The notes under the pieces: model-generated
Told to the model about the DNA's origin: nothing
The model's database searches: none
What the model saw: the letters and a program-made list of their open reading frames with translations, nothing else
In this document: piece by piece, positions 1 to 64,000 of the stretch
Layout: the number at the start of each line of letters is the position of its first letter
Numbering within the stretch: the first letter of the stretch is position 1
Made by a program: the position numbers and the translations under genes
DNA from: Rhodobacteraceae bacterium Water-Bin34
GTDB lineage: Bacteria; Pseudomonadota; Alphaproteobacteria; Rhodobacterales; Rhodobacteraceae
NCBI GenBank assembly: GCA_900197625.1
Contig: FZLS01000003.1
Span: forward strand, 1 to 64,000
Reading direction: 5' to 3'
DNA: 64,000 nt

Positions 1-1229
1 TGAAAATGCCCAGCAATTGGAATTGAGCCACCGCAACCCACGTATACACCAGAGTTTTCCCACTCTGAAGATAAAGCATTTCTAGCAATTTCAAATGATG
101 GGTTATCAATTGCCATGTTTGATGCCATGGAAGAACCATGTAATTTATATTCCAATGTACAATCTTCTGGCAAATACTTCTCAAGATGTCTATTAAATGC
201 TGATTGAATTTTATCGGGATTTTGTTTTCCTACCAATCTAAAACTCACTTTTGCATGGGCTTCGCTTGGCAATACTGTTTTAAATCCTTCTCCCGTGTAA
301 CCTCCCCAAATACCGTTTATTTCAGCTGTTGGTCGAGACCATATCTGCTCTAAAACTGATCTATCTTTTTCGCCTGCTGGAATTTTTAAACCTACTTCTG
401 ATAAGAACGAATTTTCATCAAAAGATAAATTATCCCATTGTTGCATAATTTTTTCAGGTATTTCTTCAACACCTTCATAAAACCCTTCAAGTGTTACACG
501 ACCATTATCGTCATGCATTGCTCCTAGAGCCTTTGTAAGGACTCTTATTGGGTTTATAGATGGACCTCCATACATTCCAGAATGTAAATCTTTACTTGGG
601 CCTTTTATTGTGATTTCTTGGCTAACCATGCCCCGAAGCATTGTAACGATGGATGGTGTGTCTTTTTCAACCATTCCTGTATCACAAATTAACGCAATAT
701 CAGCTTTAAGTTCATCTATGTGATCTTTCAAATATGGTACCAATGATGGTGATCCGCTTTCTTCTTCGCCTTCAAAAAAAACAGAAATTCTATTAGGTAA
801 TTTACCTGTAACTTCTTTGTATGCCCTGCATGCTTCAATAAATGTCATTAATTGACCTTTATCATCAGATGCTCCACGACCTCGAATTACTGGACCTTTT
901 TTAGTTTCCTCCAACTTAGGTTTAAATGGATGATTATTCCATAATTCGATTGGATCAATGGGTTGTACATCATAGTGACCGTAAAATAATGTATGAGTTC
1001 CTCCTTTGCCACCAGTTGCCATAACCATAGGGTGTCCCGGAGTTTCCCTAATCTCTGCATTAAATCCAATAGATATTAAATCATCTACAAGCCATTCAGC
1101 TGCAGCAACACATTCATCTGAATATTGTGGATCTGTTGAAATGCTTTCAATACGCATTAATTCCATTAAGCGAGCTATTGAATTTTCAAGATCTCCATCA
1201 ACATGGTCTAAAATTGCATCTAATGACAT
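1..1229 (-). CDS. M20-family metallopeptidase (dipeptidase), C-terminus cut by window edge
   Basis: This gene runs off the left edge; 409 residues are visible from the ATG at 1229. The metal and catalytic motifs of M20 peptidases appear in order. GHYDVQP holds the first metal His and catalytic Asp. RGASDDKG holds the bridging Asp, FEGEEESGS the general-base Glu and metal Glu, and CDTG the next metal Asp. A dimerisation (lid) domain follows, and the visible end CGGSIPIAGHF belongs to the returning catalytic domain. Family members of this CNDP-like group run to about 460 residues, so roughly 50-60 residues including the last metal His are missing. It is expected to be a cytoplasmic di-zinc exopeptidase cleaving dipeptides or related amides; the substrate cannot be read. 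It lies downstream of mnmA on the same strand, 249 bases away. Confidence 0.88.
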   Translation of the reverse strand, partial: MSLDAILDHVDGDLENSIARLMELMRIESISTDPQYSDECVAAAEWLVDDLISIGFNAEIRETPGHPMVMATGGKGGTHTLFYGHYDVQPIDPIELWNNHPFKPKLEETKKGPVIRGRGASDDKGQLMTFIEACRAYKEVTGKLPNRISVFFEGEEESGSPSLVPYLKDHIDELKADIALICDTGMVEKDTPSIVTMLRGMVSQEITIKGPSKDLHSGMYGGPSINPIRVLTKALGAMHDDNGRVTLEGFYEGVEEIPEKIMQQWDNLSFDENSFLSEVGLKIPAGEKDRSVLEQIWSRPTAEINGIWGGYTGEGFKTVLPSEAHAKVSFRLVGKQNPDKIQSAFNRHLEKYLPEDCTLEYKLHGSSMASNMAIDNPSFEIARNALSSEWENSGVYVGCGGSIPIAGHF

Positions 1230-1478
1230 TATCCAACTCCATTTTTTACTCTTTTGATCACTTTTATTATTATGAGCAAGATTAAAGTAATATTTTATGA
1301 TTTAAATTTTTCATAACTGATTAAAATGAAACATTAAAAGAGTTCCAAAAAAACCATAGGTAAATGTTTATTATGTTTCTTTTGACGTACCAAATCAGTT
1401 TTAATAGTTTATGTCAGAAAATTTTTTTCTTCATATTTAGTTTTATTAAGTACTGCCATAAAAAATCTTAATAAATCG

Positions 1479-2627
1479 TTATTTATCTGTGATCCACCCG
1501 CCACCATATATCCTGGTACTTTCATTATCATAGAAAACACATGCTTGTCCTGGTGCTATGCCTTCTTCTGCCATTATTAACTCCACGGATGCAGTTGTTT
1601 CAGATATTGGCCTAATAATTGCTTCTTTCGGCGATCGAGTAGATCTAACACGAACTGACAGTGAACGCTCTTTCGAATCTAGAAAATTGTCTTCACCAAG
1701 CCAATTAATCTCTTTGATTAAAATTGTTCTGGTAGCAAGGGATTCTTTTGGCCCAACAATAACTTGCCTGTTATCAGCATCAAGTTTGATTACATATAGT
1801 GGATCTCCGCCCCCAATACCAAGTCCTCGGCGTTGACCAACAGTATAATTTATTATTCCTTTATGCTCTCCCAATACTTCTCCACTTTGATTAACTATTT
1901 GACCTGGGTTTGCTGCTTCAGGCCGCAATTTTTCTATTACTGCAGCATATGAACCATTTGGTACAAAACATATATCTTGGCTATCAGGCTTATCTGCCAC
2001 TGGCAGTCCATATTTATGGGCTAATTCACGTGTATCTTTTTTTGACTTAAGGTGGCCAAGTGGAAACCGTAAATAATCTAGTTGTTTTTGTTTGGTTGAG
2101 AATAAAAAATAGCTTTGATCTCGATCTTGATCTGCGGCTTTATGCAACTCTGCTTTTCCATTTTGAACAAACCGCTGAATATAATGCCCTGTAGCCATGC
2201 AGTCAGCATCTAAATCTTTTGCTGTCTCTAATAAGTCTCTGAATTTCACGCGTTCATTGCATCGTATGCAAGGAACTGGTGTCGCCCCAGCTAAATAAGC
2301 ATCTGCAAATTCGTCAATTACACTTTCTTTAAATTTATTTTCATAATCTAAAACATAATGTGGAAAACCCATTTCTTCTGCCACTCTTCGAGCATCCTGG
2401 ATATCTATTCCTGCACAACAGGCTCCTTTCTTAGCTAAGGCAGCACCATGATCATATAATTGTAATGTTACTCCAACAACGTCATAACCTTCATCGCAAA
2501 GCATCGCTGCGACTACAGAGCTATCTACACCTCCTGACATAGCAACAAGAACACGAGTATCCTTAGGATCCTTAGGAAAGCCCATTGAATTAAGAGCTTT
2601 TGTGCTTTGTTTCATATTATTGTCCAT
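1479..2627 (-). CDS. mnmA: tRNA-specific 2-thiouridylase MnmA
   Basis: MnmA activates U34 of tRNA Lys, Glu and Gln with ATP and replaces the 2-oxygen with sulfur. The PP-loop SGGVDSS sits at residues 31-37. The two catalytic cysteines are visible: C120 in PCIRCN and C220 in QDICFV. The GHY motif and the C-terminal beta-barrel (GQACVFYD) are present. At 382 residues it is slightly longer than usual because of about 24 residues before the core; M5 or M15 could be the true start, as no strong ribosome site marks M1. The sulfur would come from the cysteine desulfurases of the suf region through a relay that is not seen here. It is divergent from ligA. Confidence 0.96.
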
Positions 2628-2791
2628 TTTTTGTTGCTTATAGTTTAATCAATAACTCTCTCAAGACATTATTTAGTCTTTTATTAAATTAAATCTCTAT
2701 GACTTTATAACTTTATTTTTTAAGTTTATACTTTACGCTTGGCTAACTTAATCTTAAATTTTATTAAATAACATATACGTAGGTTTGCTAA

Positions 2792-7007
<4,216 letters not shown>

Positions 7008-7036
7008 AAGGTTAAATTAAAGTGCAAATAATATTA

Positions 7037-7492
7037 TTATAACTTATTTATATTTGCATAAGCATCTATAATTGTTTCAAAGCTAAGCATAATTGAAGCA
7101 TGTCTGTTTTTGTATGAAACCGCGGGTAGAAGCACTTCTAAATTTTCAAATGGATTTTGAGGAATTGGTCCATTTTTTGTAAGCATATTGAATAATTGAT
7201 CACGCCCAAGTTTAACTTGATCTATATTTAATCCTATAATTTGCTCTGCTATGATTGCTGAAGACGCTTGTCCTAATGCGCATGTTTTCACTTCGTGGCT
7301 AAAATTAGTAATTTTGCCTCCATTAACTGTAATCCATACTTGTAAATTTGATCCACACATTGGCGAGCGCCTTGTGGCAGTTCCTGAAAATGTAACAAGA
7401 GGAGTTGTGAGGGGAATATTTCCTGCGAATTCGAGTATTTTTTTTGAATAAAGGTCTATCATTTCAGAATTATCAGACATATTACTATACAT
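7037..7492 (-). CDS. IscU/SufU-like iron-sulfur cluster scaffold
   Basis: This 151-residue protein belongs to the NifU_N/IscU fold family, which builds [2Fe-2S] clusters from sulfur handed over by a cysteine desulfurase. Two cluster-binding cysteines are visible, in SPMCGSN and KTCALGQAS. At the place of the third IscU cysteine the sequence reads NRHASIML, with His instead of Cys. A serine- and alanine-rich helix follows the second Cys, as in SufU. Alphaproteobacteria often have such a scaffold away from the suf operon, and that is the case here: the suf genes lie about 15 kb away. It converges with recG. M5 is an alternative start. Confidence 0.82.
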   Translation of the reverse strand: MYSNMSDNSEMIDLYSKKILEFAGNIPLTTPLVTFSGTATRRSPMCGSNLQVWITVNGGKITNFSHEVKTCALGQASSAIIAEQIIGLNIDQVKLGRDQLFNMLTKNGPIPQNPFENLEVLLPAVSYKNRHASIMLSFETIIDAYANINKL

Positions 7493-7558
7493 TAATTAAT
7501 TACACCTGACATCTTACTAGATCATGTAAATAGAAGATAAAAGGTAAAGGGGCAAAAA

Positions 7559-7921
7559 ATGGTTAAATTTGATATTTCTTCATTGAAATATGACGATAAA
7601 GGATTGATTCCAGCAGTAGTTCAAGACTCGTCGTCACTTGAAGTTCTTATGGTTGCCTGGATGAATAAAATATCTCTAGAAAAAACAATTAATACAAATC
7701 TGGCAACTTTTTGGTCGAGATCAAGAAATAGTTTGTGGGTGAAAGGTCTCACTTCAGGAAATACACAGAAAGTAGATGAAGTGAGAATTGATTGTGATAG
7801 AGATTGTATCTTGTTGTTAGTTACTCCAAAGGGGCCTGCATGCCATACCAACAGAAGAACTTGTTTCTATACAGAATTAGTTGCAGATACAGAAAAAATT
7901 ATTTTAAACCCAGAAGTTTAA
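7559..7921 (+). CDS. hisI: Phosphoribosyl-AMP cyclohydrolase HisI
   Basis: HisI opens the adenine ring of phosphoribosyl-AMP in histidine biosynthesis. The 120 residues are the usual stand-alone length. The motifs are all present: [19 protein letters not shown], the metal-binding DCDRDC-type segment ([11 protein letters not shown]) and the zinc ligands in [12 protein letters not shown]. No HisE domain is fused and no other his genes are adjacent. The ribosome site AAAGGTAAAGGGG precedes the ATG. It converges on gluQ, with the two stop codons overlapping by a few bases. Confidence 0.96.
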
Positions 7922-8736
7922 TTTAACATTTTTATTATTTTTTCGCGTGAGTATCCAGATTCTCTGTAATTTTTTATTGACCTTGCATCATCTCGCTTAG
8001 CAAGCCTTTTACCAAATTCATCACGAATAAGTTTATGATGATGATACACTGGAGTGGGGAGGTTCAAAATATATTGCAATATAACATGAATTTTAGTTGC
8101 TTCTAACAAATCCTCGCCTCTAGTAACATTTGTTATACCTTGAAATGCATCATCTAAAACAACAGAAAGATGATAGGAGATCCCAATATCTTTTCGAGCA
8201 AGGATAACTGATCCAATATTTTCGATTGCTTCTTCTTTAGTAAATGAAATCTTTCCATATTTTTTATCGAAAAAAGAAAAGTTATTTTTATCTAAACTAT
8301 TTAAGTTTAATCGAAGAGCCGTTGAAGGCATTTTTTTTGACCTAATCTTATTTAAGCATGTATTTGGATATATAATTCCATCTGGTCCATATAATGTCTT
8401 TTCATTAGGTGCAGAAGCAATATTGATATCTTTTCTTGTGCAATCACAGCCAAATAAATAGTTATTATCCCATAAACTCTGAAGTGTTTTTTTATAAAAC
8501 TTGAATCTAGAAGACTGTTTTAATATTGGCTTTTCATGATTAATTCCGAGCCATTTTAGATCATCTAATATTTGCTCTATAAATAATTTCTTACATCTGA
8601 TCTGATCTATGTCTTCAATCCTGATAAAGAATTTGCCACCGGATCGAATTGCTGAGTTATAAGCTAATAAAGCAGAGTAAGCATGTCCAAGATGTAATAA
8701 GCCAGTAGGCGAGGGTGCAAACCGTTCTATTTTCAT
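7918..8736 (-). CDS. gluQ: Glutamyl-Q tRNA(Asp) synthetase GluQ
   Basis: GluQ is a truncated glutamyl-tRNA synthetase that attaches glutamate to queuosine in tRNA-Asp. The 272 residues contain only the catalytic part, with no anticodon-binding domain. The HIGH-type motif reads [15 protein letters not shown], and the KMSKS-like motif reads KRLAKRDD. The zinc site characteristic of GluQ is present as CDC with a later YPNTC. A strong site CTGGAGGTGGG lies upstream of the ATG. It follows trmFO with 26 bases between, so gluQ and trmFO are likely cotranscribed; both modify or charge tRNA. Confidence 0.94.
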
Positions 8737-8762
8737 TATTCACCCACCTCCAGGATAATAAT

Positions 8763-10112
8763 CTATGAATTATTTAACCATGTAGTCCAGTCATTCTTTG
8801 CTCTATCTGTATAAGCTTTATAGCGATCTTTACGATTACGACGGCCACCTTTCACATTATTAACAGGTGGAAACAAACCAAAATTTACATTCATTGGCTG
8901 AAATGTTTTTGCGTCTGCACCCCCTGTAATATGGCTAATTAAAGCACCCATTGCGGTTGTGTTGGGTGGACTATTGATTTTCTCAGCCTTAATTTCTGCT
9001 ACTGCTAGCTTTCCAGCAAGTAAACCCATTGCAGCACTTTCGACATAGCCTTCCACACCAGTAATTTGGCCTGCAAATCTTATTTTTGGGCGTGATTTTA
9101 ATCTCATCTGATCATCTAATAATAATGGGGAATTTATAAAGGTATTTCTGTGAATACCTCCTAATCTTGCAAACTTTGCTTTTTCGAGACCAGGTATCAT
9201 AGAGAGTACTCGTACCTGCTCACTATATTTCATTTTTGTTTGAAAGCCTACAATATTAAAAAGTGTTCCAAGTGCATTATCTCTTCTTAACTGGACAACA
9301 GCATGAGCTTTAATTTCAGGTTGGTGAGGGTTTGTTAAGCCTACAGGTTTCATTGGTCCCCATCTAAGCGTCTCCCTACCTCTTTCGGCCATGATTTCAA
9401 TAGGTAAACATCCATCAAAATATGGAGTGTCTTTTTCCCAATCTTTAAATTCTGTTTTTTCAGAGTTTAACAAAGCATCAACGAATGCATTATATGTATC
9501 TTCATCCATTGGGCAATTAAGATATGCTGTGCGCTCTTCTTCAGTTTCTCCTTTATCATAGCGTGATTGCATCCATGCTTTTGACATATCAATGCTGTCT
9601 GAAAATACAATTGGTGCAATCGCATCAAAAAAAGCTAATGATTTTTGATCTGTATTTTTCAAAATATCATTTGCTAAATTTCTTGATGTTAATGGTCCTG
9701 TCGCAATAATTGTATGCCCCCAGTCACCTGATGGAAGGTCATGAATTTCATTTCTATCAATTTTAACTAGAGGATGATTAGTAATTTTTTTTGTAACTGA
9801 TGCAGAGAAAGCTTCTCTATCTACAGCTAAGGCTGATCCAGCTGGTAGTGCATGTTTATCACCCATTTCCATAATAATTGAATTTGCTGCGCGCATTTCC
9901 CAATGAAGTAAGCCAACAGCATTTAATTCATCATCGTCAGATCTAAAAGAATTTGAACAAACAAGTTCTGCCAAGTCATGGGACTGATGAGCAAAAGTTT
10001 CAACTTTTGGACGCATTTCATGAAGGACTACTGGTATTCCAGCAGAAATTATCTGCCATGCTGCTTCAGATCCTGCCATGCCGCCGCCGACTATGTGTAT
10101 AGGTTTAAACAT
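8763..10112 (-). CDS. trmFO: Folate-dependent tRNA (uracil-54-C5)-methyltransferase TrmFO
   Basis: TrmFO makes ribothymidine 54 in tRNA using methylene-tetrahydrofolate and FADH2. The 449-residue protein begins with the FAD-binding [11 protein letters not shown] motif. The reactive cysteine is in the [12 protein letters not shown] segment, and the family blocks [14 protein letters not shown] and GPMKPVGL are visible. The C-terminal [16 protein letters not shown] segment closes the FAD site. It is separated from gyrA upstream by a hairpin terminator and followed by gluQ. Confidence 0.95.
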
Positions 10113-10146
10113 TATTTTGATATATTTCTACTGAGTAAAAAGAAAA

Positions 10147-10163
10147 GAGCCATTTTGTGGCTC
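10147..10163 (-). terminator. Rho-independent terminator after gyrA
   Basis: On the minus strand the stem GAGCCA / TGGCTC with a five-base loop is followed by a run reading TTTTCTTTTT. It sits 8 bases after the gyrA stop and 35 bases before the trmFO start. It would end or reduce transcription between the two genes. Confidence 0.75.
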
Positions 10164-10170
10164 ATTTTCA

Positions 10171-12888
10171 TTATTTATTTTCATCTTTTTGTGTGAACTC
10201 TTCAGTGGTGTCTTCTTCATCTTCTGTTTCTGCAATATACGCTACTGAAACAACTTTTTCACCATCTTTAGTATTAAATACAGTTACTCCTGATGAAGAT
10301 CGTCCTTGTAATGATATTCCAGAAACTGGACATCTGATAGATTGCCCAGTCGATGTGGCTAGCATAATTTGGTCTTCTTCATGCACCGTGAATGCAGCAA
10401 CAACTGTATCATCTCTTCTGTCTAAATTTGCAGCAGCTACACCTTGGCCACCTCGGCCAGAAACTCGATACTCATGTGCCGAAGATCTTTTGCCAAATCC
10501 ACCTGAAGTGATAATTAGTATCCAATCTTCAAGTTCAGATAATTCTTCATAGCGTTCTTGTGTTATATCATTGCCAGGTGTTTCGCCATCTGAGATTGCT
10601 CTTCGCATTTTAAAGTAGGCAGTTCGTTCTTCAGATGAAGCATTAACATGTCTGATTACTGCCATAGAAACTACTTTATCTTCAGTAGCTAGCTTAATGC
10701 CTCTAACACCTGTTGAGTCTCTCCCTTTAAATACTCGAACATCAGTTGTTGGGAAGCGAATAGCCTTACCTAGGGATGTGGTAAGTAAAAAGTCATCATT
10801 TTCAGTCGCAATACGAACATTAACTATAGAAACACCATCTGGTAATTTCATAGCAATTTTGCCATTTGATTTTACATTAGTAAAATCAGACAACGCATTT
10901 CTTCTTACACCGCCTGCATCCGTAGCGAATACAATATGTAGGTTGCCCCACTCTTCATCAGGTGCATCAATTGGCATTAATGCAGCAATTGAAACACCTG
11001 GATCTATTGGTAGAATGTTAACAATAGCTTTACCTTTTGCATTTCGACCACCTAGGGGTAAGCGCCATGTTTTAAGTTTGTAAACCATTCCATCTGTTGT
11101 GAAGAATAGTAATGCAGTATGTGTATTGGCTACAAACATATTTGTAACAAAATCTTCATCTTTGGTGGACATGCCTTGTATGCCCTTACCACCTCGTTTT
11201 TGTTCTCTAAATTCAGCTAAATTTGTGCGTTTGATATAACCTGAGTTGGTTATAGTAACAACCATATCTTCTTTTTCGATAAGATCCTCATCGTCCATAT
11301 CCCCAGCCCATTCTACTATTTCGGTTCGGCGAGGTACCGCAAATTTTTCACGTACTTCTTTTAGCTCATCTGAAATTATAGACATGATACGTTCTCTAGA
11401 ACGTAAAATTTCCAGATAATTTTGGATTTTACCTGCTAACTCTTCTAGCTCATCAGTTACTTCTTTTACCCCCATTGCGGTAAGACGTTGAAGGCGAAGC
11501 TCTAGAATTGCACGTGCTTGGGTTTCTGAGAGATTATATGTTTTATCTTCATTTAGAGTGTGGCTTGGATCATCTATTAAGGAAATATATTGAGATATAT
11601 CTGCTGCAGGCCAGCGGCGAGTCATAAGTTTTTCACGGGCTTCCGCAGGATCATTTGATCCTCTAATGGTAGCAACTATTTCATCTACATTAGATACAGC
11701 AACAGCCAATCCACAAAGAATATGACTTCTTTCTCTTGCTTTATTTAATTCAAATGCTGTGCGTCTTGCTACAACTTCTTCTCTAAAACCAATAAAATAA
11801 CTTAAAAATTTGTATAATGTTAATTGTTCAGGTTTCCCGCCATTTAATGCCAGCATGTTGCAACCAAATGATGTTTGAAGAGGCGTAAATCTAAATAATT
11901 GATTTAGAACAACTTCAGCTGTAGCGTCGCGTTTTAGTTCAACAACAACTCTAACGCCAACTCGATCAGACTCATCCTGAACATGTGAAATTCCCTCAAT
12001 TTTCTTGTCTCTTGATAATTCAGCAATCTTTTCAATCATTGATGCTTTATTAACTTGATAAGGAATTTCATCTATAACTATTGCATATCGGCCACTACGT
12101 ATTTCTTCTACGCGTGTCCTTGCCCTTATAATTACAGATCCACGTCCTTCATTGTAAGCTTTAATTGCTCCAGATCGACCAAGTATTACAGCGCCAGTTG
12201 GAAAATCTGGAGCTGGTACATATTCCATTAAATCAGAACTTGTTAGTTCTGGATTATTTATTAAAGCCAGTGTCGCGTTAATAACCTCTCCTAAATTATG
12301 GGGAGGAATATTTGTAGCCATACCAACTGCAATACCACCAGCACCATTTACAAGCATATTTGGGTAGCGAGCAGGGAGAACAGTGGGTTCAGATTCTTTT
12401 CCATCATAGTTGTCTTGAAAATTAACTGTGTTTTTATCGATATCTAACAGTAAATATTCTGATGGTTTGTCTAACCGAGCTTCAGTATAGCGCATTGCAG
12501 CAGCATTATCACCATCCATTGACCCAAAGTTACCTTGACCATCAATTAAAGGCAAAGACATAGAGAAATCTTGGGCCATTCGTACGAGAGCATCATATAT
12601 GGCGCTGTCACCATGCGGATGATAACTTCCCATAACATCACCAACTGATTTTGCAGACTTTCTGTAAGATTTGTTATGCGTGTAACCATTTTCATGCATC
12701 GCATAGAGTATTCTTCGATGAACAGGTTTTAACCCATCACGCAAATCAGGTATTGCGCGACTTACAATAACTGACATTGCATAATCTAGGTAAGAGGTTT
12801 TCATTTCCTCTTCAATTGTTATTTGTGGACCATCGTATGTTGGTAATTCAGGCGTATCATCCGTTGGTGTTTTTATTTCATCAGTCAC
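10171..12888 (-). CDS. gyrA: DNA gyrase subunit A
   Basis: GyrA is the DNA-cleaving subunit of gyrase, which introduces negative supercoils. The 905 residues include the winged-helix and tower domains with catalytic Y134 in AMRYTEARL. The quinolone-contact segment [17 protein letters not shown] keeps the susceptible-type Ser and Asp. The GyrA box in the C-terminal pinwheel reads [10 protein letters not shown], and the C-terminus is strongly acidic. The start codon is GTG, with AGG about 12 bases upstream. A 9-base-pair dyad lies 46 bases upstream of the start. A terminator separates it from trmFO. Confidence 0.97.
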
Positions 12889-12933
12889 TTTATTTTTACC
12901 TGCTATATTTTGTATATTTTATAACATATACTG

Positions 12934-12963
12934 TCATAAAGCGCAACTTGTAGTGCTTTATGA
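12934..12963. repeat. Inverted repeat upstream of gyrA
   Basis: Perfect 9-base arms TCATAAAGC and GCTTTATGA are separated by 12 bases. They lie between the gyrA GTG at 12888 and the end of the upstream gene at 13046. It could be an operator, a supercoiling-sensitive structure, or a hairpin at the end of the preceding transcript. No T-run follows on the minus strand. The same core CATAAAGC...GCTTTATG recurs at the end of coaD. Confidence 0.5.
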
Positions 12964-13045
12964 AAATTTTATTATTAATTTACATAAAAATTATTTTAAT
13001 CAATTAGTAACAATGGTTTGTAGGCATAAATTAATGTAAAAAACG

Positions 13046-13999
13046 TCAAGATTTTGGAATAACCTCATATCCAGTTTCTTCTGGTTCATCATCTGTCATT
13101 TCGGAAGGGAATCCATCAGCTAATATACTTAAGCCAGTTGCATCTTCAAGTCGTCTTATTATGTTGGGCGACCACTCTCGAGGGCCATATCTTTTAATTC
13201 CATCTTCAAAAATAGTATTCAATAATGGTGATATTTCGAGTGGAACATTATGGCTTTCAGCTATATTTTGAAATAGACCAATATCTTTTGCTACCAAATC
13301 CATTGTGAAACTTATATCCCTTGAGCCATTAAGTATTACCTGGCTTTCAGTTTCGTGTACAAATGAATTGCCAGAACTTATCTTAATTGCTTCATATGAT
13401 GTACTTAAATTCATACCAGCAGCTTTACATGTCACTAATGCTTCTGCGCATGATAATAAATTAGCAGTTGCTAAATAATTAGTAACAACTTTTAGAACTG
13501 ATGCAGTTCCCAATTCGCCAGTGTGTAAGATTCTACGTCCCATTTTTTTCAGCAATGGCAAAATTGCATCGAATATCTCTCTTTCACAACCAGCAAAAAT
13601 AGCAATATTTCCAGTGTCTGCGCGATGACATCCGCCAGAAACAGGGCAATCAACCGCGGATCCTGATTTTTCGTATATTAATTTACCTAATCTTTTAACT
13701 TCGTTTTGATCTGTTGTTGACATTTCCATCCAAATTTTACCAGATGACATGCCTTCTAATAAACCATCTTTATCTTCCATTACAGACGCAGAAGCGGCTG
13801 GTGATGGTAAACAAGTAATTACTGCATCGCATGTTTCCATTAATACGCGATTATTTATACATGTTTTTGCACCAATATCTGTAAACTTTTCAACTAGATC
13901 CGCATTTAAATCACGAACATACAAATCTACATTATTTCTTAAGAGGGAACCTGCAAGCTTTCCACCAACATTTCCCAATCCAACAAAACCTATTTTCAT
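13046..13999 (-). CDS. NAD(P)-dependent beta-hydroxyacid dehydrogenase family protein (HIBADH-like)
   Basis: The 317 residues show the two-domain plan of 3-hydroxyisobutyrate, tartronate-semialdehyde and related dehydrogenases. The N-terminal Rossmann motif is FVGLGNVGGKLA. The substrate-binding segment is DCPVSGGCHRADTGN. The catalytic-lysine helix reads KVVTNYLATANLL. The C-terminal all-alpha domain ends in an acidic tail. The exact hydroxyacid is not evident from sequence, and the neighbours (gyrA, ssb) give no pathway clue. HIBADH in valine breakdown is one possibility, but no other valine genes are nearby. Confidence 0.8.
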   Translation of the reverse strand: MKIGFVGLGNVGGKLAGSLLRNNVDLYVRDLNADLVEKFTDIGAKTCINNRVLMETCDAVITCLPSPAASASVMEDKDGLLEGMSSGKIWMEMSTTDQNEVKRLGKLIYEKSGSAVDCPVSGGCHRADTGNIAIFAGCEREIFDAILPLLKKMGRRILHTGELGTASVLKVVTNYLATANLLSCAEALVTCKAAGMNLSTSYEAIKISSGNSFVHETESQVILNGSRDISFTMDLVAKDIGLFQNIAESHNVPLEISPLLNTIFEDGIKRYGPREWSPNIIRRLEDATGLSILADGFPSEMTDDEPEETGYEVIPKS

Positions 14000-14139
14000 T
14001 ATTTTAACCCTTTAAATTTGAATTAAGGAAATAATAAAAATAGAAATAAGTCATATTAAAAAACGACATATTTAATGACGTAATTTGTTAAAAGTTTTTT
14101 TGAACTGTTTAAATTTTAAAAGATCTTAAAAATTATATT

Positions 14140-14625
14140 TTAAAATGGAATATCATCATCAAGATCACTTGGGCTAGGCATAGATTGATTTGCCTGATCA
14201 AAAGAACTTGATGATGAGCTACTGCTTGCTCCACCAATATTATACGATGAACCCGAAGCATTTTCACCTCCAGATCTTCCATCAAGCATTGTAAGTGTTC
14301 CACCATAACCTTGAATAACTACTTCCGTAGAATACCGGTCATTCCCAGATTGATCTTGCCATTTTCTAGTTTGTAGTGCTCCTTCAATGAATACTTTGGA
14401 ACCCTTTTTTAAATATTGTTCGCAAATTCGAACAAGTCCTTCCGCAAAAATTGCTACAGTGTGCCATTCTGTCTTTTCACGATTTTCACCTGTATTCTTA
14501 TCTCGCCATCTGTCTGAGGTAGCTATTCGAAGGTTGCAAACTTTCCCACCATTTTGAAATGTTCGTATTTCAGGATCTGCACCTAAATTACCAATTAACA
14601 TTACTTTGTTTAATGAACCTGCCAT
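14140..14625 (-). CDS. ssb: Single-stranded DNA-binding protein
   Basis: SSB coats single-stranded DNA in replication and repair. The 161 residues have an N-terminal OB-fold ([27 protein letters not shown]). A glycine- and serine-rich linker follows with a run of eight serines. The classic acidic tip DLDDDIPF recruits partner proteins. A GAGGATAAAT site precedes the ATG. It is divergent from uvrA across a 199-base gap. I looked there for an alphaproteobacterial LexA box (GTTC-N7-GTTC) and saw none. Confidence 0.97.
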
Positions 14626-14788
14626 ATTTATCCTCGTCGAATCTCTAAAATTACATTGCTAAATGAAGCATAGTGTCTTGAATGACGAATAAAAGGTAAA
14701 AAAACTTAAATACTTATTTTTTTATAATCATTTTGAAATTCTATAAATATTAAGATTTTATAAAAAAACTATAGCTTATTATTAAAGT

Positions 14789-14819
14789 TGCCTTAAATAT
14801 CACTTATAAATTTAAGGCA
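14789..14819 (+). promoter_or_regulatory. Leader hairpin that could mask the uvrA ribosome-binding site
   Basis: Perfect 9-base arms TGCCTTAAA (14789-14797) and TTTAAGGCA (14811-14819) enclose 13 bases. The right arm contains TAAGG, which stands 8 bases before the uvrA ATG and is the only ribosome-site candidate. If the hairpin forms, the site is sequestered. Function is inferred. Confidence 0.5.
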
Positions 14820-14824
14820 TAATT

Positions 14825-17659
14825 ATGACTGAATTAAAAAAGATTGAAATCCGCGGTGCACGTGAACATAATTTAAAATCAATCGATGTCGATATACCTC
14901 GCGATAAGTTAGTAGTAATAACTGGCCTGTCGGGATCTGGAAAATCATCATTAGCTTTTGATACAATCTATGCTGAAGGTCAGCGTAGATATGTAGAAAG
15001 TCTATCTGCTTACGCACGACAGTTCCTTGATATGATGCAAAAACCTGATGTCGATCACATTTCAGGGCTTTCTCCAGCAATTTCAATTGAACAAAAAACT
15101 ACTTCAAAAAATCCCAGGTCCACAGTTGGCACTGTCACTGAAATTTATGATTATATGCGTTTGCTTTTTGCAAGAGTGGGGACACCCTATTCACCCTCAA
15201 CTGGAAAGCCAATTCAAGCACAGCAAATTTCTGAAATGGTAGACCGAGTAATTATGATGGAATCCGGTACACGTGCATACCTATTGGCTCCAATTGTTAG
15301 AGACAGAAAAGGTGAATATAAGAAAGAGTTTAAAGAACTTAAAAAACAGGGATTTCAAAGAGTAAAGGTGAATGGTGCATTTTATGATTTAGATGACGTA
15401 CCTGAATTGGATAAGAAATTTAGACATAACATTGACGTCGTAGTCGATAGAATTGTCATAAAAGAAGGTATTGAGCAAAGGCTGGCTGATAGTTTCAGAA
15501 CGTCGCTTGATTTAGCCGATGGAATTACAATATTAGAAATTGCATCAAATGACGAAAACCCAGAACGCATAACATTTTCAGAGAAATTTGCTTGCCCAGT
15601 TAGTGGATTTACCATTCCAGAGATTGAACCCAGATTATTTTCTTTTAATGCTCCTATTGGAGCTTGCCCTGAATGCGACGGGTTGGGTGTAGAATTATTT
15701 TTTGATGAAAGGCTTGTAGTTCCAGATCCTAATTTAACACTATATAACGGTGCCTTGGCACCATGGGCGAAGGGTAAATCTCCTTACTACCGTCAAACAA
15801 TTGAATCTTTAGCAAATTTTTATGATTTCGATACAAGTGCTAAATGGTCTGATCTTCCAGAAAAAATTAAGAAATTAATGCTTTATGGATCAGCTGATGA
15901 TGAAATAAAATTTAGATATGATGATGGTGGAAGAGTTTACGAAGTTACTCGAAAGTTTGAAGGTGTTATTCCAAATATGGAAAGACGATATCGCGAAACT
16001 GATAGTAACTGGGTAAGAGAAGAGTTTGAGCGTTATCAGAACAACAGAAGCTGTGGTTCATGTAATGGATTTAGATTAAGACCTGAAGCATTAGCTGTAA
16101 AAATATCGGGTATTCATGTTGGCCTTGCGGTTCAAATGTCAATCAGTGAAGCGTTAGAATGGATAAAATCTATACCGGAAAATTTATCAGATCAAAAAAA
16201 TGCAATTGCTCATGCAATCTTAAAAGAAATTCGTGAACGTCTTGGCTTTTTAGTAAATGTTGGATTGAATTATCTAACTCTTTCTCGGTTTTCTGGAACT
16301 TTATCAGGTGGTGAAAGTCAGAGAATAAGGCTTGCTAGCCAAATAGGCTCTGGATTAACAGGTGTTTTGTATGTTCTAGATGAACCTTCAATTGGTTTAC
16401 ACCAGCGTGATAATGGCCGCCTTTTACAAACACTTAAAAACCTTAGGGATCAAGGAAATACAGTTATTGTTGTAGAACATGATGAAGAAGCTGTTAGAAG
16501 TGCAGACTTTGTTTTGGATATTGGGCCTGGTGCTGGCGTACATGGTGGCGATATTATTGCCAAAGGAACGCCAAATCAGATAATTAAAAATAAGAAATCA
16601 ATAACTGGACAATATTTAAGTGGAATAAAAAAGATAAATATTCCTAATCAAAGGCGTAAGGGTAATGGAAAAAATATAGAAATTATCAATGCATCAGGTA
16701 ATAATTTAAAAGGTATAAATGCATCATTTCCATTAGCTACTTTCACATGTGTTACTGGAGTTTCTGGTGGCGGTAAGTCAACATTAACTATTGAGACTTT
16801 ATTCAAAACAGCATCAATGCGTTTAAATGGAGCTAAACAAACTCCTGCACCTTGTGATGATATCAAAGGTCTTACTTATCTCGATAAAGTAATTGATATA
16901 GATCAACGTGCAATTGGTAGAACCCCAAGATCAAATCCTGCAACATACACTGGTGCTTTTACACCTATAAGAGAGTGGTTTGCTGGTTTGCCTGAGGCAA
17001 AAACAAGAGGTTATAAGCCTGGTAGATTTAGTTTTAATGTAAAAGGTGGAAGATGCGAGTCGTGTCAAGGAGATGGATTAATAAAAATTGAAATGCATTT
17101 CCTTCCTGATGTTTATGTTGAATGTGAGACATGTAAAGGAAAGCGATATAACCGAGAGACTTTAGAAGTTTTATTTAAAGGCAAGAGTATAGCTGATATA
17201 TTGAATATGACTGTAGAGGATGCTGAAGAATTTTTTAAAGCTGTTCCAAGTATTCGCGATAAAATGACTGCTTTGATGCGAGTAGGTCTAGGATATATAA
17301 AAGTAGGTCAATCTGCTACGACACTTTCTGGAGGTGAGGCTCAACGGGTGAAATTATCTAAGGAATTGTCTAAAAGATCGACTGGCAGAACACTTTATAT
17401 ATTGGACGAACCAACCACTGGATTGCACTTTGAAGATGTGAGAAAGTTATTAGAAGTTCTTCATGAATTAGTAGAGCAAGGTAACACCGTAATTGTTATT
17501 GAGCATAATTTAGATGTTGTTAAAACTGCAGATTATTTAATTGATATAGGACCAGAAGGTGGAGATGGTGGTGGAGAAATTGTTGCATCTGGTACACCAG
17601 AATCTGTTGCTAATTCTGTCGAAAGCTATACCGGTTTTTATCTTAAAGATATGATTTGA
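14825..17659 (+). CDS. uvrA: UvrABC excision nuclease subunit A
   Basis: UvrA is the damage-recognition ATPase of nucleotide excision repair. The 944 residues carry two ABC modules. The first has Walker [13 protein letters not shown], zinc-finger cysteines (CPEC, CGSC) and signature [12 protein letters not shown]. The second has [10 protein letters not shown], zinc cysteines (CESC, CETC) and [11 protein letters not shown]. Two Walker B/H-loop regions ([10 protein letters not shown] and [11 protein letters not shown]) are visible. Both modules look intact. It is divergent from ssb, and a hairpin covers its ribosome site. Confidence 0.97.
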
Positions 17660-17804
17660 GTAGCATATAACTTACTGTAATATAAAATATAAATTGAATG
17701 CCATGCTCAAACTAAATAGATTGTATTAAGTTTATTTTAATGTAGTTAGTAAAATATAATTTTTATGTAAAACAATATTCTTAATCTATAATCCGAGGTA
17801 TATA

Positions 17805-18302
17805 ATGCGTATTGGTCTTTATCCTGGAACATTTGATCCCATAACAAGAGGTCACTTGGATATTATTAAGCGCGCGTGCGTTTTGGTGGATAAATTAGTA
17901 ATTGGTGTGGCAATAAACAGAGATAAAAATCCATTTTTTTCACTCGAAGAACGTGTTGAAATGATTGAAAGAAACCTTTCAAAGTTTGAGCACAATGAAA
18001 CAAATATAATTGTCGAACCATTTGAAAACCTTTTAATTGATAAAGCATCAGAAGTGGGTGCGCAAATCGTAATTAGAGGTTTAAGAGCTGTATCTGATTT
18101 TGAATATGAATTTCAATTAGTTGGTATGAATAGAGCTATGAATGATAGCATTGAAACAACTTTTTTGATGGCTGAAGCAAAGCATCAAGCAATTGCGTCT
18201 AGGCTCGTAAAAGAAATAGCTAGATTAGGTGGTGACGTCTCTAAGTTTGTTACACCTGGTGTTGAGACTGCATTAAAGAAAAAGTTTAAACATAAAGCAT
18301 AA
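17805..18302 (+). CDS. coaD: Phosphopantetheine adenylyltransferase CoaD
   Basis: CoaD transfers AMP from ATP to 4-phosphopantetheine in coenzyme A synthesis. The 165 residues match the usual length. The nucleotidyltransferase motif GTFDPITRGHLD is at the N-terminus, and the VIRGLRAVSDFEYE and second substrate motifs follow. The site CCGAGG precedes the ATG. A 12-base-pair inverted repeat straddles its stop codon. It leads a short run with two cyclophilin genes, an arrangement common in alphaproteobacteria. Confidence 0.96.
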   Translation: MRIGLYPGTFDPITRGHLDIIKRACVLVDKLVIGVAINRDKNPFFSLEERVEMIERNLSKFEHNETNIIVEPFENLLIDKASEVGAQIVIRGLRAVSDFEYEFQLVGMNRAMNDSIETTFLMAEAKHQAIASRLVKEIARLGGDVSKFVTPGVETALKKKFKHKA

Positions 18303-18321
18303 TTTTTAAGCTTTATGTTTA
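18287..18321. repeat. Inverted repeat across the coaD stop codon
   Basis: The arms TAAACATAAAGC and GCTTTATGTTTA pair perfectly over 12 bases around an 11-base loop that includes the coaD stop region. No T-run follows, so it may be an mRNA-stabilising or attenuating hairpin rather than a terminator. It shares the core CATAAAGC...GCTTTATG with the dyad upstream of gyrA. Confidence 0.5.
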
Positions 18322-18370
18322 GTGTAAGTAAATTTAAATAATATTAATATAAATCTAAAAAGGCGAAGAA

Positions 18371-18877
18371 ATGTCAGATAATCAAGATCTTGAGAATACA
18401 ATTATAATTGAACTAAAAGATGGACCTGTCCATATCACTCTGCTTCCGGAGGTAGCACCTCTTCATTGTGCTAGAATGAAAGAGCTCGCAAGGTCAGGTC
18501 AATACGATAATGTATGTTTCCATAGAGTAATAGATGGCTTTATGGCGCAAACTGGTGATGTACAGAATGGAGATATGGAAGATGGTTTTAATTTAGGTTC
18601 TGCAGGAACAGGGGGGTCTAGCCTACCTAATTTGCCTGCTGAATTTTCAAAACTTCCACATGACCGTGGAACAATCGGTGCAGCTAGATCAGCAAGTCCT
18701 GACTCAGCAAACTCTCAATTTTTCATAAATTTCAGTGATAATAATTTCCTTAATGGTCAATATACGGTTTACGGTCGTGTAACATCTGGTATGGAGCATG
18801 TAGATGCAATTGTTAGAGGAGAGCCTCCTCATGCACCAGACAGAATGATTTCAGTTAAAGTTGCATCAGATTTATGA
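18371..18877 (+). CDS. ppiB: Cytoplasmic cyclophilin-type peptidyl-prolyl isomerase
   Basis: This enzyme isomerises prolyl bonds during folding. The 168 residues have no signal peptide. The cyclophilin core is present, with FHRVIDGFMAQTGD (catalytic Arg), SANSQFFINF and the active-site NGQYTVYGRV segment. A site AAGGCGAAG precedes the ATG. Its stop overlaps the start of a second, secreted cyclophilin in an ATGATAA junction, so the two are translationally coupled and serve two compartments. Confidence 0.93.
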   Translation: MSDNQDLENTIIIELKDGPVHITLLPEVAPLHCARMKELARSGQYDNVCFHRVIDGFMAQTGDVQNGDMEDGFNLGSAGTGGSSLPNLPAEFSKLPHDRGTIGAARSASPDSANSQFFINFSDNNFLNGQYTVYGRVTSGMEHVDAIVRGEPPHAPDRMISVKVASDL

Positions 18878-19455
18878 TAAAATTACTTAAATTTTGCGTT
18901 ATTTTGTTCTCTTTATTTTTTTCGAGCGCTCTTAATGCTGTCGAGCCTGAAAACATCATGGTAATTGAAGTTGAGGGTGAAGCTAATGGTGTAATTGAAA
19001 TTGAATTGCTACCAAATATTGCACCATTACATGTTGAACGTATTAAAATATTAGCAAGAGATGGATTGTATAATGGTGTAGTTTTTCATCGTGTTATTGA
19101 TGGCTTTATGGCCCAAACTGGTGATGTGAAATTTGGTAAAATTGAAGGATATAAGCGCCGATATGCTGGTCAAGGGGGATCTAATTATCCTGATTTAGAC
19201 GCTGAATTCAGTAGCATAAAATATGAAGAAGGTACTGTTGGAATGGCTAGAGCTCAAAACCCAAACTCGGCTAACTCACAGTTTTTCATAATGTTTAATA
19301 GAAGCCCCAATCTTGATGGAAACTACACCGTCTTCGGTAAGGTAATTAACGGTCAAGAAATCGTTAATTCTATTAAACGAGGTGCAATGAGTGATAATGG
19401 ATCAGTCATAAATCCTGATATTATGAAAAAAGTTTCGATAAAATCAGATAAATAA
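18874..19455 (+). CDS. Periplasmic cyclophilin-type peptidyl-prolyl isomerase
   Basis: This is a paralogue of the preceding gene with an added signal peptide (MIKLLKFCVILFSLFFSSA, likely cut after LNA). The 193 residues keep the catalytic FHRVIDGFMAQTGD and SANSQFFIMF motifs and the DGNYTVFGKV segment. It should act on proline bonds of exported proteins. It overlaps the upstream cytoplasmic copy by 4 bases and converges on tyrS across a hairpin. Confidence 0.92.
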   Translation: MIKLLKFCVILFSLFFSSALNAVEPENIMVIEVEGEANGVIEIELLPNIAPLHVERIKILARDGLYNGVVFHRVIDGFMAQTGDVKFGKIEGYKRRYAGQGGSNYPDLDAEFSSIKYEEGTVGMARAQNPNSANSQFFIMFNRSPNLDGNYTVFGKVINGQEIVNSIKRGAMSDNGSVINPDIMKKVSIKSDK

Positions 19456-19462
19456 TAAAATT

Positions 19463-19491
19463 ACATTAGCCAAATTTTACTTGGCTAGTGT
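19463..19491. terminator. Bidirectional hairpin between cyclophilin and tyrS
   Basis: The arms ACATTAGCCAA and TTGGCTAGTGT pair over 11 bases with one G-U, around a 7-base loop. It sits between two convergent genes. A T-rich run (TTTTATTATTT) follows on the minus strand; the plus side has only a weak one. Confidence 0.6.
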
Positions 19492-19535
19492 ATTAAAATT
19501 CAATAAATTCTCAAGATCGAATTATATTCAACAAT

Positions 19536-20786
19536 CTATATGACTTTTATTAATGCGTGTTTCTTTTTAGATGCACTAATCTTAGGTGTTTTATGTAATT
19601 CAGCAGCATCAATCATATAGCCAGCATCATTAATTACCTGATCATTAAGCTTAGCGCCACCACCTGCAATTATACGTTTTGCTTCTTTGCCTGAAGAAAC
19701 TAATCCGGTTCTAACAAGTGCTTGAGTAAAGCTAATACCATCTATGATTTCTAGGTTAGATATTTCTAATGTTGGTAAGTTCTCGTCAGATCCATCTTCT
19801 GTAAAAACTTTACGTGCAGTTTTATTGGAATTTATTGCGGCTTCCTCGCCATGACACAATTTAGTTACTTCATTAGCTAAAATTACTTTAGCTTCGTTTA
19901 TCTCCTGTCCTTCTAAAGACCCTAACCGTTCACATTCAGATACTGGTAATTCTGTAAATAATTTCAGGAACTTGCCAACATCTGCGTCTAGTGTATTTCT
20001 CCAGAACTGCCAGAATTCATATGGAGATAATTTATCAGAATTTAGCCAAATTGCACCATTTGCAGATTTACCCATTTTTGATCCATCTGCTTTTGTTAGC
20101 AATGGTGTTGTTAAGCCAAAAACTGATTTTTTATTTAATCGCCTTGTTAAATCAATACCATTCACTATGTTTCCCCATTGGTCGGATCCACCCATTTGCA
20201 AAGAAACATCATATCGATTATTTAATTCCATAAAATCATATGCTTGAAGTAACATGTAATTGAATTCTAAAAATGTTAATGGTTGTTCTCTATCAAGGCG
20301 AAGTTTTACACTTTCCATAGAAATCATCCTATTTATTGTGAAATGTTTACCAATATCTCTTAAAAATTCAATATAGTTAAGTTTATCCAACCATTCGGCA
20401 TTATTTATAATTTTTGCATCAGTTGAACTTTCGCCAAAAGATAAATATTTTTCAAAAACTTTTTGGATTCCATTAATATTTTCATTAATTATTTCAGTTG
20501 TAATTAATTGTCGACTTTCGTCTTTTCCTGATGGATCACCAATCTTTGTTGTCCCTCCCCCCATCAAAGGAAGTGGCTTATGACCAGTCCTTTGTAGCCA
20601 TCTTAGCATCATAATCTGAATTAAAGAACCTATATGAAGACTATCTGCAGTTGCGTCAAAGCCAATGTAAGCCGGCATACATCCTTCAAGAAGTTTTTCG
20701 TCTAATCCTTGCAGATCTGTACAATCTTGCAAAAAGCCACGTGTTATCATTTCTTGCAAAAACTCTGATTTAGGGTTGTAAGTCAT
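19536..20786 (-). CDS. tyrS: Tyrosyl-tRNA synthetase
   Basis: TyrS charges tRNA-Tyr. The 416 residues carry the class-I signature as [13 protein letters not shown] (HIGS for HIGH) and the KMSKS loop as [10 protein letters not shown]. The tyrosine-site block [11 protein letters not shown] and a C-terminal S4 RNA-binding domain ([21 protein letters not shown]) are present. It is divergent from anmK, a pairing often seen in alphaproteobacteria. Only a weak ribosome site is visible. Confidence 0.97.
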
Positions 20787-20864
20787 ATAGGTTTGCTTTC
20801 ATTTATACATACATATGCCCTTTTAGCGCCAATTTTGCGAGTGGCAAGTAGGAGACGTCAGTTT

Positions 20865-21947
20865 ATGATTTATAAGTGCTTAGGATTAATGTCAGGGACA
20901 TCCTTAGACGGTGTTGATGGTGCTATTTGTGTGACAAGTGGTCGTGATATTATTAGGTTTGGAAAAACTTTTTTTCGGCCTTACAGCCCAAAAGAGCAAT
21001 TAATTCTTAAGTCTAAACTTAACAGCTGGCCTGAAAGTGCCGATTTAGAAGAAGCATTAAATATAGTTCAAAATGCACATTTAGATGTAATTAAACAATT
21101 TCCTGATGTAGATTTAGTTGGCTTTCACGGCCAAACCTTGAATCATAATCCCATTTTAAAAAGAACTTTTCAACTAGGTAATGGTGAAGAATTGGCTAAA
21201 TTGTCAGGAAAAAAAATTATATGGGATTTTAGAACTTCTGATATTGATAATGGTGGAGAGGGGGCCCCATTATCACCTTTTTTTCATTTTGCATGTACAA
21301 AATTTTTAGACATTCAAGAAACAGTTGCGTTTGTAAACCTTGGTGGTGTTGGCAATATTACTGTAGTAAATAAAGATTCACAGACACCAGAAGAAGAAAA
21401 CTCTCTTATTGCTTTTGATACAGGTCCTGCAAATGCACCAATTAATGATTTTGTATTTTCTAGATTAGGTTTTTTATACGATAAAAATGGAGATTTGGCT
21501 CACCGTGGAAATGTTGATAAAAGAATAGTTGATAATTTTTTGAAGCTAGATTTTTTTAATAGAAAACCCCCTAAGTCATTGGATAGGAATGATTTTTATT
21601 TTCTATCAGAATTAGTGTCTAATTTATCAGATGAAGATGGAGCAGCAACATTAACCGCAATATGCATTGAAACAATTTGTATGTCGCTCAAGCATTTGCC
21701 ATATAAACCATCTAGATGGTTCATATGTGGTGGTGGTAGAAATAACCGAACAATCATTAAAGGATTACAAAAGAGATTGAATGCACCAGTATTGACTGTT
21801 GAAGAGGTCGGTCTTGATGGTGACATGTTAGAAGCGCAGGCTTTTGGTTATCTTGCTGCACGCGTGGTTAATAATCTTCCATTATCAAGTCCAACTACAA
21901 CTGGATGTAAAAGACCCACAGTTGGCGGAAGAATATCAAAGCCATAG
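20865..21947 (+). CDS. anmK: Anhydro-N-acetylmuramic acid kinase
   Basis: AnmK phosphorylates and opens 1,6-anhydro-MurNAc recovered from peptidoglycan. The start was placed at the ATG at 20865 because AGGAGA lies 8 bases upstream and the conserved family N-terminus begins there (CLGLMSGTSLDGVDGAI). This gives 360 residues. The substrate loop DIDNGGEGAPLSPFFH and the NLGGVGNIT motif are present, as is the ATP-site FDTGPANAPIND. A longer in-frame reading from 20793 has no ribosome site. The gene ends 8 bases before the convergent hydrolase. Confidence 0.93.
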   Translation: MIYKCLGLMSGTSLDGVDGAICVTSGRDIIRFGKTFFRPYSPKEQLILKSKLNSWPESADLEEALNIVQNAHLDVIKQFPDVDLVGFHGQTLNHNPILKRTFQLGNGEELAKLSGKKIIWDFRTSDIDNGGEGAPLSPFFHFACTKFLDIQETVAFVNLGGVGNITVVNKDSQTPEEENSLIAFDTGPANAPINDFVFSRLGFLYDKNGDLAHRGNVDKRIVDNFLKLDFFNRKPPKSLDRNDFYFLSELVSNLSDEDGAATLTAICIETICMSLKHLPYKPSRWFICGGGRNNRTIIKGLQKRLNAPVLTVEEVGLDGDMLEAQAFGYLAARVVNNLPLSSPTTTGCKRPTVGGRISKP

Positions 21948-21955
21948 CTAAAAAA

Positions 21956-22609
21956 TTACCTAGTATTTTCTGTTAAGCGGCGTCTGACATATGTGTCAAC
22001 TGATCCAATCATGGTGTCCATGTGATCATTTTCAAAAAAATGACCTGAACCCTCTATTACTTCGTGAGTAATTGTAATACCTTTTTGTTCATGAAGCTTA
22101 CCAACTAGTCCTTCAACGTCTACAGGCGGAACAACTCGGTCAGATGAACCGTTTATAATTAATCCTGATGCTGGGCAAGGGGCCAAGAAACTAAAATCAT
22201 ATGTATTTGCAGGTGGAGCAGCCGAAATAAATCCAGAAATTTCTGGCCGCCGCATTAAAAGTTGCATGCCAATCCATGCTCCAAAGCTAAAACCAGCAAC
22301 CCAACAATGTTTTGCATTTGGATTCATTGCCTGAAGGTAATCCAATGCAGATGCTGCATCTGATAATTCGCCAACACCTTGATCATATTCTCCTTGAGAA
22401 CGACCAACGCCTCTAAAATTAAATCTCAGAACAGTAAAGCCCATGTTATAAAAAGCATAGTGAAGGTTATACACTACTTTATTATTCATTGTTCCACCAA
22501 ATTGTGGATGCGGGTGTAGTAAAATAGCTATTGGTGCATCTTTTGTCTTTTGGGGATGATATCTACCTTCAAGACGACCATCTGGACCTGGAAAAATTAC
22601 TTCTGGCAT
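21956..22609 (-). CDS. Alpha/beta hydrolase of the family linked to iscR
   Basis: This is a small cytoplasmic serine hydrolase with an oxyanion loop HPHPQFGGTMNN, a nucleophile elbow GFSFGAW and an acid Asp in NGSSDRVVPP. The catalytic His is in GSGHFF. The start was set at the ATG giving MPEVIFPGPDG, because relatives as I recall them begin there; an in-frame ATG at 22648 would add 13 residues. The substrate is unknown. Its position divergent from iscR is recurrent in alphaproteobacteria, so a link to iron-sulfur metabolism is possible. The iscR promoter region lies just upstream of it. Confidence 0.8.
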   Translation of the reverse strand: MPEVIFPGPDGRLEGRYHPQKTKDAPIAILLHPHPQFGGTMNNKVVYNLHYAFYNMGFTVLRFNFRGVGRSQGEYDQGVGELSDAASALDYLQAMNPNAKHCWVAGFSFGAWIGMQLLMRRPEISGFISAAPPANTYDFSFLAPCPASGLIINGSSDRVVPPVDVEGLVGKLHEQKGITITHEVIEGSGHFFENDHMDTMIGSVDTYVRRRLTENTR

Positions 22610-22656
22610 AATATTATTGCTTCTCTCACTTTTGCTTCTCTTTACCATTTCAATTG

Positions 22657-22685
22657 TTGACTAAAATGGTCAGTAACTTTAGAAT
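22657..22685 (+). promoter_or_regulatory. Promoter of the iscR-suf operon
   Basis: A near-consensus sigma-70 promoter is visible: -35 TTGACT at 22657-22662, a spacer of exactly 17 bases, and -10 TAGAAT at 22680-22685. It leaves about 80 bases of leader before the iscR ATG. Two different palindromes overlap its -35 and -10 boxes. Confidence 0.75.
22659..22671. promoter_or_regulatory. IscR-like operator overlapping the -35 box
   Basis: GACTAAAATGGTC fits the core of the enterobacterial type-1 IscR motif (GACTRWWWYAGTC) with a single mismatch. It overlaps the -35 box of the suf promoter, the position expected for autorepression. Binding by the local IscR is inferred. Confidence 0.5.
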
Positions 22686-22694
22686 GGTTCTAAA
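22678..22694. promoter_or_regulatory. Irr-box (ICE)-like palindrome overlapping the -10 box
   Basis: TTTAGAATGGTTCTAAA is a perfect 7-base inverted repeat with a 3-base centre. It matches the known form of the iron-control element bound by Irr in alphaproteobacteria (TTTAGAA-N3-TTCTAAA). It covers the -10 hexamer, so binding would repress. No irr gene is in the window. Confidence 0.6.
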
Positions 22695-22772
22695 TTGAGG
22701 TTATGTCTCCTACTGATCTCATTGACTAAGGATTTGGTAGGGTTTCGTCAACTAAATAGGGCTCGCGTAAGC

Positions 22773-23234
22773 ATGAAACTTAGCACAAAAGGCAGATATG
22801 CAATGATTGCCTTGGTTGACTTAGCTATTGAGGGTGAAAAAGGTCTGGTTTCTTTGGGCGAAATTTCTGATCGTCAGAACATATCATTGAATTATCTAGA
22901 ACAATTGTTTCTAAAGCTGAGACGAAAAGATATTATTGCATCTGTACGTGGTCCTGGTGGGGGCTACAAATTAGCAAAATCTGCTGAGGCTATACGTGTT
23001 TCTGATATTTTGACTGCTGTTGATGAAGACATGAATGCTCTCTCAAAGGGAGCTGGTGTCTCTGGTGCATCTTCTGGAACAAGAGCTCAGTCATTAAGTA
23101 ATAGACTTTGGGAAAGTCTTTCAGCGCAAGTATTCGTTTATTTACATGCTACAAGATTATCCGATCTTATAGAAAATCAAATTGCACCGTGTCCCGCTGT
23201 ACCATCTCTTTTTCAACTTATTGATGAAGGTTGA
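22773..23234 (+). CDS. iscR: Rrf2-family regulator IscR without the three-cysteine motif
   Basis: This regulator heads the suf operon. The start at 22773 gives the family N-terminus MKLSTKGRYAMIALVDLA and 153 residues; an in-frame TTG reading from 22695 would overlap the promoter region and is unlikely. The winged helix-turn-helix (SLGEISDRQNISLNYLEQLF; RGPGGGYKLAK) is intact. The loop that binds the cluster in E. coli IscR with three cysteines is here serine- and glycine-rich with no cysteine. The only Cys in the protein is C140 near the end (APCPAVP). It probably senses iron-sulfur status in another way, as described for Rhodobacter-type IscR, or has lost cluster binding. Confidence 0.88.
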   Translation: MKLSTKGRYAMIALVDLAIEGEKGLVSLGEISDRQNISLNYLEQLFLKLRRKDIIASVRGPGGGYKLAKSAEAIRVSDILTAVDEDMNALSKGAGVSGASSGTRAQSLSNRLWESLSAQVFVYLHATRLSDLIENQIAPCPAVPSLFQLIDEG

Positions 23235-23277
23235 TATCAATGTTTGTGTATATAATTATAATTGGTTTGTTTTTATC

Positions 23278-24318
23278 ATGAGGCGTGTTTATCTTGATTG
23301 GAATGCGACAGCCCCATTGCGCAAAGAAGCACGTGAAGCAATAATTTCTTCGCTTGACATAGTTGGTAACCCTTCAAGTGTTCATTATGAAGGAAGGCTA
23401 GTTAAGGGATTAATTGAGAAAGCTCGGTTGCAATTATCCGAGTCATTTGGTTGCAATCCTAATGGAATTATTTGGACAAGTGGAGCGACAGAAGCAGCAA
23501 GCTTAATGATGCATGACAAAAAATTAAATTGCTCTGATATCGAGCATGATTGTGTAAAATCTCATGGAATTAATAGGCTGAATGTAGATCAAAATGGTAT
23601 AGTTGAGAATCTTGACGAATTTGTTCTTCAAGGAGCAAACAGTGAAACCGGTATATGCCAAGGTGGAAATATAAAAGGGGCCATTATGAGTGATCAGGTG
23701 CAAACCTTTGGTAAATTACCCATTTCATTCAATTGGCTCGGTGTTGATAGCGCTATTTTATCTGCTCACAAAATTGGTGGCCCAAAAGGAGTTGGTGCAC
23801 TAATTTTAGCTGATGGTATTGATGCAATGTCATTTATTAAAGGTGGAGGACAAGAACAAGGTAGACGGTCTGGCACTGAAAATTTGTTTGGAATTATTGG
23901 TTTTGGCGCTTCATCTTTAGCTGCGGTAAAGGATCTTACTGATGGTGTTTGGGAGCGCGTGGCCGAATTAAGAAATAAAATGGAAATGAGAATTGCCGAT
24001 ATTGCAAGTGACGCTATCTTTATTGGAAAGGATGTTAAAAGACTACCAAACACGAGCAATTTCTCTGTGCCTGGATGGAAAGGTGAAACTCAAGTGATGA
24101 ATATGGACTTAGCGGGTTTCGCTATATCTGCAGGATCTGCTTGTTCTAGTGGCAAAGTAAAATCAAGTCAGGCCTTGAAGGCCATGGGTTATAATGACAT
24201 TACCGCATCAAGCGCGATAAGAGTCTCACTTGGACCAAGTACAACAGAAAAAGAAATTATGAGTTTTGTAGATGCTTGGAGCAAGGCTTACAAAAAATAC
24301 GCGGTAAAAACTGCTTAA
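23278..24318 (+). CDS. NifS/IscS-like cysteine desulfurase (group I)
   Basis: This PLP enzyme takes sulfur from cysteine to feed cluster assembly and tRNA thiolation. The start at 23278 gives RRVYLDWNATAPLR, the normal family N-terminus, and 346 residues. SGATEA, NSETGICQ and the Schiff-base K165 in LSAHKIGGPKG are visible. The catalytic C289 is in SAGSACSSGKV, the group I form. It is somewhat short for IscS (about 400), especially in the cofactor-side loop. It lies 43 bases after iscR and 12 bases before sufB. A second desulfurase, sufS, ends the same operon. Confidence 0.9.
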   Translation: MRRVYLDWNATAPLRKEAREAIISSLDIVGNPSSVHYEGRLVKGLIEKARLQLSESFGCNPNGIIWTSGATEAASLMMHDKKLNCSDIEHDCVKSHGINRLNVDQNGIVENLDEFVLQGANSETGICQGGNIKGAIMSDQVQTFGKLPISFNWLGVDSAILSAHKIGGPKGVGALILADGIDAMSFIKGGGQEQGRRSGTENLFGIIGFGASSLAAVKDLTDGVWERVAELRNKMEMRIADIASDAIFIGKDVKRLPNTSNFSVPGWKGETQVMNMDLAGFAISAGSACSSGKVKSSQALKAMGYNDITASSAIRVSLGPSTTEKEIMSFVDAWSKAYKKYAVKTA

Positions 24319-24330
24319 AGGACGAACTAT

Positions 24331-25836
24331 ATGACTGATATGATTGCAAAAGATGGTGTGGAGGCTGAAACTGTAGAGGCGGTAAAGTCTTTGAGTGGTA
24401 AGTATAAATATGGTTTTTCAACTGATGTTGAGATTGAATATGCTCCTTTGGGCTTAAGTGAAGATATAGTCAGATTAATTTCTGAAAAAAATGATGAACC
24501 AAAGTGGATGTTAGATTGGCGTTTGCAAGCATTTGAGCGATGGAAGCAAATGAAAGAGCCAGATTGGGCTATGGTTGATTATCCTAAAATAGATTTCCAG
24601 GATATTTATTATTACGCAAGACCAAAATCAATGACAGCAGATAAACCTAAATCACTCGATGAAGTAGATCCTAAATTACTTGAAACATATGAGAAATTAG
24701 GGATTCCACTTAAAGAGCAAGCGCTCTTAGCGGGTGTTGAAGCTCCTGAAGGCGATAGAAAAGTGGCTGTTGACGCTGTTTTTGACTCTGTTTCTGTTGG
24801 AACAACATTTCAGAAAGAACTAAAAAATGCTGGTGTTATATTTATGTCAATATCAGAAGCGTTAAAAGAGCATCCTGAGCTTGTAAAAAAGTACATTGGA
24901 TCAGTGGTACCACAGTCTGATAATTTTTATGCAACCTTAAATTCTGCAGTATTTTCGGATGGTTCATTTGTATACATTCCCGAAGGCGTAAAATGTCCAA
25001 TGGAACTTTCTACTTATTTTCGAATTAATGCAGAAAATACTGGTCAATTCGAAAGAACTCTCATAATTGCTGAAAAAGGTTCCTCAGTATCATATCTAGA
25101 AGGCTGTACGGCACCTCAGCGTGATGTTGCTCAGCTTCATGCTGCTGTAGTTGAATTGGTAATACATGAAGATGCAGAGATAAAATATTCAACAGTTCAA
25201 AACTGGTTTCCGGGCGATGAAAACGGAAAAGGTGGTATTTACAACTTTGTTACAAAAAGAGCTGACTGTCGTGGAGACAGAGCAAAAGTTATGTGGACAC
25301 AAGTTGAAACTGGTTCTGCAGTAACATGGAAATATCCCTCATGCATTTTACGAGGAAATGAAAGCCAAGGTGAATTTTATTCCATAGCTATAGCAAATAA
25401 CATGCAACAAGCAGATACTGGAACAAAGATGATACATCTTGGTAAAAATACAAAATCCAGAATTGTTTCAAAAGGTATTTCAGCTGGAAAGGCCCAAAAT
25501 ACATATAGAGGTTTAGTATCCATGCATCCCAAAGCTGAAAATGCTAGGAATTATACTCAATGTGATTCACTTTTAATTGGTGATAAATGTGGTGCTCACA
25601 CAGTTCCATATATTGAAGTAAAAAATAATACGGCTCGAGTAGAACATGAAGCTACGACATCAAAAGTAGACGATGATCAGTTATTTTATTGTCGCCAACG
25701 GGGCATGGATGAAGAAGAAGCGGTAGCATTAGTTGTCAACGGTTTCTGTAAAGAAGTATTACAAGCATTGCCAATGGAATTTGCAATGGAAGCACAAGCA
25801 TTAGTAGCAATAAGCCTTGAAGGTTCAGTGGGATAA
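24331..25836 (+). CDS. sufB: SUF scaffold subunit SufB
   Basis: SufB forms the SufBCD complex on which new clusters are built. The 501 residues are the typical length. The C-terminal beta-helix core is recognisable by [18 protein letters not shown], the conserved [20 protein letters not shown] segment and the [11 protein letters not shown] block. C-terminal residues including CGAHTVPY, thought to take part in cluster binding, are present. The site AAAGGACG precedes the ATG. It is followed by sufC after 4 bases. Confidence 0.97.
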
Positions 25837-25840
25837 AAAA

Positions 25841-26596
25841 ATGTTAAATATCAAAAATTTACAAGTCGGTCTTGATGAAGAAAATAAGCAAATCCTTAAG
25901 GGAGTTGATTTAAAAATAGGTGAAGGCGAAGTTCATGCTATTATGGGTCCAAATGGTTCCGGTAAATCAACAACATCTTATGTTTTAGCTGGAAAAGATG
26001 GATATAATGTTACTTCTGGAATTGCGGAATTAAATGGTGAAAATTTATTAGATATGGATCCTGAAGAGCGTGCTGCTGCTGGTTTATTCTTAGCTTTTCA
26101 ATATCCTGTTGAAATTCCTGGCGTTGGAAACATGACTTTTTTACGTACAGCTGTAAATGCGCAAAGAAAAGCGCGTGGGGAAAAAGAATTATCTGCAGGT
26201 GAGTTTTTGAAGATAGTACGTGAAAAAGCAAAATCATTAAAAATTGACTCAGACATGTTGAAGCGACCAGTAAATGTAGGATTTTCTGGTGGTGAAAAGA
26301 AGCGAAACGAAATACTTCAAATGGCAATGCTTGAGCCAAAAATGTGTGTTCTTGATGAAACTGACTCTGGATTAGATGTCGATGCTATGAAGCTAGTCGC
26401 TGAAGGCGTTAATGCTCTGCGCGATGGTAAACGTTCATTTCTAGTAATTACTCATTATCAACGCTTATTAGATCATATTAAACCTGATGTTGTACACATA
26501 ATGGCAGATGGAAAAATTATAAAATCCGGTGGTCCAGAATTGGCACTAGAAGTTGAACATAACGGATATGCAGATATTTTAGCTGAGGTTGCTTAA
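25841..26596 (+). CDS. sufC: SUF ATPase subunit SufC
   Basis: SufC is the soluble ABC ATPase that drives SufBD. It has Walker A GPNGSGKST, signature FSGGEKKRNE, Walker B CVLDETDSGLD and the H-loop ITHYQR. The start was placed at the ATG 4 bases after the sufB stop, giving MLNIKNLQVG and 251 residues; an earlier in-frame start would add 8 residues inside sufB. It is followed by sufD after 2 bases. Confidence 0.97.
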   Translation: MLNIKNLQVGLDEENKQILKGVDLKIGEGEVHAIMGPNGSGKSTTSYVLAGKDGYNVTSGIAELNGENLLDMDPEERAAAGLFLAFQYPVEIPGVGNMTFLRTAVNAQRKARGEKELSAGEFLKIVREKAKSLKIDSDMLKRPVNVGFSGGEKKRNEILQMAMLEPKMCVLDETDSGLDVDAMKLVAEGVNALRDGKRSFLVITHYQRLLDHIKPDVVHIMADGKIIKSGGPELALEVEHNGYADILAEVA

Positions 26597-26598
26597 TA

Positions 26599-27882
26599 AT
26601 GAATTCATTAACTGGAAAAAAAGATATTTCTGACTCATTATCTGACTATTTCAATCAACCTTTTGCATCTTCTTGGGCGAACGACATCAGATCCGCTGCA
26701 TTAGTGACATATAAAAGCTTTGGTGCACCATCTAAACGTGATGAATACTGGAAATATACTAATCCAAACAAGTTAACTGTAATTCCTACAGAGCCAGCGG
26801 CATTATTCTCTAATGATGAAACACCAATGTTTAGCAATATTGATCGTGTTAAAATAGTATTTGTTGATGGTGTTTTAGATTTGAATCAGTCTGATGATCT
26901 TATGCTTGAAGGGGCAATTATTGAATCTCTTGCAGATGCAACTTCAAAAGATATTCACTGGGCAAAAGATCTATTTGGTACTCTAGAGAAAAACGGCCAA
27001 AAACCAGTTAAACGCCCACTTGCAGCACTTAATACTGCAATGGCAGAGCAAGGTTTGGTTATTAGAATAACTGATAAGTGTAAAAAACCATTAGCTATTA
27101 GATACATTCACAATTCAGAAACATCTGATGCGTTAGTACATAATATTGTGAAAGTAGAAAAGAATGCTGAATTTACATTGCTTGAAAGTGGAGCAGGGGC
27201 AGCACGATTTAATTCAGTTCTTGAGGTTGACGTAGCTGATAATGCCAGTTTTCACCATATAAGAACTCAGGGCAGGGATCATGAACGTAAAACAGTCACT
27301 CATATATTCGGTCGACTTGGAAAAGAAAGTATTTTTAAATCATTCACAATGACGGTTAATGGTATACTTACCAGAAATGATGCTGTTTTAGAATTTAATG
27401 GAGATAATGCTAAAGCAACAGTAGCAGGTGCCACTGCTGGTGACGGTGAAAGTTTTCATCATGATGATACAGTTTTCATTACCCACGATGCTGTAAATTG
27501 CGAAAGCAGACAGGTATTTAAGAAAGTTCTTAGAAATGGTGCAACTGGCGTATTTCAGGGTAAGATTTTAGTCAAGGCTGATGCCCAGAAAACTGATGGA
27601 TATCAAATATCACAAGGCCTTCTGCTAGATGATAATTCTAATTTCTTGGCTAAGCCAGAATTAGAAATTTATGCTGATGATGTTGCATGTTCACACGGTT
27701 CTACAGTTGGTGCAATTGATGAAGATGCAATATTTTATTTGATTTCTCGTGGTGTACCACGAAAGCAAGCGCAAGATATGTTAGTATTGGCATTTTTGGC
27801 TGAAGCTATAGATGAAATAGATAGTACTGATTTAGCAGATGATATCAACAATCGTTTGGCCGCTTGGATGGACCGGCGATAG
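26599..27882 (+). CDS. sufD: SUF scaffold subunit SufD
   Basis: SufD is the partner of SufB in the SufBC2D complex. The 427 residues show the family C-terminus with FQGKILVKADAQKTDGYQ, ACSHGSTVGAIDEDAIFYL and RGVPRKQAQDMLVLAF. The His that pairs with the SufB Cys lies in the conserved CSHG segment. The N-terminus (RDEYWKYTNPNKL) is the SufD-specific helical region. It lies directly between sufC and a Yip1-like membrane gene. Confidence 0.96.
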   Translation: MNSLTGKKDISDSLSDYFNQPFASSWANDIRSAALVTYKSFGAPSKRDEYWKYTNPNKLTVIPTEPAALFSNDETPMFSNIDRVKIVFVDGVLDLNQSDDLMLEGAIIESLADATSKDIHWAKDLFGTLEKNGQKPVKRPLAALNTAMAEQGLVIRITDKCKKPLAIRYIHNSETSDALVHNIVKVEKNAEFTLLESGAGAARFNSVLEVDVADNASFHHIRTQGRDHERKTVTHIFGRLGKESIFKSFTMTVNGILTRNDAVLEFNGDNAKATVAGATAGDGESFHHDDTVFITHDAVNCESRQVFKKVLRNGATGVFQGKILVKADAQKTDGYQISQGLLLDDNSNFLAKPELEIYADDVACSHGSTVGAIDEDAIFYLISRGVPRKQAQDMLVLAFLAEAIDEIDSTDLADDINNRLAAWMDRR

Positions 27883-27886
27883 TACT

Positions 27887-28366
27887 GTGTCTATATTAAC
27901 TGATATAAAATTGGCATATTATAAGCCTCGCAATGTTATGAAAAGACAAATAAGTGCTGGGATTAGAGAAGAGCAAACGCTTTTTTTTGCCATACTTTTT
28001 GGATTATTGAGCTTTCTTTCCTTATTACCAGCAATAGCAAAGCATGCGTATTTAACAAATGAGAGTCTTTCGGCACTAGCAGCTGCACAGTTTATATCAT
28101 CAGTTTTTATGATGCCGCTATTAATGTATGGTATTGCTGCCATTTCTCATCTGGTTTTAAAATATTTTGGTGGGCAAGGGAACTACATTGGAGCAAGAAG
28201 AGCATTATTTTGGGCAGCTTTAGTAACAACACCAGCTATATTGATTTCATCAATTGTTGAGACATATATAGGAGAGCTAAGCATGTCTCTTTCAGTTATT
28301 ACTACTGGGATATTTATATGGCAGTGGGTGTCAAATTTAAAAGAGTTAGAATTTAATAATGTATGA
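27887..28366 (+). CDS. Yip1-family integral membrane protein inside the suf operon
   Basis: A membrane protein with about four hydrophobic segments (LFFAILFGLLSFLSLLP, FISSVFMMPLLMYGIAA, ALFWAALVTTPAILISS, SLSVITTGIFIWQWV). The GTG at 27887 is preferred because it gives SILTDIKLAYYKPRNVMKR, the N-terminal pattern I recall for alphaproteobacterial Yip1 relatives, and avoids a 44-base overlap with sufD. That gives 159 residues. Function is unknown. The same place between sufD and sufS is occupied by such a gene in several alphaproteobacteria. Its end overlaps sufS by 8 bases, which argues for coupled translation. Confidence 0.75.
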   Translation: MSILTDIKLAYYKPRNVMKRQISAGIREEQTLFFAILFGLLSFLSLLPAIAKHAYLTNESLSALAAAQFISSVFMMPLLMYGIAAISHLVLKYFGGQGNYIGARRALFWAALVTTPAILISSIVETYIGELSMSLSVITTGIFIWQWVSNLKELEFNNV

Positions 28367-29579
28367 TGTGAATAAAATTAGATCAGATTTCCCAATATTG
28401 ACGCGTATGGTTAATAATAAACCGCTTGTTTATCTGGATAATGGTTCCTCAGCGCAAAAGCCAAAGGTAGTTATAGATGCCGTATCAAAAGCTTACTCTG
28501 AAGAATACTCTAATGTTCATAGGGGGTTACACACGCTATCTAATCTAGCTACTGATAACTATGAGTGTGTGAGAGATAAAATAAAAAAATTTCTTGGTGC
28601 CGAATTTTCTGAAGAAATTATATTCAATTCTGGTGCAACCGAAGGAATAAATACAGTTTCTTATTCTTGGGCCGTTCCGAACTTAAAAGCTGGAGATGAA
28701 ATAATTCTTTCAATTATGGAACATCATGCAAATATTATTCCATGGCATTTTTTAAGAGAGAGACAAGGCATAATCATAAAGTGGGTTGATACGGATGATA
28801 ATGGAGACCTTGATGCTCAATCAGTTATTGATGCGATAAGCCCAAAAACAAAATTAATCGCAATAACGCAGATGTCTAATGTTCTTGGAACAGTAGTCGA
28901 TGTAAAAGAAATTTGTCGGGTAGCTCAAGAAAAAAATATAGCAACGCTCATAGATGGCTCACAATCAAGTGTACATTTGCCAATTAATGTTAAAGAACTT
29001 GGCTGTGATTTTTTTGTAATTACTGGACATAAACTTTACGGTCCATCATCATCTGGCGCATTATACGCTCGCAAAAAGCGCCATGAAGAAATGATAAATT
29101 TTATGGGTGGTGGTGATATGATTAAAGTGGTTGAGCGCGACCTTGTAACATACAATGTCTCTCCGCATAGATTTGAAGCTGGCACACCTGGGATAGTGCA
29201 AATGATTGGCCTTGGAGCTGCAATCGATTATATGCAAGGTATTGGATTGGAACACATATCTAAACATGAAACATCACTAAGAGATTATGCAAACGCAAAG
29301 CTCTCAGAATTAGATTTTCTTAACATTCAGGGTAACTCAACTAATAAAGGAGCTATATTTTCCTTTACACTGAAAGGTGCAGGACACCCACACGATATAT
29401 CAACAATTATTGATCAAAGAGGCATAGCAGTACGTGCAGGTCACCATTGTGCCCAACCGTTAATGAAACATTTGGGCGTAACATCTACAGCACGTGCTTC
29501 TTTTGCAATGTATAATACAACAGAAGAAATAGATAAGTTGGCTGACGCGTTATCTTTTTGTTACGAAATACTTTCATAG
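28359..29579 (+). CDS. sufS: Cysteine desulfurase SufS (group II)
   Basis: SufS supplies sulfur to the SUF machinery. The 406 residues carry the PLP-binding K225 in ITGHKLYGPSSSG and the catalytic C364 in VRAGHHCAQP, at almost the same positions as in E. coli SufS. The SAP-type RxGxHCA motif marks group II enzymes. These normally need a sulfur acceptor (SufE or SufU); none follows here, and the IscU/SufU-like protein encoded at 7037-7492 is the only candidate in the window. It closes the operon; sufT- and sufA-like genes do not follow. Confidence 0.96.
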   Translation: MYDVNKIRSDFPILTRMVNNKPLVYLDNGSSAQKPKVVIDAVSKAYSEEYSNVHRGLHTLSNLATDNYECVRDKIKKFLGAEFSEEIIFNSGATEGINTVSYSWAVPNLKAGDEIILSIMEHHANIIPWHFLRERQGIIIKWVDTDDNGDLDAQSVIDAISPKTKLIAITQMSNVLGTVVDVKEICRVAQEKNIATLIDGSQSSVHLPINVKELGCDFFVITGHKLYGPSSSGALYARKKRHEEMINFMGGGDMIKVVERDLVTYNVSPHRFEAGTPGIVQMIGLGAAIDYMQGIGLEHISKHETSLRDYANAKLSELDFLNIQGNSTNKGAIFSFTLKGAGHPHDISTIIDQRGIAVRAGHHCAQPLMKHLGVTSTARASFAMYNTTEEIDKLADALSFCYEILS

Positions 29580-29674
29580 TATTATTTAGCTCATTGATTA
29601 TTATACATATATTTAAAAGTTAACATAATATATATTATCGGATATATGTTCTTGTATTTTTATTCCTCCCTCAT

Positions 29675-30949
29675 TTAATCGATACTAAGACCACTTGGTA
29701 CAGATTCTGGGATACCAATACGTTCTGTGGTTTCTCCTGTAAGTGTATCCATAAATAGAACCAAATTATTTATTTCTGCATCTGATAATTTAACCGGTTT
29801 AATATCGATGAAGGAACTTTGTCTAATCATTTCTCTAACGTCTTCCTGAATAATAAAATCATTTTTACTTAAATGTTCAATTTTTGGTAATTTTACAATT
29901 TTCTTATTCCATAGCCCCTTCTCTTTTTTTGGGTTCAAATGATGTTTAATTATACCTTTGATATCTGGATATGCACCATTATGACCATATGGAGCAGAAA
30001 GTTTGATATTTCTTAACATTGGAGTTCTAAATCTATATGCATCTGATAAATCATCTGTTTCGGCCATATGACCTGTATCTCTTGGTATAGGATCAAAAAT
30101 TCTGGTTCTACCCGGGCCAAATGAAGGAAGACCAATTGAGTAAAACTTTTGGTCTGATAGCAATTTTCCATTGTGACAGTCATTACATCTGGCTTTACCA
30201 AAAAACAAATCCATACCTGATTTTTCGGAACTCGTTAAAATTGTTTCATTTCCAGATATAAATTTATCATACCTACTATCATTGGTTTTCCATTCAGATG
30301 ATATAAATGCAGCTAATGCATTAGCAATATCTACTATGTTTATCTGTTTATAATCATCTATGTGTTCATATGAACTAACAAATCTTGTACCATATTCGCT
30401 AATATTTCGCACTCTTTTCGCAATTATTGGCCAAGGAGCATCTATTCGATCATGTGCAGCACCAGCAACATCATTTTCACCGGGATTTCCAGCCATTTCA
30501 AATTGTGAAACAAGTGGAAATATTGCTTGCGCTGCTAGTATAGAATCAAAGCCAATTGGCAACCATTCTTCAGCTGGACTATCAAAAGTGTTTTCATATG
30601 TATCTTTTTTAGATAATCTACCATCATGAAATAAAACATTTATTTCTTTTGATCCTAAATTCCACAAAGCTGTTGAATTCCTTGGTATTCTTTTTTTAAT
30701 TAAATCAGCTCCAACTGTACGTTTTGGGCCAAGGCCTATACCTCCCTCACCTATTCCAAGCGATAATCCGTCGCTAGTGCCATGATCTGGATGGTGACAC
30801 GTTCCACAAGAAATATTTCTATTTCCTGATAAAATTTTATCGTAAAATAGAAGTTGCCCTAGTTGAATTTTATCAGTTGTAAATGTTGGGAAATCATCAT
30901 CAGTTAAGACTTGTGGTAATTTATTAGCTTCAGCTATACCAGAACACAA
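29675..30949 (-). CDS. Di-haem cytochrome c peroxidase/MauG-family protein, start unresolved
   Basis: The protein has two c-type haem sites, CGTCH near residue 48 and CNDCH near residue 250, and family segments such as LGQLLFYDKILSGN and APYGHNGAYPDIKGI. It should be an exported periplasmic enzyme reducing peroxide or modifying a partner protein. The only usable start near the mature protein is TTG at 30949. A good signal-peptide core (LIILILCSGIAEA) begins upstream of that codon and extends past 30965, where the divergent Sel1 gene starts. No in-frame ATG, GTG or TTG exists in that stretch. A rare start codon or a sequence error is therefore possible. Confidence 0.75.
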   Translation of the reverse strand: MCSGIAEANKLPQVLTDDDFPTFTTDKIQLGQLLFYDKILSGNRNISCGTCHHPDHGTSDGLSLGIGEGGIGLGPKRTVGADLIKKRIPRNSTALWNLGSKEINVLFHDGRLSKKDTYENTFDSPAEEWLPIGFDSILAAQAIFPLVSQFEMAGNPGENDVAGAAHDRIDAPWPIIAKRVRNISEYGTRFVSSYEHIDDYKQINIVDIANALAAFISSEWKTNDSRYDKFISGNETILTSSEKSGMDLFFGKARCNDCHNGKLLSDQKFYSIGLPSFGPGRTRIFDPIPRDTGHMAETDDLSDAYRFRTPMLRNIKLSAPYGHNGAYPDIKGIIKHHLNPKKEKGLWNKKIVKLPKIEHLSKNDFIIQEDVREMIRQSSFIDIKPVKLSDAEINNLVLFMDTLTGETTERIGIPESVPSGLSID

Positions 30950-30964
30950 AATTAGGATGATTAA

Positions 30965-31435
30965 ATGCGATATGTATTGATATTTTTTATGATTATTTCC
31001 ACCCCCTGCTATGCGGGTATCGAAAAAGCTCGTGATATGATGGAAAGTGGAAAGTTTACTGAGGCTTACAATGAATTGTTGCCTGCTGCGCGCTCTGGAA
31101 ATGCAGATGCAGAAGAACTTATTGGCGTAATGTACGCAATGGGCCAAGGCGTTAAAAAAGATGATCAAAGAGCGTTTGAATGGTATTTGCGTGCCTCTAT
31201 GAAGGGGCACCCAGGCGCCCAATCTGGTATTGGATGGTACTATGAAGTTGGTCGTGGTGTTGTTGGTATAGATTTGGTTAGATCTTATATGTGGTACACC
31301 CTTAGTGCAATCGGAGGAGACCCCGACGCTGCTATCTCGTTGGAAGAGGTTGTAAAAAAAATGACAAAAGAAGAAATAAATAAAGCTCATATATTGGTCA
31401 ATGATTATAAAGTTTGGATGTATCCATTTAGATAA
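30965..31435 (+). CDS. Secreted Sel1-repeat protein
   Basis: A signal peptide (MRYVLIFFMIISTPCYA) precedes two to three Sel1/TPR-like repeats: ARSGNADAEELIGVMYAMGQG, then a repeat around AFEWYLRASMKGHPGAQ and one around SYMWYTLSAIGGDPDA. Such solenoids bind other proteins in the periplasm. At 156 residues it is a small member. Its start region overlaps the probable signal-peptide region of the divergent peroxidase gene. A strong GC-rich terminator follows 10 bases after the stop. The partner is unknown. Confidence 0.85.
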   Translation: MRYVLIFFMIISTPCYAGIEKARDMMESGKFTEAYNELLPAARSGNADAEELIGVMYAMGQGVKKDDQRAFEWYLRASMKGHPGAQSGIGWYYEVGRGVVGIDLVRSYMWYTLSAIGGDPDAAISLEEVVKKMTKEEINKAHILVNDYKVWMYPFR

Positions 31436-31445
31436 AGTTAAATTT

Positions 31446-31472
31446 GAAGAGCGCGGGAAATCCGCGCTCTTC
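31446..31472. terminator. Strong bidirectional terminator
   Basis: An 11-base-pair GC-rich stem, GAAGAGCGCGG / CCGCGCTCTTC, closes a GAAAT loop. It lies 10 bases after the Sel1 gene and 9 bases beyond the end of the convergent dctP, so it likely serves both. The T-runs on either side are short. Confidence 0.8.
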
Positions 31473-31481
31473 TGTAGTTAA

Positions 31482-32543
31482 TTAATTTAAGTCTGCAGCT
31501 CGATCGCTACCAACGTCAGAGTTTGCTTCACTTACAGCATCAGTCAAAGCAGTAAATATTTCATCACCACGCGTTACGTTGCTTTTAAACCAATCATATA
31601 CTGGTGTTGCAGCTTCTGCAAAAGCAGCTTTTTGTGAAGGTGTTGGAACATATAAGTCTCCACCTCCAGCTACAAAATCTGCATATGCTTGTATTGATTT
31701 ACGCTTAGGTGAAGCAAATGTAGCTTGTTGAAGAGCATAAAAACCATCATTTACAACTGCTCGCATATCTTCTGGCATTGATGTGAAAGTTTTATTAGAC
31801 ATCCACCATAGAGCACCCATATATGCGTGACCATCTAAAGTTACGTATTGAAGACCAGCATCAGGAAATTTCATACCCATAATATCAGTGATACCATTTT
31901 TGGATCCTTCAACTACACCAGTTTGGAACGATGTAAATAACTCAGGCCATGGGATTGGAGTTGGAGAAGCACCTAGAGCTTTAACTAATTCTTGAGGCAG
32001 ATCCGCAACAACAGTTCTTATCTTTAATCCTGCCATATCGCTTGGTTCAGCAACTCTACGACGAGTATTTGCAAAGTTTCTCCAGCCACCTGTATTACCA
32101 ATTGTCATAAGTCGAATTGAGTCGTCAGAATCTTCTAAAGCCATTGAGCGCATTTTACGTGTAAAGTCACCAGATAACACATGTTCTGCTATACGATCAT
32201 CAGCCATTAAGTATGGTAAGTCTAGGACTTGTACATATGGGAAAATGCCTGCAGCTCCACCAGATGTTGAAATATAAACATCTATAGATCCATCAGCTAC
32301 ACCTTGCAGACATTCAGCTCCATTTGAACAAAGTTGCGTACCAATAAATAGCTCAACTTCTATTGCTCCGTTTGAAGCGGCTTCTACGTAGTTTTTAAAT
32401 ACTACAAGGCCATCATAATCTTCATCGTTTTCGTTTGAATTCGCAGTTGCACGTATTTTAAATGTGTCTGCGACAACACCCGTAAACGATGAGCCTGCTA
32501 GAATAGCAGCTATAGTTAAAGTTTTAATTGTTTTTGTGAGCAT
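31482..32543 (-). CDS. dctP: TRAP transporter substrate-binding protein DctP
   Basis: This is the periplasmic solute-binding part of a TRAP transporter. The ATG at 32543 is chosen because GGGAGGAAC lies just upstream and a signal peptide follows (KTLTIAAILAGSSFTGVVA). That gives 353 residues. The conserved Arg that binds the ligand carboxylate or acid group is in GLKIRTVVADLP, and the family block FTSFQTGVVEGSKNG is present. It is the last gene of the operon, after dctQ and dctM. Its neighbours suggest a sulfosugar or its glycoside as ligand; TRAP proteins more often bind carboxylic or sugar acids. Confidence 0.9.
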   Translation of the reverse strand: MLTKTIKTLTIAAILAGSSFTGVVADTFKIRATANSNENDEDYDGLVVFKNYVEAASNGAIEVELFIGTQLCSNGAECLQGVADGSIDVYISTSGGAAGIFPYVQVLDLPYLMADDRIAEHVLSGDFTRKMRSMALEDSDDSIRLMTIGNTGGWRNFANTRRRVAEPSDMAGLKIRTVVADLPQELVKALGASPTPIPWPELFTSFQTGVVEGSKNGITDIMGMKFPDAGLQYVTLDGHAYMGALWWMSNKTFTSMPEDMRAVVNDGFYALQQATFASPKRKSIQAYADFVAGGGDLYVPTPSQKAAFAEAATPVYDWFKSNVTRGDEIFTALTDAVSEANSDVGSDRAADLN

Positions 32544-32565
32544 TTTGTTCCTCCCTAATACTCGT

Positions 32566-33855
32566 TTATTGTACAAAGCCCGTAAGCCTTGGTATGGTCA
32601 TTGAAAGCGCAGGTATATACGTGATTAAAAAAATCACTACGATTTCTACCGCAAGAAATGGTAGTATCGCTTTTGCAATTGCTTCGACGCGCTCGCCCGA
32701 AACTGCAGATGCAACAAACAGAACTAATCCCATAGGTGGTGTAGCCAGTCCAACTGTAAGATTAACACTCATAATAATGGCAAAATGTATCGGATCTATT
32801 CCTAAACCAATAAAGATTGGTCCTAAAATTGGTCCTAGAATAATTATAGCAGGTCCAGCATCCAAAAACATACCAACTATAAAAAGTAAAATATTAATTA
32901 AAAATAATAATAATAATGGATTACTTGTAAGCGTAAGTATAAAAGCTGCTAATTGTTCAGGGGCATGACTAAGGCTGACAACAGTTTTAAATGCCATAGC
33001 AGCACCAACCAAAAGTAACACAACTGAAGATGTTATGCCTGCTCTTGTTATAACACCTGAAAGATCACTTATCTTAAGAGTTCTCAAAACAAATAAGCCA
33101 ATGAATAATGCATATGCTACTGCAACAGCAGCCGCTTCAGTAGGTGTAAATATACCCCCAAGTATACCACCTAATATGATAACAGGCGTTAATAGCGGAA
33201 AAAAGGCTTTTATACTTGCTTGACCTCGTTCAGGCCATGAATATTTATTTGTAGCAACAGGAAAATCATATTTATTTGCCATAAATTTAACCATTAGCAT
33301 TAAGCCTATACCAACCATAGCTCCGGGTATCACGCCTGCTAAGAATAATGCTGCAACACTTTCTCCCATAACATATGCATATATAATCATTATCCCAGAA
33401 GGTGGAATGATTGGCCCAATAACAGAACTTGCTGCGGTGATCGCAGCTGCAAATTTTCTCGTATATCCTTGTTTTTCCATAGCAGGAATTAACATCGACC
33501 CTAACGCAGATGTGTCAGCAACCGCTGATCCTGATAAACCTGCAAAAAGCATAGAAGACAATACATTTACATGTGCTAGCCCTCCCCTCAGATGACCCAT
33601 GAATGCTTGTGAAAATTCCACAAGTCTCATTGTTATTCCACCTCTATTCATTAGTTCGCCAGCTAACATGAAGAATGGAATGGCCATTAACGGAAAGCTA
33701 TCAATCCCATTATATACGTTTCTATATAATAAGGTGATATCTCGTTCTTGGCCGTTTAAATACAGAAGTAGACCCGGTGCAGCCAATAAGCCAAAAAATA
33801 CTGGTAAGCCTATGATTAGAAAAAATAAAAATACTGGTAAAAACCAAATTAACAT
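32566..33855 (-). CDS. dctM: TRAP transporter large permease DctM
   Basis: DctM is the sodium-driven transport subunit, with about 12 membrane segments in 429 residues. Recognisable family blocks include PFFMLAGELMNRGGI, SSMLFAGLSGSAVADTSALG, SSVIGPIIPPSGIMI and LTVGLATPPMGLVLF. It overlaps dctQ by 7 bases upstream and is followed by dctP after 22 bases. It should work with the small subunit and the binding protein of the same operon. Confidence 0.95.
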   Translation of the reverse strand: MLIWFLPVFLFFLIIGLPVFFGLLAAPGLLLYLNGQERDITLLYRNVYNGIDSFPLMAIPFFMLAGELMNRGGITMRLVEFSQAFMGHLRGGLAHVNVLSSMLFAGLSGSAVADTSALGSMLIPAMEKQGYTRKFAAAITAASSVIGPIIPPSGIMIIYAYVMGESVAALFLAGVIPGAMVGIGLMLMVKFMANKYDFPVATNKYSWPERGQASIKAFFPLLTPVIILGGILGGIFTPTEAAAVAVAYALFIGLFVLRTLKISDLSGVITRAGITSSVVLLLVGAAMAFKTVVSLSHAPEQLAAFILTLTSNPLLLLFLINILLFIVGMFLDAGPAIIILGPILGPIFIGLGIDPIHFAIIMSVNLTVGLATPPMGLVLFVASAVSGERVEAIAKAILPFLAVEIVVIFLITYIPALSMTIPRLTGFVQ

Positions 33856-34460
33856 TTAGAAGTCTCCATGCTTGTATCATCATGGATCTTCGGTAACAAA
33901 TTACCTTTACCTAGTTTTAATAATATACTTCTTCCTATTAATTCTAAGTTTACTGATATCAATAATATGCAGCCAACAAATAAAGACATCATCATCCATG
34001 ATCTTGGAATTCTATACCAATTTTGAAAATCTATAGTGATTGGAATATATAAGGATGCTGTTGCAAACCTTCCACCAAAGCCCGTAACTTCTGCATACCC
34101 AATTCGAACAGCTGATATAAGCACTAATAATGATAATAATAAAAGTAGCATTGATAATATAAAATTAATAATATTTGGAATGAATTGAGTTATGAAATCA
34201 ATTGCAACAAACCCACCTCTTCTAAAGGCAGTTGGTGCCATTAACCCAGTCATCCATAACATGCAGAATCTTGCAGCTTCATCTGGCCAGGGAAGTGCAT
34301 TATTCAAAATATATCGGAAAAATACTTGTATTAGAATTGCAATAACCATCAGTATAACAGTTAAAACCCCAAGTCCTCTGCATAATTTTAAAACAAAATT
34401 ATTAATTCGGCTTAAGATTTGCGTTATAACTATTAAGAAAGTCATATTTTGCAATTCCAA
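33849..34460 (-). CDS. dctQ: TRAP transporter small permease DctQ
   Basis: This is the small membrane subunit, 203 residues with four hydrophobic segments. The typical DctQ features are the NNALPWPDEAARFCMLWM block and the RRGGFVAIDF segment after the second helix. M6 is an alternative start. It lies 22 bases after the flavin reductase gene on the same strand, so transporter and enzymes form one transcription unit. Confidence 0.9.
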   Translation of the reverse strand: MELQNMTFLIVITQILSRINNFVLKLCRGLGVLTVILMVIAILIQVFFRYILNNALPWPDEAARFCMLWMTGLMAPTAFRRGGFVAIDFITQFIPNIINFILSMLLLLLSLLVLISAVRIGYAEVTGFGGRFATASLYIPITIDFQNWYRIPRSWMMMSLFVGCILLISVNLELIGRSILLKLGKGNLLPKIHDDTSMETSKC

Positions 34461-34482
34461 CCTGCACTAAATGTAAGCATTT

Positions 34483-35010
34483 TCATTTATTTATCCCTTT
34501 GGGTTTAATTTCTCCAAATTCACCGGAGAAAAAAGATAGTGCATTACCCGTACTTTCAAGAGCGCTTTCTACTTTTCCAATTATAATTTTATGATCGCCT
34601 GCATCATGCATATCATATTTGACACAATGGAATCTTGCTAAACAATTATCAATTATTGGAACGCCTTTACTCGATATACTGTGTGAAAATGTATCAAATG
34701 CTTTCTTGTTTTTAACAAACTCATTACACAAAGCCTGCTGATCAAAATTAAGTACATGAATTGCAAAATAATGTGCTTTTTCAAAATATTTAAATCTTGA
34801 AGATCTCTTATCAGGGGCCCACATGATTAAAGCAGGATTTAGAGATATAGATGAAAAACTGTTTACTGTCATGCCAATATGGCCATCTATGCTGTCGCAT
34901 GAGACTATTGTAACACCTGTTGCAAATCGGCTAAAAGCTTTACGAAGCATTTTTGTATTATCAGAATTAGGCGTGAATTCTGTAAACATATCTATGCCTC
35001 CATCAGCCAT
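34483..35010 (-). CDS. Flavin reductase, likely partner of the SsuD-like monooxygenase (SmoA-like)
   Basis: A 175-residue member of the flavin-reductase-like (HpaC/DIM6) family, which reduces FMN with NAD(P)H. Family features visible are FATGVTIVSCDS, the GMTVNSFSSISLNP block and the late GDHKIIIGKVES segment, where HDAGDH contains the conserved His. Two-component flavin monooxygenases need such a partner, and the monooxygenase sits two genes upstream. Its start overlaps the stop of the aldo/keto reductase gene by one base (TAATG). In the sulfo-SMO pathway this is the SmoA role. Confidence 0.85.
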   Translation of the reverse strand: MADGGIDMFTEFTPNSDNTKMLRKAFSRFATGVTIVSCDSIDGHIGMTVNSFSSISLNPALIMWAPDKRSSRFKYFEKAHYFAIHVLNFDQQALCNEFVKNKKAFDTFSHSISSKGVPIIDNCLARFHCVKYDMHDAGDHKIIIGKVESALESTGNALSFFSGEFGEIKPKGINK

Positions 35011-35900
35011 TATGCTACTTCTCTTCCTAATGCAGCAGTGTATAGTTCAAACCATGTAATTCGATCCATTTTAACTTTAAATGCATCACTAATTTTGGAT
35101 ATTCTATTAATATTATTAGTTCCCATAATTGGAATTATATTAGCTGGGTGTGTCAGTAAAAATGAAATTGCTACAGCTGATCTGTCTACGTTATAATTTG
35201 AAGCAATTTCGTCCATTTTATTGGTTAGCTCATTTTTATTTGTCATCAGCTTACCTCCACCCAAAGGTGACCAGGCCATAATTGGTGAAGCATTTTTTTG
35301 GTGAAATACTACATCTCCATTAGTAAAAGATTCTATAGATTGTAATGATAATTCTATTTGGTTTGTATGAAGTTGGTTACTCATAGAAGATTGTAATAAT
35401 TCCCAGTCGTAAGGCCTGTAATTTGATACACCTACTGATCTCACCTTGCCAGATTTGACTAATTCATCAAGAGCATGACCAGTTTCGTAGTGATCCATAA
35501 ATGGATCAGGTCTATGAATTAAGAGCATGTCTATATGGTCAACATTCATGTTTTTTAATGATGCGTTTACAGATGCATTAATATGTTTTTTTGAGGTATC
35601 ATAATACTTAACTGGAACATCTGAATATTTTCCACATGGTGCAACAATTCCACATTTTGTGACAATTTCAATCTTATTTCTTAGTGCTTTGTTTTCTTTT
35701 AATACTCTACCGAATAGTGCTTCAGCAGAATAATCACCATATATATCAGCTTGATCAAATGTTGTTATACCTTGTTCGAGGCATAAGTTAATTTTATTTA
35801 ATACAGATTTGTTATCACTTTTTTCGCCATCAGCAAGGCGCCACATGCCATAAATGATTTGACTGAAATCTAAAGTTTCATTTATTTTAATCCGTTCCAT
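35010..35900 (-). CDS. Aldo/keto reductase (possible 6-oxo-glucose reductase, SmoB-like)
   Basis: A TIM-barrel NADPH reductase of 296 residues. The AKR tetrad is visible: Asp in FDQADIYGDYS, the Tyr of that segment, Lys in IVTKCGI, and His in MLLIHRPDP. The cofactor loop near the end (PIMGTNNINRISKISDAF) is typical of the YdhF-like subgroup. It is sandwiched by one-base overlaps between the monooxygenase and the flavin reductase. In sulfo-SMO clusters an AKR (SmoB) reduces the 6-oxo-glucose left by desulfonation to glucose; that role is inferred from the neighbours. Confidence 0.82.
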   Translation of the reverse strand: MERIKINETLDFSQIIYGMWRLADGEKSDNKSVLNKINLCLEQGITTFDQADIYGDYSAEALFGRVLKENKALRNKIEIVTKCGIVAPCGKYSDVPVKYYDTSKKHINASVNASLKNMNVDHIDMLLIHRPDPFMDHYETGHALDELVKSGKVRSVGVSNYRPYDWELLQSSMSNQLHTNQIELSLQSIESFTNGDVVFHQKNASPIMAWSPLGGGKLMTNKNELTNKMDEIASNYNVDRSAVAISFLLTHPANIIPIMGTNNINRISKISDAFKVKMDRITWFELYTAALGREVA

Positions 35901-37054
35901 TACTTTCTAATTCCTGTGCCTAAAGGTGTTGAAGGAGTTTTATTTGGAACACGTCCATAAACACTTGGTAATGAACATGTATTTAATTTTGGTAGAACTT
36001 TTGATCCAAAATGTTTTGCTTCATCAATATGCGGGTAACCTGAGAAAATAAAAGCTCTTATTCCCATCTTTTCATATTCATTTATTTTGGATAATACTTG
36101 ATCTGCTGATCCTACTAATGCTGCGCCACAGCCAGAGCGGGCTCGTCCTACACCTGTCCAAAGGTTTTGCTCAATATAGCCATATTTATCAGCTAATTCC
36201 CTATTTTTAGATTGATGAGATACACCTAAAGATGTTGAGTCTAATGCTCTATCTCGTATCATCTTGCCATACTCATCATCTAATTTTGAAGTGATATATT
36301 CCGCATATTCCTTTGCCTCTATTTCAGTATCACGTACTATAACATGTACCCTGAGGCCATAATCTAAAGTTCTATTATATTTCTGTGCAACATCATTAAC
36401 CGCTCTCATTCGATCAGCTAGATCTTCTTTTTTTTCCGGCCACATTAAATATACATCACAATGTTCTCCGCATAGCTCCAAGGCAGATGGTGAGTAACCT
36501 CCAAAATACAGTAATGGACCATTAGTTTGGTAAGGCACTACTGGTGAAGTATCTATATTTTTAAAATTATATATTTTACCTTCGTGGTTAATGTGATTTT
36601 TTGTCCAAGCTTGTTTTAAAATTTCAACAACTTCTCTAGACCTTTGGTACCGATATGTACTCTCTTCTGTTTGACCAGGGAAATCAGAACTAATTATGTT
36701 TACTGTTAACCTACCTTTAAGCATGTGATCTAATGTAGCAATTGTTCTAGCGAGCATTATTGGTTGCATTTCGCCGCATCTAACAGCTGCTAGTAAATTG
36801 ATATCAGATGTTATAGGTGCACATCCCGCAACAAAAGATAAAGTATCTTGGCCGACTTGGTATGATGAAGGGCAAAGAATATTATTAAATCCTTGCTCTT
36901 CTGATACCGTAACAATTTTAGAACAATGCTCCCAGCTTGATCTTAATTTTCCATCTGGCACACCAAGAAATTGATAATCATCTGAGCAGAGTGCTGAAAA
37001 CCACGAAACTTCACTTGCATTTAAATTTGATGATTTAATAGGTACGACCGTCAT
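35900..37054 (-). CDS. SsuD-like FMNH2-dependent sulfonate monooxygenase (possible sulfoquinovose monooxygenase SmoC)
   Basis: A luciferase-like monooxygenase of 384 residues from the ATG at 37054; an in-frame TTG upstream would add 13. Sulfonate-pocket segments of SsuD are conserved: LRVHVIVRD (Arg and His), RARSGCGAALVGS (phosphate or sulfonate Arg) and FIFSGYPHIDEA (Tyr and His). Enzymes of this type oxidise R-CH2-SO3 to an aldehyde and sulfite. Coupling with an AKR and a flavin reductase is the known sulfo-SMO arrangement for sulfoquinovose. SsuD acting on linear alkanesulfonates is the alternative, but the usual ssuABC transporter is absent. Confidence 0.83.
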   Translation of the reverse strand: MTVVPIKSSNLNASEVSWFSALCSDDYQFLGVPDGKLRSSWEHCSKIVTVSEEQGFNNILCPSSYQVGQDTLSFVAGCAPITSDINLLAAVRCGEMQPIMLARTIATLDHMLKGRLTVNIISSDFPGQTEESTYRYQRSREVVEILKQAWTKNHINHEGKIYNFKNIDTSPVVPYQTNGPLLYFGGYSPSALELCGEHCDVYLMWPEKKEDLADRMRAVNDVAQKYNRTLDYGLRVHVIVRDTEIEAKEYAEYITSKLDDEYGKMIRDRALDSTSLGVSHQSKNRELADKYGYIEQNLWTGVGRARSGCGAALVGSADQVLSKINEYEKMGIRAFIFSGYPHIDEAKHFGSKVLPKLNTCSLPSVYGRVPNKTPSTPLGTGIRK

Positions 37055-37081
37055 TAATTTATCTTTCAATGAATTATAAGT

Positions 37082-37124
37082 ATTGATTAACAAATCAATT
37101 TATGTAAATCAATGGTGTATCAAT
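37082..37124. promoter_or_regulatory. Candidate operator cluster between the monooxygenase and gntR
   Basis: A perfect inverted repeat ATTGATT-AACA-AATCAAT at 37082-37099 is followed by two more copies of ATCAAT at 37108-37113 and 37119-37124. They lie in the short divergent promoter region, a place where a GntR/HutC regulator would control both arms. Binding is inferred. Confidence 0.45.
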
Positions 37125-37143
37125 TTATTCTTTGAGATTACAA

Positions 37144-37854
37144 GTGAACACTTCAAACCAAAATTTTCATAATTTACCAAAATACATACAGATATCAGAA
37201 TTATTAATCCGTGATATCGGTTCTGGAAGATTAATTGATGGTGAAAGATTACCTCCAGAAAGAGTGCTAGCAAAAACACTTAATGTCACTGTAACTACAT
37301 TGCGTAAATCACTGAAAGTACTTGTAGAAAAAGGAATGCTTAATCAAGTTCATGGATCTGGAAATTATGTATGTCATGGTGCCAAAGATGACAGTGTATA
37401 CGCAATGTTCAGACTTGAGTTATTGAAAGGCGGTGGGCTTCCAAGTGCAAAATTTATTGATATAAAACAGATGGAAAAGCCAGCAAATTTACCAATATTT
37501 GGGACATCTAATATAGCAACTAGAATGCGTAGAATTAGATATCTTAATAAAACAATTATAGGGCTTGAGGAAATTTGGTTGGATTTGGATGAAGGTAAAG
37601 TAAAAAAAAATCAAGTTTCGGATTCGCTTTATCATTATTATCGTACTCGTCTCGGATTCTGGATAACGCATGCAGAAGATAGGGTAAGTATAAATGCCCT
37701 GCCCGATTGGACTCCAAATGATTTTTCTTTGCCTGTTGGAACTATTACTGGATTTATAGAACGTTTTAGTTGGTCAGAGAAATCAAAACCTATTGAATAT
37801 TCAAAAACATGGTTTGATACAAATGCTGCACAGTATGTGCAAAGATTAAAATAG
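37144..37854 (+). CDS. GntR/HutC-family regulator
   Basis: The N-terminal winged helix-turn-helix (LIDGERLPPERVLAKTLNV; TTLRKSLKVLVEKGML) is joined to a UTRA ligand-binding domain. The GTG at 37144 is preferred over a TTG 12 bases earlier, giving 236 residues. UTRA domains bind small sugars or phosphorylated compounds. It is divergent from the monooxygenase operon and 8 bases before a Gfo/Idh gene, so it probably controls the whole island in response to the imported compound or a metabolite. Confidence 0.88.
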   Translation: MNTSNQNFHNLPKYIQISELLIRDIGSGRLIDGERLPPERVLAKTLNVTVTTLRKSLKVLVEKGMLNQVHGSGNYVCHGAKDDSVYAMFRLELLKGGGLPSAKFIDIKQMEKPANLPIFGTSNIATRMRRIRYLNKTIIGLEEIWLDLDEGKVKKNQVSDSLYHYYRTRLGFWITHAEDRVSINALPDWTPNDFSLPVGTITGFIERFSWSEKSKPIEYSKTWFDTNAAQYVQRLK

Positions 37855-37862
37855 GGAATAAT

Positions 37863-38981
37863 ATGACAAAATTAACACATTATGGAATTATTGGTTGTGG
37901 TATGATGGGGCAAGAACATCTCAAAAATATTGCATTGCTTGAAAATACGGTGATAGAGGCAATATATGAACCTGATGCGGAAATGGCAAAAAAAGCATCT
38001 AAGTTTGCTCCAAAAGCAATTTTTACAAATAGTGTAGATGAGTTATTAGATATTAACGATATTGATTGTCTCGTAATCGTAAGCCCAAATTTTTGTCACA
38101 TTGATCAATTGATGCAGATATTAGATAAAAGACATATTCCAATTTTAGTTGAAAAACCACTCTTTACGAATGAAAATGATATACCAAAATTAAAGAAATT
38201 TAGAGATAAATACAAATCTCATGTTTGGGTTGCTATGGAGTATCGATATATGCCTCCAATTGAAGCGCTTAGTGAAAAAATTATACAATCGACTGGAGAG
38301 ATCAATATGCTCACAATCAAAGAGCATCGATTTCCCTTTTTAGAAAAAGTAAATGATTGGAATAGATTCAATGAATTTTCAGGTGGAACATTAGTAGAAA
38401 AATGCTGTCATTTTTTTGACTTAATGAGGCTACTAATAAAGTCTGAACCAATACGAATAATGGCTAGTGCAGGGCAATCAGTTAATCATTTAGATGAAAC
38501 ATATGACGGCAAGACTCCAGATATAATCGATAATGCTTATGTTATAGTTGATTTTAAAAATAATGTTAGAGCTATGCTTGAGTTATGTATGTTTGCAGAA
38601 GGGTCAAGGTATCAAGAAGAAATTTCTGCTGTTGGGCCAATCGGTAAAATAGAAGCATTGGTGCCAGGGCCAGGGAGATTTTGGCCTAAGCATCTAGGCC
38701 CTGCCCCAACACCAAAATTAATAATTAGCCCAAGAAATCCTCAAGGACCAATACATGAAGATATAATTGTAGATGAAAAATTATTAAGTGCCGGTGATCA
38801 TAATGGATCCACCTTTTATCAACATCAAAAGTTTCTTAAATTAGTTAGAGGAGACTTAAAGCTACCTGAAGTTTCACTTCTTGATGGATGGAAAGCTGTT
38901 GCAATGGGATTAGCAGCACAAAAAAGTGCAAAAACTGGTTTAGCAATAGATTTACAAGATGAAACTAATTATCCAATTTAG
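37863..38981 (+). CDS. Gfo/Idh/MocA-family NAD-dependent protein (possible NAD-dependent sulfoquinovosidase)
   Basis: The 372 residues begin with a Rossmann motif GIIGCGMMGQEH. The family EKPL motif (ILVEKPLFT) and a C-terminal alpha/beta domain with VAMEYRYMPPIEAL and GGTLVEKCCHFFDLMR follow. Most relatives are sugar dehydrogenases. A recently described branch (GH188, SqgA) uses tightly bound NAD to hydrolyse sulfoquinovosyl glycerol and occurs in sulfoquinovose gene clusters. Given its neighbours that role is attractive, since no GH31 sulfoquinovosidase is present, but plain dehydrogenase activity is not excluded. The gene is followed by a terminator. Confidence 0.8.
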   Translation: MTKLTHYGIIGCGMMGQEHLKNIALLENTVIEAIYEPDAEMAKKASKFAPKAIFTNSVDELLDINDIDCLVIVSPNFCHIDQLMQILDKRHIPILVEKPLFTNENDIPKLKKFRDKYKSHVWVAMEYRYMPPIEALSEKIIQSTGEINMLTIKEHRFPFLEKVNDWNRFNEFSGGTLVEKCCHFFDLMRLLIKSEPIRIMASAGQSVNHLDETYDGKTPDIIDNAYVIVDFKNNVRAMLELCMFAEGSRYQEEISAVGPIGKIEALVPGPGRFWPKHLGPAPTPKLIISPRNPQGPIHEDIIVDEKLLSAGDHNGSTFYQHQKFLKLVRGDLKLPEVSLLDGWKAVAMGLAAQKSAKTGLAIDLQDETNYPI

Positions 38982-39049
38982 CAAAATTAAGTGAAAATGT
39001 AGATATAAAACTTTTTTGAGCCATATATTCATTTGAATACATTCAATAT

Positions 39050-39073
39050 CGGATGATTTCATCCGCTATTTTT
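39050..39073 (+). terminator. Rho-independent terminator after the Gfo/Idh gene
   Basis: The stem CGGATG / CATCCG with an ATTT loop is followed by CTATTTTT. It separates the catabolic island from the photolyase cassette, whose first ATG is at 39102. Confidence 0.75.
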
Positions 39074-39101
39074 GATACAATTAGTATATAAGGTATGTGA
39101 A

Positions 39102-40637
39102 ATGATATTAAGGTTAATATTGGGTGATCAACTAAGTGAAAATATATCTAGTTTAAGAAACGCAAATAAAGCAGATGATCATATTTTAATCTGTGAAGTT
39201 AAATCTGAAGCAACATATGTTAGGCACCATAAGAAAAAAATAGCTTTTTTATTCTCAGCTATGAGACACTTTTCTAAATCTCTTGAAGATTTAAATTTTA
39301 ATTTAACCTACATAAAATATGATGATGTAAATAATACTGGAAGCCTTTTTGGTGAAGTCAAAAAGAAGATAGATAACAATAATTTCAAAAAAATTGTAAT
39401 AACTATGCCAAACGAATTTAGACTCTATTCAGAAATTATAGAATGGGAGAATAAATTAAATATTCCTGTTGAAATAAAGGAAGATGATAGGTTTCTTTGC
39501 ACTACAGAAGATTTCAATACTTGGGCAAGTGAAAGGAAACAACTCCGAATGGAGTATTTCTATCGGAATATGAGACGAAAATATGATATCTTAATGGACG
39601 GCGATAATCCCATTGGCGGGCAATGGAATTTTGATAGTGAAAACAGAAAGCCACCTAAAGACGGCCTGAATGTACCAAAAAATTATGCTATAAAGCCTGA
39701 TAAGATTACAACTGATGTTTTAAATCTAGTTGAAAAAAACTTTAAGGATCATTTTGGAGATTTGAAGCCATTTTACTTTGCAGTAACCCGGCAACAAGCT
39801 TTGATAGTATTAGATGAGTTCATAGATAAAAGATTATCAATGTTTGGTGATTTTCAAGATGCTATGATTGAAGGTGAACCTTGGATGTTTCATAGCCATA
39901 TAAGCTTCTATTTGAATTGTGGCTTACTAACACCCTTAGAGTGCATAAAGGCTGCAGAGAATGCTTATTATGACAATAGAGCCCCCCTAAATGCCGTTGA
40001 AGGCTTTGTAAGGCAAATTTTAGGCTGGAGGGAGTACATAAGGGGAGTATATTGGTACAAGATGCCAGATTATAAAGAAGAAAATTATTTGGAAGCATCA
40101 AGAAAGTTGCCTGAATTTTATTGGACAGGTCAAACAAATATGAATTGTTTAAAACAATGTATTAATGAAACAAAAGAAAATTCATATTCTCATCACATAC
40201 AAAGATTAATGGTGCTTGGTAATTTTGTATTATTGGCAGGTATAAATCCTGATGAAGTTCATAATTGGTATCTTGCGGTTTATTCAGATGCTTATGAGTG
40301 GGTTGAATTGCCAAATGTTACTGGGATGATTTTATATGCAGATGGTGGCATCTTGGCATCAAAGCCCTATGCTGCGAGTGGTGCATATATAAATAGAATG
40401 TCAAACTATTGTAAAAATTGTCATTACAAAGTGAATTTAAAAGATGGAAAAGATGCCTGCCCATTTAATTATTTATACTGGGATTTTTTAATAAGAAATG
40501 AGAATAAACTAAGAAATAATCCAAGAATGGGATTAATTTATAGAAATTTAGATAAAATGAATTCAGATAAGTATGAAACCATTAAATCTGATAGTAATAT
40601 TTTTCTTAAACATATTGAAAACAATGAAAAAGTCTAA
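39102..40637 (+). CDS. FeS-containing bacterial photolyase/cryptochrome (PhrB/CryPro type)
   Basis: A light-driven DNA-repair flavoprotein of the FeS-BCP class, whose characterised members repair (6-4) photoproducts. The start at 39102 has AAGG upstream and gives [16 protein letters not shown], the usual N-terminus, and 511 residues. Cysteines at 349, 437, 440 and 453 match the four [4Fe-4S] ligands of Agrobacterium PhrB almost position for position. The C-terminal half carries the FAD site ([29 protein letters not shown]). It overlaps a DUF2256 gene by 14 bases. Confidence 0.92.
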
Positions 40638-40758
40638 TTTACCTTCTAAAAATTGTGCAAAATGCGATCGTCCTTTTACCTGGCGTAAAAAATGGAAAAA
40701 TGTATGGAATGAAGTTAAATATTGCTCTGAGAGATGCAAACGTGAAAAGAACTCTTGA
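40624..40758 (+). CDS. DUF2256 small zinc-ribbon-like protein
   Basis: A 44-residue protein with cysteines C11, C14, C34 and C38 (C-x2-C...C-x3-C) around a tryptophan-rich basic stretch ([12 protein letters not shown]). This is the DUF2256 pattern, a probable metal-binding domain of unknown function often found beside photolyases. The ATG at 40624 is inside the end of the photolyase gene, and the stop lies 17 bases into the next photolyase reading frame. This tight nesting argues that all three proteins are made together. Confidence 0.82.
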
Positions 40759-42301
40759 TAAAATTAATATTGTTTGGTTCAAACGTGACCTCAGGACGAA
40801 TGATCACGCACCTTTGTTAAATGCGTCAAAACAAAAATTTCCTTTACTACCAATTTATATAGTAGAGCCAGAATACTGGAGAACTGAGTGCAGTTCACGT
40901 AAGCATTGGCATTTTATTCATGACTGTCTTGTTGATTTAGATAATGAAATGAATAATTTGGGTCAGCCATTAATTATACAAGTAGGTGATGTTGTAGATG
41001 TTTTTCGTAAAATCAATAAGAAATTTAATATAGAAAATATATATTCACACGAAGAAACTGGAAATAAATGGACATACGAACGCGATAAAAGAGTTCAAGT
41101 TTGGTGCATACAGAATGGAATAGTTCAGAAGGAATATCCAACAAATGGAGTAGTTCGAAAACTTTCGTCACGAAATGAATGGTCAAAAATTCGCAATAAA
41201 CGAATGTCAGAAACTATTTACCCAAAACCAAAATATATCAATCCAATACAAAAAATAATTCATACAAAATTACCTAGTAAGGATGATGAGTTATTTGGTG
41301 CTCCCATTAATGGAAGGGTTCAAAAAGGTGGAAGAATAGAAGCACTAAATGATTTGAAGAGTTTTTTAAATGAAAGATCTCGCAATTATCTATATCATAT
41401 ATCTGCACCTGGAAAATCAGAAAAATATTGTTCGCGATTATCAGCACATTTAACTTGGGGCACTTTATCAGTAAGGGAAATTGTTCAATCAGTCAAAAAG
41501 CGAAGATTACAATTGTCTGTTGATCATAAAAAAATTTATGGCAGAAATTTGTCAGCATTTAATTCAAGATTAGCTTGGCGTTGCCACTTCATACAGAAAC
41601 TTGAAATGCAACCAAGCATTGAAACACATTGTATGCATAAGGCTTTCGAAAATTTACGCATGATTGATGCTTCCGACGAAAAATTCATTGCATGGTCTTC
41701 TGGGCAAACTGGTTATCCTTTTATTGATGCGTGTATGCGAAATTTAATATCTGAAGGATGGCTCACATTTAGAATGAGAGCAATGTTGGTTAGTTTTGCA
41801 AGTTACCAGCTTTGGATTGATTGGCGTTTATCCGGAAATCATTTGGCAAAGTTATTTACTGATTTTGAACCGGGCATTCATTATAGCCAACTTCAGATGC
41901 AATCCGGCGTAACTGGCATTAATGCAATGAGAGTTTATAATCCAATAAAACAATCTTATGAGCATGATCCAAGTGGTATTTTCATAAAAAAATGGGTTCC
42001 TGAGTTAAAACATCTCCCCGTACAATTTATACATGAGCCATGGAAGTATCAAAATAATTTGTTAGAAAACTCTAATATTTTAATTGGACGCGATTATCCA
42101 TTCCCAATCGTAGATCATGAAATAGAAGCACGAAATGCTAAAAAGAAGATCTATGATGTGAGAAAAGCTAAAATGTTTAAAAGTGAATCACTTATAGTTT
42201 TTGAAAAACATGGTAGTAGAAAATCCAAATCAACGCATAAATCTAGGAATAAGGTACAGTCCAAAACTAAGTTTCAAGATAAACAACTCAGGCTTTTTTG
42301 A
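40742..42301 (+). CDS. Cryptochrome/photolyase family protein
   Basis: The GTG at 40742 is chosen as start because it gives [20 protein letters not shown], the conserved N-terminus, with GAGAGA upstream. That gives 519 residues. The antenna domain is followed by the FAD-binding domain: [64 protein letters not shown] and [11 protein letters not shown]. The C-terminus is lysine-rich and serine-rich, possibly a DNA-contact tail. It may repair cyclobutane dimers, complementing the FeS enzyme, or act as a light sensor. It overlaps the DUF2256 gene. Confidence 0.9.
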
Positions 42302-42321
42302 AACTATCAGATAAATGTATT

Positions 42322-42756
42322 TCATTCTTTAATAGCTTCCATAACGACATGTGTTGATGTGTTTGATACACAAGGTAAAGAAGAAATTTTTTCACCTAAG
42401 GTATGACGGTAATCCATTATATTTTTTGTTCGTACTTTTAAAAGATAATCAAATTTTCCAGCAATCATATGACATTGTTCAATCTCAGCAATCCCTTGAA
42501 CTGCTTTGTTGAATGATTTCAGTGCAGTGTCTCTTGTATCATTAAGTTTTACTTCAGTGAAAGCAATATGGTTTTGATCTAATTTACTGTTATTTAGTAC
42601 TGCTTTAAAACCCTTTATAACACCACTTTTAATCAAACTTTTTACCCTTAATTGGCAGGGAGTTTTTGAAAGTCCAACCCTTTCAGACAAATCTGAATTT
42701 GTTATCCGTCCATCTTTTTCCATTATTCTTAATATCTTAAAATCTATTTTATCCAT
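42322..42756 (-). CDS. Lrp/AsnC-family regulator, probably PutR
   Basis: A 144-residue protein with N-terminal helix-turn-helix (ILRIMEKDGRITNSDLSERV; KTPCQLRVKSL) and a C-terminal RAM ligand-binding domain (HMIAGKFDYLLKVRTKN). It is divergent from putA across 140 bases. In Agrobacterium and Rhodobacter, Lrp-type PutR activates putA in response to proline. PutA here lacks its own DNA-binding domain, so a separate activator is expected. Confidence 0.9.
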   Translation of the reverse strand: MDKIDFKILRIMEKDGRITNSDLSERVGLSKTPCQLRVKSLIKSGVIKGFKAVLNNSKLDQNHIAFTEVKLNDTRDTALKSFNKAVQGIAEIEQCHMIAGKFDYLLKVRTKNIMDYRHTLGEKISSLPCVSNTSTHVVMEAIKE

Positions 42757-42896
42757 TTGACTAAATTTCCATTTTTTTTAGGCATTATAACTAAAAATAC
42801 ATCAAAAATAAAATCAATATTTAGATAAAATCAAAATATATAGGAAGTATATTTATTTAATCCATATTAGAATATGAGCAAATAAAGGTAGCTCAA

Positions 42897-45800
42897 ATGA
42901 ATGCATTAGACAAAATTCGAAAAAAAATACGTCAATATCATTTAATTGATGAACGTTCACTAGTCCCTGAACTAATCAATTTAATTAATTTAAATAATAA
43001 TGAAAAAAAAGAGATAATGATATGCGCATCTGAATTAGTTGATGCACTCAGACTTGATAAAAATCCAGGAATTATGGAAGTATTCTTAGCAGAATATGGA
43101 TTATCAAACGATGAAGGTATTTCATTAATGTGTTTAGCTGAAGCACTTTTGAGAGTACCAGATACGACAACTATTGATAGTTTAATTAAAGATAAGTTAA
43201 CTAATCGAGGTTGGGTTGAACATATTGGAAATTCTGAGAGTACACTTGTAAACGCATCTACGTGGGCATTATTACTGACAGGCAAAGTTTTAAAGAATAC
43301 AAAAGAGCCAAATGTATATAATAATATTCACTTATTAATTAAAAAGTTTGGGGAACCATTTATAAGAAAAGCAGTAAGAGCAGCCATGAAAGAAATGGGT
43401 AATCAATTTGTACTTGGTCAATCAATTGAGAAAGCTGTAAAAAGAGGAACATCATCACAGAAAAAGGGGTATACCTTCTCCTATGATATGTTAGGGGAAG
43501 CTGCCCTAACAAATAAAGATGCTACAATATATACAAATGCTTATGCTGAGACTATTTCTTATCTATCAAAATATTGTACGAGTGATGATATTAGAGATAA
43601 TCCTGGAATTTCGATAAAGTTATCTGCACTTTATCCACGATATGAGCTAGTTCATAAGAAAGCAGTTTTAGATATATTGGGAAATCGCTTGCTTGATCTT
43701 GCATTGAAGGCAAAAAAAGCAAATATGGGATTAAATATTGATGCAGAAGAAGCAGCAAGATTAGATTTATCTTTAGATATTATTGAGAAAGTATTTTCTA
43801 ACCCACTACTATCAGGCTGGAATGGTTTTGGTGTTGTTGTTCAATCATACAGTAAAAGAACTTTATTTGTTATAGACTGGCTATATGCTCTATCAAGTAA
43901 GTACGATCAAAAAATTATGGTACGGTTAGTTAAAGGAGCGTATTGGGATACAGAAATCAAAATTTCACAATCTGAAGGCATGTTAGATTTTCCAGTTTTT
44001 ACCTCAAAAGCTGCTACTGATATTTCTTACTTAGCATGTGCAAGTAAGCTATTTGAAATGACAGATTATATCTTTCCACAATTTGCCACTCATAATGCTC
44101 ATACAATTTACTCAATACTCAAAATTGCCAAAAAAAATAAAAACTATGAATTTCAACGGTTACATGGAATGGGAGAGTCCTTATTTAGTCAATTAATGCA
44201 AAATCATAAGATAAAATGCAGAATATATGCACCTGTTGGAGTGCATGATGATTTATTGGCATATTTGGTAAGGAGATTATTAGAAAATGGTGCAAATTCG
44301 TCTTTTGTAAACCAAATACTCGATAAAAAAATTCGATCCTCTGATGTTGTATTAGACCCAATATATAAATGGAAATCATCTTTTTATGAATTAAACAAAG
44401 TAATAAAACCAAAGAAAATATACGATCCTTCTCGAATTAATTCATCTGGTTATGATTTAAATAATGTTACTGAGTTAGACCAAATAAATATAAAACGTGA
44501 AAAATTTAAAGAGATAAAATGGATTCTATCCTCACAATTAAAATCTGAACCTTCGGGTTCGATTGTATCAATTGCTAATCCATTTAACAGTAATGATATA
44601 GTTGGTGAGGTTAAAACAGCAACAGTCTCGGATGTAAATAAATCTATTGAAAATGCAACGCTTTGGACAATACCGAATGAAGAAAAAACGATTATTTTAA
44701 ATAAAATTGCTGATTTATATGAAAAAAACTTTATTGAAATTTTTGCAATTTTAACACGCGAAGCAGGAAAAACTATAAGTGACGCAATATCAGAAATAAG
44801 GGAAGCAGTTGATTTTATTCGGTATTATTCATTTGAGTCCAGTAAATTAACTGACTCAAAACCACTTGGAAAAATTGTTTGTATTTCACCTTGGAATTTC
44901 CCATTAGCAATTTTTACAGGACAAATAATTGCAGCTTTGTCAGTAGGAAATGCAGTACTAGCTAAACCGGCAGATTACACTCCAATAATTGCCATTCGAG
45001 CTGTTGAATTAATGTACAAGGCAGGTGTGCCAAGAACTTCATTACAATTATTGATTGGAGACGGTCCTATTCTTGGTGATGCATTGGTGACCAATAAATT
45101 TATAGATGGAATTTGTTTTACGGGGTCAACAAATATTGCAAAATTAATAAATAAAAATTCTGCATCTGAAGGAAATCCTTACGTATCTTTAGTTGCTGAG
45201 ACTGGTGGCATTAATGCTATGATAGTTGATAGTACAGCTCTACCAGAACAAGCGGTAAAAGATATTTTAGCTAGTTCTTTTCAATCTGCTGGTCAACGAT
45301 GTTCAGCTTTGCGAATGCTATATTTACAAGAAGACATAGCTCATAAGTTTTTAGAAATGCTGTACGGTGCTATGGATGAACTAATAGTCAATGATCCGTG
45401 GCTTGCTAATACAGATATTGGACCAATCATTAGTATCAATGCTACCAAAGATATAGAAAAATACATTAATCTAGCTAATGATGAAAATAGAGTTCTACAT
45501 CAAGTTAAAATTCCTGCACAAGGGTCATTTGTTAAACCTACAGTGATAAAAGTTGAGTCAATAAAACAATTAGAACGTGAAATATTTGGACCAGTTTTAC
45601 ATGTAGCAACATTCAAATCTGCCGATATTCCAGGAATAGTAGACGATATTAATAATAAAGGTTATGGGTTAACATTTGGCGTACACTCCAGAATAGATTC
45701 AAGAATTCATTATATTTGTGAAAATTTAAATGTTGGTAATATCTATGTGAACCGTAATCAAATTGGTGCTGTAGTTGGCACTCAACCTTTTGGTGGAGAA

Positions 45801-46346
45801 GGCCTGTCAGGTACTGGACCAAAAGCTGGAGGGCCATCATATCTATATCAGTTTGTTAAAGGAAACGTTAATACAACTTATGAATACGCTGATAAGAAAA
45901 CCGAGATAGAAAATGCACAGAAAATAATTGATGAGTGTTATCAGGTTGAGAGAAAAGTATTAAATTGCACCTCCCTACCCGGCCCGACTGGAGAGTCGAA
46001 TATTCTTACTACATATCCAAAAGGAATTATTTTATGTTTAGGCCCGACAGAAAAACAAGCGGAACTTCAAGCAAAAAGTGTTCGTGATATTGGTAGTACA
46101 GCCTGCATAGTTTTAGGATTAGATCTTAATAATTTAAGTAAATTAGAAAATTTTTCTGCGGTAATGCTTTTTGCAAAAATTGATATGGTACGTGTTGCAA
46201 AAAAAGCATTAGCAGAGAAAAATGGAAGTATTATTCCACTAATAACTAATACTGAAACATTAAAAAATATGAAAATTGAAAGACATGTTTGTATCAATAC
46301 AACAGCAGCCGGTGGCAATGTAGAGTTATTGATTAACTCGAATTGA
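42897..46346 (+). CDS. putA: Bifunctional proline dehydrogenase / P5C dehydrogenase PutA
   Basis: PutA oxidises proline to glutamate with FAD and NAD. The 1149 residues start directly with the helical arm domain and have no ribbon-helix-helix repressor domain. The proline dehydrogenase barrel shows [33 protein letters not shown] and [20 protein letters not shown]. The P5C dehydrogenase half shows [14 protein letters not shown], the Glu in [10 protein letters not shown] and catalytic C802 in [11 protein letters not shown]. About 130 residues at the end form the C-terminal lid-like domain of long PutAs. The site AAAGGTAG precedes the ATG. Confidence 0.97.
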
Positions 46347-46378
46347 AACTAAATAAATGATTATAAAAAATTATGTTG

Positions 46379-47683
46379 TTATGATTTTTCAGGTAAAAGC
46401 CCTCTTGGACTAAACCTTAATACTAATAATAATATCAGCCCCATTGTCATCAAACGCATGTGTGCGGCTGAGTCTATTAAGTGTAACCTAAGGCTGCTAT
46501 CTTCTGACATTCCAGAAGTTATAACGTTCATTAGTAATAAACCAAGTGGCTCAGCCTCGATCCAAAAAAACCAAATTACAAATCCACCAAGTATAGCTCC
46601 CCAATTATTACCAGATCCACCAACAATAACCATAATCCATATTAGGAATGTAAATCTTAACGGTTGATATGAAGTTGGGGTTAATTGGCCATCTAATGTT
46701 GTAAGCATAGCACCTGCAAGTCCAACAACAATGGATCCTAATACAAATACCTGTAAATGTCTCTTTGTAACATTTTTGCCCATTGCATTAGCTGAAACTT
46801 CATTATCACGAATAGCACGCATCATCCGTCCCCATGGGGATTTTAATGCAGTTTCTGAAAGCCATAATACAATTAATAACATTGTTATAAATAATCCGGC
46901 ATAGCATATCTTGACAAATATACTTGAAAAGCCAACCGGATCAGCACCCAGCCAATTACAAAGTTCAAGAAACCAGGGTGTAGATTGCAAGTTAACTTCG
47001 TATGGTACCGGTCTTGGCATACCAATTACATTTTTCACTCCCCTAGTCATCCAGTCTTCGTGTTTTAAAACTGCTATTATAATTTCTGAAATACCAAGTG
47101 TTGCAATAGCAAGGTAATCAGATCTTAGGCCTAATGTAATCTTGCCAATGACCCATGCTGCAATTCCCGCGAACAATCCACCAATCGGCCAAGAAATAAC
47201 AATAGGTAACCCTAAGCCGCCTAAGTAACCTGATTTTGCTGGGTTGATGCTTTCTATTGCTTGAGTTGCAGGGCTAAATATTAATCTAGATAAAAAGAAA
47301 CCAATAATGCAAATGGCAACAATAGAAATTGTTCTATATCTTCCAGATTTCATATTTTTATAGGTAAATACAGCAAGTCCAATGGAAATAACTGCAATTA
47401 ACAATCCACCAAGAGCACCCCAGCCACCTTTATCCCAAGCCCCTTCTATGGGTGGCATTGCAACTAATACTGCAGCAAGGCCTCCTAAAGCAGCAAAACC
47501 CATAATACCAACATTGAAAAGGCCTGCATATCCCCACTGTATATTTACCCCTAAGGCCATGATTGCACTAATTAGGCATAGGTTAAGAATAGATAAAGAC
47601 ACATTCCAACTTTGGAAAAGTCCTACCCCTAATAAAAGTAATGCCATAATTGCAAAATATAATATGTTTTTATTAAGAGCCAT
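46379..47683 (-). CDS. livM: Branched-chain amino-acid-type ABC permease LivM
   Basis: A membrane permease of 434 residues with about ten hydrophobic segments. The LivM signature lies in VNIQWGYAGLFNVGIMGFAALGG and in the later LRSDYLAIATLGISEII. The EAA-like loop MMRAIRDNEVSANAMGKN contacts the ATPases. It is longer than usual because of an insert between the early helices. Its start overlaps the livH stop by one base. It is the last gene of a J-G-F-H-M operon. Confidence 0.94.
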   Translation of the reverse strand: MALNKNILYFAIMALLLLGVGLFQSWNVSLSILNLCLISAIMALGVNIQWGYAGLFNVGIMGFAALGGLAAVLVAMPPIEGAWDKGGWGALGGLLIAVISIGLAVFTYKNMKSGRYRTISIVAICIIGFFLSRLIFSPATQAIESINPAKSGYLGGLGLPIVISWPIGGLFAGIAAWVIGKITLGLRSDYLAIATLGISEIIIAVLKHEDWMTRGVKNVIGMPRPVPYEVNLQSTPWFLELCNWLGADPVGFSSIFVKICYAGLFITMLLIVLWLSETALKSPWGRMMRAIRDNEVSANAMGKNVTKRHLQVFVLGSIVVGLAGAMLTTLDGQLTPTSYQPLRFTFLIWIMVIVGGSGNNWGAILGGFVIWFFWIEAEPLGLLLMNVITSGMSEDSSLRLHLIDSAAHMRLMTMGLILLLVLRFSPRGLLPEKS

Positions 47684-48696
47684 TAAACTGATTTTCCTGC
47701 AAAAATTCCTGTTGGTTTAAAAAGTAATACCAAAACTAATATAATAAAGCTTACAGCAAATTTATAATCTGTTGCTAATAGTTGCACTAGTCCTTCTGGT
47801 TTCCAATCGCCTGGAACAATGTAAGCAACAAACTTTTTATACGGATATGTTATCATAATTTCTGAGAATGCTATTACAAATCCACCAGCAATAGCTCCTA
47901 ATGGATTACCTAAACCACCAACTATTGCAGAAGCAAAGATCGGGAGTAATAACATAAAATATGTAAATGGTTTAAATGATTTATCCAAACCGTATAAAGT
48001 CCCTGCTATTGTGGCCAATATTGCGACTAAGATCCATGTAACCGACACTACTTTGTCTGGGCTTATTCCGGATAATAACGCTAAATCTTCATTATCTGAA
48101 AAGGCTCTCATTGATTTGCCAGTGCGGGTTTTATTTAGAAACCAGAATAATGCCACAACAACAATTACTGCCGTAACTACAGTTAATCCTTGAGAAACTT
48201 TAATAGAGACACCTTCAGCTGTGCCTAAGTATTGTTTCATAGCTTTAGCTTTAATAATAAACCTTTCACCGTCAGCAAAACGCTGATCGTCTGGCCCAAT
48301 AATAAAACGTACTATACCATTGAGAACAAACATTATTCCAACAGACGCAATAAGATATGTTACTGGCACAGCCTTTTTTTCACGATAAAATTTATATACA
48401 AATTTATCTGAACCAAGAAGGAAAATAGCTGTAGCTAATATTCCAAATGGTAATGCAATTAATGCTGTTGGCAATGGCCCTAAATTAATCCCATATGATT
48501 GGAATAACCAAGTAAATAGTATCACAATCATAGTACCAAATGCCATAATATCGCCATGTGCGAAATTAGAGAACCGTAATATACCATATACTAAAGTGAC
48601 ACCTACTGCACCTAGGGCCAGCTGAGAACCATATGCTATTGCCGGTACAAAAACAAAATTAGACATCAAGAAAAAAGCATTGAGTAAATCTTCCAT
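47683..48696 (-). CDS. livH: Branched-chain amino-acid-type ABC permease LivH
   Basis: The partner permease, 337 residues. Family blocks are VTLVYGILRFSNFAHGDIMAFGT at the start, the coupling loop TGKSMRAFSDNEDLALLSGI, and IVGGLGNPLGAIAGG. The site GAGGATCTGTA precedes the ATG. It lies 84 bases after livF and overlaps livM by one base. Confidence 0.95.
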   Translation of the reverse strand: MEDLLNAFFLMSNFVFVPAIAYGSQLALGAVGVTLVYGILRFSNFAHGDIMAFGTMIVILFTWLFQSYGINLGPLPTALIALPFGILATAIFLLGSDKFVYKFYREKKAVPVTYLIASVGIMFVLNGIVRFIIGPDDQRFADGERFIIKAKAMKQYLGTAEGVSIKVSQGLTVVTAVIVVVALFWFLNKTRTGKSMRAFSDNEDLALLSGISPDKVVSVTWILVAILATIAGTLYGLDKSFKPFTYFMLLLPIFASAIVGGLGNPLGAIAGGFVIAFSEIMITYPYKKFVAYIVPGDWKPEGLVQLLATDYKFAVSFIILVLVLLFKPTGIFAGKSV

Positions 48697-48780
48697 TACA
48701 GATCCTCGACAATATATACATTAAAAAGATTTCCTATCTCATTGTATTTTATTAGTTTTATATATAAATATACAATCATA

Positions 48781-49485
48781 TTATCCTCCAAGGAAACTTT
48801 TGCGCACTTCGGGATTGTTTAATAAAACTTCACCAGTATCTGTGAATTTATTTCTTCCTTGTACCATTACATAGCCTTTATCAGCAATATTTAAGGCTTG
48901 CCTAGCATTTTGCTCTACCATCAAGATTGTTATACCCGTTTTAGCTACTTCTATTATATTATCAAACAGCTCATCCATAACTATAGGTGAAACTCCTGCA
49001 GTTGGTTCATCTAACATTAATACCTTTGGCTGTGTCATTAAGGCACGGCCAACAGCGACTTGTTGTCTTTGACCACCAGATAACTCACCAGCATTTTGAT
49101 TCCTCTTGTCTTTAAGAATTGGAAAAAGATCAAACACTTCGCCCATTGTTTTACCAATATCATCGCGCCTTAAGAATGCACCCATTTCAAGGTTTTCTTC
49201 AACACTCATGCTTGGAAAAACATTTGCTGTTTGAGGAACAAACGCCATACCTTTTGCAACACGAGCTTGAGGTGATAAACTTGTAATATCTTCTCCATCT
49301 AAAATAATAGAACCAGTATGTATATTTAGCATTCCAAAAATTGCTTTCATAGCGGTTGATTTTCCAGCACCATTAGGGCCTACGATTACTGCTATTTCGC
49401 CTTTTTCTGCTATTATATTACATCCATGTAATATATCAGCAGCACCATATCCACCGGTCATATTTTCGCCTATAAGATAACTCAT
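48781..49485 (-). CDS. livF: Branched-chain amino-acid-type ABC ATPase LivF
   Basis: One of two ATPases of the Liv importer, 234 residues. Walker A is GPNGAGKSTAMK, the signature LSGGQRQQVAVGRAL, Walker B VLMLDEPTAGVSP and the H-loop MVEQNARQALN, as typical for LivF. It overlaps livG by 4 bases (ATGA), so the two ATPases are coupled. Confidence 0.95.
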   Translation of the reverse strand: MSYLIGENMTGGYGAADILHGCNIIAEKGEIAVIVGPNGAGKSTAMKAIFGMLNIHTGSIILDGEDITSLSPQARVAKGMAFVPQTANVFPSMSVEENLEMGAFLRRDDIGKTMGEVFDLFPILKDKRNQNAGELSGGQRQQVAVGRALMTQPKVLMLDEPTAGVSPIVMDELFDNIIEVAKTGITILMVEQNARQALNIADKGYVMVQGRNKFTDTGEVLLNNPEVRKSFLGG

Positions 49486-50258
49486 GATGCAGCCTTATTT
49501 TTTAATCCAGTTCCAAGGTACGCTTCAATAACTTGTTCATTTGATTTAATTTCGTCTATTGTACCCTTTGCAAGTACACCACCCTCAGCCATAACTATAA
49601 CTGGGTCACATAGGCGACCAATAAACTCCATATCATGCTCAATAACGCAAAATGTATAGCCACGTTCTTTGTTAAGCCGTATAATTGCATCACCGATTGT
49701 GTTCAAAAGTGTTCGGTTTACACCAGCCCCAACTTCATCAAGAAATACAATTTTAGCATCAACCATCATAGTTCGGCCTAATTCTAGTAATTTCTTTTGA
49801 CCCCCTGATAAATTTCCTGCTAATTCATTAGCTACATGAGAAATTTCCAAGAACTCAATAACTTCATCAGCCTTTTTTCGTAATAAACTTTCTTCTTCTC
49901 GAATTTTTGACGGTTTGAGCCAAACATCTAAAAGTTTTTCTCCCGATTGCTCACCTGGCACCATCATGAGGTTTTCTCTGACTGTCATAGTGCTGAATTC
50001 ATGAGCTATTTGGAAAGTACGTAATAACCCTCTGTGAAATAATTGGTGAGGCTCTAATCCAGTTATATCTTTACCATCTAAGAAGACGGTTCCTTGTGAT
50101 GGCTTATAAACACCTGCAATAACATTAAATAGTGTAGTCTTACCTGCACCATTGGGGCCAACTAGACCAGTAATAGATCCTTTTTCGATAGTTAAAGATG
50201 CATTATTTACAGCCGTGAAACCACCAAATTTTTTTGTAAGATTATTTATTGTTATCAT
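49482..50258 (-). CDS. livG: Branched-chain amino-acid-type ABC ATPase LivG
   Basis: The second ATPase, 258 residues from the ATG at 50258. This start is preferred because an upstream in-frame start would place translated residues across a terminator hairpin. Walker A is GPNGAGKTTLFN, the signature LSGGQKKLLELGRT and Walker B IVFLDEVGAGVN. The H-loop reads CVIEHDMEFIGRLCDP. It is separated from livJ by a hairpin with T-run. Confidence 0.94.
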   Translation of the reverse strand: MITINNLTKKFGGFTAVNNASLTIEKGSITGLVGPNGAGKTTLFNVIAGVYKPSQGTVFLDGKDITGLEPHQLFHRGLLRTFQIAHEFSTMTVRENLMMVPGEQSGEKLLDVWLKPSKIREEESLLRKKADEVIEFLEISHVANELAGNLSGGQKKLLELGRTMMVDAKIVFLDEVGAGVNRTLLNTIGDAIIRLNKERGYTFCVIEHDMEFIGRLCDPVIVMAEGGVLAKGTIDEIKSNEQVIEAYLGTGLKNKAAS

Positions 50259-50283
50259 AAAATCATTCCAGACATAAAAAAGA

Positions 50284-50301
50284 GGCCCCATAAATGGGGC
50301 C
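50284..50301 (-). terminator. Intercistronic terminator/attenuator between livJ and livG
   Basis: On the minus strand the stem GGCCCC / GGGGCC with an ATTTAT loop is followed by TCTTTTTTATG. It lies 24 bases after the livJ stop and 26 bases before livG. Partial read-through would give much binding protein and less transporter. Confidence 0.75.
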
Positions 50302-50324
50302 AATTTTAATTTTAGTTAGTTTAA

Positions 50325-51506
50325 TTATCTATAACGATCAACTGAAATTTTTGCATCTTTGATGGTTATTTCACGATAATTACCAGCACTTTCACCAGCA
50401 CCTATTAGTTCAACATTTGATGCACCAACATAATCGATTTCACCACCAGAAGCTAATATTTCCATACCTTTTGCTAGTTCACCTGGAAGTATTTGTTCTC
50501 CTGGTGCGTTAGCAACATCAAATACTTTCCCCTTATAATCAGCTGGATTTTTTGAACCAGCTGCTTGCATGGCTAATAGTATAAGTGCAGCGGCATCATA
50601 GCTTTCAGCTGCGAATGGTGAAGTAGCATCGAATGAATCTCCAGCTATTGAAACCAGAGTAGCAGCGCCTTCACTATCAGTGCCAGGTGCTTGACCGAAC
50701 GAACCGTCTAAATCTGTTCCAATTGCTTCTGGTAATGAATCACCTACCATACCATCTGGAAGTACGAAGGTATCAAATGCTCCTGTATCTAATGATGCTT
50801 GAATAATACCTTTACCACCTTGATCTAGATATCCAGCAACAACTAAAATTTCACCACCAGCAGCAGCTAAAGCGCCAACTTCAGCAGAATAATCTGCTTT
50901 TCCATCTTCATGTGATGCATTTATTGTAACCTCACCGCCTGCAGCTTCGAAAGCCGCAGCAAAAGCATCAGCTAAACCTTTACCATAATCATTATTTGTA
51001 TAAGTTAGAGCAACAGAATTATAGCCTCGTTCCATAATTATTTCACTCATAACAACACCCTGGCGAGCATCAGATGGCGCAGTACGGAAAAATAACCCAT
51101 TATCCTCAATTGTTGAAAGTGCTGGAGATGTTGCAGAAGGTGATATCATAACCATGCCGTTTGGCATTGCAACATTAGTTAAAGTAGCTGTTGTTACACC
51201 AGAACAATCTCCACCAACAATTCCTGAAACTTTATCTGAAGTTATTAAACGCTCTGCAGCTGCAGTCGCAGCACCAGCATCTACACAAGTTGTATCTGCA
51301 CGAATAGCAGTTACAGTTGAGCCATTCATAAATGAACCAGAAGCAGATACTTCTGCTATGGCTGCTTCAGCACCTGGCCCCATCTGAGCTACTAAGCTTT
51401 CAATTGGCCCAGTAAAACCAAGGAATACCCCAATTTTAACATCGTCAGCAGAAACTGCGGTTGCCATAGCCGCAGAAGCTACAGTCGCTAAAAGTAATTT
51501 TTTCAT
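50325..51506 (-). CDS. livJ: Branched-chain amino-acid-type ABC substrate-binding protein
   Basis: A periplasmic binding protein of 393 residues with signal peptide MKKLLLATVASAAMATAVSA. The LivJ-like fold is indicated by KIGVFLGFTGPIESLVAQMG, the DDTTCVDAG-type segment (RADTTCVDAGAATAAAERL) and GYNSVALTYTNNDYGKGLAD. The site GGGAGAAAG precedes the ATG. It is the first gene of its operon and is followed by a hairpin. The ligand could be a branched-chain amino acid, but this family also binds amides and aromatic acids. A 285-base gene-free region lies upstream, AT-rich, with no motif I can name. Confidence 0.92.
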   Translation of the reverse strand: MKKLLLATVASAAMATAVSADDVKIGVFLGFTGPIESLVAQMGPGAEAAIAEVSASGSFMNGSTVTAIRADTTCVDAGAATAAAERLITSDKVSGIVGGDCSGVTTATLTNVAMPNGMVMISPSATSPALSTIEDNGLFFRTAPSDARQGVVMSEIIMERGYNSVALTYTNNDYGKGLADAFAAAFEAAGGEVTINASHEDGKADYSAEVGALAAAGGEILVVAGYLDQGGKGIIQASLDTGAFDTFVLPDGMVGDSLPEAIGTDLDGSFGQAPGTDSEGAATLVSIAGDSFDATSPFAAESYDAAALILLAMQAAGSKNPADYKGKVFDVANAPGEQILPGELAKGMEILASGGEIDYVGASNVELIGAGESAGNYREITIKDAKISVDRYR

Positions 51507-51791
51507 TTCTTTCTCCCAAAAAGATTTTTTGAACTTGATGTATATAAAAAATATATAACTTTAATTCTAAGTATACTAATGTTGATCAGATTAAGCTGAG
51601 TGTCTAGTAGAATATTTAAAAACAACTAAAAAAATGCCTTTAACATATTTAAATTAAAACAAATAATAATGTTAAAAGTATCATTGTGAGATCTTTAAAA
51701 TAATAATATGATCTAAATATAGAATTTTAACATAAGGATGAATAAAAAATAGAATCAAATCTCAATTTTTTTTAATTAGAGAAGTAAATTT

Positions 51792-53315
51792 CTAACTTGT
51801 AATCTCGATTAGTTTAATACGTTGTATTTTCCCTGAAGGCCCTTTTGGAAGCTCATCAAGAAAATATATTCGATCAGGGGCTTTAAATTTTCCAAGTTTG
51901 GAACGACATAGCTCAATGAATTCATCTTCAGAAGCAATACTATTCATAGATAGCCTTATTGCGGCCTCTATCCTTTGGCCATAAACATCGCAAGGAATAG
52001 CAAACGCAGCAGCTTCAATAACATCTTTGTGTGCGTATAACGCGTCGTCTATCTCTCTGGGGGATATATTCTCTCCACCTTTAATAATTAATTCTTTTAA
52101 TCTGCCTGAAACAAAAACATAACCGTCATCATCCATATATCCTAAATCACCAGTTAGTAACCATCCATCTTCATTGATTGTTGATTTTGTAGCTCCAACA
52201 TTATCAAGGTACTCAATCATTATGTTGGGTCCCCTTACAGCTATTTCGCCAATAAGATTATCTATTTGTTCTGAACCATCATCTTTCAAAATTTTAACAT
52301 CATTACCAAATGCAACTCCCGGAGAACCTATTTTACGTTGTTTTGGCGGTAAAGGATTTGATAAAATTTGAGCAGCAGTCTCCGTCAATCCCATTGTTTC
52401 AATTATAGGTACACCAAACCTTTTTTCAAAATTTGATTGAGTATCAATAGCTAAAGGAGCTGATGCAGATCTTCCAAATCGAAGGTTGTTACATACAGAC
52501 ACACTAGGATCATTTTTTCCGTGTAAAAGATGCGATATTATTGTTGGAACTACTGAAAACCATGTAATTGAATATTTTTCACAGTCCTGCCAAAATTTTG
52601 AACTTGAAAATCTTGGGCAAATAACACTTGAGCCTCCTGAAATTAATGGTGCTATGACAGTAACACAAAGGCCGTTAATATGATAAAGTGGTAGTACGCA
52701 AAGTGCTCTATCAGTTGATTTTAATTCATGGGCAATTGAAGTTGTCCAACCACCGGAGAGAAGACTAGAATGTGAATGAACGACACCTTTTGGAACTCCA
52801 GTGGTGCCAGAAGTATACATTAATAATGCATGATCTTCTGGTGTAATATCATGCAACAAAAGAGTTTCTTTTGTATCTTTAAATGTATCTTTTCTTACTT
52901 TAACAATTGTAGGATTTGCATTTGTTTCTTTGAGTGCATTTGACAAAACATCTGATTGCATTTCATCATAAAATATAAAATTGCAATTACTGTGCGATAT
53001 AGCATGTCCAAGTGCTGCTGGACCAGCTGCAAGATTAAGTGGTGTGACACGAAAACCACCATAAATAATAGCATAAAAAATTTCTAGTGCGCTACTCCCA
53101 TTCGACATACAAATAGCTATACTTTCACCTTTTCGTATATTTAATCGCAGAAGATGATTTGTAATTAACTTAACTCTGTTTAATAATTCTAACCAAGTAA
53201 GTTCTGATCCATTATCTGAAAACTGGTAAGATACCTTATTTGGTGATGTTTTTGCGTGATAATTCAACCAGTCGCGGATCGTGCCTTCCGGTTTAGATGT
53301 GGGAGAATAAATCAT
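51792..53315 (-). CDS. AMP-forming acyl-CoA ligase (possible sulfoacetate-CoA ligase, SauT-like)
   Basis: An ANL-family ligase of 507 residues. The P-loop is LMYTSGTTGVPKGVVHSHS. The adenylate-binding GLTETAAQILSN block, the hinge GWLLTGDLGYMDDDGYVF and the C-terminal catalytic Lys in GPSGKIQRIKL are all present. It starts inside the stop of the aldehyde dehydrogenase gene (4-base overlap). Ligase, acylating dehydrogenase and acid transporter together match the sulfoacetate route (sulfoacetate to sulfoacetyl-CoA). Another short carboxylate is possible. Confidence 0.8.
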   Translation of the reverse strand: MIYSPTSKPEGTIRDWLNYHAKTSPNKVSYQFSDNGSELTWLELLNRVKLITNHLLRLNIRKGESIAICMSNGSSALEIFYAIIYGGFRVTPLNLAAGPAALGHAISHSNCNFIFYDEMQSDVLSNALKETNANPTIVKVRKDTFKDTKETLLLHDITPEDHALLMYTSGTTGVPKGVVHSHSSLLSGGWTTSIAHELKSTDRALCVLPLYHINGLCVTVIAPLISGGSSVICPRFSSSKFWQDCEKYSITWFSVVPTIISHLLHGKNDPSVSVCNNLRFGRSASAPLAIDTQSNFEKRFGVPIIETMGLTETAAQILSNPLPPKQRKIGSPGVAFGNDVKILKDDGSEQIDNLIGEIAVRGPNIMIEYLDNVGATKSTINEDGWLLTGDLGYMDDDGYVFVSGRLKELIIKGGENISPREIDDALYAHKDVIEAAAFAIPCDVYGQRIEAAIRLSMNSIASEDEFIELCRSKLGKFKAPDRIYFLDELPKGPSGKIQRIKLIEITS

Positions 53316-54721
53316 TTTCCGGCTTTACTCCAGTATTTTTCAAAAATATCCTCAAGCAATGGTTCTTCATTTGGAATTTCATTAACTATTTTTGTAACAT
53401 TTAAAAAATGCTTCCAATGCAAATTATCGTCGATAGAGTTGCCACCCCAGCTGCCACAACCCATTGATAATGAAAATGGCATTCCATTATTAAATGACCC
53501 GCCCGTAGCAAAACAGTGTGCTTGATTAACTATCACTCTACAAGTTGGCAAAGTCATAGCCAACTTATTTGCTCTAAGTTTATCATTGGTATGAATGCCA
53601 ATAGAATGCCCTGCACCATAGTGCATTAACATTTTTTTTGCTTTCAAAACAGAATCTGAAAAGTCTTTTGCTTTATAAATTGAAACAACACGTGATAATT
53701 TTTCACCTGAAAGCGGATAACTGTCACCTATGCCATCTGTTTCGATACCAATAAATTTTGTACCTTTAGGAACATGATCATTCAAATCTAAAGCGTTTAT
53801 AAGTATATCTGCGTCTTGTGCTATTGCTTCCCTATTTAATTGGCCTTTTTTCCATAAACGATCTGTAATAATATTTTCCATTGATCTTGGTAAGGTTGCA
53901 CACCCAACTAATGATAGTTCATCAATAAAACTATTATAAACCTCATCAAGAATGATAATTGAGTTTTCAGATGAACAAGATGTCGCGTTGTCAAATGTTT
54001 TAGATGCAGCAATTTTTTCTGCAGCCTCTTTTAAATTTGCTGTTTCATCAATAATTACAGTTACATTTCCAGCACCAACTCCTATAGCTGGAGTTCCTGA
54101 GGTGTAAGCTCTTCGGACATTATTTTGTGATCCCGTTACTATTACTAAATCTGTTTCTTCCAACATTTGCTGTGTTTTAATTTTAGTTCCCGGTGCTGGT
54201 ATCATTTGAACAAGATCTTTATTTATTCCGATTTTTTCAAATTCTAAATGGATATAATGGATTAAACGTTCACAGCCAGCTATACCTTTTGGTGACGGCG
54301 AAATTATGATTGCATTACCGCATTTTAATGAATTTATTATATTATTTGCTGGGGTGGCTATTGGGTTAGTTGATGGGACAACAGCACCAATTACACCAAT
54401 TGCTCTTGCAATTTTTGTTATTCCCTTATCAATATTTTCGTCAATAATTCCGTAAGTTTTTACATTAGAAATGTCGCGTAATAAGCCTAATGTTTTACGG
54501 TAGTTTTTTGTTATTTTGTCATTAACATTTCCCAAACCAGTACTTGAAACTGCTAATTCAGCTAATTCTTTATTCCTTTTAGGCTCCATAATTGCCCAGC
54601 CAACTGCTTGGGCCGCATTATCATATTTTTCTTGTGAACCATATTTTTCATATTCATTTTGAGCAATTCTTGCTCTTGCAATGATTTGGTTAACTTCTTG
54701 AATTTCAGATTGATCTGGCAT
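53312..54721 (-). CDS. CoA-acylating aldehyde dehydrogenase (possible sulfoacetaldehyde dehydrogenase, SauS-like)
   Basis: A 469-residue acylating dehydrogenase of the EutE/SucD/SauS group, which interconverts acyl-CoA and aldehyde with NAD(P)H. Catalytic C249 is in FDNATSCSSENS. The cofactor region reads VVPSTNPIATPANN, and TGSQNNVRRAYTSGTPAIG and ATGGSFNNGMPFSLSMGCG are typical. Coupling to an acyl-CoA ligase and a tripartite acid transporter suggests reduction of sulfoacetyl-CoA to sulfoacetaldehyde. No alcohol dehydrogenase domain is fused. A hairpin separates it from tctC. Confidence 0.82.
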   Translation of the reverse strand: MPDQSEIQEVNQIIARARIAQNEYEKYGSQEKYDNAAQAVGWAIMEPKRNKELAELAVSSTGLGNVNDKITKNYRKTLGLLRDISNVKTYGIIDENIDKGITKIARAIGVIGAVVPSTNPIATPANNIINSLKCGNAIIISPSPKGIAGCERLIHYIHLEFEKIGINKDLVQMIPAPGTKIKTQQMLEETDLVIVTGSQNNVRRAYTSGTPAIGVGAGNVTVIIDETANLKEAAEKIAASKTFDNATSCSSENSIIILDEVYNSFIDELSLVGCATLPRSMENIITDRLWKKGQLNREAIAQDADILINALDLNDHVPKGTKFIGIETDGIGDSYPLSGEKLSRVVSIYKAKDFSDSVLKAKKMLMHYGAGHSIGIHTNDKLRANKLAMTLPTCRVIVNQAHCFATGGSFNNGMPFSLSMGCGSWGGNSIDDNLHWKHFLNVTKIVNEIPNEEPLLEDIFEKYWSKAGK

Positions 54722-54741
54722 GTATTACCTATTTGTTTAAC

Positions 54742-54767
54742 AGAGGCAAAAAATTAATTTTGCCTCT
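54742..54767 (-). terminator. Intercistronic hairpin between tctC and the aldehyde dehydrogenase gene
   Basis: Perfect 10-base arms AGAGGCAAAA / TTTTGCCTCT enclose AATTAA. On the minus strand it lies 17 bases after the tctC stop and would act as a terminator or attenuator; the T-run is inside the stem rather than after it. Confidence 0.6.
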
Positions 54768-54784
54768 ATAATTATAATATTAAA

Positions 54785-55741
54785 TTATAAACCTTTTAGA
54801 AGTTCTTCTAAAGTTGTTTGACGTTTAGCCCACATATCTAATACTTCAGCCCGGTTCATAATTTTCATTGGTGAACCACCAGCTTTCATTTTTTGCGCAA
54901 CACGTTTGTGTTTGAACATTTCAGGTACAACAGATGCTAATTTATCAATAACAGCTTGAGGAGTTCCTTTTGGAACCATAACACCCCTAAAGTTAACTGA
55001 TGTATTATCTACATCTAAACCTTGCTCCATCATAGTAGGCACATCAGGTAAAAATGCATTTCGTTCAAGGTCTGCTACTCCTAGGATCTTTATAGAACCA
55101 GCTTTTTGAGCGCGGAAAGCATCTGACAAATTATTTACACCAGCAAGAACTTCACCACTAATTACTGCTTTCATCGCACCTGCACCACCAGATTTATTTG
55201 GAATGTACAACATCTTAACACCAGCTGCTTTTTCAATTTGCAAAGCGGCAATATGATGTCCTACAAATAAACCAGCACCTGAAAATGTAAGTTTTCCTGG
55301 ATTAGCTTTTGCAAAATCAACCACGTCAGACATAGAATTAAAATTACTATCTTTGCCAACTACAAAAACAGCAGGATCAGAACCCCAGTTTGCAATTGGT
55401 TCAAAACTATCTGTCGAGTAATCTACCCCACCTTTTATAGATTGAGCTATAAAGTGTGGAATATTATACCCACCCATTGTATAACCATCTTTTTCTGCTT
55501 CGTTAGCAAACCAATTCCAACCAACACGGCCACCTGCGCCTGGCTTATTAATAATTGCTACTGGCATACCAAGCATATCATCGTTACCAGCAGGAATTGT
55601 TGCAATTCTGGCTTGAAAGTCAGTTGCTCCACCTGCACCATACGGTATCATTAATAATACTGGCCTCTCAGGATATTCTGCTTTTGCAGCTCCTGATATT
55701 CCGATTAGCGTGACTGCTAATGCTGCTATAATCTTTTTCAT
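54785..55741 (-). CDS. tctC: TTT-family periplasmic binding protein TctC
   Basis: The solute-binding subunit of a tripartite tricarboxylate-type transporter, 318 residues. The signal peptide is MKKIIAALAVTLIGISGAAKA. Family blocks are YPERPVLLMIPYGAGGATD, INKPGAGGRVGWNWF and FSGAGLFVGHHIAA. A strong GGGAGGAGAAG site precedes the ATG. TTT proteins bind carboxylates and related anions; here the neighbours suggest sulfoacetate. Confidence 0.9.
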   Translation of the reverse strand: MKKIIAALAVTLIGISGAAKAEYPERPVLLMIPYGAGGATDFQARIATIPAGNDDMLGMPVAIINKPGAGGRVGWNWFANEAEKDGYTMGGYNIPHFIAQSIKGGVDYSTDSFEPIANWGSDPAVFVVGKDSNFNSMSDVVDFAKANPGKLTFSGAGLFVGHHIAALQIEKAAGVKMLYIPNKSGGAGAMKAVISGEVLAGVNNLSDAFRAQKAGSIKILGVADLERNAFLPDVPTMMEQGLDVDNTSVNFRGVMVPKGTPQAVIDKLASVVPEMFKHKRVAQKMKAGGSPMKIMNRAEVLDMWAKRQTTLEELLKGL

Positions 55742-55781
55742 ATTCTTCTCCTCCCTAGAGTTTTATGCTGTTTTAGTACAG

Positions 55782-56237
55782 CTAAATGAACATTCCTCGC
55801 GGAGTATAGACCACTAAGATCTTCGCAAAGAGTGTGTACATAATGGCAATAAAACATGCCGTTATAATTATTCTTTTTACCCATGAATTGATGTTTGAAT
55901 AAGATGCAGGATCATAAGCCGTTAATAGTAAAAAGAATGCGATTGTTGTTGCTGAATAAAATCCAAAGAATTTTGCAGCAAAGAATAGATAAACCGATGA
56001 GATTAATACACCTGGTAACATATTTTTAAACATATATGCAGAAAGTCCGTTGCCAACTTTTGATAATCCCATCAATGCTTTTACAAATGTCCATAATGCC
56101 AAGGTTAAGAAAAATACTGAAATTACACGTGGAAATAAATAAGCATCAGATGGCTGTCTTGTAAAACTGATATAGCAAACAATTATTGCTATGCTTGCGA
56201 CAAATCCTGAGGCTAATCTGTGTTGAAAAATATTCAT
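55782..56237 (-). CDS. tctB: TTT-family small membrane subunit TctB
   Basis: A 151-residue protein with four hydrophobic segments, the size and pattern of TctB. The sequence YLFPRVISVFFLTLALWTF near residue 35 is the typical TctB N-terminal block. It overlaps tctA by 4 bases (ATGA) and is followed by tctC after 40 bases. Identification rests on topology and position as well as this motif. Confidence 0.88.
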   Translation of the reverse strand: MNIFQHRLASGFVASIAIIVCYISFTRQPSDAYLFPRVISVFFLTLALWTFVKALMGLSKVGNGLSAYMFKNMLPGVLISSVYLFFAAKFFGFYSATTIAFFLLLTAYDPASYSNINSWVKRIIITACFIAIMYTLFAKILVVYTPRGMFI

Positions 56238-57727
56238 TGTGATTGCCTTTTAGAATTAAATTCTGACCAAATAGAAAACCCCACTGATAATATCACAATA
56301 GAAACGAGTAAGATATTAAGCCCACCTGTAAAGAAATAAACGAAGGGACCATTTTGTGCTGTAGAAATTAATGATCCGGTAACAAAGTTACTTTCTGCAA
56401 TAGGACCTAATATTAATCCCAACACCAATGGAGCCGCAGAAAAACCAAAACGCTCAAGAAAGTACATCATTGTACCCAAGACAACCATTACATAAACGTC
56501 ACCCATAGATTGTTGAACCGCAAAGGATCCAAATGCAGCGAGACCTAAAACAATAGCTGCCATAACGAACTGTGGAACTTGCGCCACACGTGCTGCTAAA
56601 GAGGCTATATATATTCCAAATATACACATTAAAATTTGACCAATAAGCATTGAATTTATGAACGGCCAAATAACTTCTGGGTATTGTTGGAATAATGTTG
56701 GACCTGGGAAAATTCCATGTATTATTAATCCACCCAATAATACTGCTGCTGTCGGACTTCCTGGTATCGAAAGTGTTAATAATGGAACTAAAGAAGGCCC
56801 CACCATTGCATTATTGGCAGATTCTGCAGCAATAACTCCTTCAGAATGCCCAGTGCCAAATTTTTGTTTTTCAGGAGATAGTTTTTTTGCCTGATCGTAT
56901 GCTAGCAATCCCGCAATCTGCCCACCAACACCTGGTATTAATCCAATTAAAGAGCCAATACTTGTACCAATTAAAACTGCACGTTTACGTGAAAAAACTT
57001 CACGAAACGCTTTAGATATTGGATGTTTTTTTACTTTAATTTGTTCAACATTATTTTGGGAGCGACCTTTTGCAAACATCGATATTACCTGCGGTATTGC
57101 AAAGAGACCAATTAATGCTGGAATAATATTAACTCCACCTCCTAGGGCTGGATGAAATACAAATCTCTTTACACCTTGAATATCATCAAAACCAATTGTT
57201 GCGAGCCACATTCCAATACATCCAGACAATAATCCCTTTACAACAGAGCCTGCTTCAAGTGAACCAATTACGGTTACACCTATAATTGCTAGCCAAAATG
57301 TATGAGAATATCCAAATGAATTAGCCATTTTTGCTAAAATTGGAGTTAAAAAAATTAACAAAAATACTCCGAATATACCACCTATTAAAGATGCAATGAA
57401 TGATAACTGTAATGCTTTTGCGCCTTCGCCTTTACGAGCCATTGCATTACCATCGAGTGTTGTAGCTATATTCGCAGGTGCACCTGGGATTTTTAGTAAA
57501 ATTGCACTAACAGCTCCGCCAGCAACAGTTGATGTATAGGCAGCTCCCAATAATATTAAACCATGAACTGGTGTCATATTAAATGTGAATGGAATTAATA
57601 ATGCAACAGTCATAGTCGGAGATAGTCCAGGTGTTGCACCCATTATCAATCCACCAATTGTGCCGCCAATTAGCAATAACATAGATGTTAAAGTAAAAAC
57701 CTCACCAAAATAAAAAATGAAATCCAT
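56234..57727 (-). CDS. tctA: TTT-family large membrane subunit TctA
   Basis: The transport subunit, about 12 membrane segments. The ATG at 57727 is chosen because AAGGGAT lies 9 bases upstream; an in-frame TTG at 57781 would overlap the LacI operator. That gives 497 residues. The paired family loops are GATPGLSPTMTVALLIPF and IGLIPGVGGQIAGLLAYD, and IPGAPANIATTLDGNAMARKG is also present. It heads the operon tctA-tctB-tctC-dehydrogenase-ligase. Confidence 0.94.
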   Translation of the reverse strand: MDFIFYFGEVFTLTSMLLLIGGTIGGLIMGATPGLSPTMTVALLIPFTFNMTPVHGLILLGAAYTSTVAGGAVSAILLKIPGAPANIATTLDGNAMARKGEGAKALQLSFIASLIGGIFGVFLLIFLTPILAKMANSFGYSHTFWLAIIGVTVIGSLEAGSVVKGLLSGCIGMWLATIGFDDIQGVKRFVFHPALGGGVNIIPALIGLFAIPQVISMFAKGRSQNNVEQIKVKKHPISKAFREVFSRKRAVLIGTSIGSLIGLIPGVGGQIAGLLAYDQAKKLSPEKQKFGTGHSEGVIAAESANNAMVGPSLVPLLTLSIPGSPTAAVLLGGLIIHGIFPGPTLFQQYPEVIWPFINSMLIGQILMCIFGIYIASLAARVAQVPQFVMAAIVLGLAAFGSFAVQQSMGDVYVMVVLGTMMYFLERFGFSAAPLVLGLILGPIAESNFVTGSLISTAQNGPFVYFFTGGLNILLVSIVILSVGFSIWSEFNSKRQSQ

Positions 57728-57775
57728 TAAACTATCCCTTAATAATGATTCTATATTTATCTGATGAAAATAGTT

Positions 57776-57791
57776 ATGCAAACGTTTTCAT
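57776..57791. promoter_or_regulatory. LacI-type operator between tctA and its regulator
   Basis: ATGCAAACGTTTTCAT is a palindrome around a central CG with one mismatched pair, the classic form of LacI/GalR-family sites. It lies 18 bases before the regulator ATG and about 50 bases before tctA, so one dimer could control both directions. Confidence 0.7.
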
Positions 57792-57809
57792 TTCGTATAT
57801 ACTGAAACT

Positions 57810-58835
57810 ATGAAAAAAAATACTAATGTAGATATAATTGATGTGGCTATTAAAGCTGGCGTATCGCCTGCTACTGTTTCACGTTCATTTAATCATCCAA
57901 ATAAAGTATTAAAAAGCACTCAAAAACGTATTGAAAAAGCAATACTACAGACAGGGTATATTAGAAATAGAGCTGCGCAAGCGATACAAGGCAAACGGAG
58001 TGGCACTGTTGGATTAATTGTACCAACACTAGACAACGCAATATTTTCAAACTTAATTCAAGCGTTTTCAGTTGAAATAAGACAGCATGGTTTCACAATG
58101 TTAGTTGCTACCAATGGATATGATTTGGATGATGAATATACTTTATTAAGAAGTTTATTGGAACATAGGGTCGAAGGAGTTGCATTAATTGGGCATGATC
58201 ATTCTAAAGAAACATATAATCTATTAAATATCAGAAATGTTCCTGTTGTATCAATGTGGAATTATAAAGAAGATTCTCTAATTTCATGCGTTGGGGGTGA
58301 AAATAAAGAAGCAGGAATAGAAATAGCAAAACATATTTCCAGCTTAGGACACACAAAAATTGCTATGGCCTTTCCTAACGTTGAAGATAATGACAGGGCA
58401 AGGGATAGAAAAATAGGGGTTGTTGAGTACTTGAATTCGCAAGGCATTACCATACCAGAATACTGGGATATAAAAACAGAATATTCAGTTAGCGATGCTA
58501 GGTATTGCGCAGAAGAATTATTTAATAAATACCCACATCCGACAGCTATTATTGCAGGCAACGATGTTATAGCTAGAGGTATAATTTATGCTGCACAATC
58601 ATATGGCATGAATGTTCCAAAAGACATTTCAATTACTGGCATTGGTGATTTTTCTAGTTCTGAATCTTCATTTCCAAGTATTACAACTATTAGAATGCGT
58701 CCAAACAAGGTTGGAAAAAAAGCGGCAAGTGTTCTTATTGATAGGATTAATGGTGATAGAGAGGCTGAGCCAACAAGAATAAAAGTGAGCGTCGAGATAA
58801 AGTCCCGTGAAAGTACAATGACATTAAAGAATTAA
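57810..58835 (+). CDS. LacI-family transcriptional regulator
   Basis: The 341 residues begin with a LacI helix-turn-helix (IIDVAIKAGVSPATVSRSFNH) and hinge helix (RAAQAIQGKRSGTVGLIVP), followed by a periplasmic-binding-protein-like sensor domain. It is divergent from tctA with a perfect-looking operator between them. The likely inducer is the imported acid or its CoA derivative. Its stop overlaps by 4 bases with the end of a convergent ABC permease gene. Confidence 0.93.
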   Translation: MKKNTNVDIIDVAIKAGVSPATVSRSFNHPNKVLKSTQKRIEKAILQTGYIRNRAAQAIQGKRSGTVGLIVPTLDNAIFSNLIQAFSVEIRQHGFTMLVATNGYDLDDEYTLLRSLLEHRVEGVALIGHDHSKETYNLLNIRNVPVVSMWNYKEDSLISCVGGENKEAGIEIAKHISSLGHTKIAMAFPNVEDNDRARDRKIGVVEYLNSQGITIPEYWDIKTEYSVSDARYCAEELFNKYPHPTAIIAGNDVIARGIIYAAQSYGMNVPKDISITGIGDFSSSESSFPSITTIRMRPNKVGKKAASVLIDRINGDREAEPTRIKVSVEIKSRESTMTLKN

Positions 58836-59623
58836 AGGTGTTTATTTAAATTTTTATTAATTGAATTAAAAATATAAATTATAATTAAAGTAAATAAAAT
58901 AAAATAAATTGCAATTATAGGATATGGTACAAATGGGTTGAATGTTTTATCGGCAAAATAACTTGCATAATACAATGAATCACCTTTTTGTTGCCATGCT
59001 GGAAAACTTGAAAAGAAGACGAGTGCAGTTGCATGAAATAAAAAAATTGCTTCATTAGTATAAGACGACCAGGCCAATCTTAGCATAGTTGGCAAAATAA
59101 TTCGTTTGTTTATTTGCTTATTGGTCAAGCCAAGTGACTGAGCAGCTTCAATATCACCAATTGGAACTGATTGAATTGCTCCATAAAATATTTGTGCACT
59201 GTACGCAGTGGTATTTAAGAATAAAACAATCAATGCTCCTAACCAAGCTCGCGTTAACCATCTTGTTTCAATTGTGATTTCAGCAATCAATAAGTTTAAA
59301 TCAATTCCAACCTTTGGTAACAATACAAATGTTTCATAAACAACAAAAAATTGAATAAATAATGGAGATCCCCTCAAAATAAATATGAATATTGAAGATG
59401 GTATTCTAAACAACCCAATTGAGCTATTCTTGGCAAATGCAATTGTTGTTGCAGCAAAAAATCCAAGTAATAAAGCAATTGCCGCAAAATAAATATTCCA
59501 GATCATTCCTGAACCAATTAAGACAATTTGGTCACACAATGATATATCTGATTTTGGTAAACCTCTTACTCCAAGTCCTACCGATCTTAGCCCATAATCT
59601 GTAAATGTTTGAAAGCAGCTCAT
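58832..59623 (-). CDS. Polar amino-acid ABC permease (HisM/ArtM type)
   Basis: A 263-residue inner-membrane permease with about five helices. The family loop GAIQSVPIGDIEAAQSLGL contacts the ATPase, and FILRGSPLFIQFFVVYE is the conserved early block. It overlaps the upstream permease by 4 bases. It is the last gene of the operon and converges on the LacI gene. Confidence 0.9.
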   Translation of the reverse strand: MSCFQTFTDYGLRSVGLGVRGLPKSDISLCDQIVLIGSGMIWNIYFAAIALLLGFFAATTIAFAKNSSIGLFRIPSSIFIFILRGSPLFIQFFVVYETFVLLPKVGIDLNLLIAEITIETRWLTRAWLGALIVLFLNTTAYSAQIFYGAIQSVPIGDIEAAQSLGLTNKQINKRIILPTMLRLAWSSYTNEAIFLFHATALVFFSSFPAWQQKGDSLYYASYFADKTFNPFVPYPIIAIYFILFTLIIIYIFNSINKNLNKHL

Positions 59624-60510
59624 GATGATCTTTTTTCACTTCTATTATTGTTCATTCCGCTTAATGTCGCCTGCCCTCTTGTGACTCTTAAAGTTAATTT
59701 ATTAAAAAATATTTCGCTTACCCAAGACAAAAATAAATAAAATACTAACAGTACAATGAAATAACCTAATCTCCAATCTTCATGAGGATAGGTAAACCTA
59801 GCGGTTTTAGTTCCGCCAAGTTCCCTTGCCCAATAAACAATATCTTGAACTCCTAACAAAAATAGTAACGGTGTAGCTTTAATCAGTATCATCCAAAGAT
59901 TTGATAGCCCAGGTAAGGCATATGCCCACATTTGTGGAAATTGAATACGTATAAATATTTGTTTATTTGTCATTCCATATGCAACTCCAGTTTCAATTTG
60001 AGTTGGAGGAATAGCGTTTATTGCACCATTTATTGTATTTGCCGCGAATGCTCCAAAAACTATCGAAAAAGCTAATGCAGCAAGAAAAAAACCATATGTC
60101 TCATGTATCCATTGATCGGAAGATCCCACTGGCATTTTTGCTATTTGACATACAACGAAATCATTTCCTTGTCTAATTGGTTCGGTCCAATCTGGACACT
60201 TTACCTTATGCCTTAGATATTCAATCCCTTGATCTAGGGCAATTGGAACAAATAAGAAAAATATAATATCAGGGACGCCACGAACAATAGATGTATAAGT
60301 AATGCCAAATAGTCTTACAGGATATAATTTAGATTGCCGAGCAATTGCACCTATAAATCCAAAAAGTAGAATTAAAGGAACTGTTACAATGAGCAATGCA
60401 AAAACAACTAAAAAACTTTTATAAAAACTAATATGCTTTACTGTTGTAAGGTAACAAGACCACCAATAAAATCCATCAAGATTTTGTGGGTCTACACAAT
60501 AATGAAACAT
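59620..60510 (-). CDS. Polar amino-acid ABC permease (HisQ/ArtQ type)
   Basis: The first of two permeases, 296 residues. The coupling loop reads GAINAIPPTQIETGVAYGM, and TSIVRGVPDIIFFLFVP is the conserved helix start. A periplasmic insert of about 50 residues with two cysteines (KVKCPDW and FVVCQIAK) makes it longer than usual. It follows the binding-protein gene after a hairpin; AAGGTAAT precedes the ATG. Confidence 0.9.
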   Translation of the reverse strand: MFHYCVDPQNLDGFYWWSCYLTTVKHISFYKSFLVVFALLIVTVPLILLFGFIGAIARQSKLYPVRLFGITYTSIVRGVPDIIFFLFVPIALDQGIEYLRHKVKCPDWTEPIRQGNDFVVCQIAKMPVGSSDQWIHETYGFFLAALAFSIVFGAFAANTINGAINAIPPTQIETGVAYGMTNKQIFIRIQFPQMWAYALPGLSNLWMILIKATPLLFLLGVQDIVYWARELGGTKTARFTYPHEDWRLGYFIVLLVFYLFLSWVSEIFFNKLTLRVTRGQATLSGMNNNRSEKRSS

Positions 60511-60526
60511 ATAATTACCTTAAATT

Positions 60527-60557
60527 ACCTTAAGGCACTTAATTAGCGCCTTAAGGT
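60527..60557 (-). terminator. Intercistronic hairpin after the amino-acid binding-protein gene
   Basis: Arms ACCTTAAGGC / GCCTTAAGGT pair over 10 bases (up to 13 with a G-U) around an AT loop. It lies 15 bases after the binding-protein stop and 16 bases before the permease start. No T-run follows, so mRNA stabilisation or attenuation is as likely as termination. Confidence 0.55.
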
Positions 60558-60572
60558 CTTATTTTTGTAAAA

Positions 60573-61310
60573 TTAATACTCTACAGAGCGACCATCAAAC
60601 CACTTTGCAATTAATTTGGTAAGTGTTCCATCGGCTTTTATTGATGCTATTGCAGTATTCATTTTTTCTTTAAGTTCAGTATCGCTTTCTCTGATGCCCA
60701 TTCCAATGCCACCACCAATCGCTACAGGTGAACCGACAAAAGCTAATTCTCCATTAGAAGCATTAACAATATCTGCCAAGTAAGCATCGTCTGCCAATAC
60801 AGCGTCAGCTTCACCATTTCTAACTGCAGCTACAGTTTCTTCTGGTGTTGCAAATTCAACAACTGTTGCAGATGAGCTGGCAATATATGCAGCTTGAATT
60901 GTTGAAGTTTGAGCTGCAACAACTCCATTTACAACATCATCAGATGCACCCGCTAAAGCAACATATGTTGACGGATCTGGTGGAAAATATTCAGATGTAA
61001 AATCAATTACTTCGTCACGCTCAGAAGTAATAGACATTCCAGCTATGATTGTATCATAGTTACCAGATACTAGATTAGGAATAATTGAGTCCCAATCATT
61101 TATTACCCATGTACAGTCTAGATTTGCTCTTTTGCAAAGCTCATCTCCGACTTCTCGTTCAAAGCCATCTACTTCACCACTGTCATTTACAAAATTATAT
61201 GGAGGGTAAGCTCCTTCTGTGCCCATTCTTATTGAGTGACCATCTGCAAATGCAGATGAAGCAAATGCAGCAATCAATGCTGCTCCCGTTATTATTTTAG
61301 TATAAGTCAT
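60573..61310 (-). CDS. Polar amino-acid ABC substrate-binding protein
   Basis: A periplasmic binding protein of the HisJ/ArgT/NocT family, 245 residues from the ATG at 61310, which has AAGGAGAAA upstream. The signal peptide is MTYTKIITGAALIAAFASS, likely cut at AFA. The family signature GFEREVGDELCKRANLDC is present, and the ligand carboxylate Arg is in MSITSERDEVIDFT. The flavoenzyme genes upstream suggest an opine, arginine-like or imino-acid ligand. Confidence 0.92.
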   Translation of the reverse strand: MTYTKIITGAALIAAFASSAFADGHSIRMGTEGAYPPYNFVNDSGEVDGFEREVGDELCKRANLDCTWVINDWDSIIPNLVSGNYDTIIAGMSITSERDEVIDFTSEYFPPDPSTYVALAGASDDVVNGVVAAQTSTIQAAYIASSSATVVEFATPEETVAAVRNGEADAVLADDAYLADIVNASNGELAFVGSPVAIGGGIGMGIRESDTELKEKMNTAIASIKADGTLTKLIAKWFDGRSVEY

Positions 61311-61330
61311 AATTTTTCTCCTTGTTTTGA

Positions 61331-62101
61331 CTATAATGAACTTGCCAAGAAATCCCGACATCGTTCAGAATTTGCATTTTCAAACACCTGGCTTGGTGTT
61401 CCCTCTTCTTCTACTTGACCTTGATGAATAAACATTATGCGATCACTAACTTCTTTTGCAAACCCCATCTCGTGAGTAACTACAATCATTGTTCTTCCTT
61501 CTTCAGCCAAATCTTTCATAACTCGTAATACTTCCCCTACAAGCTCTGGGTCTAATGCACTTGTTGGTTCATCGAATAGTAACGCTTTCGGTTCCATGGC
61601 CAAAGCACGCGCAATGGCAACACGTTGTTGTTGACCTCCAGATAGTTGGCTAGGGTAAAAACTTATTTTATCATCTATTCCAACTTTTTTTAAATATTTC
61701 ATAGCTCTAAATTCTGCTTCTTCATGTGTTAAATTTAAAACTTGAATTGGTCCTTCCATGACATTTTGCAAGACAGACATATGGGACCAAAGGTTAAAGC
61801 CTTGAAAAACCATTCCTAATTGACTTCTAAGTCTTTGTATTTGTTTTGTATCTATAATGCGGCTACCTTTTTTATTCTTATCGACGATAACCTCTTCTCC
61901 GTCCAAAATTACACGGCCATTATCAGGTGTTTCAAGGAAATTAATACAACGTAAAAATGTACTTTTACCAGATCCTGAACTTCCAATAATTGATACAACA
62001 TCTCCTTTGCTCGCCTTCAGAGTTAATCCACGCAAAACCTTTAAATTACCGAAACTTTTATGTATATTTTCAGCAATAAGTGTATAATTATTATCTGTCA
62101 C
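61331..62101 (-). CDS. Polar amino-acid ABC ATPase (HisP/GlnQ type)
   Basis: The ATPase of the importer, 256 residues. Walker A is [12 protein letters not shown], the signature [15 protein letters not shown], Walker [14 protein letters not shown] and the H-loop [12 protein letters not shown]. The insert [18 protein letters not shown] before the Q-loop is typical of HisP-type proteins. It is 20 bases upstream of the binding-protein gene and 103 bases after the flavoenzyme alpha subunit. Confidence 0.95.
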
Positions 62102-62204
62102 AATTTTCCCTTAAATAACTGAACAAGTAAGCGCTATATTTTACTTAAAGGTCAATACTTAGTTAAAAATTAATTGTTTATTTGGACAAATATTTTGCAT
62201 TTTA

Positions 62205-63581
62205 TTAATCTTTTTTTATTTTAGACATCTCACCTAAAGTAATAGGTTTGATAGGAGATCTAGTTTTTGGAGCCAAAATAGTCGTATGCTCTTGAGAAGT
62301 ATTATGAAGCATAATGTTCCTAACGATTGCATCACACATACGTCCTTGACAAAGCCCCATACCGCTACGAATGGAAGTTTTAAGTTGGCGAACACCGCGG
62401 ATACCTTCATTCAAACCAAGTTTGATTTGTCCAACAGTTATTTCTTCACATCGACAAACAGTTGTATCATCACTAGGAAACAGCACTTCTTCTGGTACAG
62501 CATACAATGTGTCTAAAAATAAACGTATGGAATTAATAAAAAAAAGATTTATCCTAATACTTAGAGATTGCATTTTATATACATAAAAATTAATTTTTTC
62601 TGTATTATATAAAATCTTTATTGCAGCTAATTTACCATATAAAGATGCAGAGGCTGATCCATTTATGCCTGCGCAATCGCCCGCAATATATATTCCATCT
62701 ATATTTGTTTTACCCCACTTATCAATTATTGGTTGAAACGATAATTGTGAAGTGTTCCATGAATGATCTATTCCTACAGATCGGCTAATTTCTGTTGATG
62801 GAATAACACCTTGGTGTATCAATAATAATTTTGTTTTTAATGACTTTTTTATACCTTTATGTGAAAACAAAAATTCTATTAATCCCTTATTATTTAACCT
62901 CGCTTCAAGACTTGAAACAGATTTATAGCGAGGAACACCCGCAGATTTAATTTTATGAATAAACATGAAACCTTTAATTAACGATTTCATGTTTAATAAA
63001 GCTAGTGGCAAATGAATTAAAGAATTCATCATCATTCTTAGTGTTTGTGTTTCTATTAAGGCTTTAGGTGGACAATTCGCATCAATCATCTGTGTAGCTA
63101 CAAGATACAATAATGGACCAGAACCAACTAAAACAGCTTCTTTTGGGAATATTCCTGATGATTTCATCAAAATTTGAGCAGATCCTACAGTCATTACTCC
63201 AGGTAATGTCCAGCCAGGAAAAGGAAATGGACGCTCTTGTGCTCCAGTTGCTAGAACAATATTTGAAGCAGTTGATATTTTACTTTCACCATTATGAGAC
63301 CAAATGACCCGTTTATTTTTTTCTACACGCCAAACTGTTGCTCTAAAATATTTTGTAATTCTATTGCAATTAATAGCGTTAACCAAATGCATACCAGAGG
63401 AATAATCACTCCCAAACCAATTTTGCTTAGAGTCATTTTGCTTTACATTGCGATATACTTTTCCACCAACATCAGGCTGCTCATCTAATAACAACACATC
63501 TAGCCCAGCATATGCTGCAACTGAAGCGGCTGACATTCCTGCTGGACCAGCACCTATAATAATGATGTCATAATTAGTCAT
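62205..63581 (-). CDS. Opine-oxidase/HcnB-like FAD- and NAD-binding oxidoreductase, alpha subunit
   Basis: A two-dinucleotide-fold flavoprotein of 458 residues. The start at 63581 gives MTNYDIIIIGAGPAGMSAA with the FAD motif at once. The second nucleotide motif is AVLVGSGPLLYLVA, and GIYIAGDCAGINGS closes the FAD site. The C-terminus has a bacterioferredoxin-type [2Fe-2S] domain with CRC near the start and CQGRMC at the end. Relatives are subunits of nopaline and octopine oxidases, HCN synthase and D-hydroxyproline dehydrogenase. It overlaps the gamma gene by 8 bases. Confidence 0.88.
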   Translation of the reverse strand: MTNYDIIIIGAGPAGMSAASVAAYAGLDVLLLDEQPDVGGKVYRNVKQNDSKQNWFGSDYSSGMHLVNAINCNRITKYFRATVWRVEKNKRVIWSHNGESKISTASNIVLATGAQERPFPFPGWTLPGVMTVGSAQILMKSSGIFPKEAVLVGSGPLLYLVATQMIDANCPPKALIETQTLRMMMNSLIHLPLALLNMKSLIKGFMFIHKIKSAGVPRYKSVSSLEARLNNKGLIEFLFSHKGIKKSLKTKLLLIHQGVIPSTEISRSVGIDHSWNTSQLSFQPIIDKWGKTNIDGIYIAGDCAGINGSASASLYGKLAAIKILYNTEKINFYVYKMQSLSIRINLFFINSIRLFLDTLYAVPEEVLFPSDDTTVCRCEEITVGQIKLGLNEGIRGVRQLKTSIRSGMGLCQGRMCDAIVRNIMLHNTSQEHTTILAPKTRSPIKPITLGEMSKIKKD

Positions 63582-63891
63582 TTTCGCATATTCCAATTTG
63601 ACGTAAACCAACTTGGCGCTTAACAACCATTTTGTCTTCAACCAAAATCATACAAGACTGTGTGTTTGGATTACCATTAACTTCGACTAAGCATTCAAAG
63701 CAAACACCCATCATACAAAATGCTGAGCGCAATGCGCCAGTTTCAGTTTGTCGAAAAGCATCACCAGAATGGGAAAGTATAGCTGCTGCTAATGTTGAAC
63801 CTTTTGGTGCAGTTACCACCTCTCCAAATAATGTAAAATTTACATCTTTAGTACTTTTAACTAATGTATTAAATCTTGAATCTGGCTTCAT
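63574..63891 (-). CDS. (2Fe-2S)-binding small subunit (HcnA/SoxA-like gamma subunit)
   Basis: A 105-residue ferredoxin-like subunit. The plant-type [2Fe-2S] pattern is AFCMMGVCFECLVEV followed by a fourth cysteine in NTQSC (C-x4-C-x2-C...C). It links the two flavin subunits in heterotrimeric amino-acid dehydrogenases of the HcnABC kind. It overlaps the alpha gene by 8 bases downstream and the beta gene by 23 bases upstream, so the three subunits are translationally coupled. Confidence 0.9.
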   Translation of the reverse strand: MKPDSRFNTLVKSTKDVNFTLFGEVVTAPKGSTLAAAILSHSGDAFRQTETGALRSAFCMMGVCFECLVEVNGNPNTQSCMILVEDKMVVKRQVGLRQIGICEND

Positions 63892-64000
63892 CGAATGCCT
63901 CTAAATTTGGTGTTTTTATATTATCATCAATCCAGTCAGAAAGAATGGAAGCATGCAGCGAAGCTAATGTTACTCCACTATGACAAGTAATTAAATATGC
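63869..64000 (-). CDS. DAO/HcnC-like FAD-dependent oxidoreductase, beta subunit, C-terminal 43 residues
   Basis: This gene runs off the right edge; only 43 residues and the stop are visible. The segment CHSGVTLASLHASIL matches the end of glycine- or D-amino-acid-oxidase-type subunits (HcnC, opine oxidase subunit B), where this loop closes over FAD. It overlaps the gamma subunit gene by 23 bases. Position and motif together make it the substrate-oxidising subunit of the heterotrimer. Confidence 0.75.
   Translation of the reverse strand, partial: AYLITCHSGVTLASLHASILSDWIDDNIKTPNLEAFDEARFKI

Follow-up and report, generated by a model that had tools for sequence, protein, structure and literature searches.

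Sulfoquinovose (SQ) is a sulfur-bearing sugar of algae and plants. Its production is put at about ten billion tons per year (PMC10755693). The closest described systems for its use are the sulfo-SMO (sulfo-ASMO) pathways of Agrobacterium tumefaciens and Novosphingobium aromaticivorans, which convert SQ to sulfite and glucose (PMC12890257); import in the A. tumefaciens type is through an ABC importer for SQGro, the glycerol glycoside of SQ (PMC9594981). A SmoB-type aldo-keto reductase adjoining SmoC serves as the criterion for a sulfo-SMO cluster (PMC13372026), and GH188 has already been reported as near-universal in the sulfo-SMO clusters of the marine Roseobacter clade (PMC10755693). Each paper cited by PMC number, here and below, is represented by a part of its text.

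The window considered here (the whole analysed stretch of 64,000 nucleotides) holds eight genes that, judged from their sequences, very probably constitute a unit for aerobic SQ utilisation, that is, a sulfo-SMO cluster with two divergent transcripts. SmoC, SmoB and a flavin reductase are common to the window and to the A. tumefaciens and N. aromaticivorans pathways as the available text describes them, whereas a TRAP transporter, dctQMP, stands where the known pathway has its SQGro ABC importer. Compared with the Roseobacter sulfo-SMO clusters containing GH188, as far as the available part of PMC10755693 describes them, there is no substantive difference; clusters of this kind are already known and are found repeatedly in marine roseobacters. 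What is added here beyond that known kind is a tie between the TRAP transporter and GH188, an operator-like element, and Sel1 and MauG-like neighbours.

Layout, recurrence and predicted regulation

The minus-strand transcript begins with the gene for a predicted SmoC-type FMNH2-dependent sulfoquinovose monooxygenase (LLM protein; 35900..37054; Pfam Bac_luciferase), which starts at an ATG at 37054 in a reading frame that is open as far as a TTG at 37093. Downstream are a putative SmoB-type aldo-keto reductase (6-dehydroglucose reductase; 35010..35900; Aldo_ket_red), a flavin reductase in the SmoA position (34483..35010; Flavin_Reduct), and the three TRAP genes: dctQ for the small permease (33849..34460; DctQ), dctM for the large permease (32566..33855; DctM, with TIGR00786 at 423 bits, above its cut-off) and dctP for the solute receptor (31482..32546; DctP), whose ORF extends to 32576 if a TTG is used. 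On the plus strand are a GntR/UTRA regulator (37132..37854; GntR and UTRA) and a predicted GH188 NAD+-dependent sulfoquinovosidase of SqgA type (37863..38981; GFO_IDH_MocA). The families of all eight genes exceed their Pfam cut-offs. A sequence-only reading of this DNA had described the first three genes as joined by one-base overlaps and followed by dctQMP, with the GntR and Gfo/Idh genes divergent from them. Every ORF that it named is present, the overlaps are located at 35900 and 35010, and the two motifs that it singled out, LRVHVIVRD and FIFSGYPH, are both found in the translated LLM protein.

The alignment with HTCC2255 (18,031 columns, 83.7%) is collinear with the window, and the same eight genes occur there in identical order, TRAP genes included, as they also do on plasmids of Ruegeria TM1040, Roseivivax, Paracoccus and Rhizobium SL42. 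This collinearity and the recurring gene order indicate that the arrangement is not due to chance. The compact marine version suggested earlier is not a rare form but a common layout, with the same gene order across roseobacters. The survey of loci covers the best 80 of at least 579 relatives and leans to near kin. DctP and DctM are 98-99% identical to the HTCC2255 proteins; for the remaining six, identity is lower, at 82-90%. A recent transfer of dctMP, an idea raised by the high protein identity, was rejected, since the DNA differs by 10-15% (dctP and dctM are 90 and 85% identical, respectively); the combination of similar proteins and diverged DNA points instead to purifying selection. An exporter of the PF03601 family lies beside the cluster in some relatives, and none was found in this genome; the genome has seven matches to the TauE family, which are too unspecific for assignment as a sulfite exporter.

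A GntR gene is present in all 76 loci having at least 2.2 kb of upstream DNA, and its product is probably a local repressor, a role suggested by its GntR and UTRA families. Between gntR and smoC is an operator-like element, AAATTGATACACCATTGATTTACAT (37102..37126, minus strand), in which the direct repeat ATTGAT recurs 11 bases apart. With at most 6 mismatches of 25, the element is found in all 93 regions upstream of smoC (90 distinct sequences, because L114, L116 and L117 duplicate the DNA of L022, L036 and L062), compared with 0.0 per set of shuffled sequences. Its 18-base core (37108-37125) is the sole exact copy in the genome.

The enzymes and the proposed pathway

With PDB entries 7olf and 7oh2 the LLM protein shares 73-74% identity, compared with 31% for SsuD and MsuD; the bit scores are 672 (7olf) and 665 (7oh2) versus 181 (MsuD, 7jv3) and 171 (SsuD, 1m41). 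The first two structures are entered under other names in the PDB, and we take them to be SmoC. In the tree, 95 rows with the window protein, 7olf and 7oh2 form the SmoC clade (SH-aLRT 99), and SsuD and MsuD fall outside it; separation from SsuD and MsuD is thus by tree, and that from SfnG by scores only. The two LLM paralogs of the host genome have very long branches in this tree and support no claim. Within the SmoC clade, 119 alignment columns are invariant or nearly so and differ in SsuD and MsuD. The sulfonate site of MsuD consists of W195, R225, R296 and S/A299 (PMC8234197, in the text available); the window protein retains the first three as W205, R235 and R306, and has C309 at the fourth position. 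All 95 SmoC rows, among them 7olf and 7oh2, have Cys at this position. The row counts given for the SmoC tree, for the SmoC residues and for the GH188 residues below include loci with repeated DNA.

The aldo-keto reductase that adjoins SmoC in the window has 7bby and 7bbz as its best solved relatives (365 bits; next, 194); these are presumably SmoB, although their PDB names differ. For the flavin reductase the best NCBIfam match is FerA (177.5 bits, below the cut-off of 260), and the protein is assigned as SmoA by position. Six loci among the best 80 of at least 579 relatives have no flavin reductase; one of these six, L014, ends at a contig edge. The proposal of a sulfo-SMO core with a TRAP transporter is therefore upheld for SmoC and SmoB, with a flavin reductase in the SmoA position: the monooxygenase falls inside the SmoC clade by both scores and tree, and the reductase is related to SmoB. 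A general alkanesulfonate sulfur-scavenging system of SsuD type, located beside an aldo-keto reductase by happenstance, would agree with the best NCBIfam model of the LLM protein (FMNH2-dependent alkanesulfonate monooxygenase, 232.5 bits, which does not reach the cut-off of 518.2), but it was rejected by the bit scores and the tree and, given also the 119 distinguishing columns and the presence of a SmoB-type reductase and GH188 in the same cluster, is highly improbable.

The Gfo/Idh gene had been listed as a neighbour, and here the earlier reading was mistaken or incomplete, the hydrolysis part being present in the cluster. The evidence is as follows. By phmmer, the solved relatives of the Gfo/Idh protein are 8zn9 (509 bits) and 8qc2 and 8qc3 (347 bits), with the next at 55 bits. 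Residues K98, Y127, R156, L160, K162, E179, H183 and H313 correspond to ArSqgA K107, Y136, R166, L170, K172, E189, H193 and H321, so that all eight residues that hold SQ are present; they are kept in 98 of 98 GH188 rows, 11 of which come from SmoC-less regions, and are common to the Arthrobacter and Flavobacterium SqgA structures (8QC2, 8QC3, 8QC5, 8QC6 and 8QC8). The ArSqgA paper, in its available part, places Glu163 at the position of Tyr226 of AmGH109A (PMC10755693). The numbering offset that fits eight other ArSqgA residues gives V at 163 and the conserved Glu at 164, a residue that all 98 rows have as E and that corresponds to E154 in the window protein. On these scores and residues, the Gfo/Idh gene is a hydrolase gene, predicted to encode an NAD+-dependent sulfoquinovosidase of family GH188 whose active-site residues are conserved. 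Identity to Arthrobacter SqgA is 47%, and the genomic settings differ, being sulfo-EMP for the Arthrobacter enzyme (PMC10755693, text available) and sulfo-SMO for that of the window. The earlier observation that neither an ABC importer nor a GH31 gene is in the cluster was correct, and a genome-wide search likewise found no GH31 sulfoquinovosidase. GH188 stands where A. tumefaciens has a sulfoquinovosidase of family GH31.

The substrates, the direction, the regulation and the transport of SQ or SQGro by the TRAP system we infer as follows. DctPQM would import SQ or SQGro, and GH188 would release SQ from glycerol in an NAD+-dependent step that transiently oxidises C3. FMNH2 would come from the flavin reductase; with this and O2, SmoC would split the C-S bond to give sulfite and 6-dehydroglucose, and SmoB would then reduce the latter to glucose. 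The GntR protein would act as repressor at the operator-like element between the two transcripts, and binding of a sugar effector would end the repression.

A probable TRAP importer of SQ or SQGro

Co-occurrence was surveyed across 390 genomes of the order, with presence scored at a set threshold and 150 of the 155 DctP places listed. SmoC is found in 194 genomes, DctP in 155 and GH188 in 215. DctP is present in 154 of the 216 genomes with SmoC or GH188, versus 1 of the 174 with neither. DctP and SmoC are together in 132 genomes; 23 others have DctP without SmoC, and GH188 is present in 22 of these, while GH188 without SmoC is found in 22 genomes, all of which have DctP. A single genome (G246) has SmoC without GH188. 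Twelve SmoC-less regions were fetched, of which 11 have GH188 near dctP and, in the same vicinity, genes homologous to those for a PfkB kinase, an aldolase of the LacD/DeoC type and an isomerase; the isomerase of L100, the sole region run against NCBIfam, has sulfoquinovose isomerase as its only match (252 bits, below the cut-off of 700). Because DctP co-occurs with SmoC and GH188 and stands near GH188 in SmoC-less regions, TRAP DctPQM is likely an importer of SQ or SQGro, with DctP as the probable binder of sulfoquinovose or sulfoquinovosyl-glycerol.

It might be supposed instead that the enzymes are sulfo-SMO but that SQ has a different route into the cell, the TRAP system taking up some other solute. 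Carboxylates are the usual cargo of TRAP receptors, 62 of the 194 SmoC genomes are without this DctP at the threshold, and genome G296 has DctP with neither SmoC nor GH188. However, SQ is the theme common to both types of cluster that hold DctP, the second type having the isomerase, kinase and aldolase homologues, and in two SmoC clusters checked by Pfam (L112 and L118) an ABC importer replaces the TRAP genes in the same place. In addition, the isethionate receptor IseP, a TRAP receptor for a sulfonate, ranks second by profile among the solved relatives of DctP, though eleventh by single sequence. We consider import of another solute unlikely, and retain SQ or SQGro as the probable cargo.

IseP (8t9t) matches DctP in fold, with 21% identity in the fold alignment and a different substrate. 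The AlphaFold model of DctP has a mean pLDDT of 72.8, with segments below 50 at 72-84 and 200-225, and for this reason no ligand claim is made from it. The type of importer differs among loci within the SmoC clade of the tree, which implies that the importer does not define the sulfo-SMO pathway. Among 73 loci with 6 kb of downstream DNA, 19 have neither this TRAP nor an ABC receptor of the L118 type there. In the HIMB11-type loci L082 and L083, transport genes lie beside an alpha-amylase; the first of these transport genes has no Pfam match, and the ABC label of the two loci is doubtful. No description of a TRAP importer for SQ, or of how SQ is taken up by marine bacteria, was found in the literature on SQ in the portions available, and the primary pathway papers may already contain one.

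Sel1 and MauG-like neighbours

Downstream of dctP are a Sel1-repeat protein whose start resembles a signal peptide (30965..31435, plus strand; Pfam Sel1) and a MauG-like di-haem protein whose true start is unsure (29675..30997, minus strand). The Sel1 protein has many conserved Trp and Tyr residues, and is 69-96% identical in the 17 loci inspected. The MauG-like protein passes Pfam CCP_MauG; its NCBIfam scores are short of the cut-offs for TIGR03981 (His-Xaa-Ser-associated MauG-like proteins, 257.6 of 340), MbnH (126.1 of 362.85) and MauG (107.9 of 443.85). Its AlphaFold model (pLDDT 55.5) is too poor for the fold matches to count.

The most probable explanation, held with modest confidence, is that the two genes are mere neighbours that travel with the dctQMP block and have a separate task. 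The pair is located away from dctP in five regions inspected (L123-L127), the MauG-like gene is absent from 8 of the 41 TRAP loci that extend far enough (8.5 kb) to show it, and in three genomes the MauG-like form occurs where DctP is missing, with no Sel1 match there (L120-L122); furthermore, no known step of SQ use requires a MauG-like protein. Against this, dctP is still present in the genomes with an unlinked pair, and, among the matches listed, the close MauG-like form is carried by 126 genomes, 123 of which have DctP. That form is defined by a 50% identity cut, set after viewing the match list, which runs at 51-50% identity down to 475 bits and then drops to 48% at 436. Of the 121 genomes for which both places are among the matches listed, 113 have the MauG-like gene downstream of dctP at a distance of no more than 10 kb, and the adjacency of the pair to dctP is retained in two unlike cluster types, sulfo-SMO and the SmoC-less isomerase type. 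In Ruegeria sp. TM1040 the sulfo-SMO cluster is likewise accompanied by both genes.

It is conceivable, if doubtful, that in roseobacters two dedicated periplasmic proteins, the Sel1 protein and the MauG-like di-haem enzyme, function together with the SQ/SQGro TRAP importer. MauG and MbnH are models for the oxidation of Trp or Tyr in a partner protein. By analogy, the MauG-like enzyme may oxidise Trp or Tyr of a partner, the candidates being the Sel1 protein and DctP; alternatively, it may remove peroxide during uptake. A search by title and abstract opening for literature linking sulfoquinovose with cytochrome c peroxidase found nothing related.

Finally, we note that a single TRAP family appears to be tied to SQ use across two unlike types of cluster. 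If this tie is true, the DctP receptor would mark SQ uptake in metagenomic data. The conserved element between gntR and smoC would provide a testable operator, and the Sel1 and MauG-like proteins would provide two candidate periplasmic partners.

A sulfo-SMO cluster and its enzymes

The eight genes at 31482-38981 (dctP, dctM, dctQ, a flavin reductase, an aldo/keto reductase (AKR) and a luciferase-like monooxygenase (LLM) on the - strand; GntR-UTRA and Gfo/Idh on the + strand) had been taken, in a sequence-only reading, for a compact marine sulfo-SMO cluster with a TRAP importer and a different hydrolysis part. The observation is real and its main interpretation is upheld; the ORFs and their one-base overlaps are found in the window, and each of the eight proteins matches its expected Pfam family above cut-off. 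The source genome (3.6 Mb, 274 contigs) has Amylibacter and HTCC2255 as its kin; the closest loci among the matches listed belong to an Amylibacter MAG (91%) and HTCC2255 (90%), the latter aligning with the window in a single stretch of 18,031 columns at 83.7%.

The LLM protein (35900-37054) scores 672 bits against 7olf and 665 against 7oh2 (74% and 73% identity), which we take to be SmoC structures, the PDB names themselves being silent on SmoC; scores for MsuD (7jv3) and SsuD (1m41) are 181 and 171, each at 31% identity. In a quick LG+G4 tree of 102 rows (99 different), with long branches among the outer ones, a single clade (95 rows, SH-aLRT 99) unites the window's protein, 7olf, 7oh2 and the roseobacter proteins and leaves SsuD and MsuD outside. 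PMC8234197 gives the sulfonate-site residues of MsuD as W195, R225, R296 and S or A at 299; equivalents of the first three are conserved in 95/95 SmoC-clade rows, and position 299 is C in 95/95. A monooxygenase lying away from SmoC, which the sequence-only reading had named as refuting it, was not what emerged.

The AKR scores 365 bits for each of 7bby and 7bbz, presumably SmoB, versus 194 for the next-best structure. The flavin reductase belongs to Pfam Flavin_Reduct, its top NCBIfam model being FerA at a score below that model's cut-off, and is assigned as SmoA by position.

The hydrolase had been overlooked: the Gfo/Idh gene is a GH188. Its protein scores 509 bits for 8zn9, 347 for 8qc2 and 8qc3, and 55 for the next structure; PMC10755693 describes 8QC2, 8QC3, 8QC5, 8QC6 and 8QC8 as SqgA, founding members of GH188. 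The eight residues that, in the same paper, bind sulfoquinovose (SQ) and its sulfonate are conserved in the Gfo/Idh protein (as K98, Y127, R156, L160, K162, E179, H183 and H313) and in 98/98 GH188 rows. Glu163 as it appears there is at odds with the numbering in print; in 98/98 rows the Glu stands at 164. No GH31 turned up in a genome search that was positive in 6 of 14 control genomes. PMC10755693 also describes GH188 as nearly universal in the sulfo-SMO clusters that marine members of the Roseobacter clade carry, and the 'different hydrolysis part' is therefore already known. Adjoining the GH188 gene, at 39072-42301, two neighbouring ORFs may encode photolyase-family proteins, to judge from a plain reading of the sequence.

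The gene order recurs among the best 80 of 579 relatives. GntR is present in 76/76 loci with at least 2.2 kb upstream and GH188 in 74/76 (exceptions L020 and L065), SmoB in 79/80 and the flavin reductase in 74/80; dctQ, dctM and dctP each occur in 51 of the 73 loci with at least 6 kb downstream, an ABC receptor like that of locus L118 in 3, and neither importer in 19. Annotated plasmids of Ruegeria TM1040, Rhizobium SL42, Roseivivax and Paracoccus carry the same eight genes; in Rhizobium WSM4643 an LLM at 50% is adjoined by ABC genes.

The TRAP importer

Among 390 genomes of the order (thresholds 1e-150 for SmoC, 1e-110 for DctP and 1e-90 for GH188), 194 are positive for SmoC, 155 for DctP and 215 for GH188, with SmoC and DctP together in 132. 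GH188 is present in 22 of the 23 DctP genomes without SmoC, and DctP in 22/22 GH188 genomes without SmoC; DctP occurs in 1 of 174 genomes that have neither SmoC nor GH188. Twelve of these 23 genomes were inspected. In 11 of the 12 regions GH188 lies within 8 kb of dctP, at 47-54% identity to the window's GH188, together with PfkB, aldolase and isomerase homologues. Pfam and NCBIfam assign families in L100, the one of the 11 that was compared with them (PfkB kinase, LacD/DeoC-type aldolase, aldose epimerase, isomerase); the sole NCBIfam match of the L100 isomerase is sulfoquinovose isomerase, at 252 bits versus a cut-off of 700. L100 looks like a sulfo-EMP-type cluster. L100-L106 and L108-L111 are clusters in the same order that lack SmoC and hold, besides GH188 and these TRAP genes, homologues of a PfkB kinase and of a LacD/DeoC-type aldolase and a sulfoquinovose-isomerase-like protein. 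The exception, L107 (genome G296), has a close DctP adjoined by sugar-type ABC genes, with SmoC and GH188 absent at the thresholds.

Where an SmoC cluster lacks this TRAP, its place can be taken by a receptor with two permeases and an ATPase (by Pfam in L112 and L118; by similarity in L062, L071, L072, L117 and L119). Three importer labels on the SmoC tree need a minimum of 12 changes versus 24.1 in shuffles, and well-supported branches force 5 for TRAP. The isethionate receptor IseP ranks second by profile and eleventh by single sequence among DctP's solved relatives. On the simplest reading, we infer that the TRAP system would carry SQ or its glycerol glycoside (SQGro).

Between the window and HTCC2255, dctP and dctM (31482-33855) are 98-99% identical in protein and 85-90% in DNA. 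Judged by protein versus DNA identity, they are under stronger purifying selection than the enzyme genes.

An operator-like element and two neighbours

Upstream of smoC, at 37102-37126, lies an operator-like element with an ATTGAT direct repeat. This 25-base element, near AAATTGATACACCATTGATCTACAT, recurs with at most 6 mismatches in 93/93 smoC upstream regions (90 distinct), related sequences and thus not a count of independent cases, and in 0.0 shuffled regions per set. ATTGAT is repeated at 11-base spacing and almost invariant, and TRAP-type and ABC-type SmoC loci share the element; in 11 SmoC-less loci the closest match has 8 to 11 mismatches. Genome-wide, the 18-base core has one exact copy and 11 further places at 2 or 3 mismatches, versus 2 places for the reversed control pattern. 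We take the element for a putative GntR operator; its second ATTGAT could belong to a -35 box that is followed by a TG motif.

Two genes lie downstream of dctP: on the + strand a Sel1-repeat ORF (30965-31435) whose start resembles a signal peptide, and on the - strand, from 29675 to about 30997, one for a MauG-like di-haem protein, the long frame of which overlaps the Sel1 gene on the opposite strand. The MauG-like protein is below cut-off for every NCBIfam model matched. Among the best 80 of 579, 41 TRAP loci extend far enough (8.5 kb), and in 33 of them the MauG-like gene follows dctP; no non-TRAP locus shows it. A close form (at least 50% identity, a cut set after the list was seen) occurs in 126/390 genomes among the matches listed, DctP being present in 123 of the 126. 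Where both places are among the matches listed, it lies within 10 kb downstream of dctP on the same strand in 113/121 genomes; among the matches listed, it stands beside dctP in 19/21 SmoC-less and 94/129 SmoC genomes. The Sel1 and MauG-like pair (29675-31435) is conserved in sulfo-SMO and isomerase-type sulfoquinovose clusters alike. Two observations count against a tie to SQ: the pair stands apart from dctP in 5 inspected regions (L123-L127), and 3 genomes without DctP have the MauG-like protein with no Sel1 match beside it (L120-L122). A working link of these neighbours to SQ use is conceivable, though we consider it rather unlikely.

Overall, the genes make up a sulfo-SMO cluster of the kind typical of roseobacters, GH188 and TRAP importer included, and the parts worth following are the importer evidence, the control element and the two neighbour genes.
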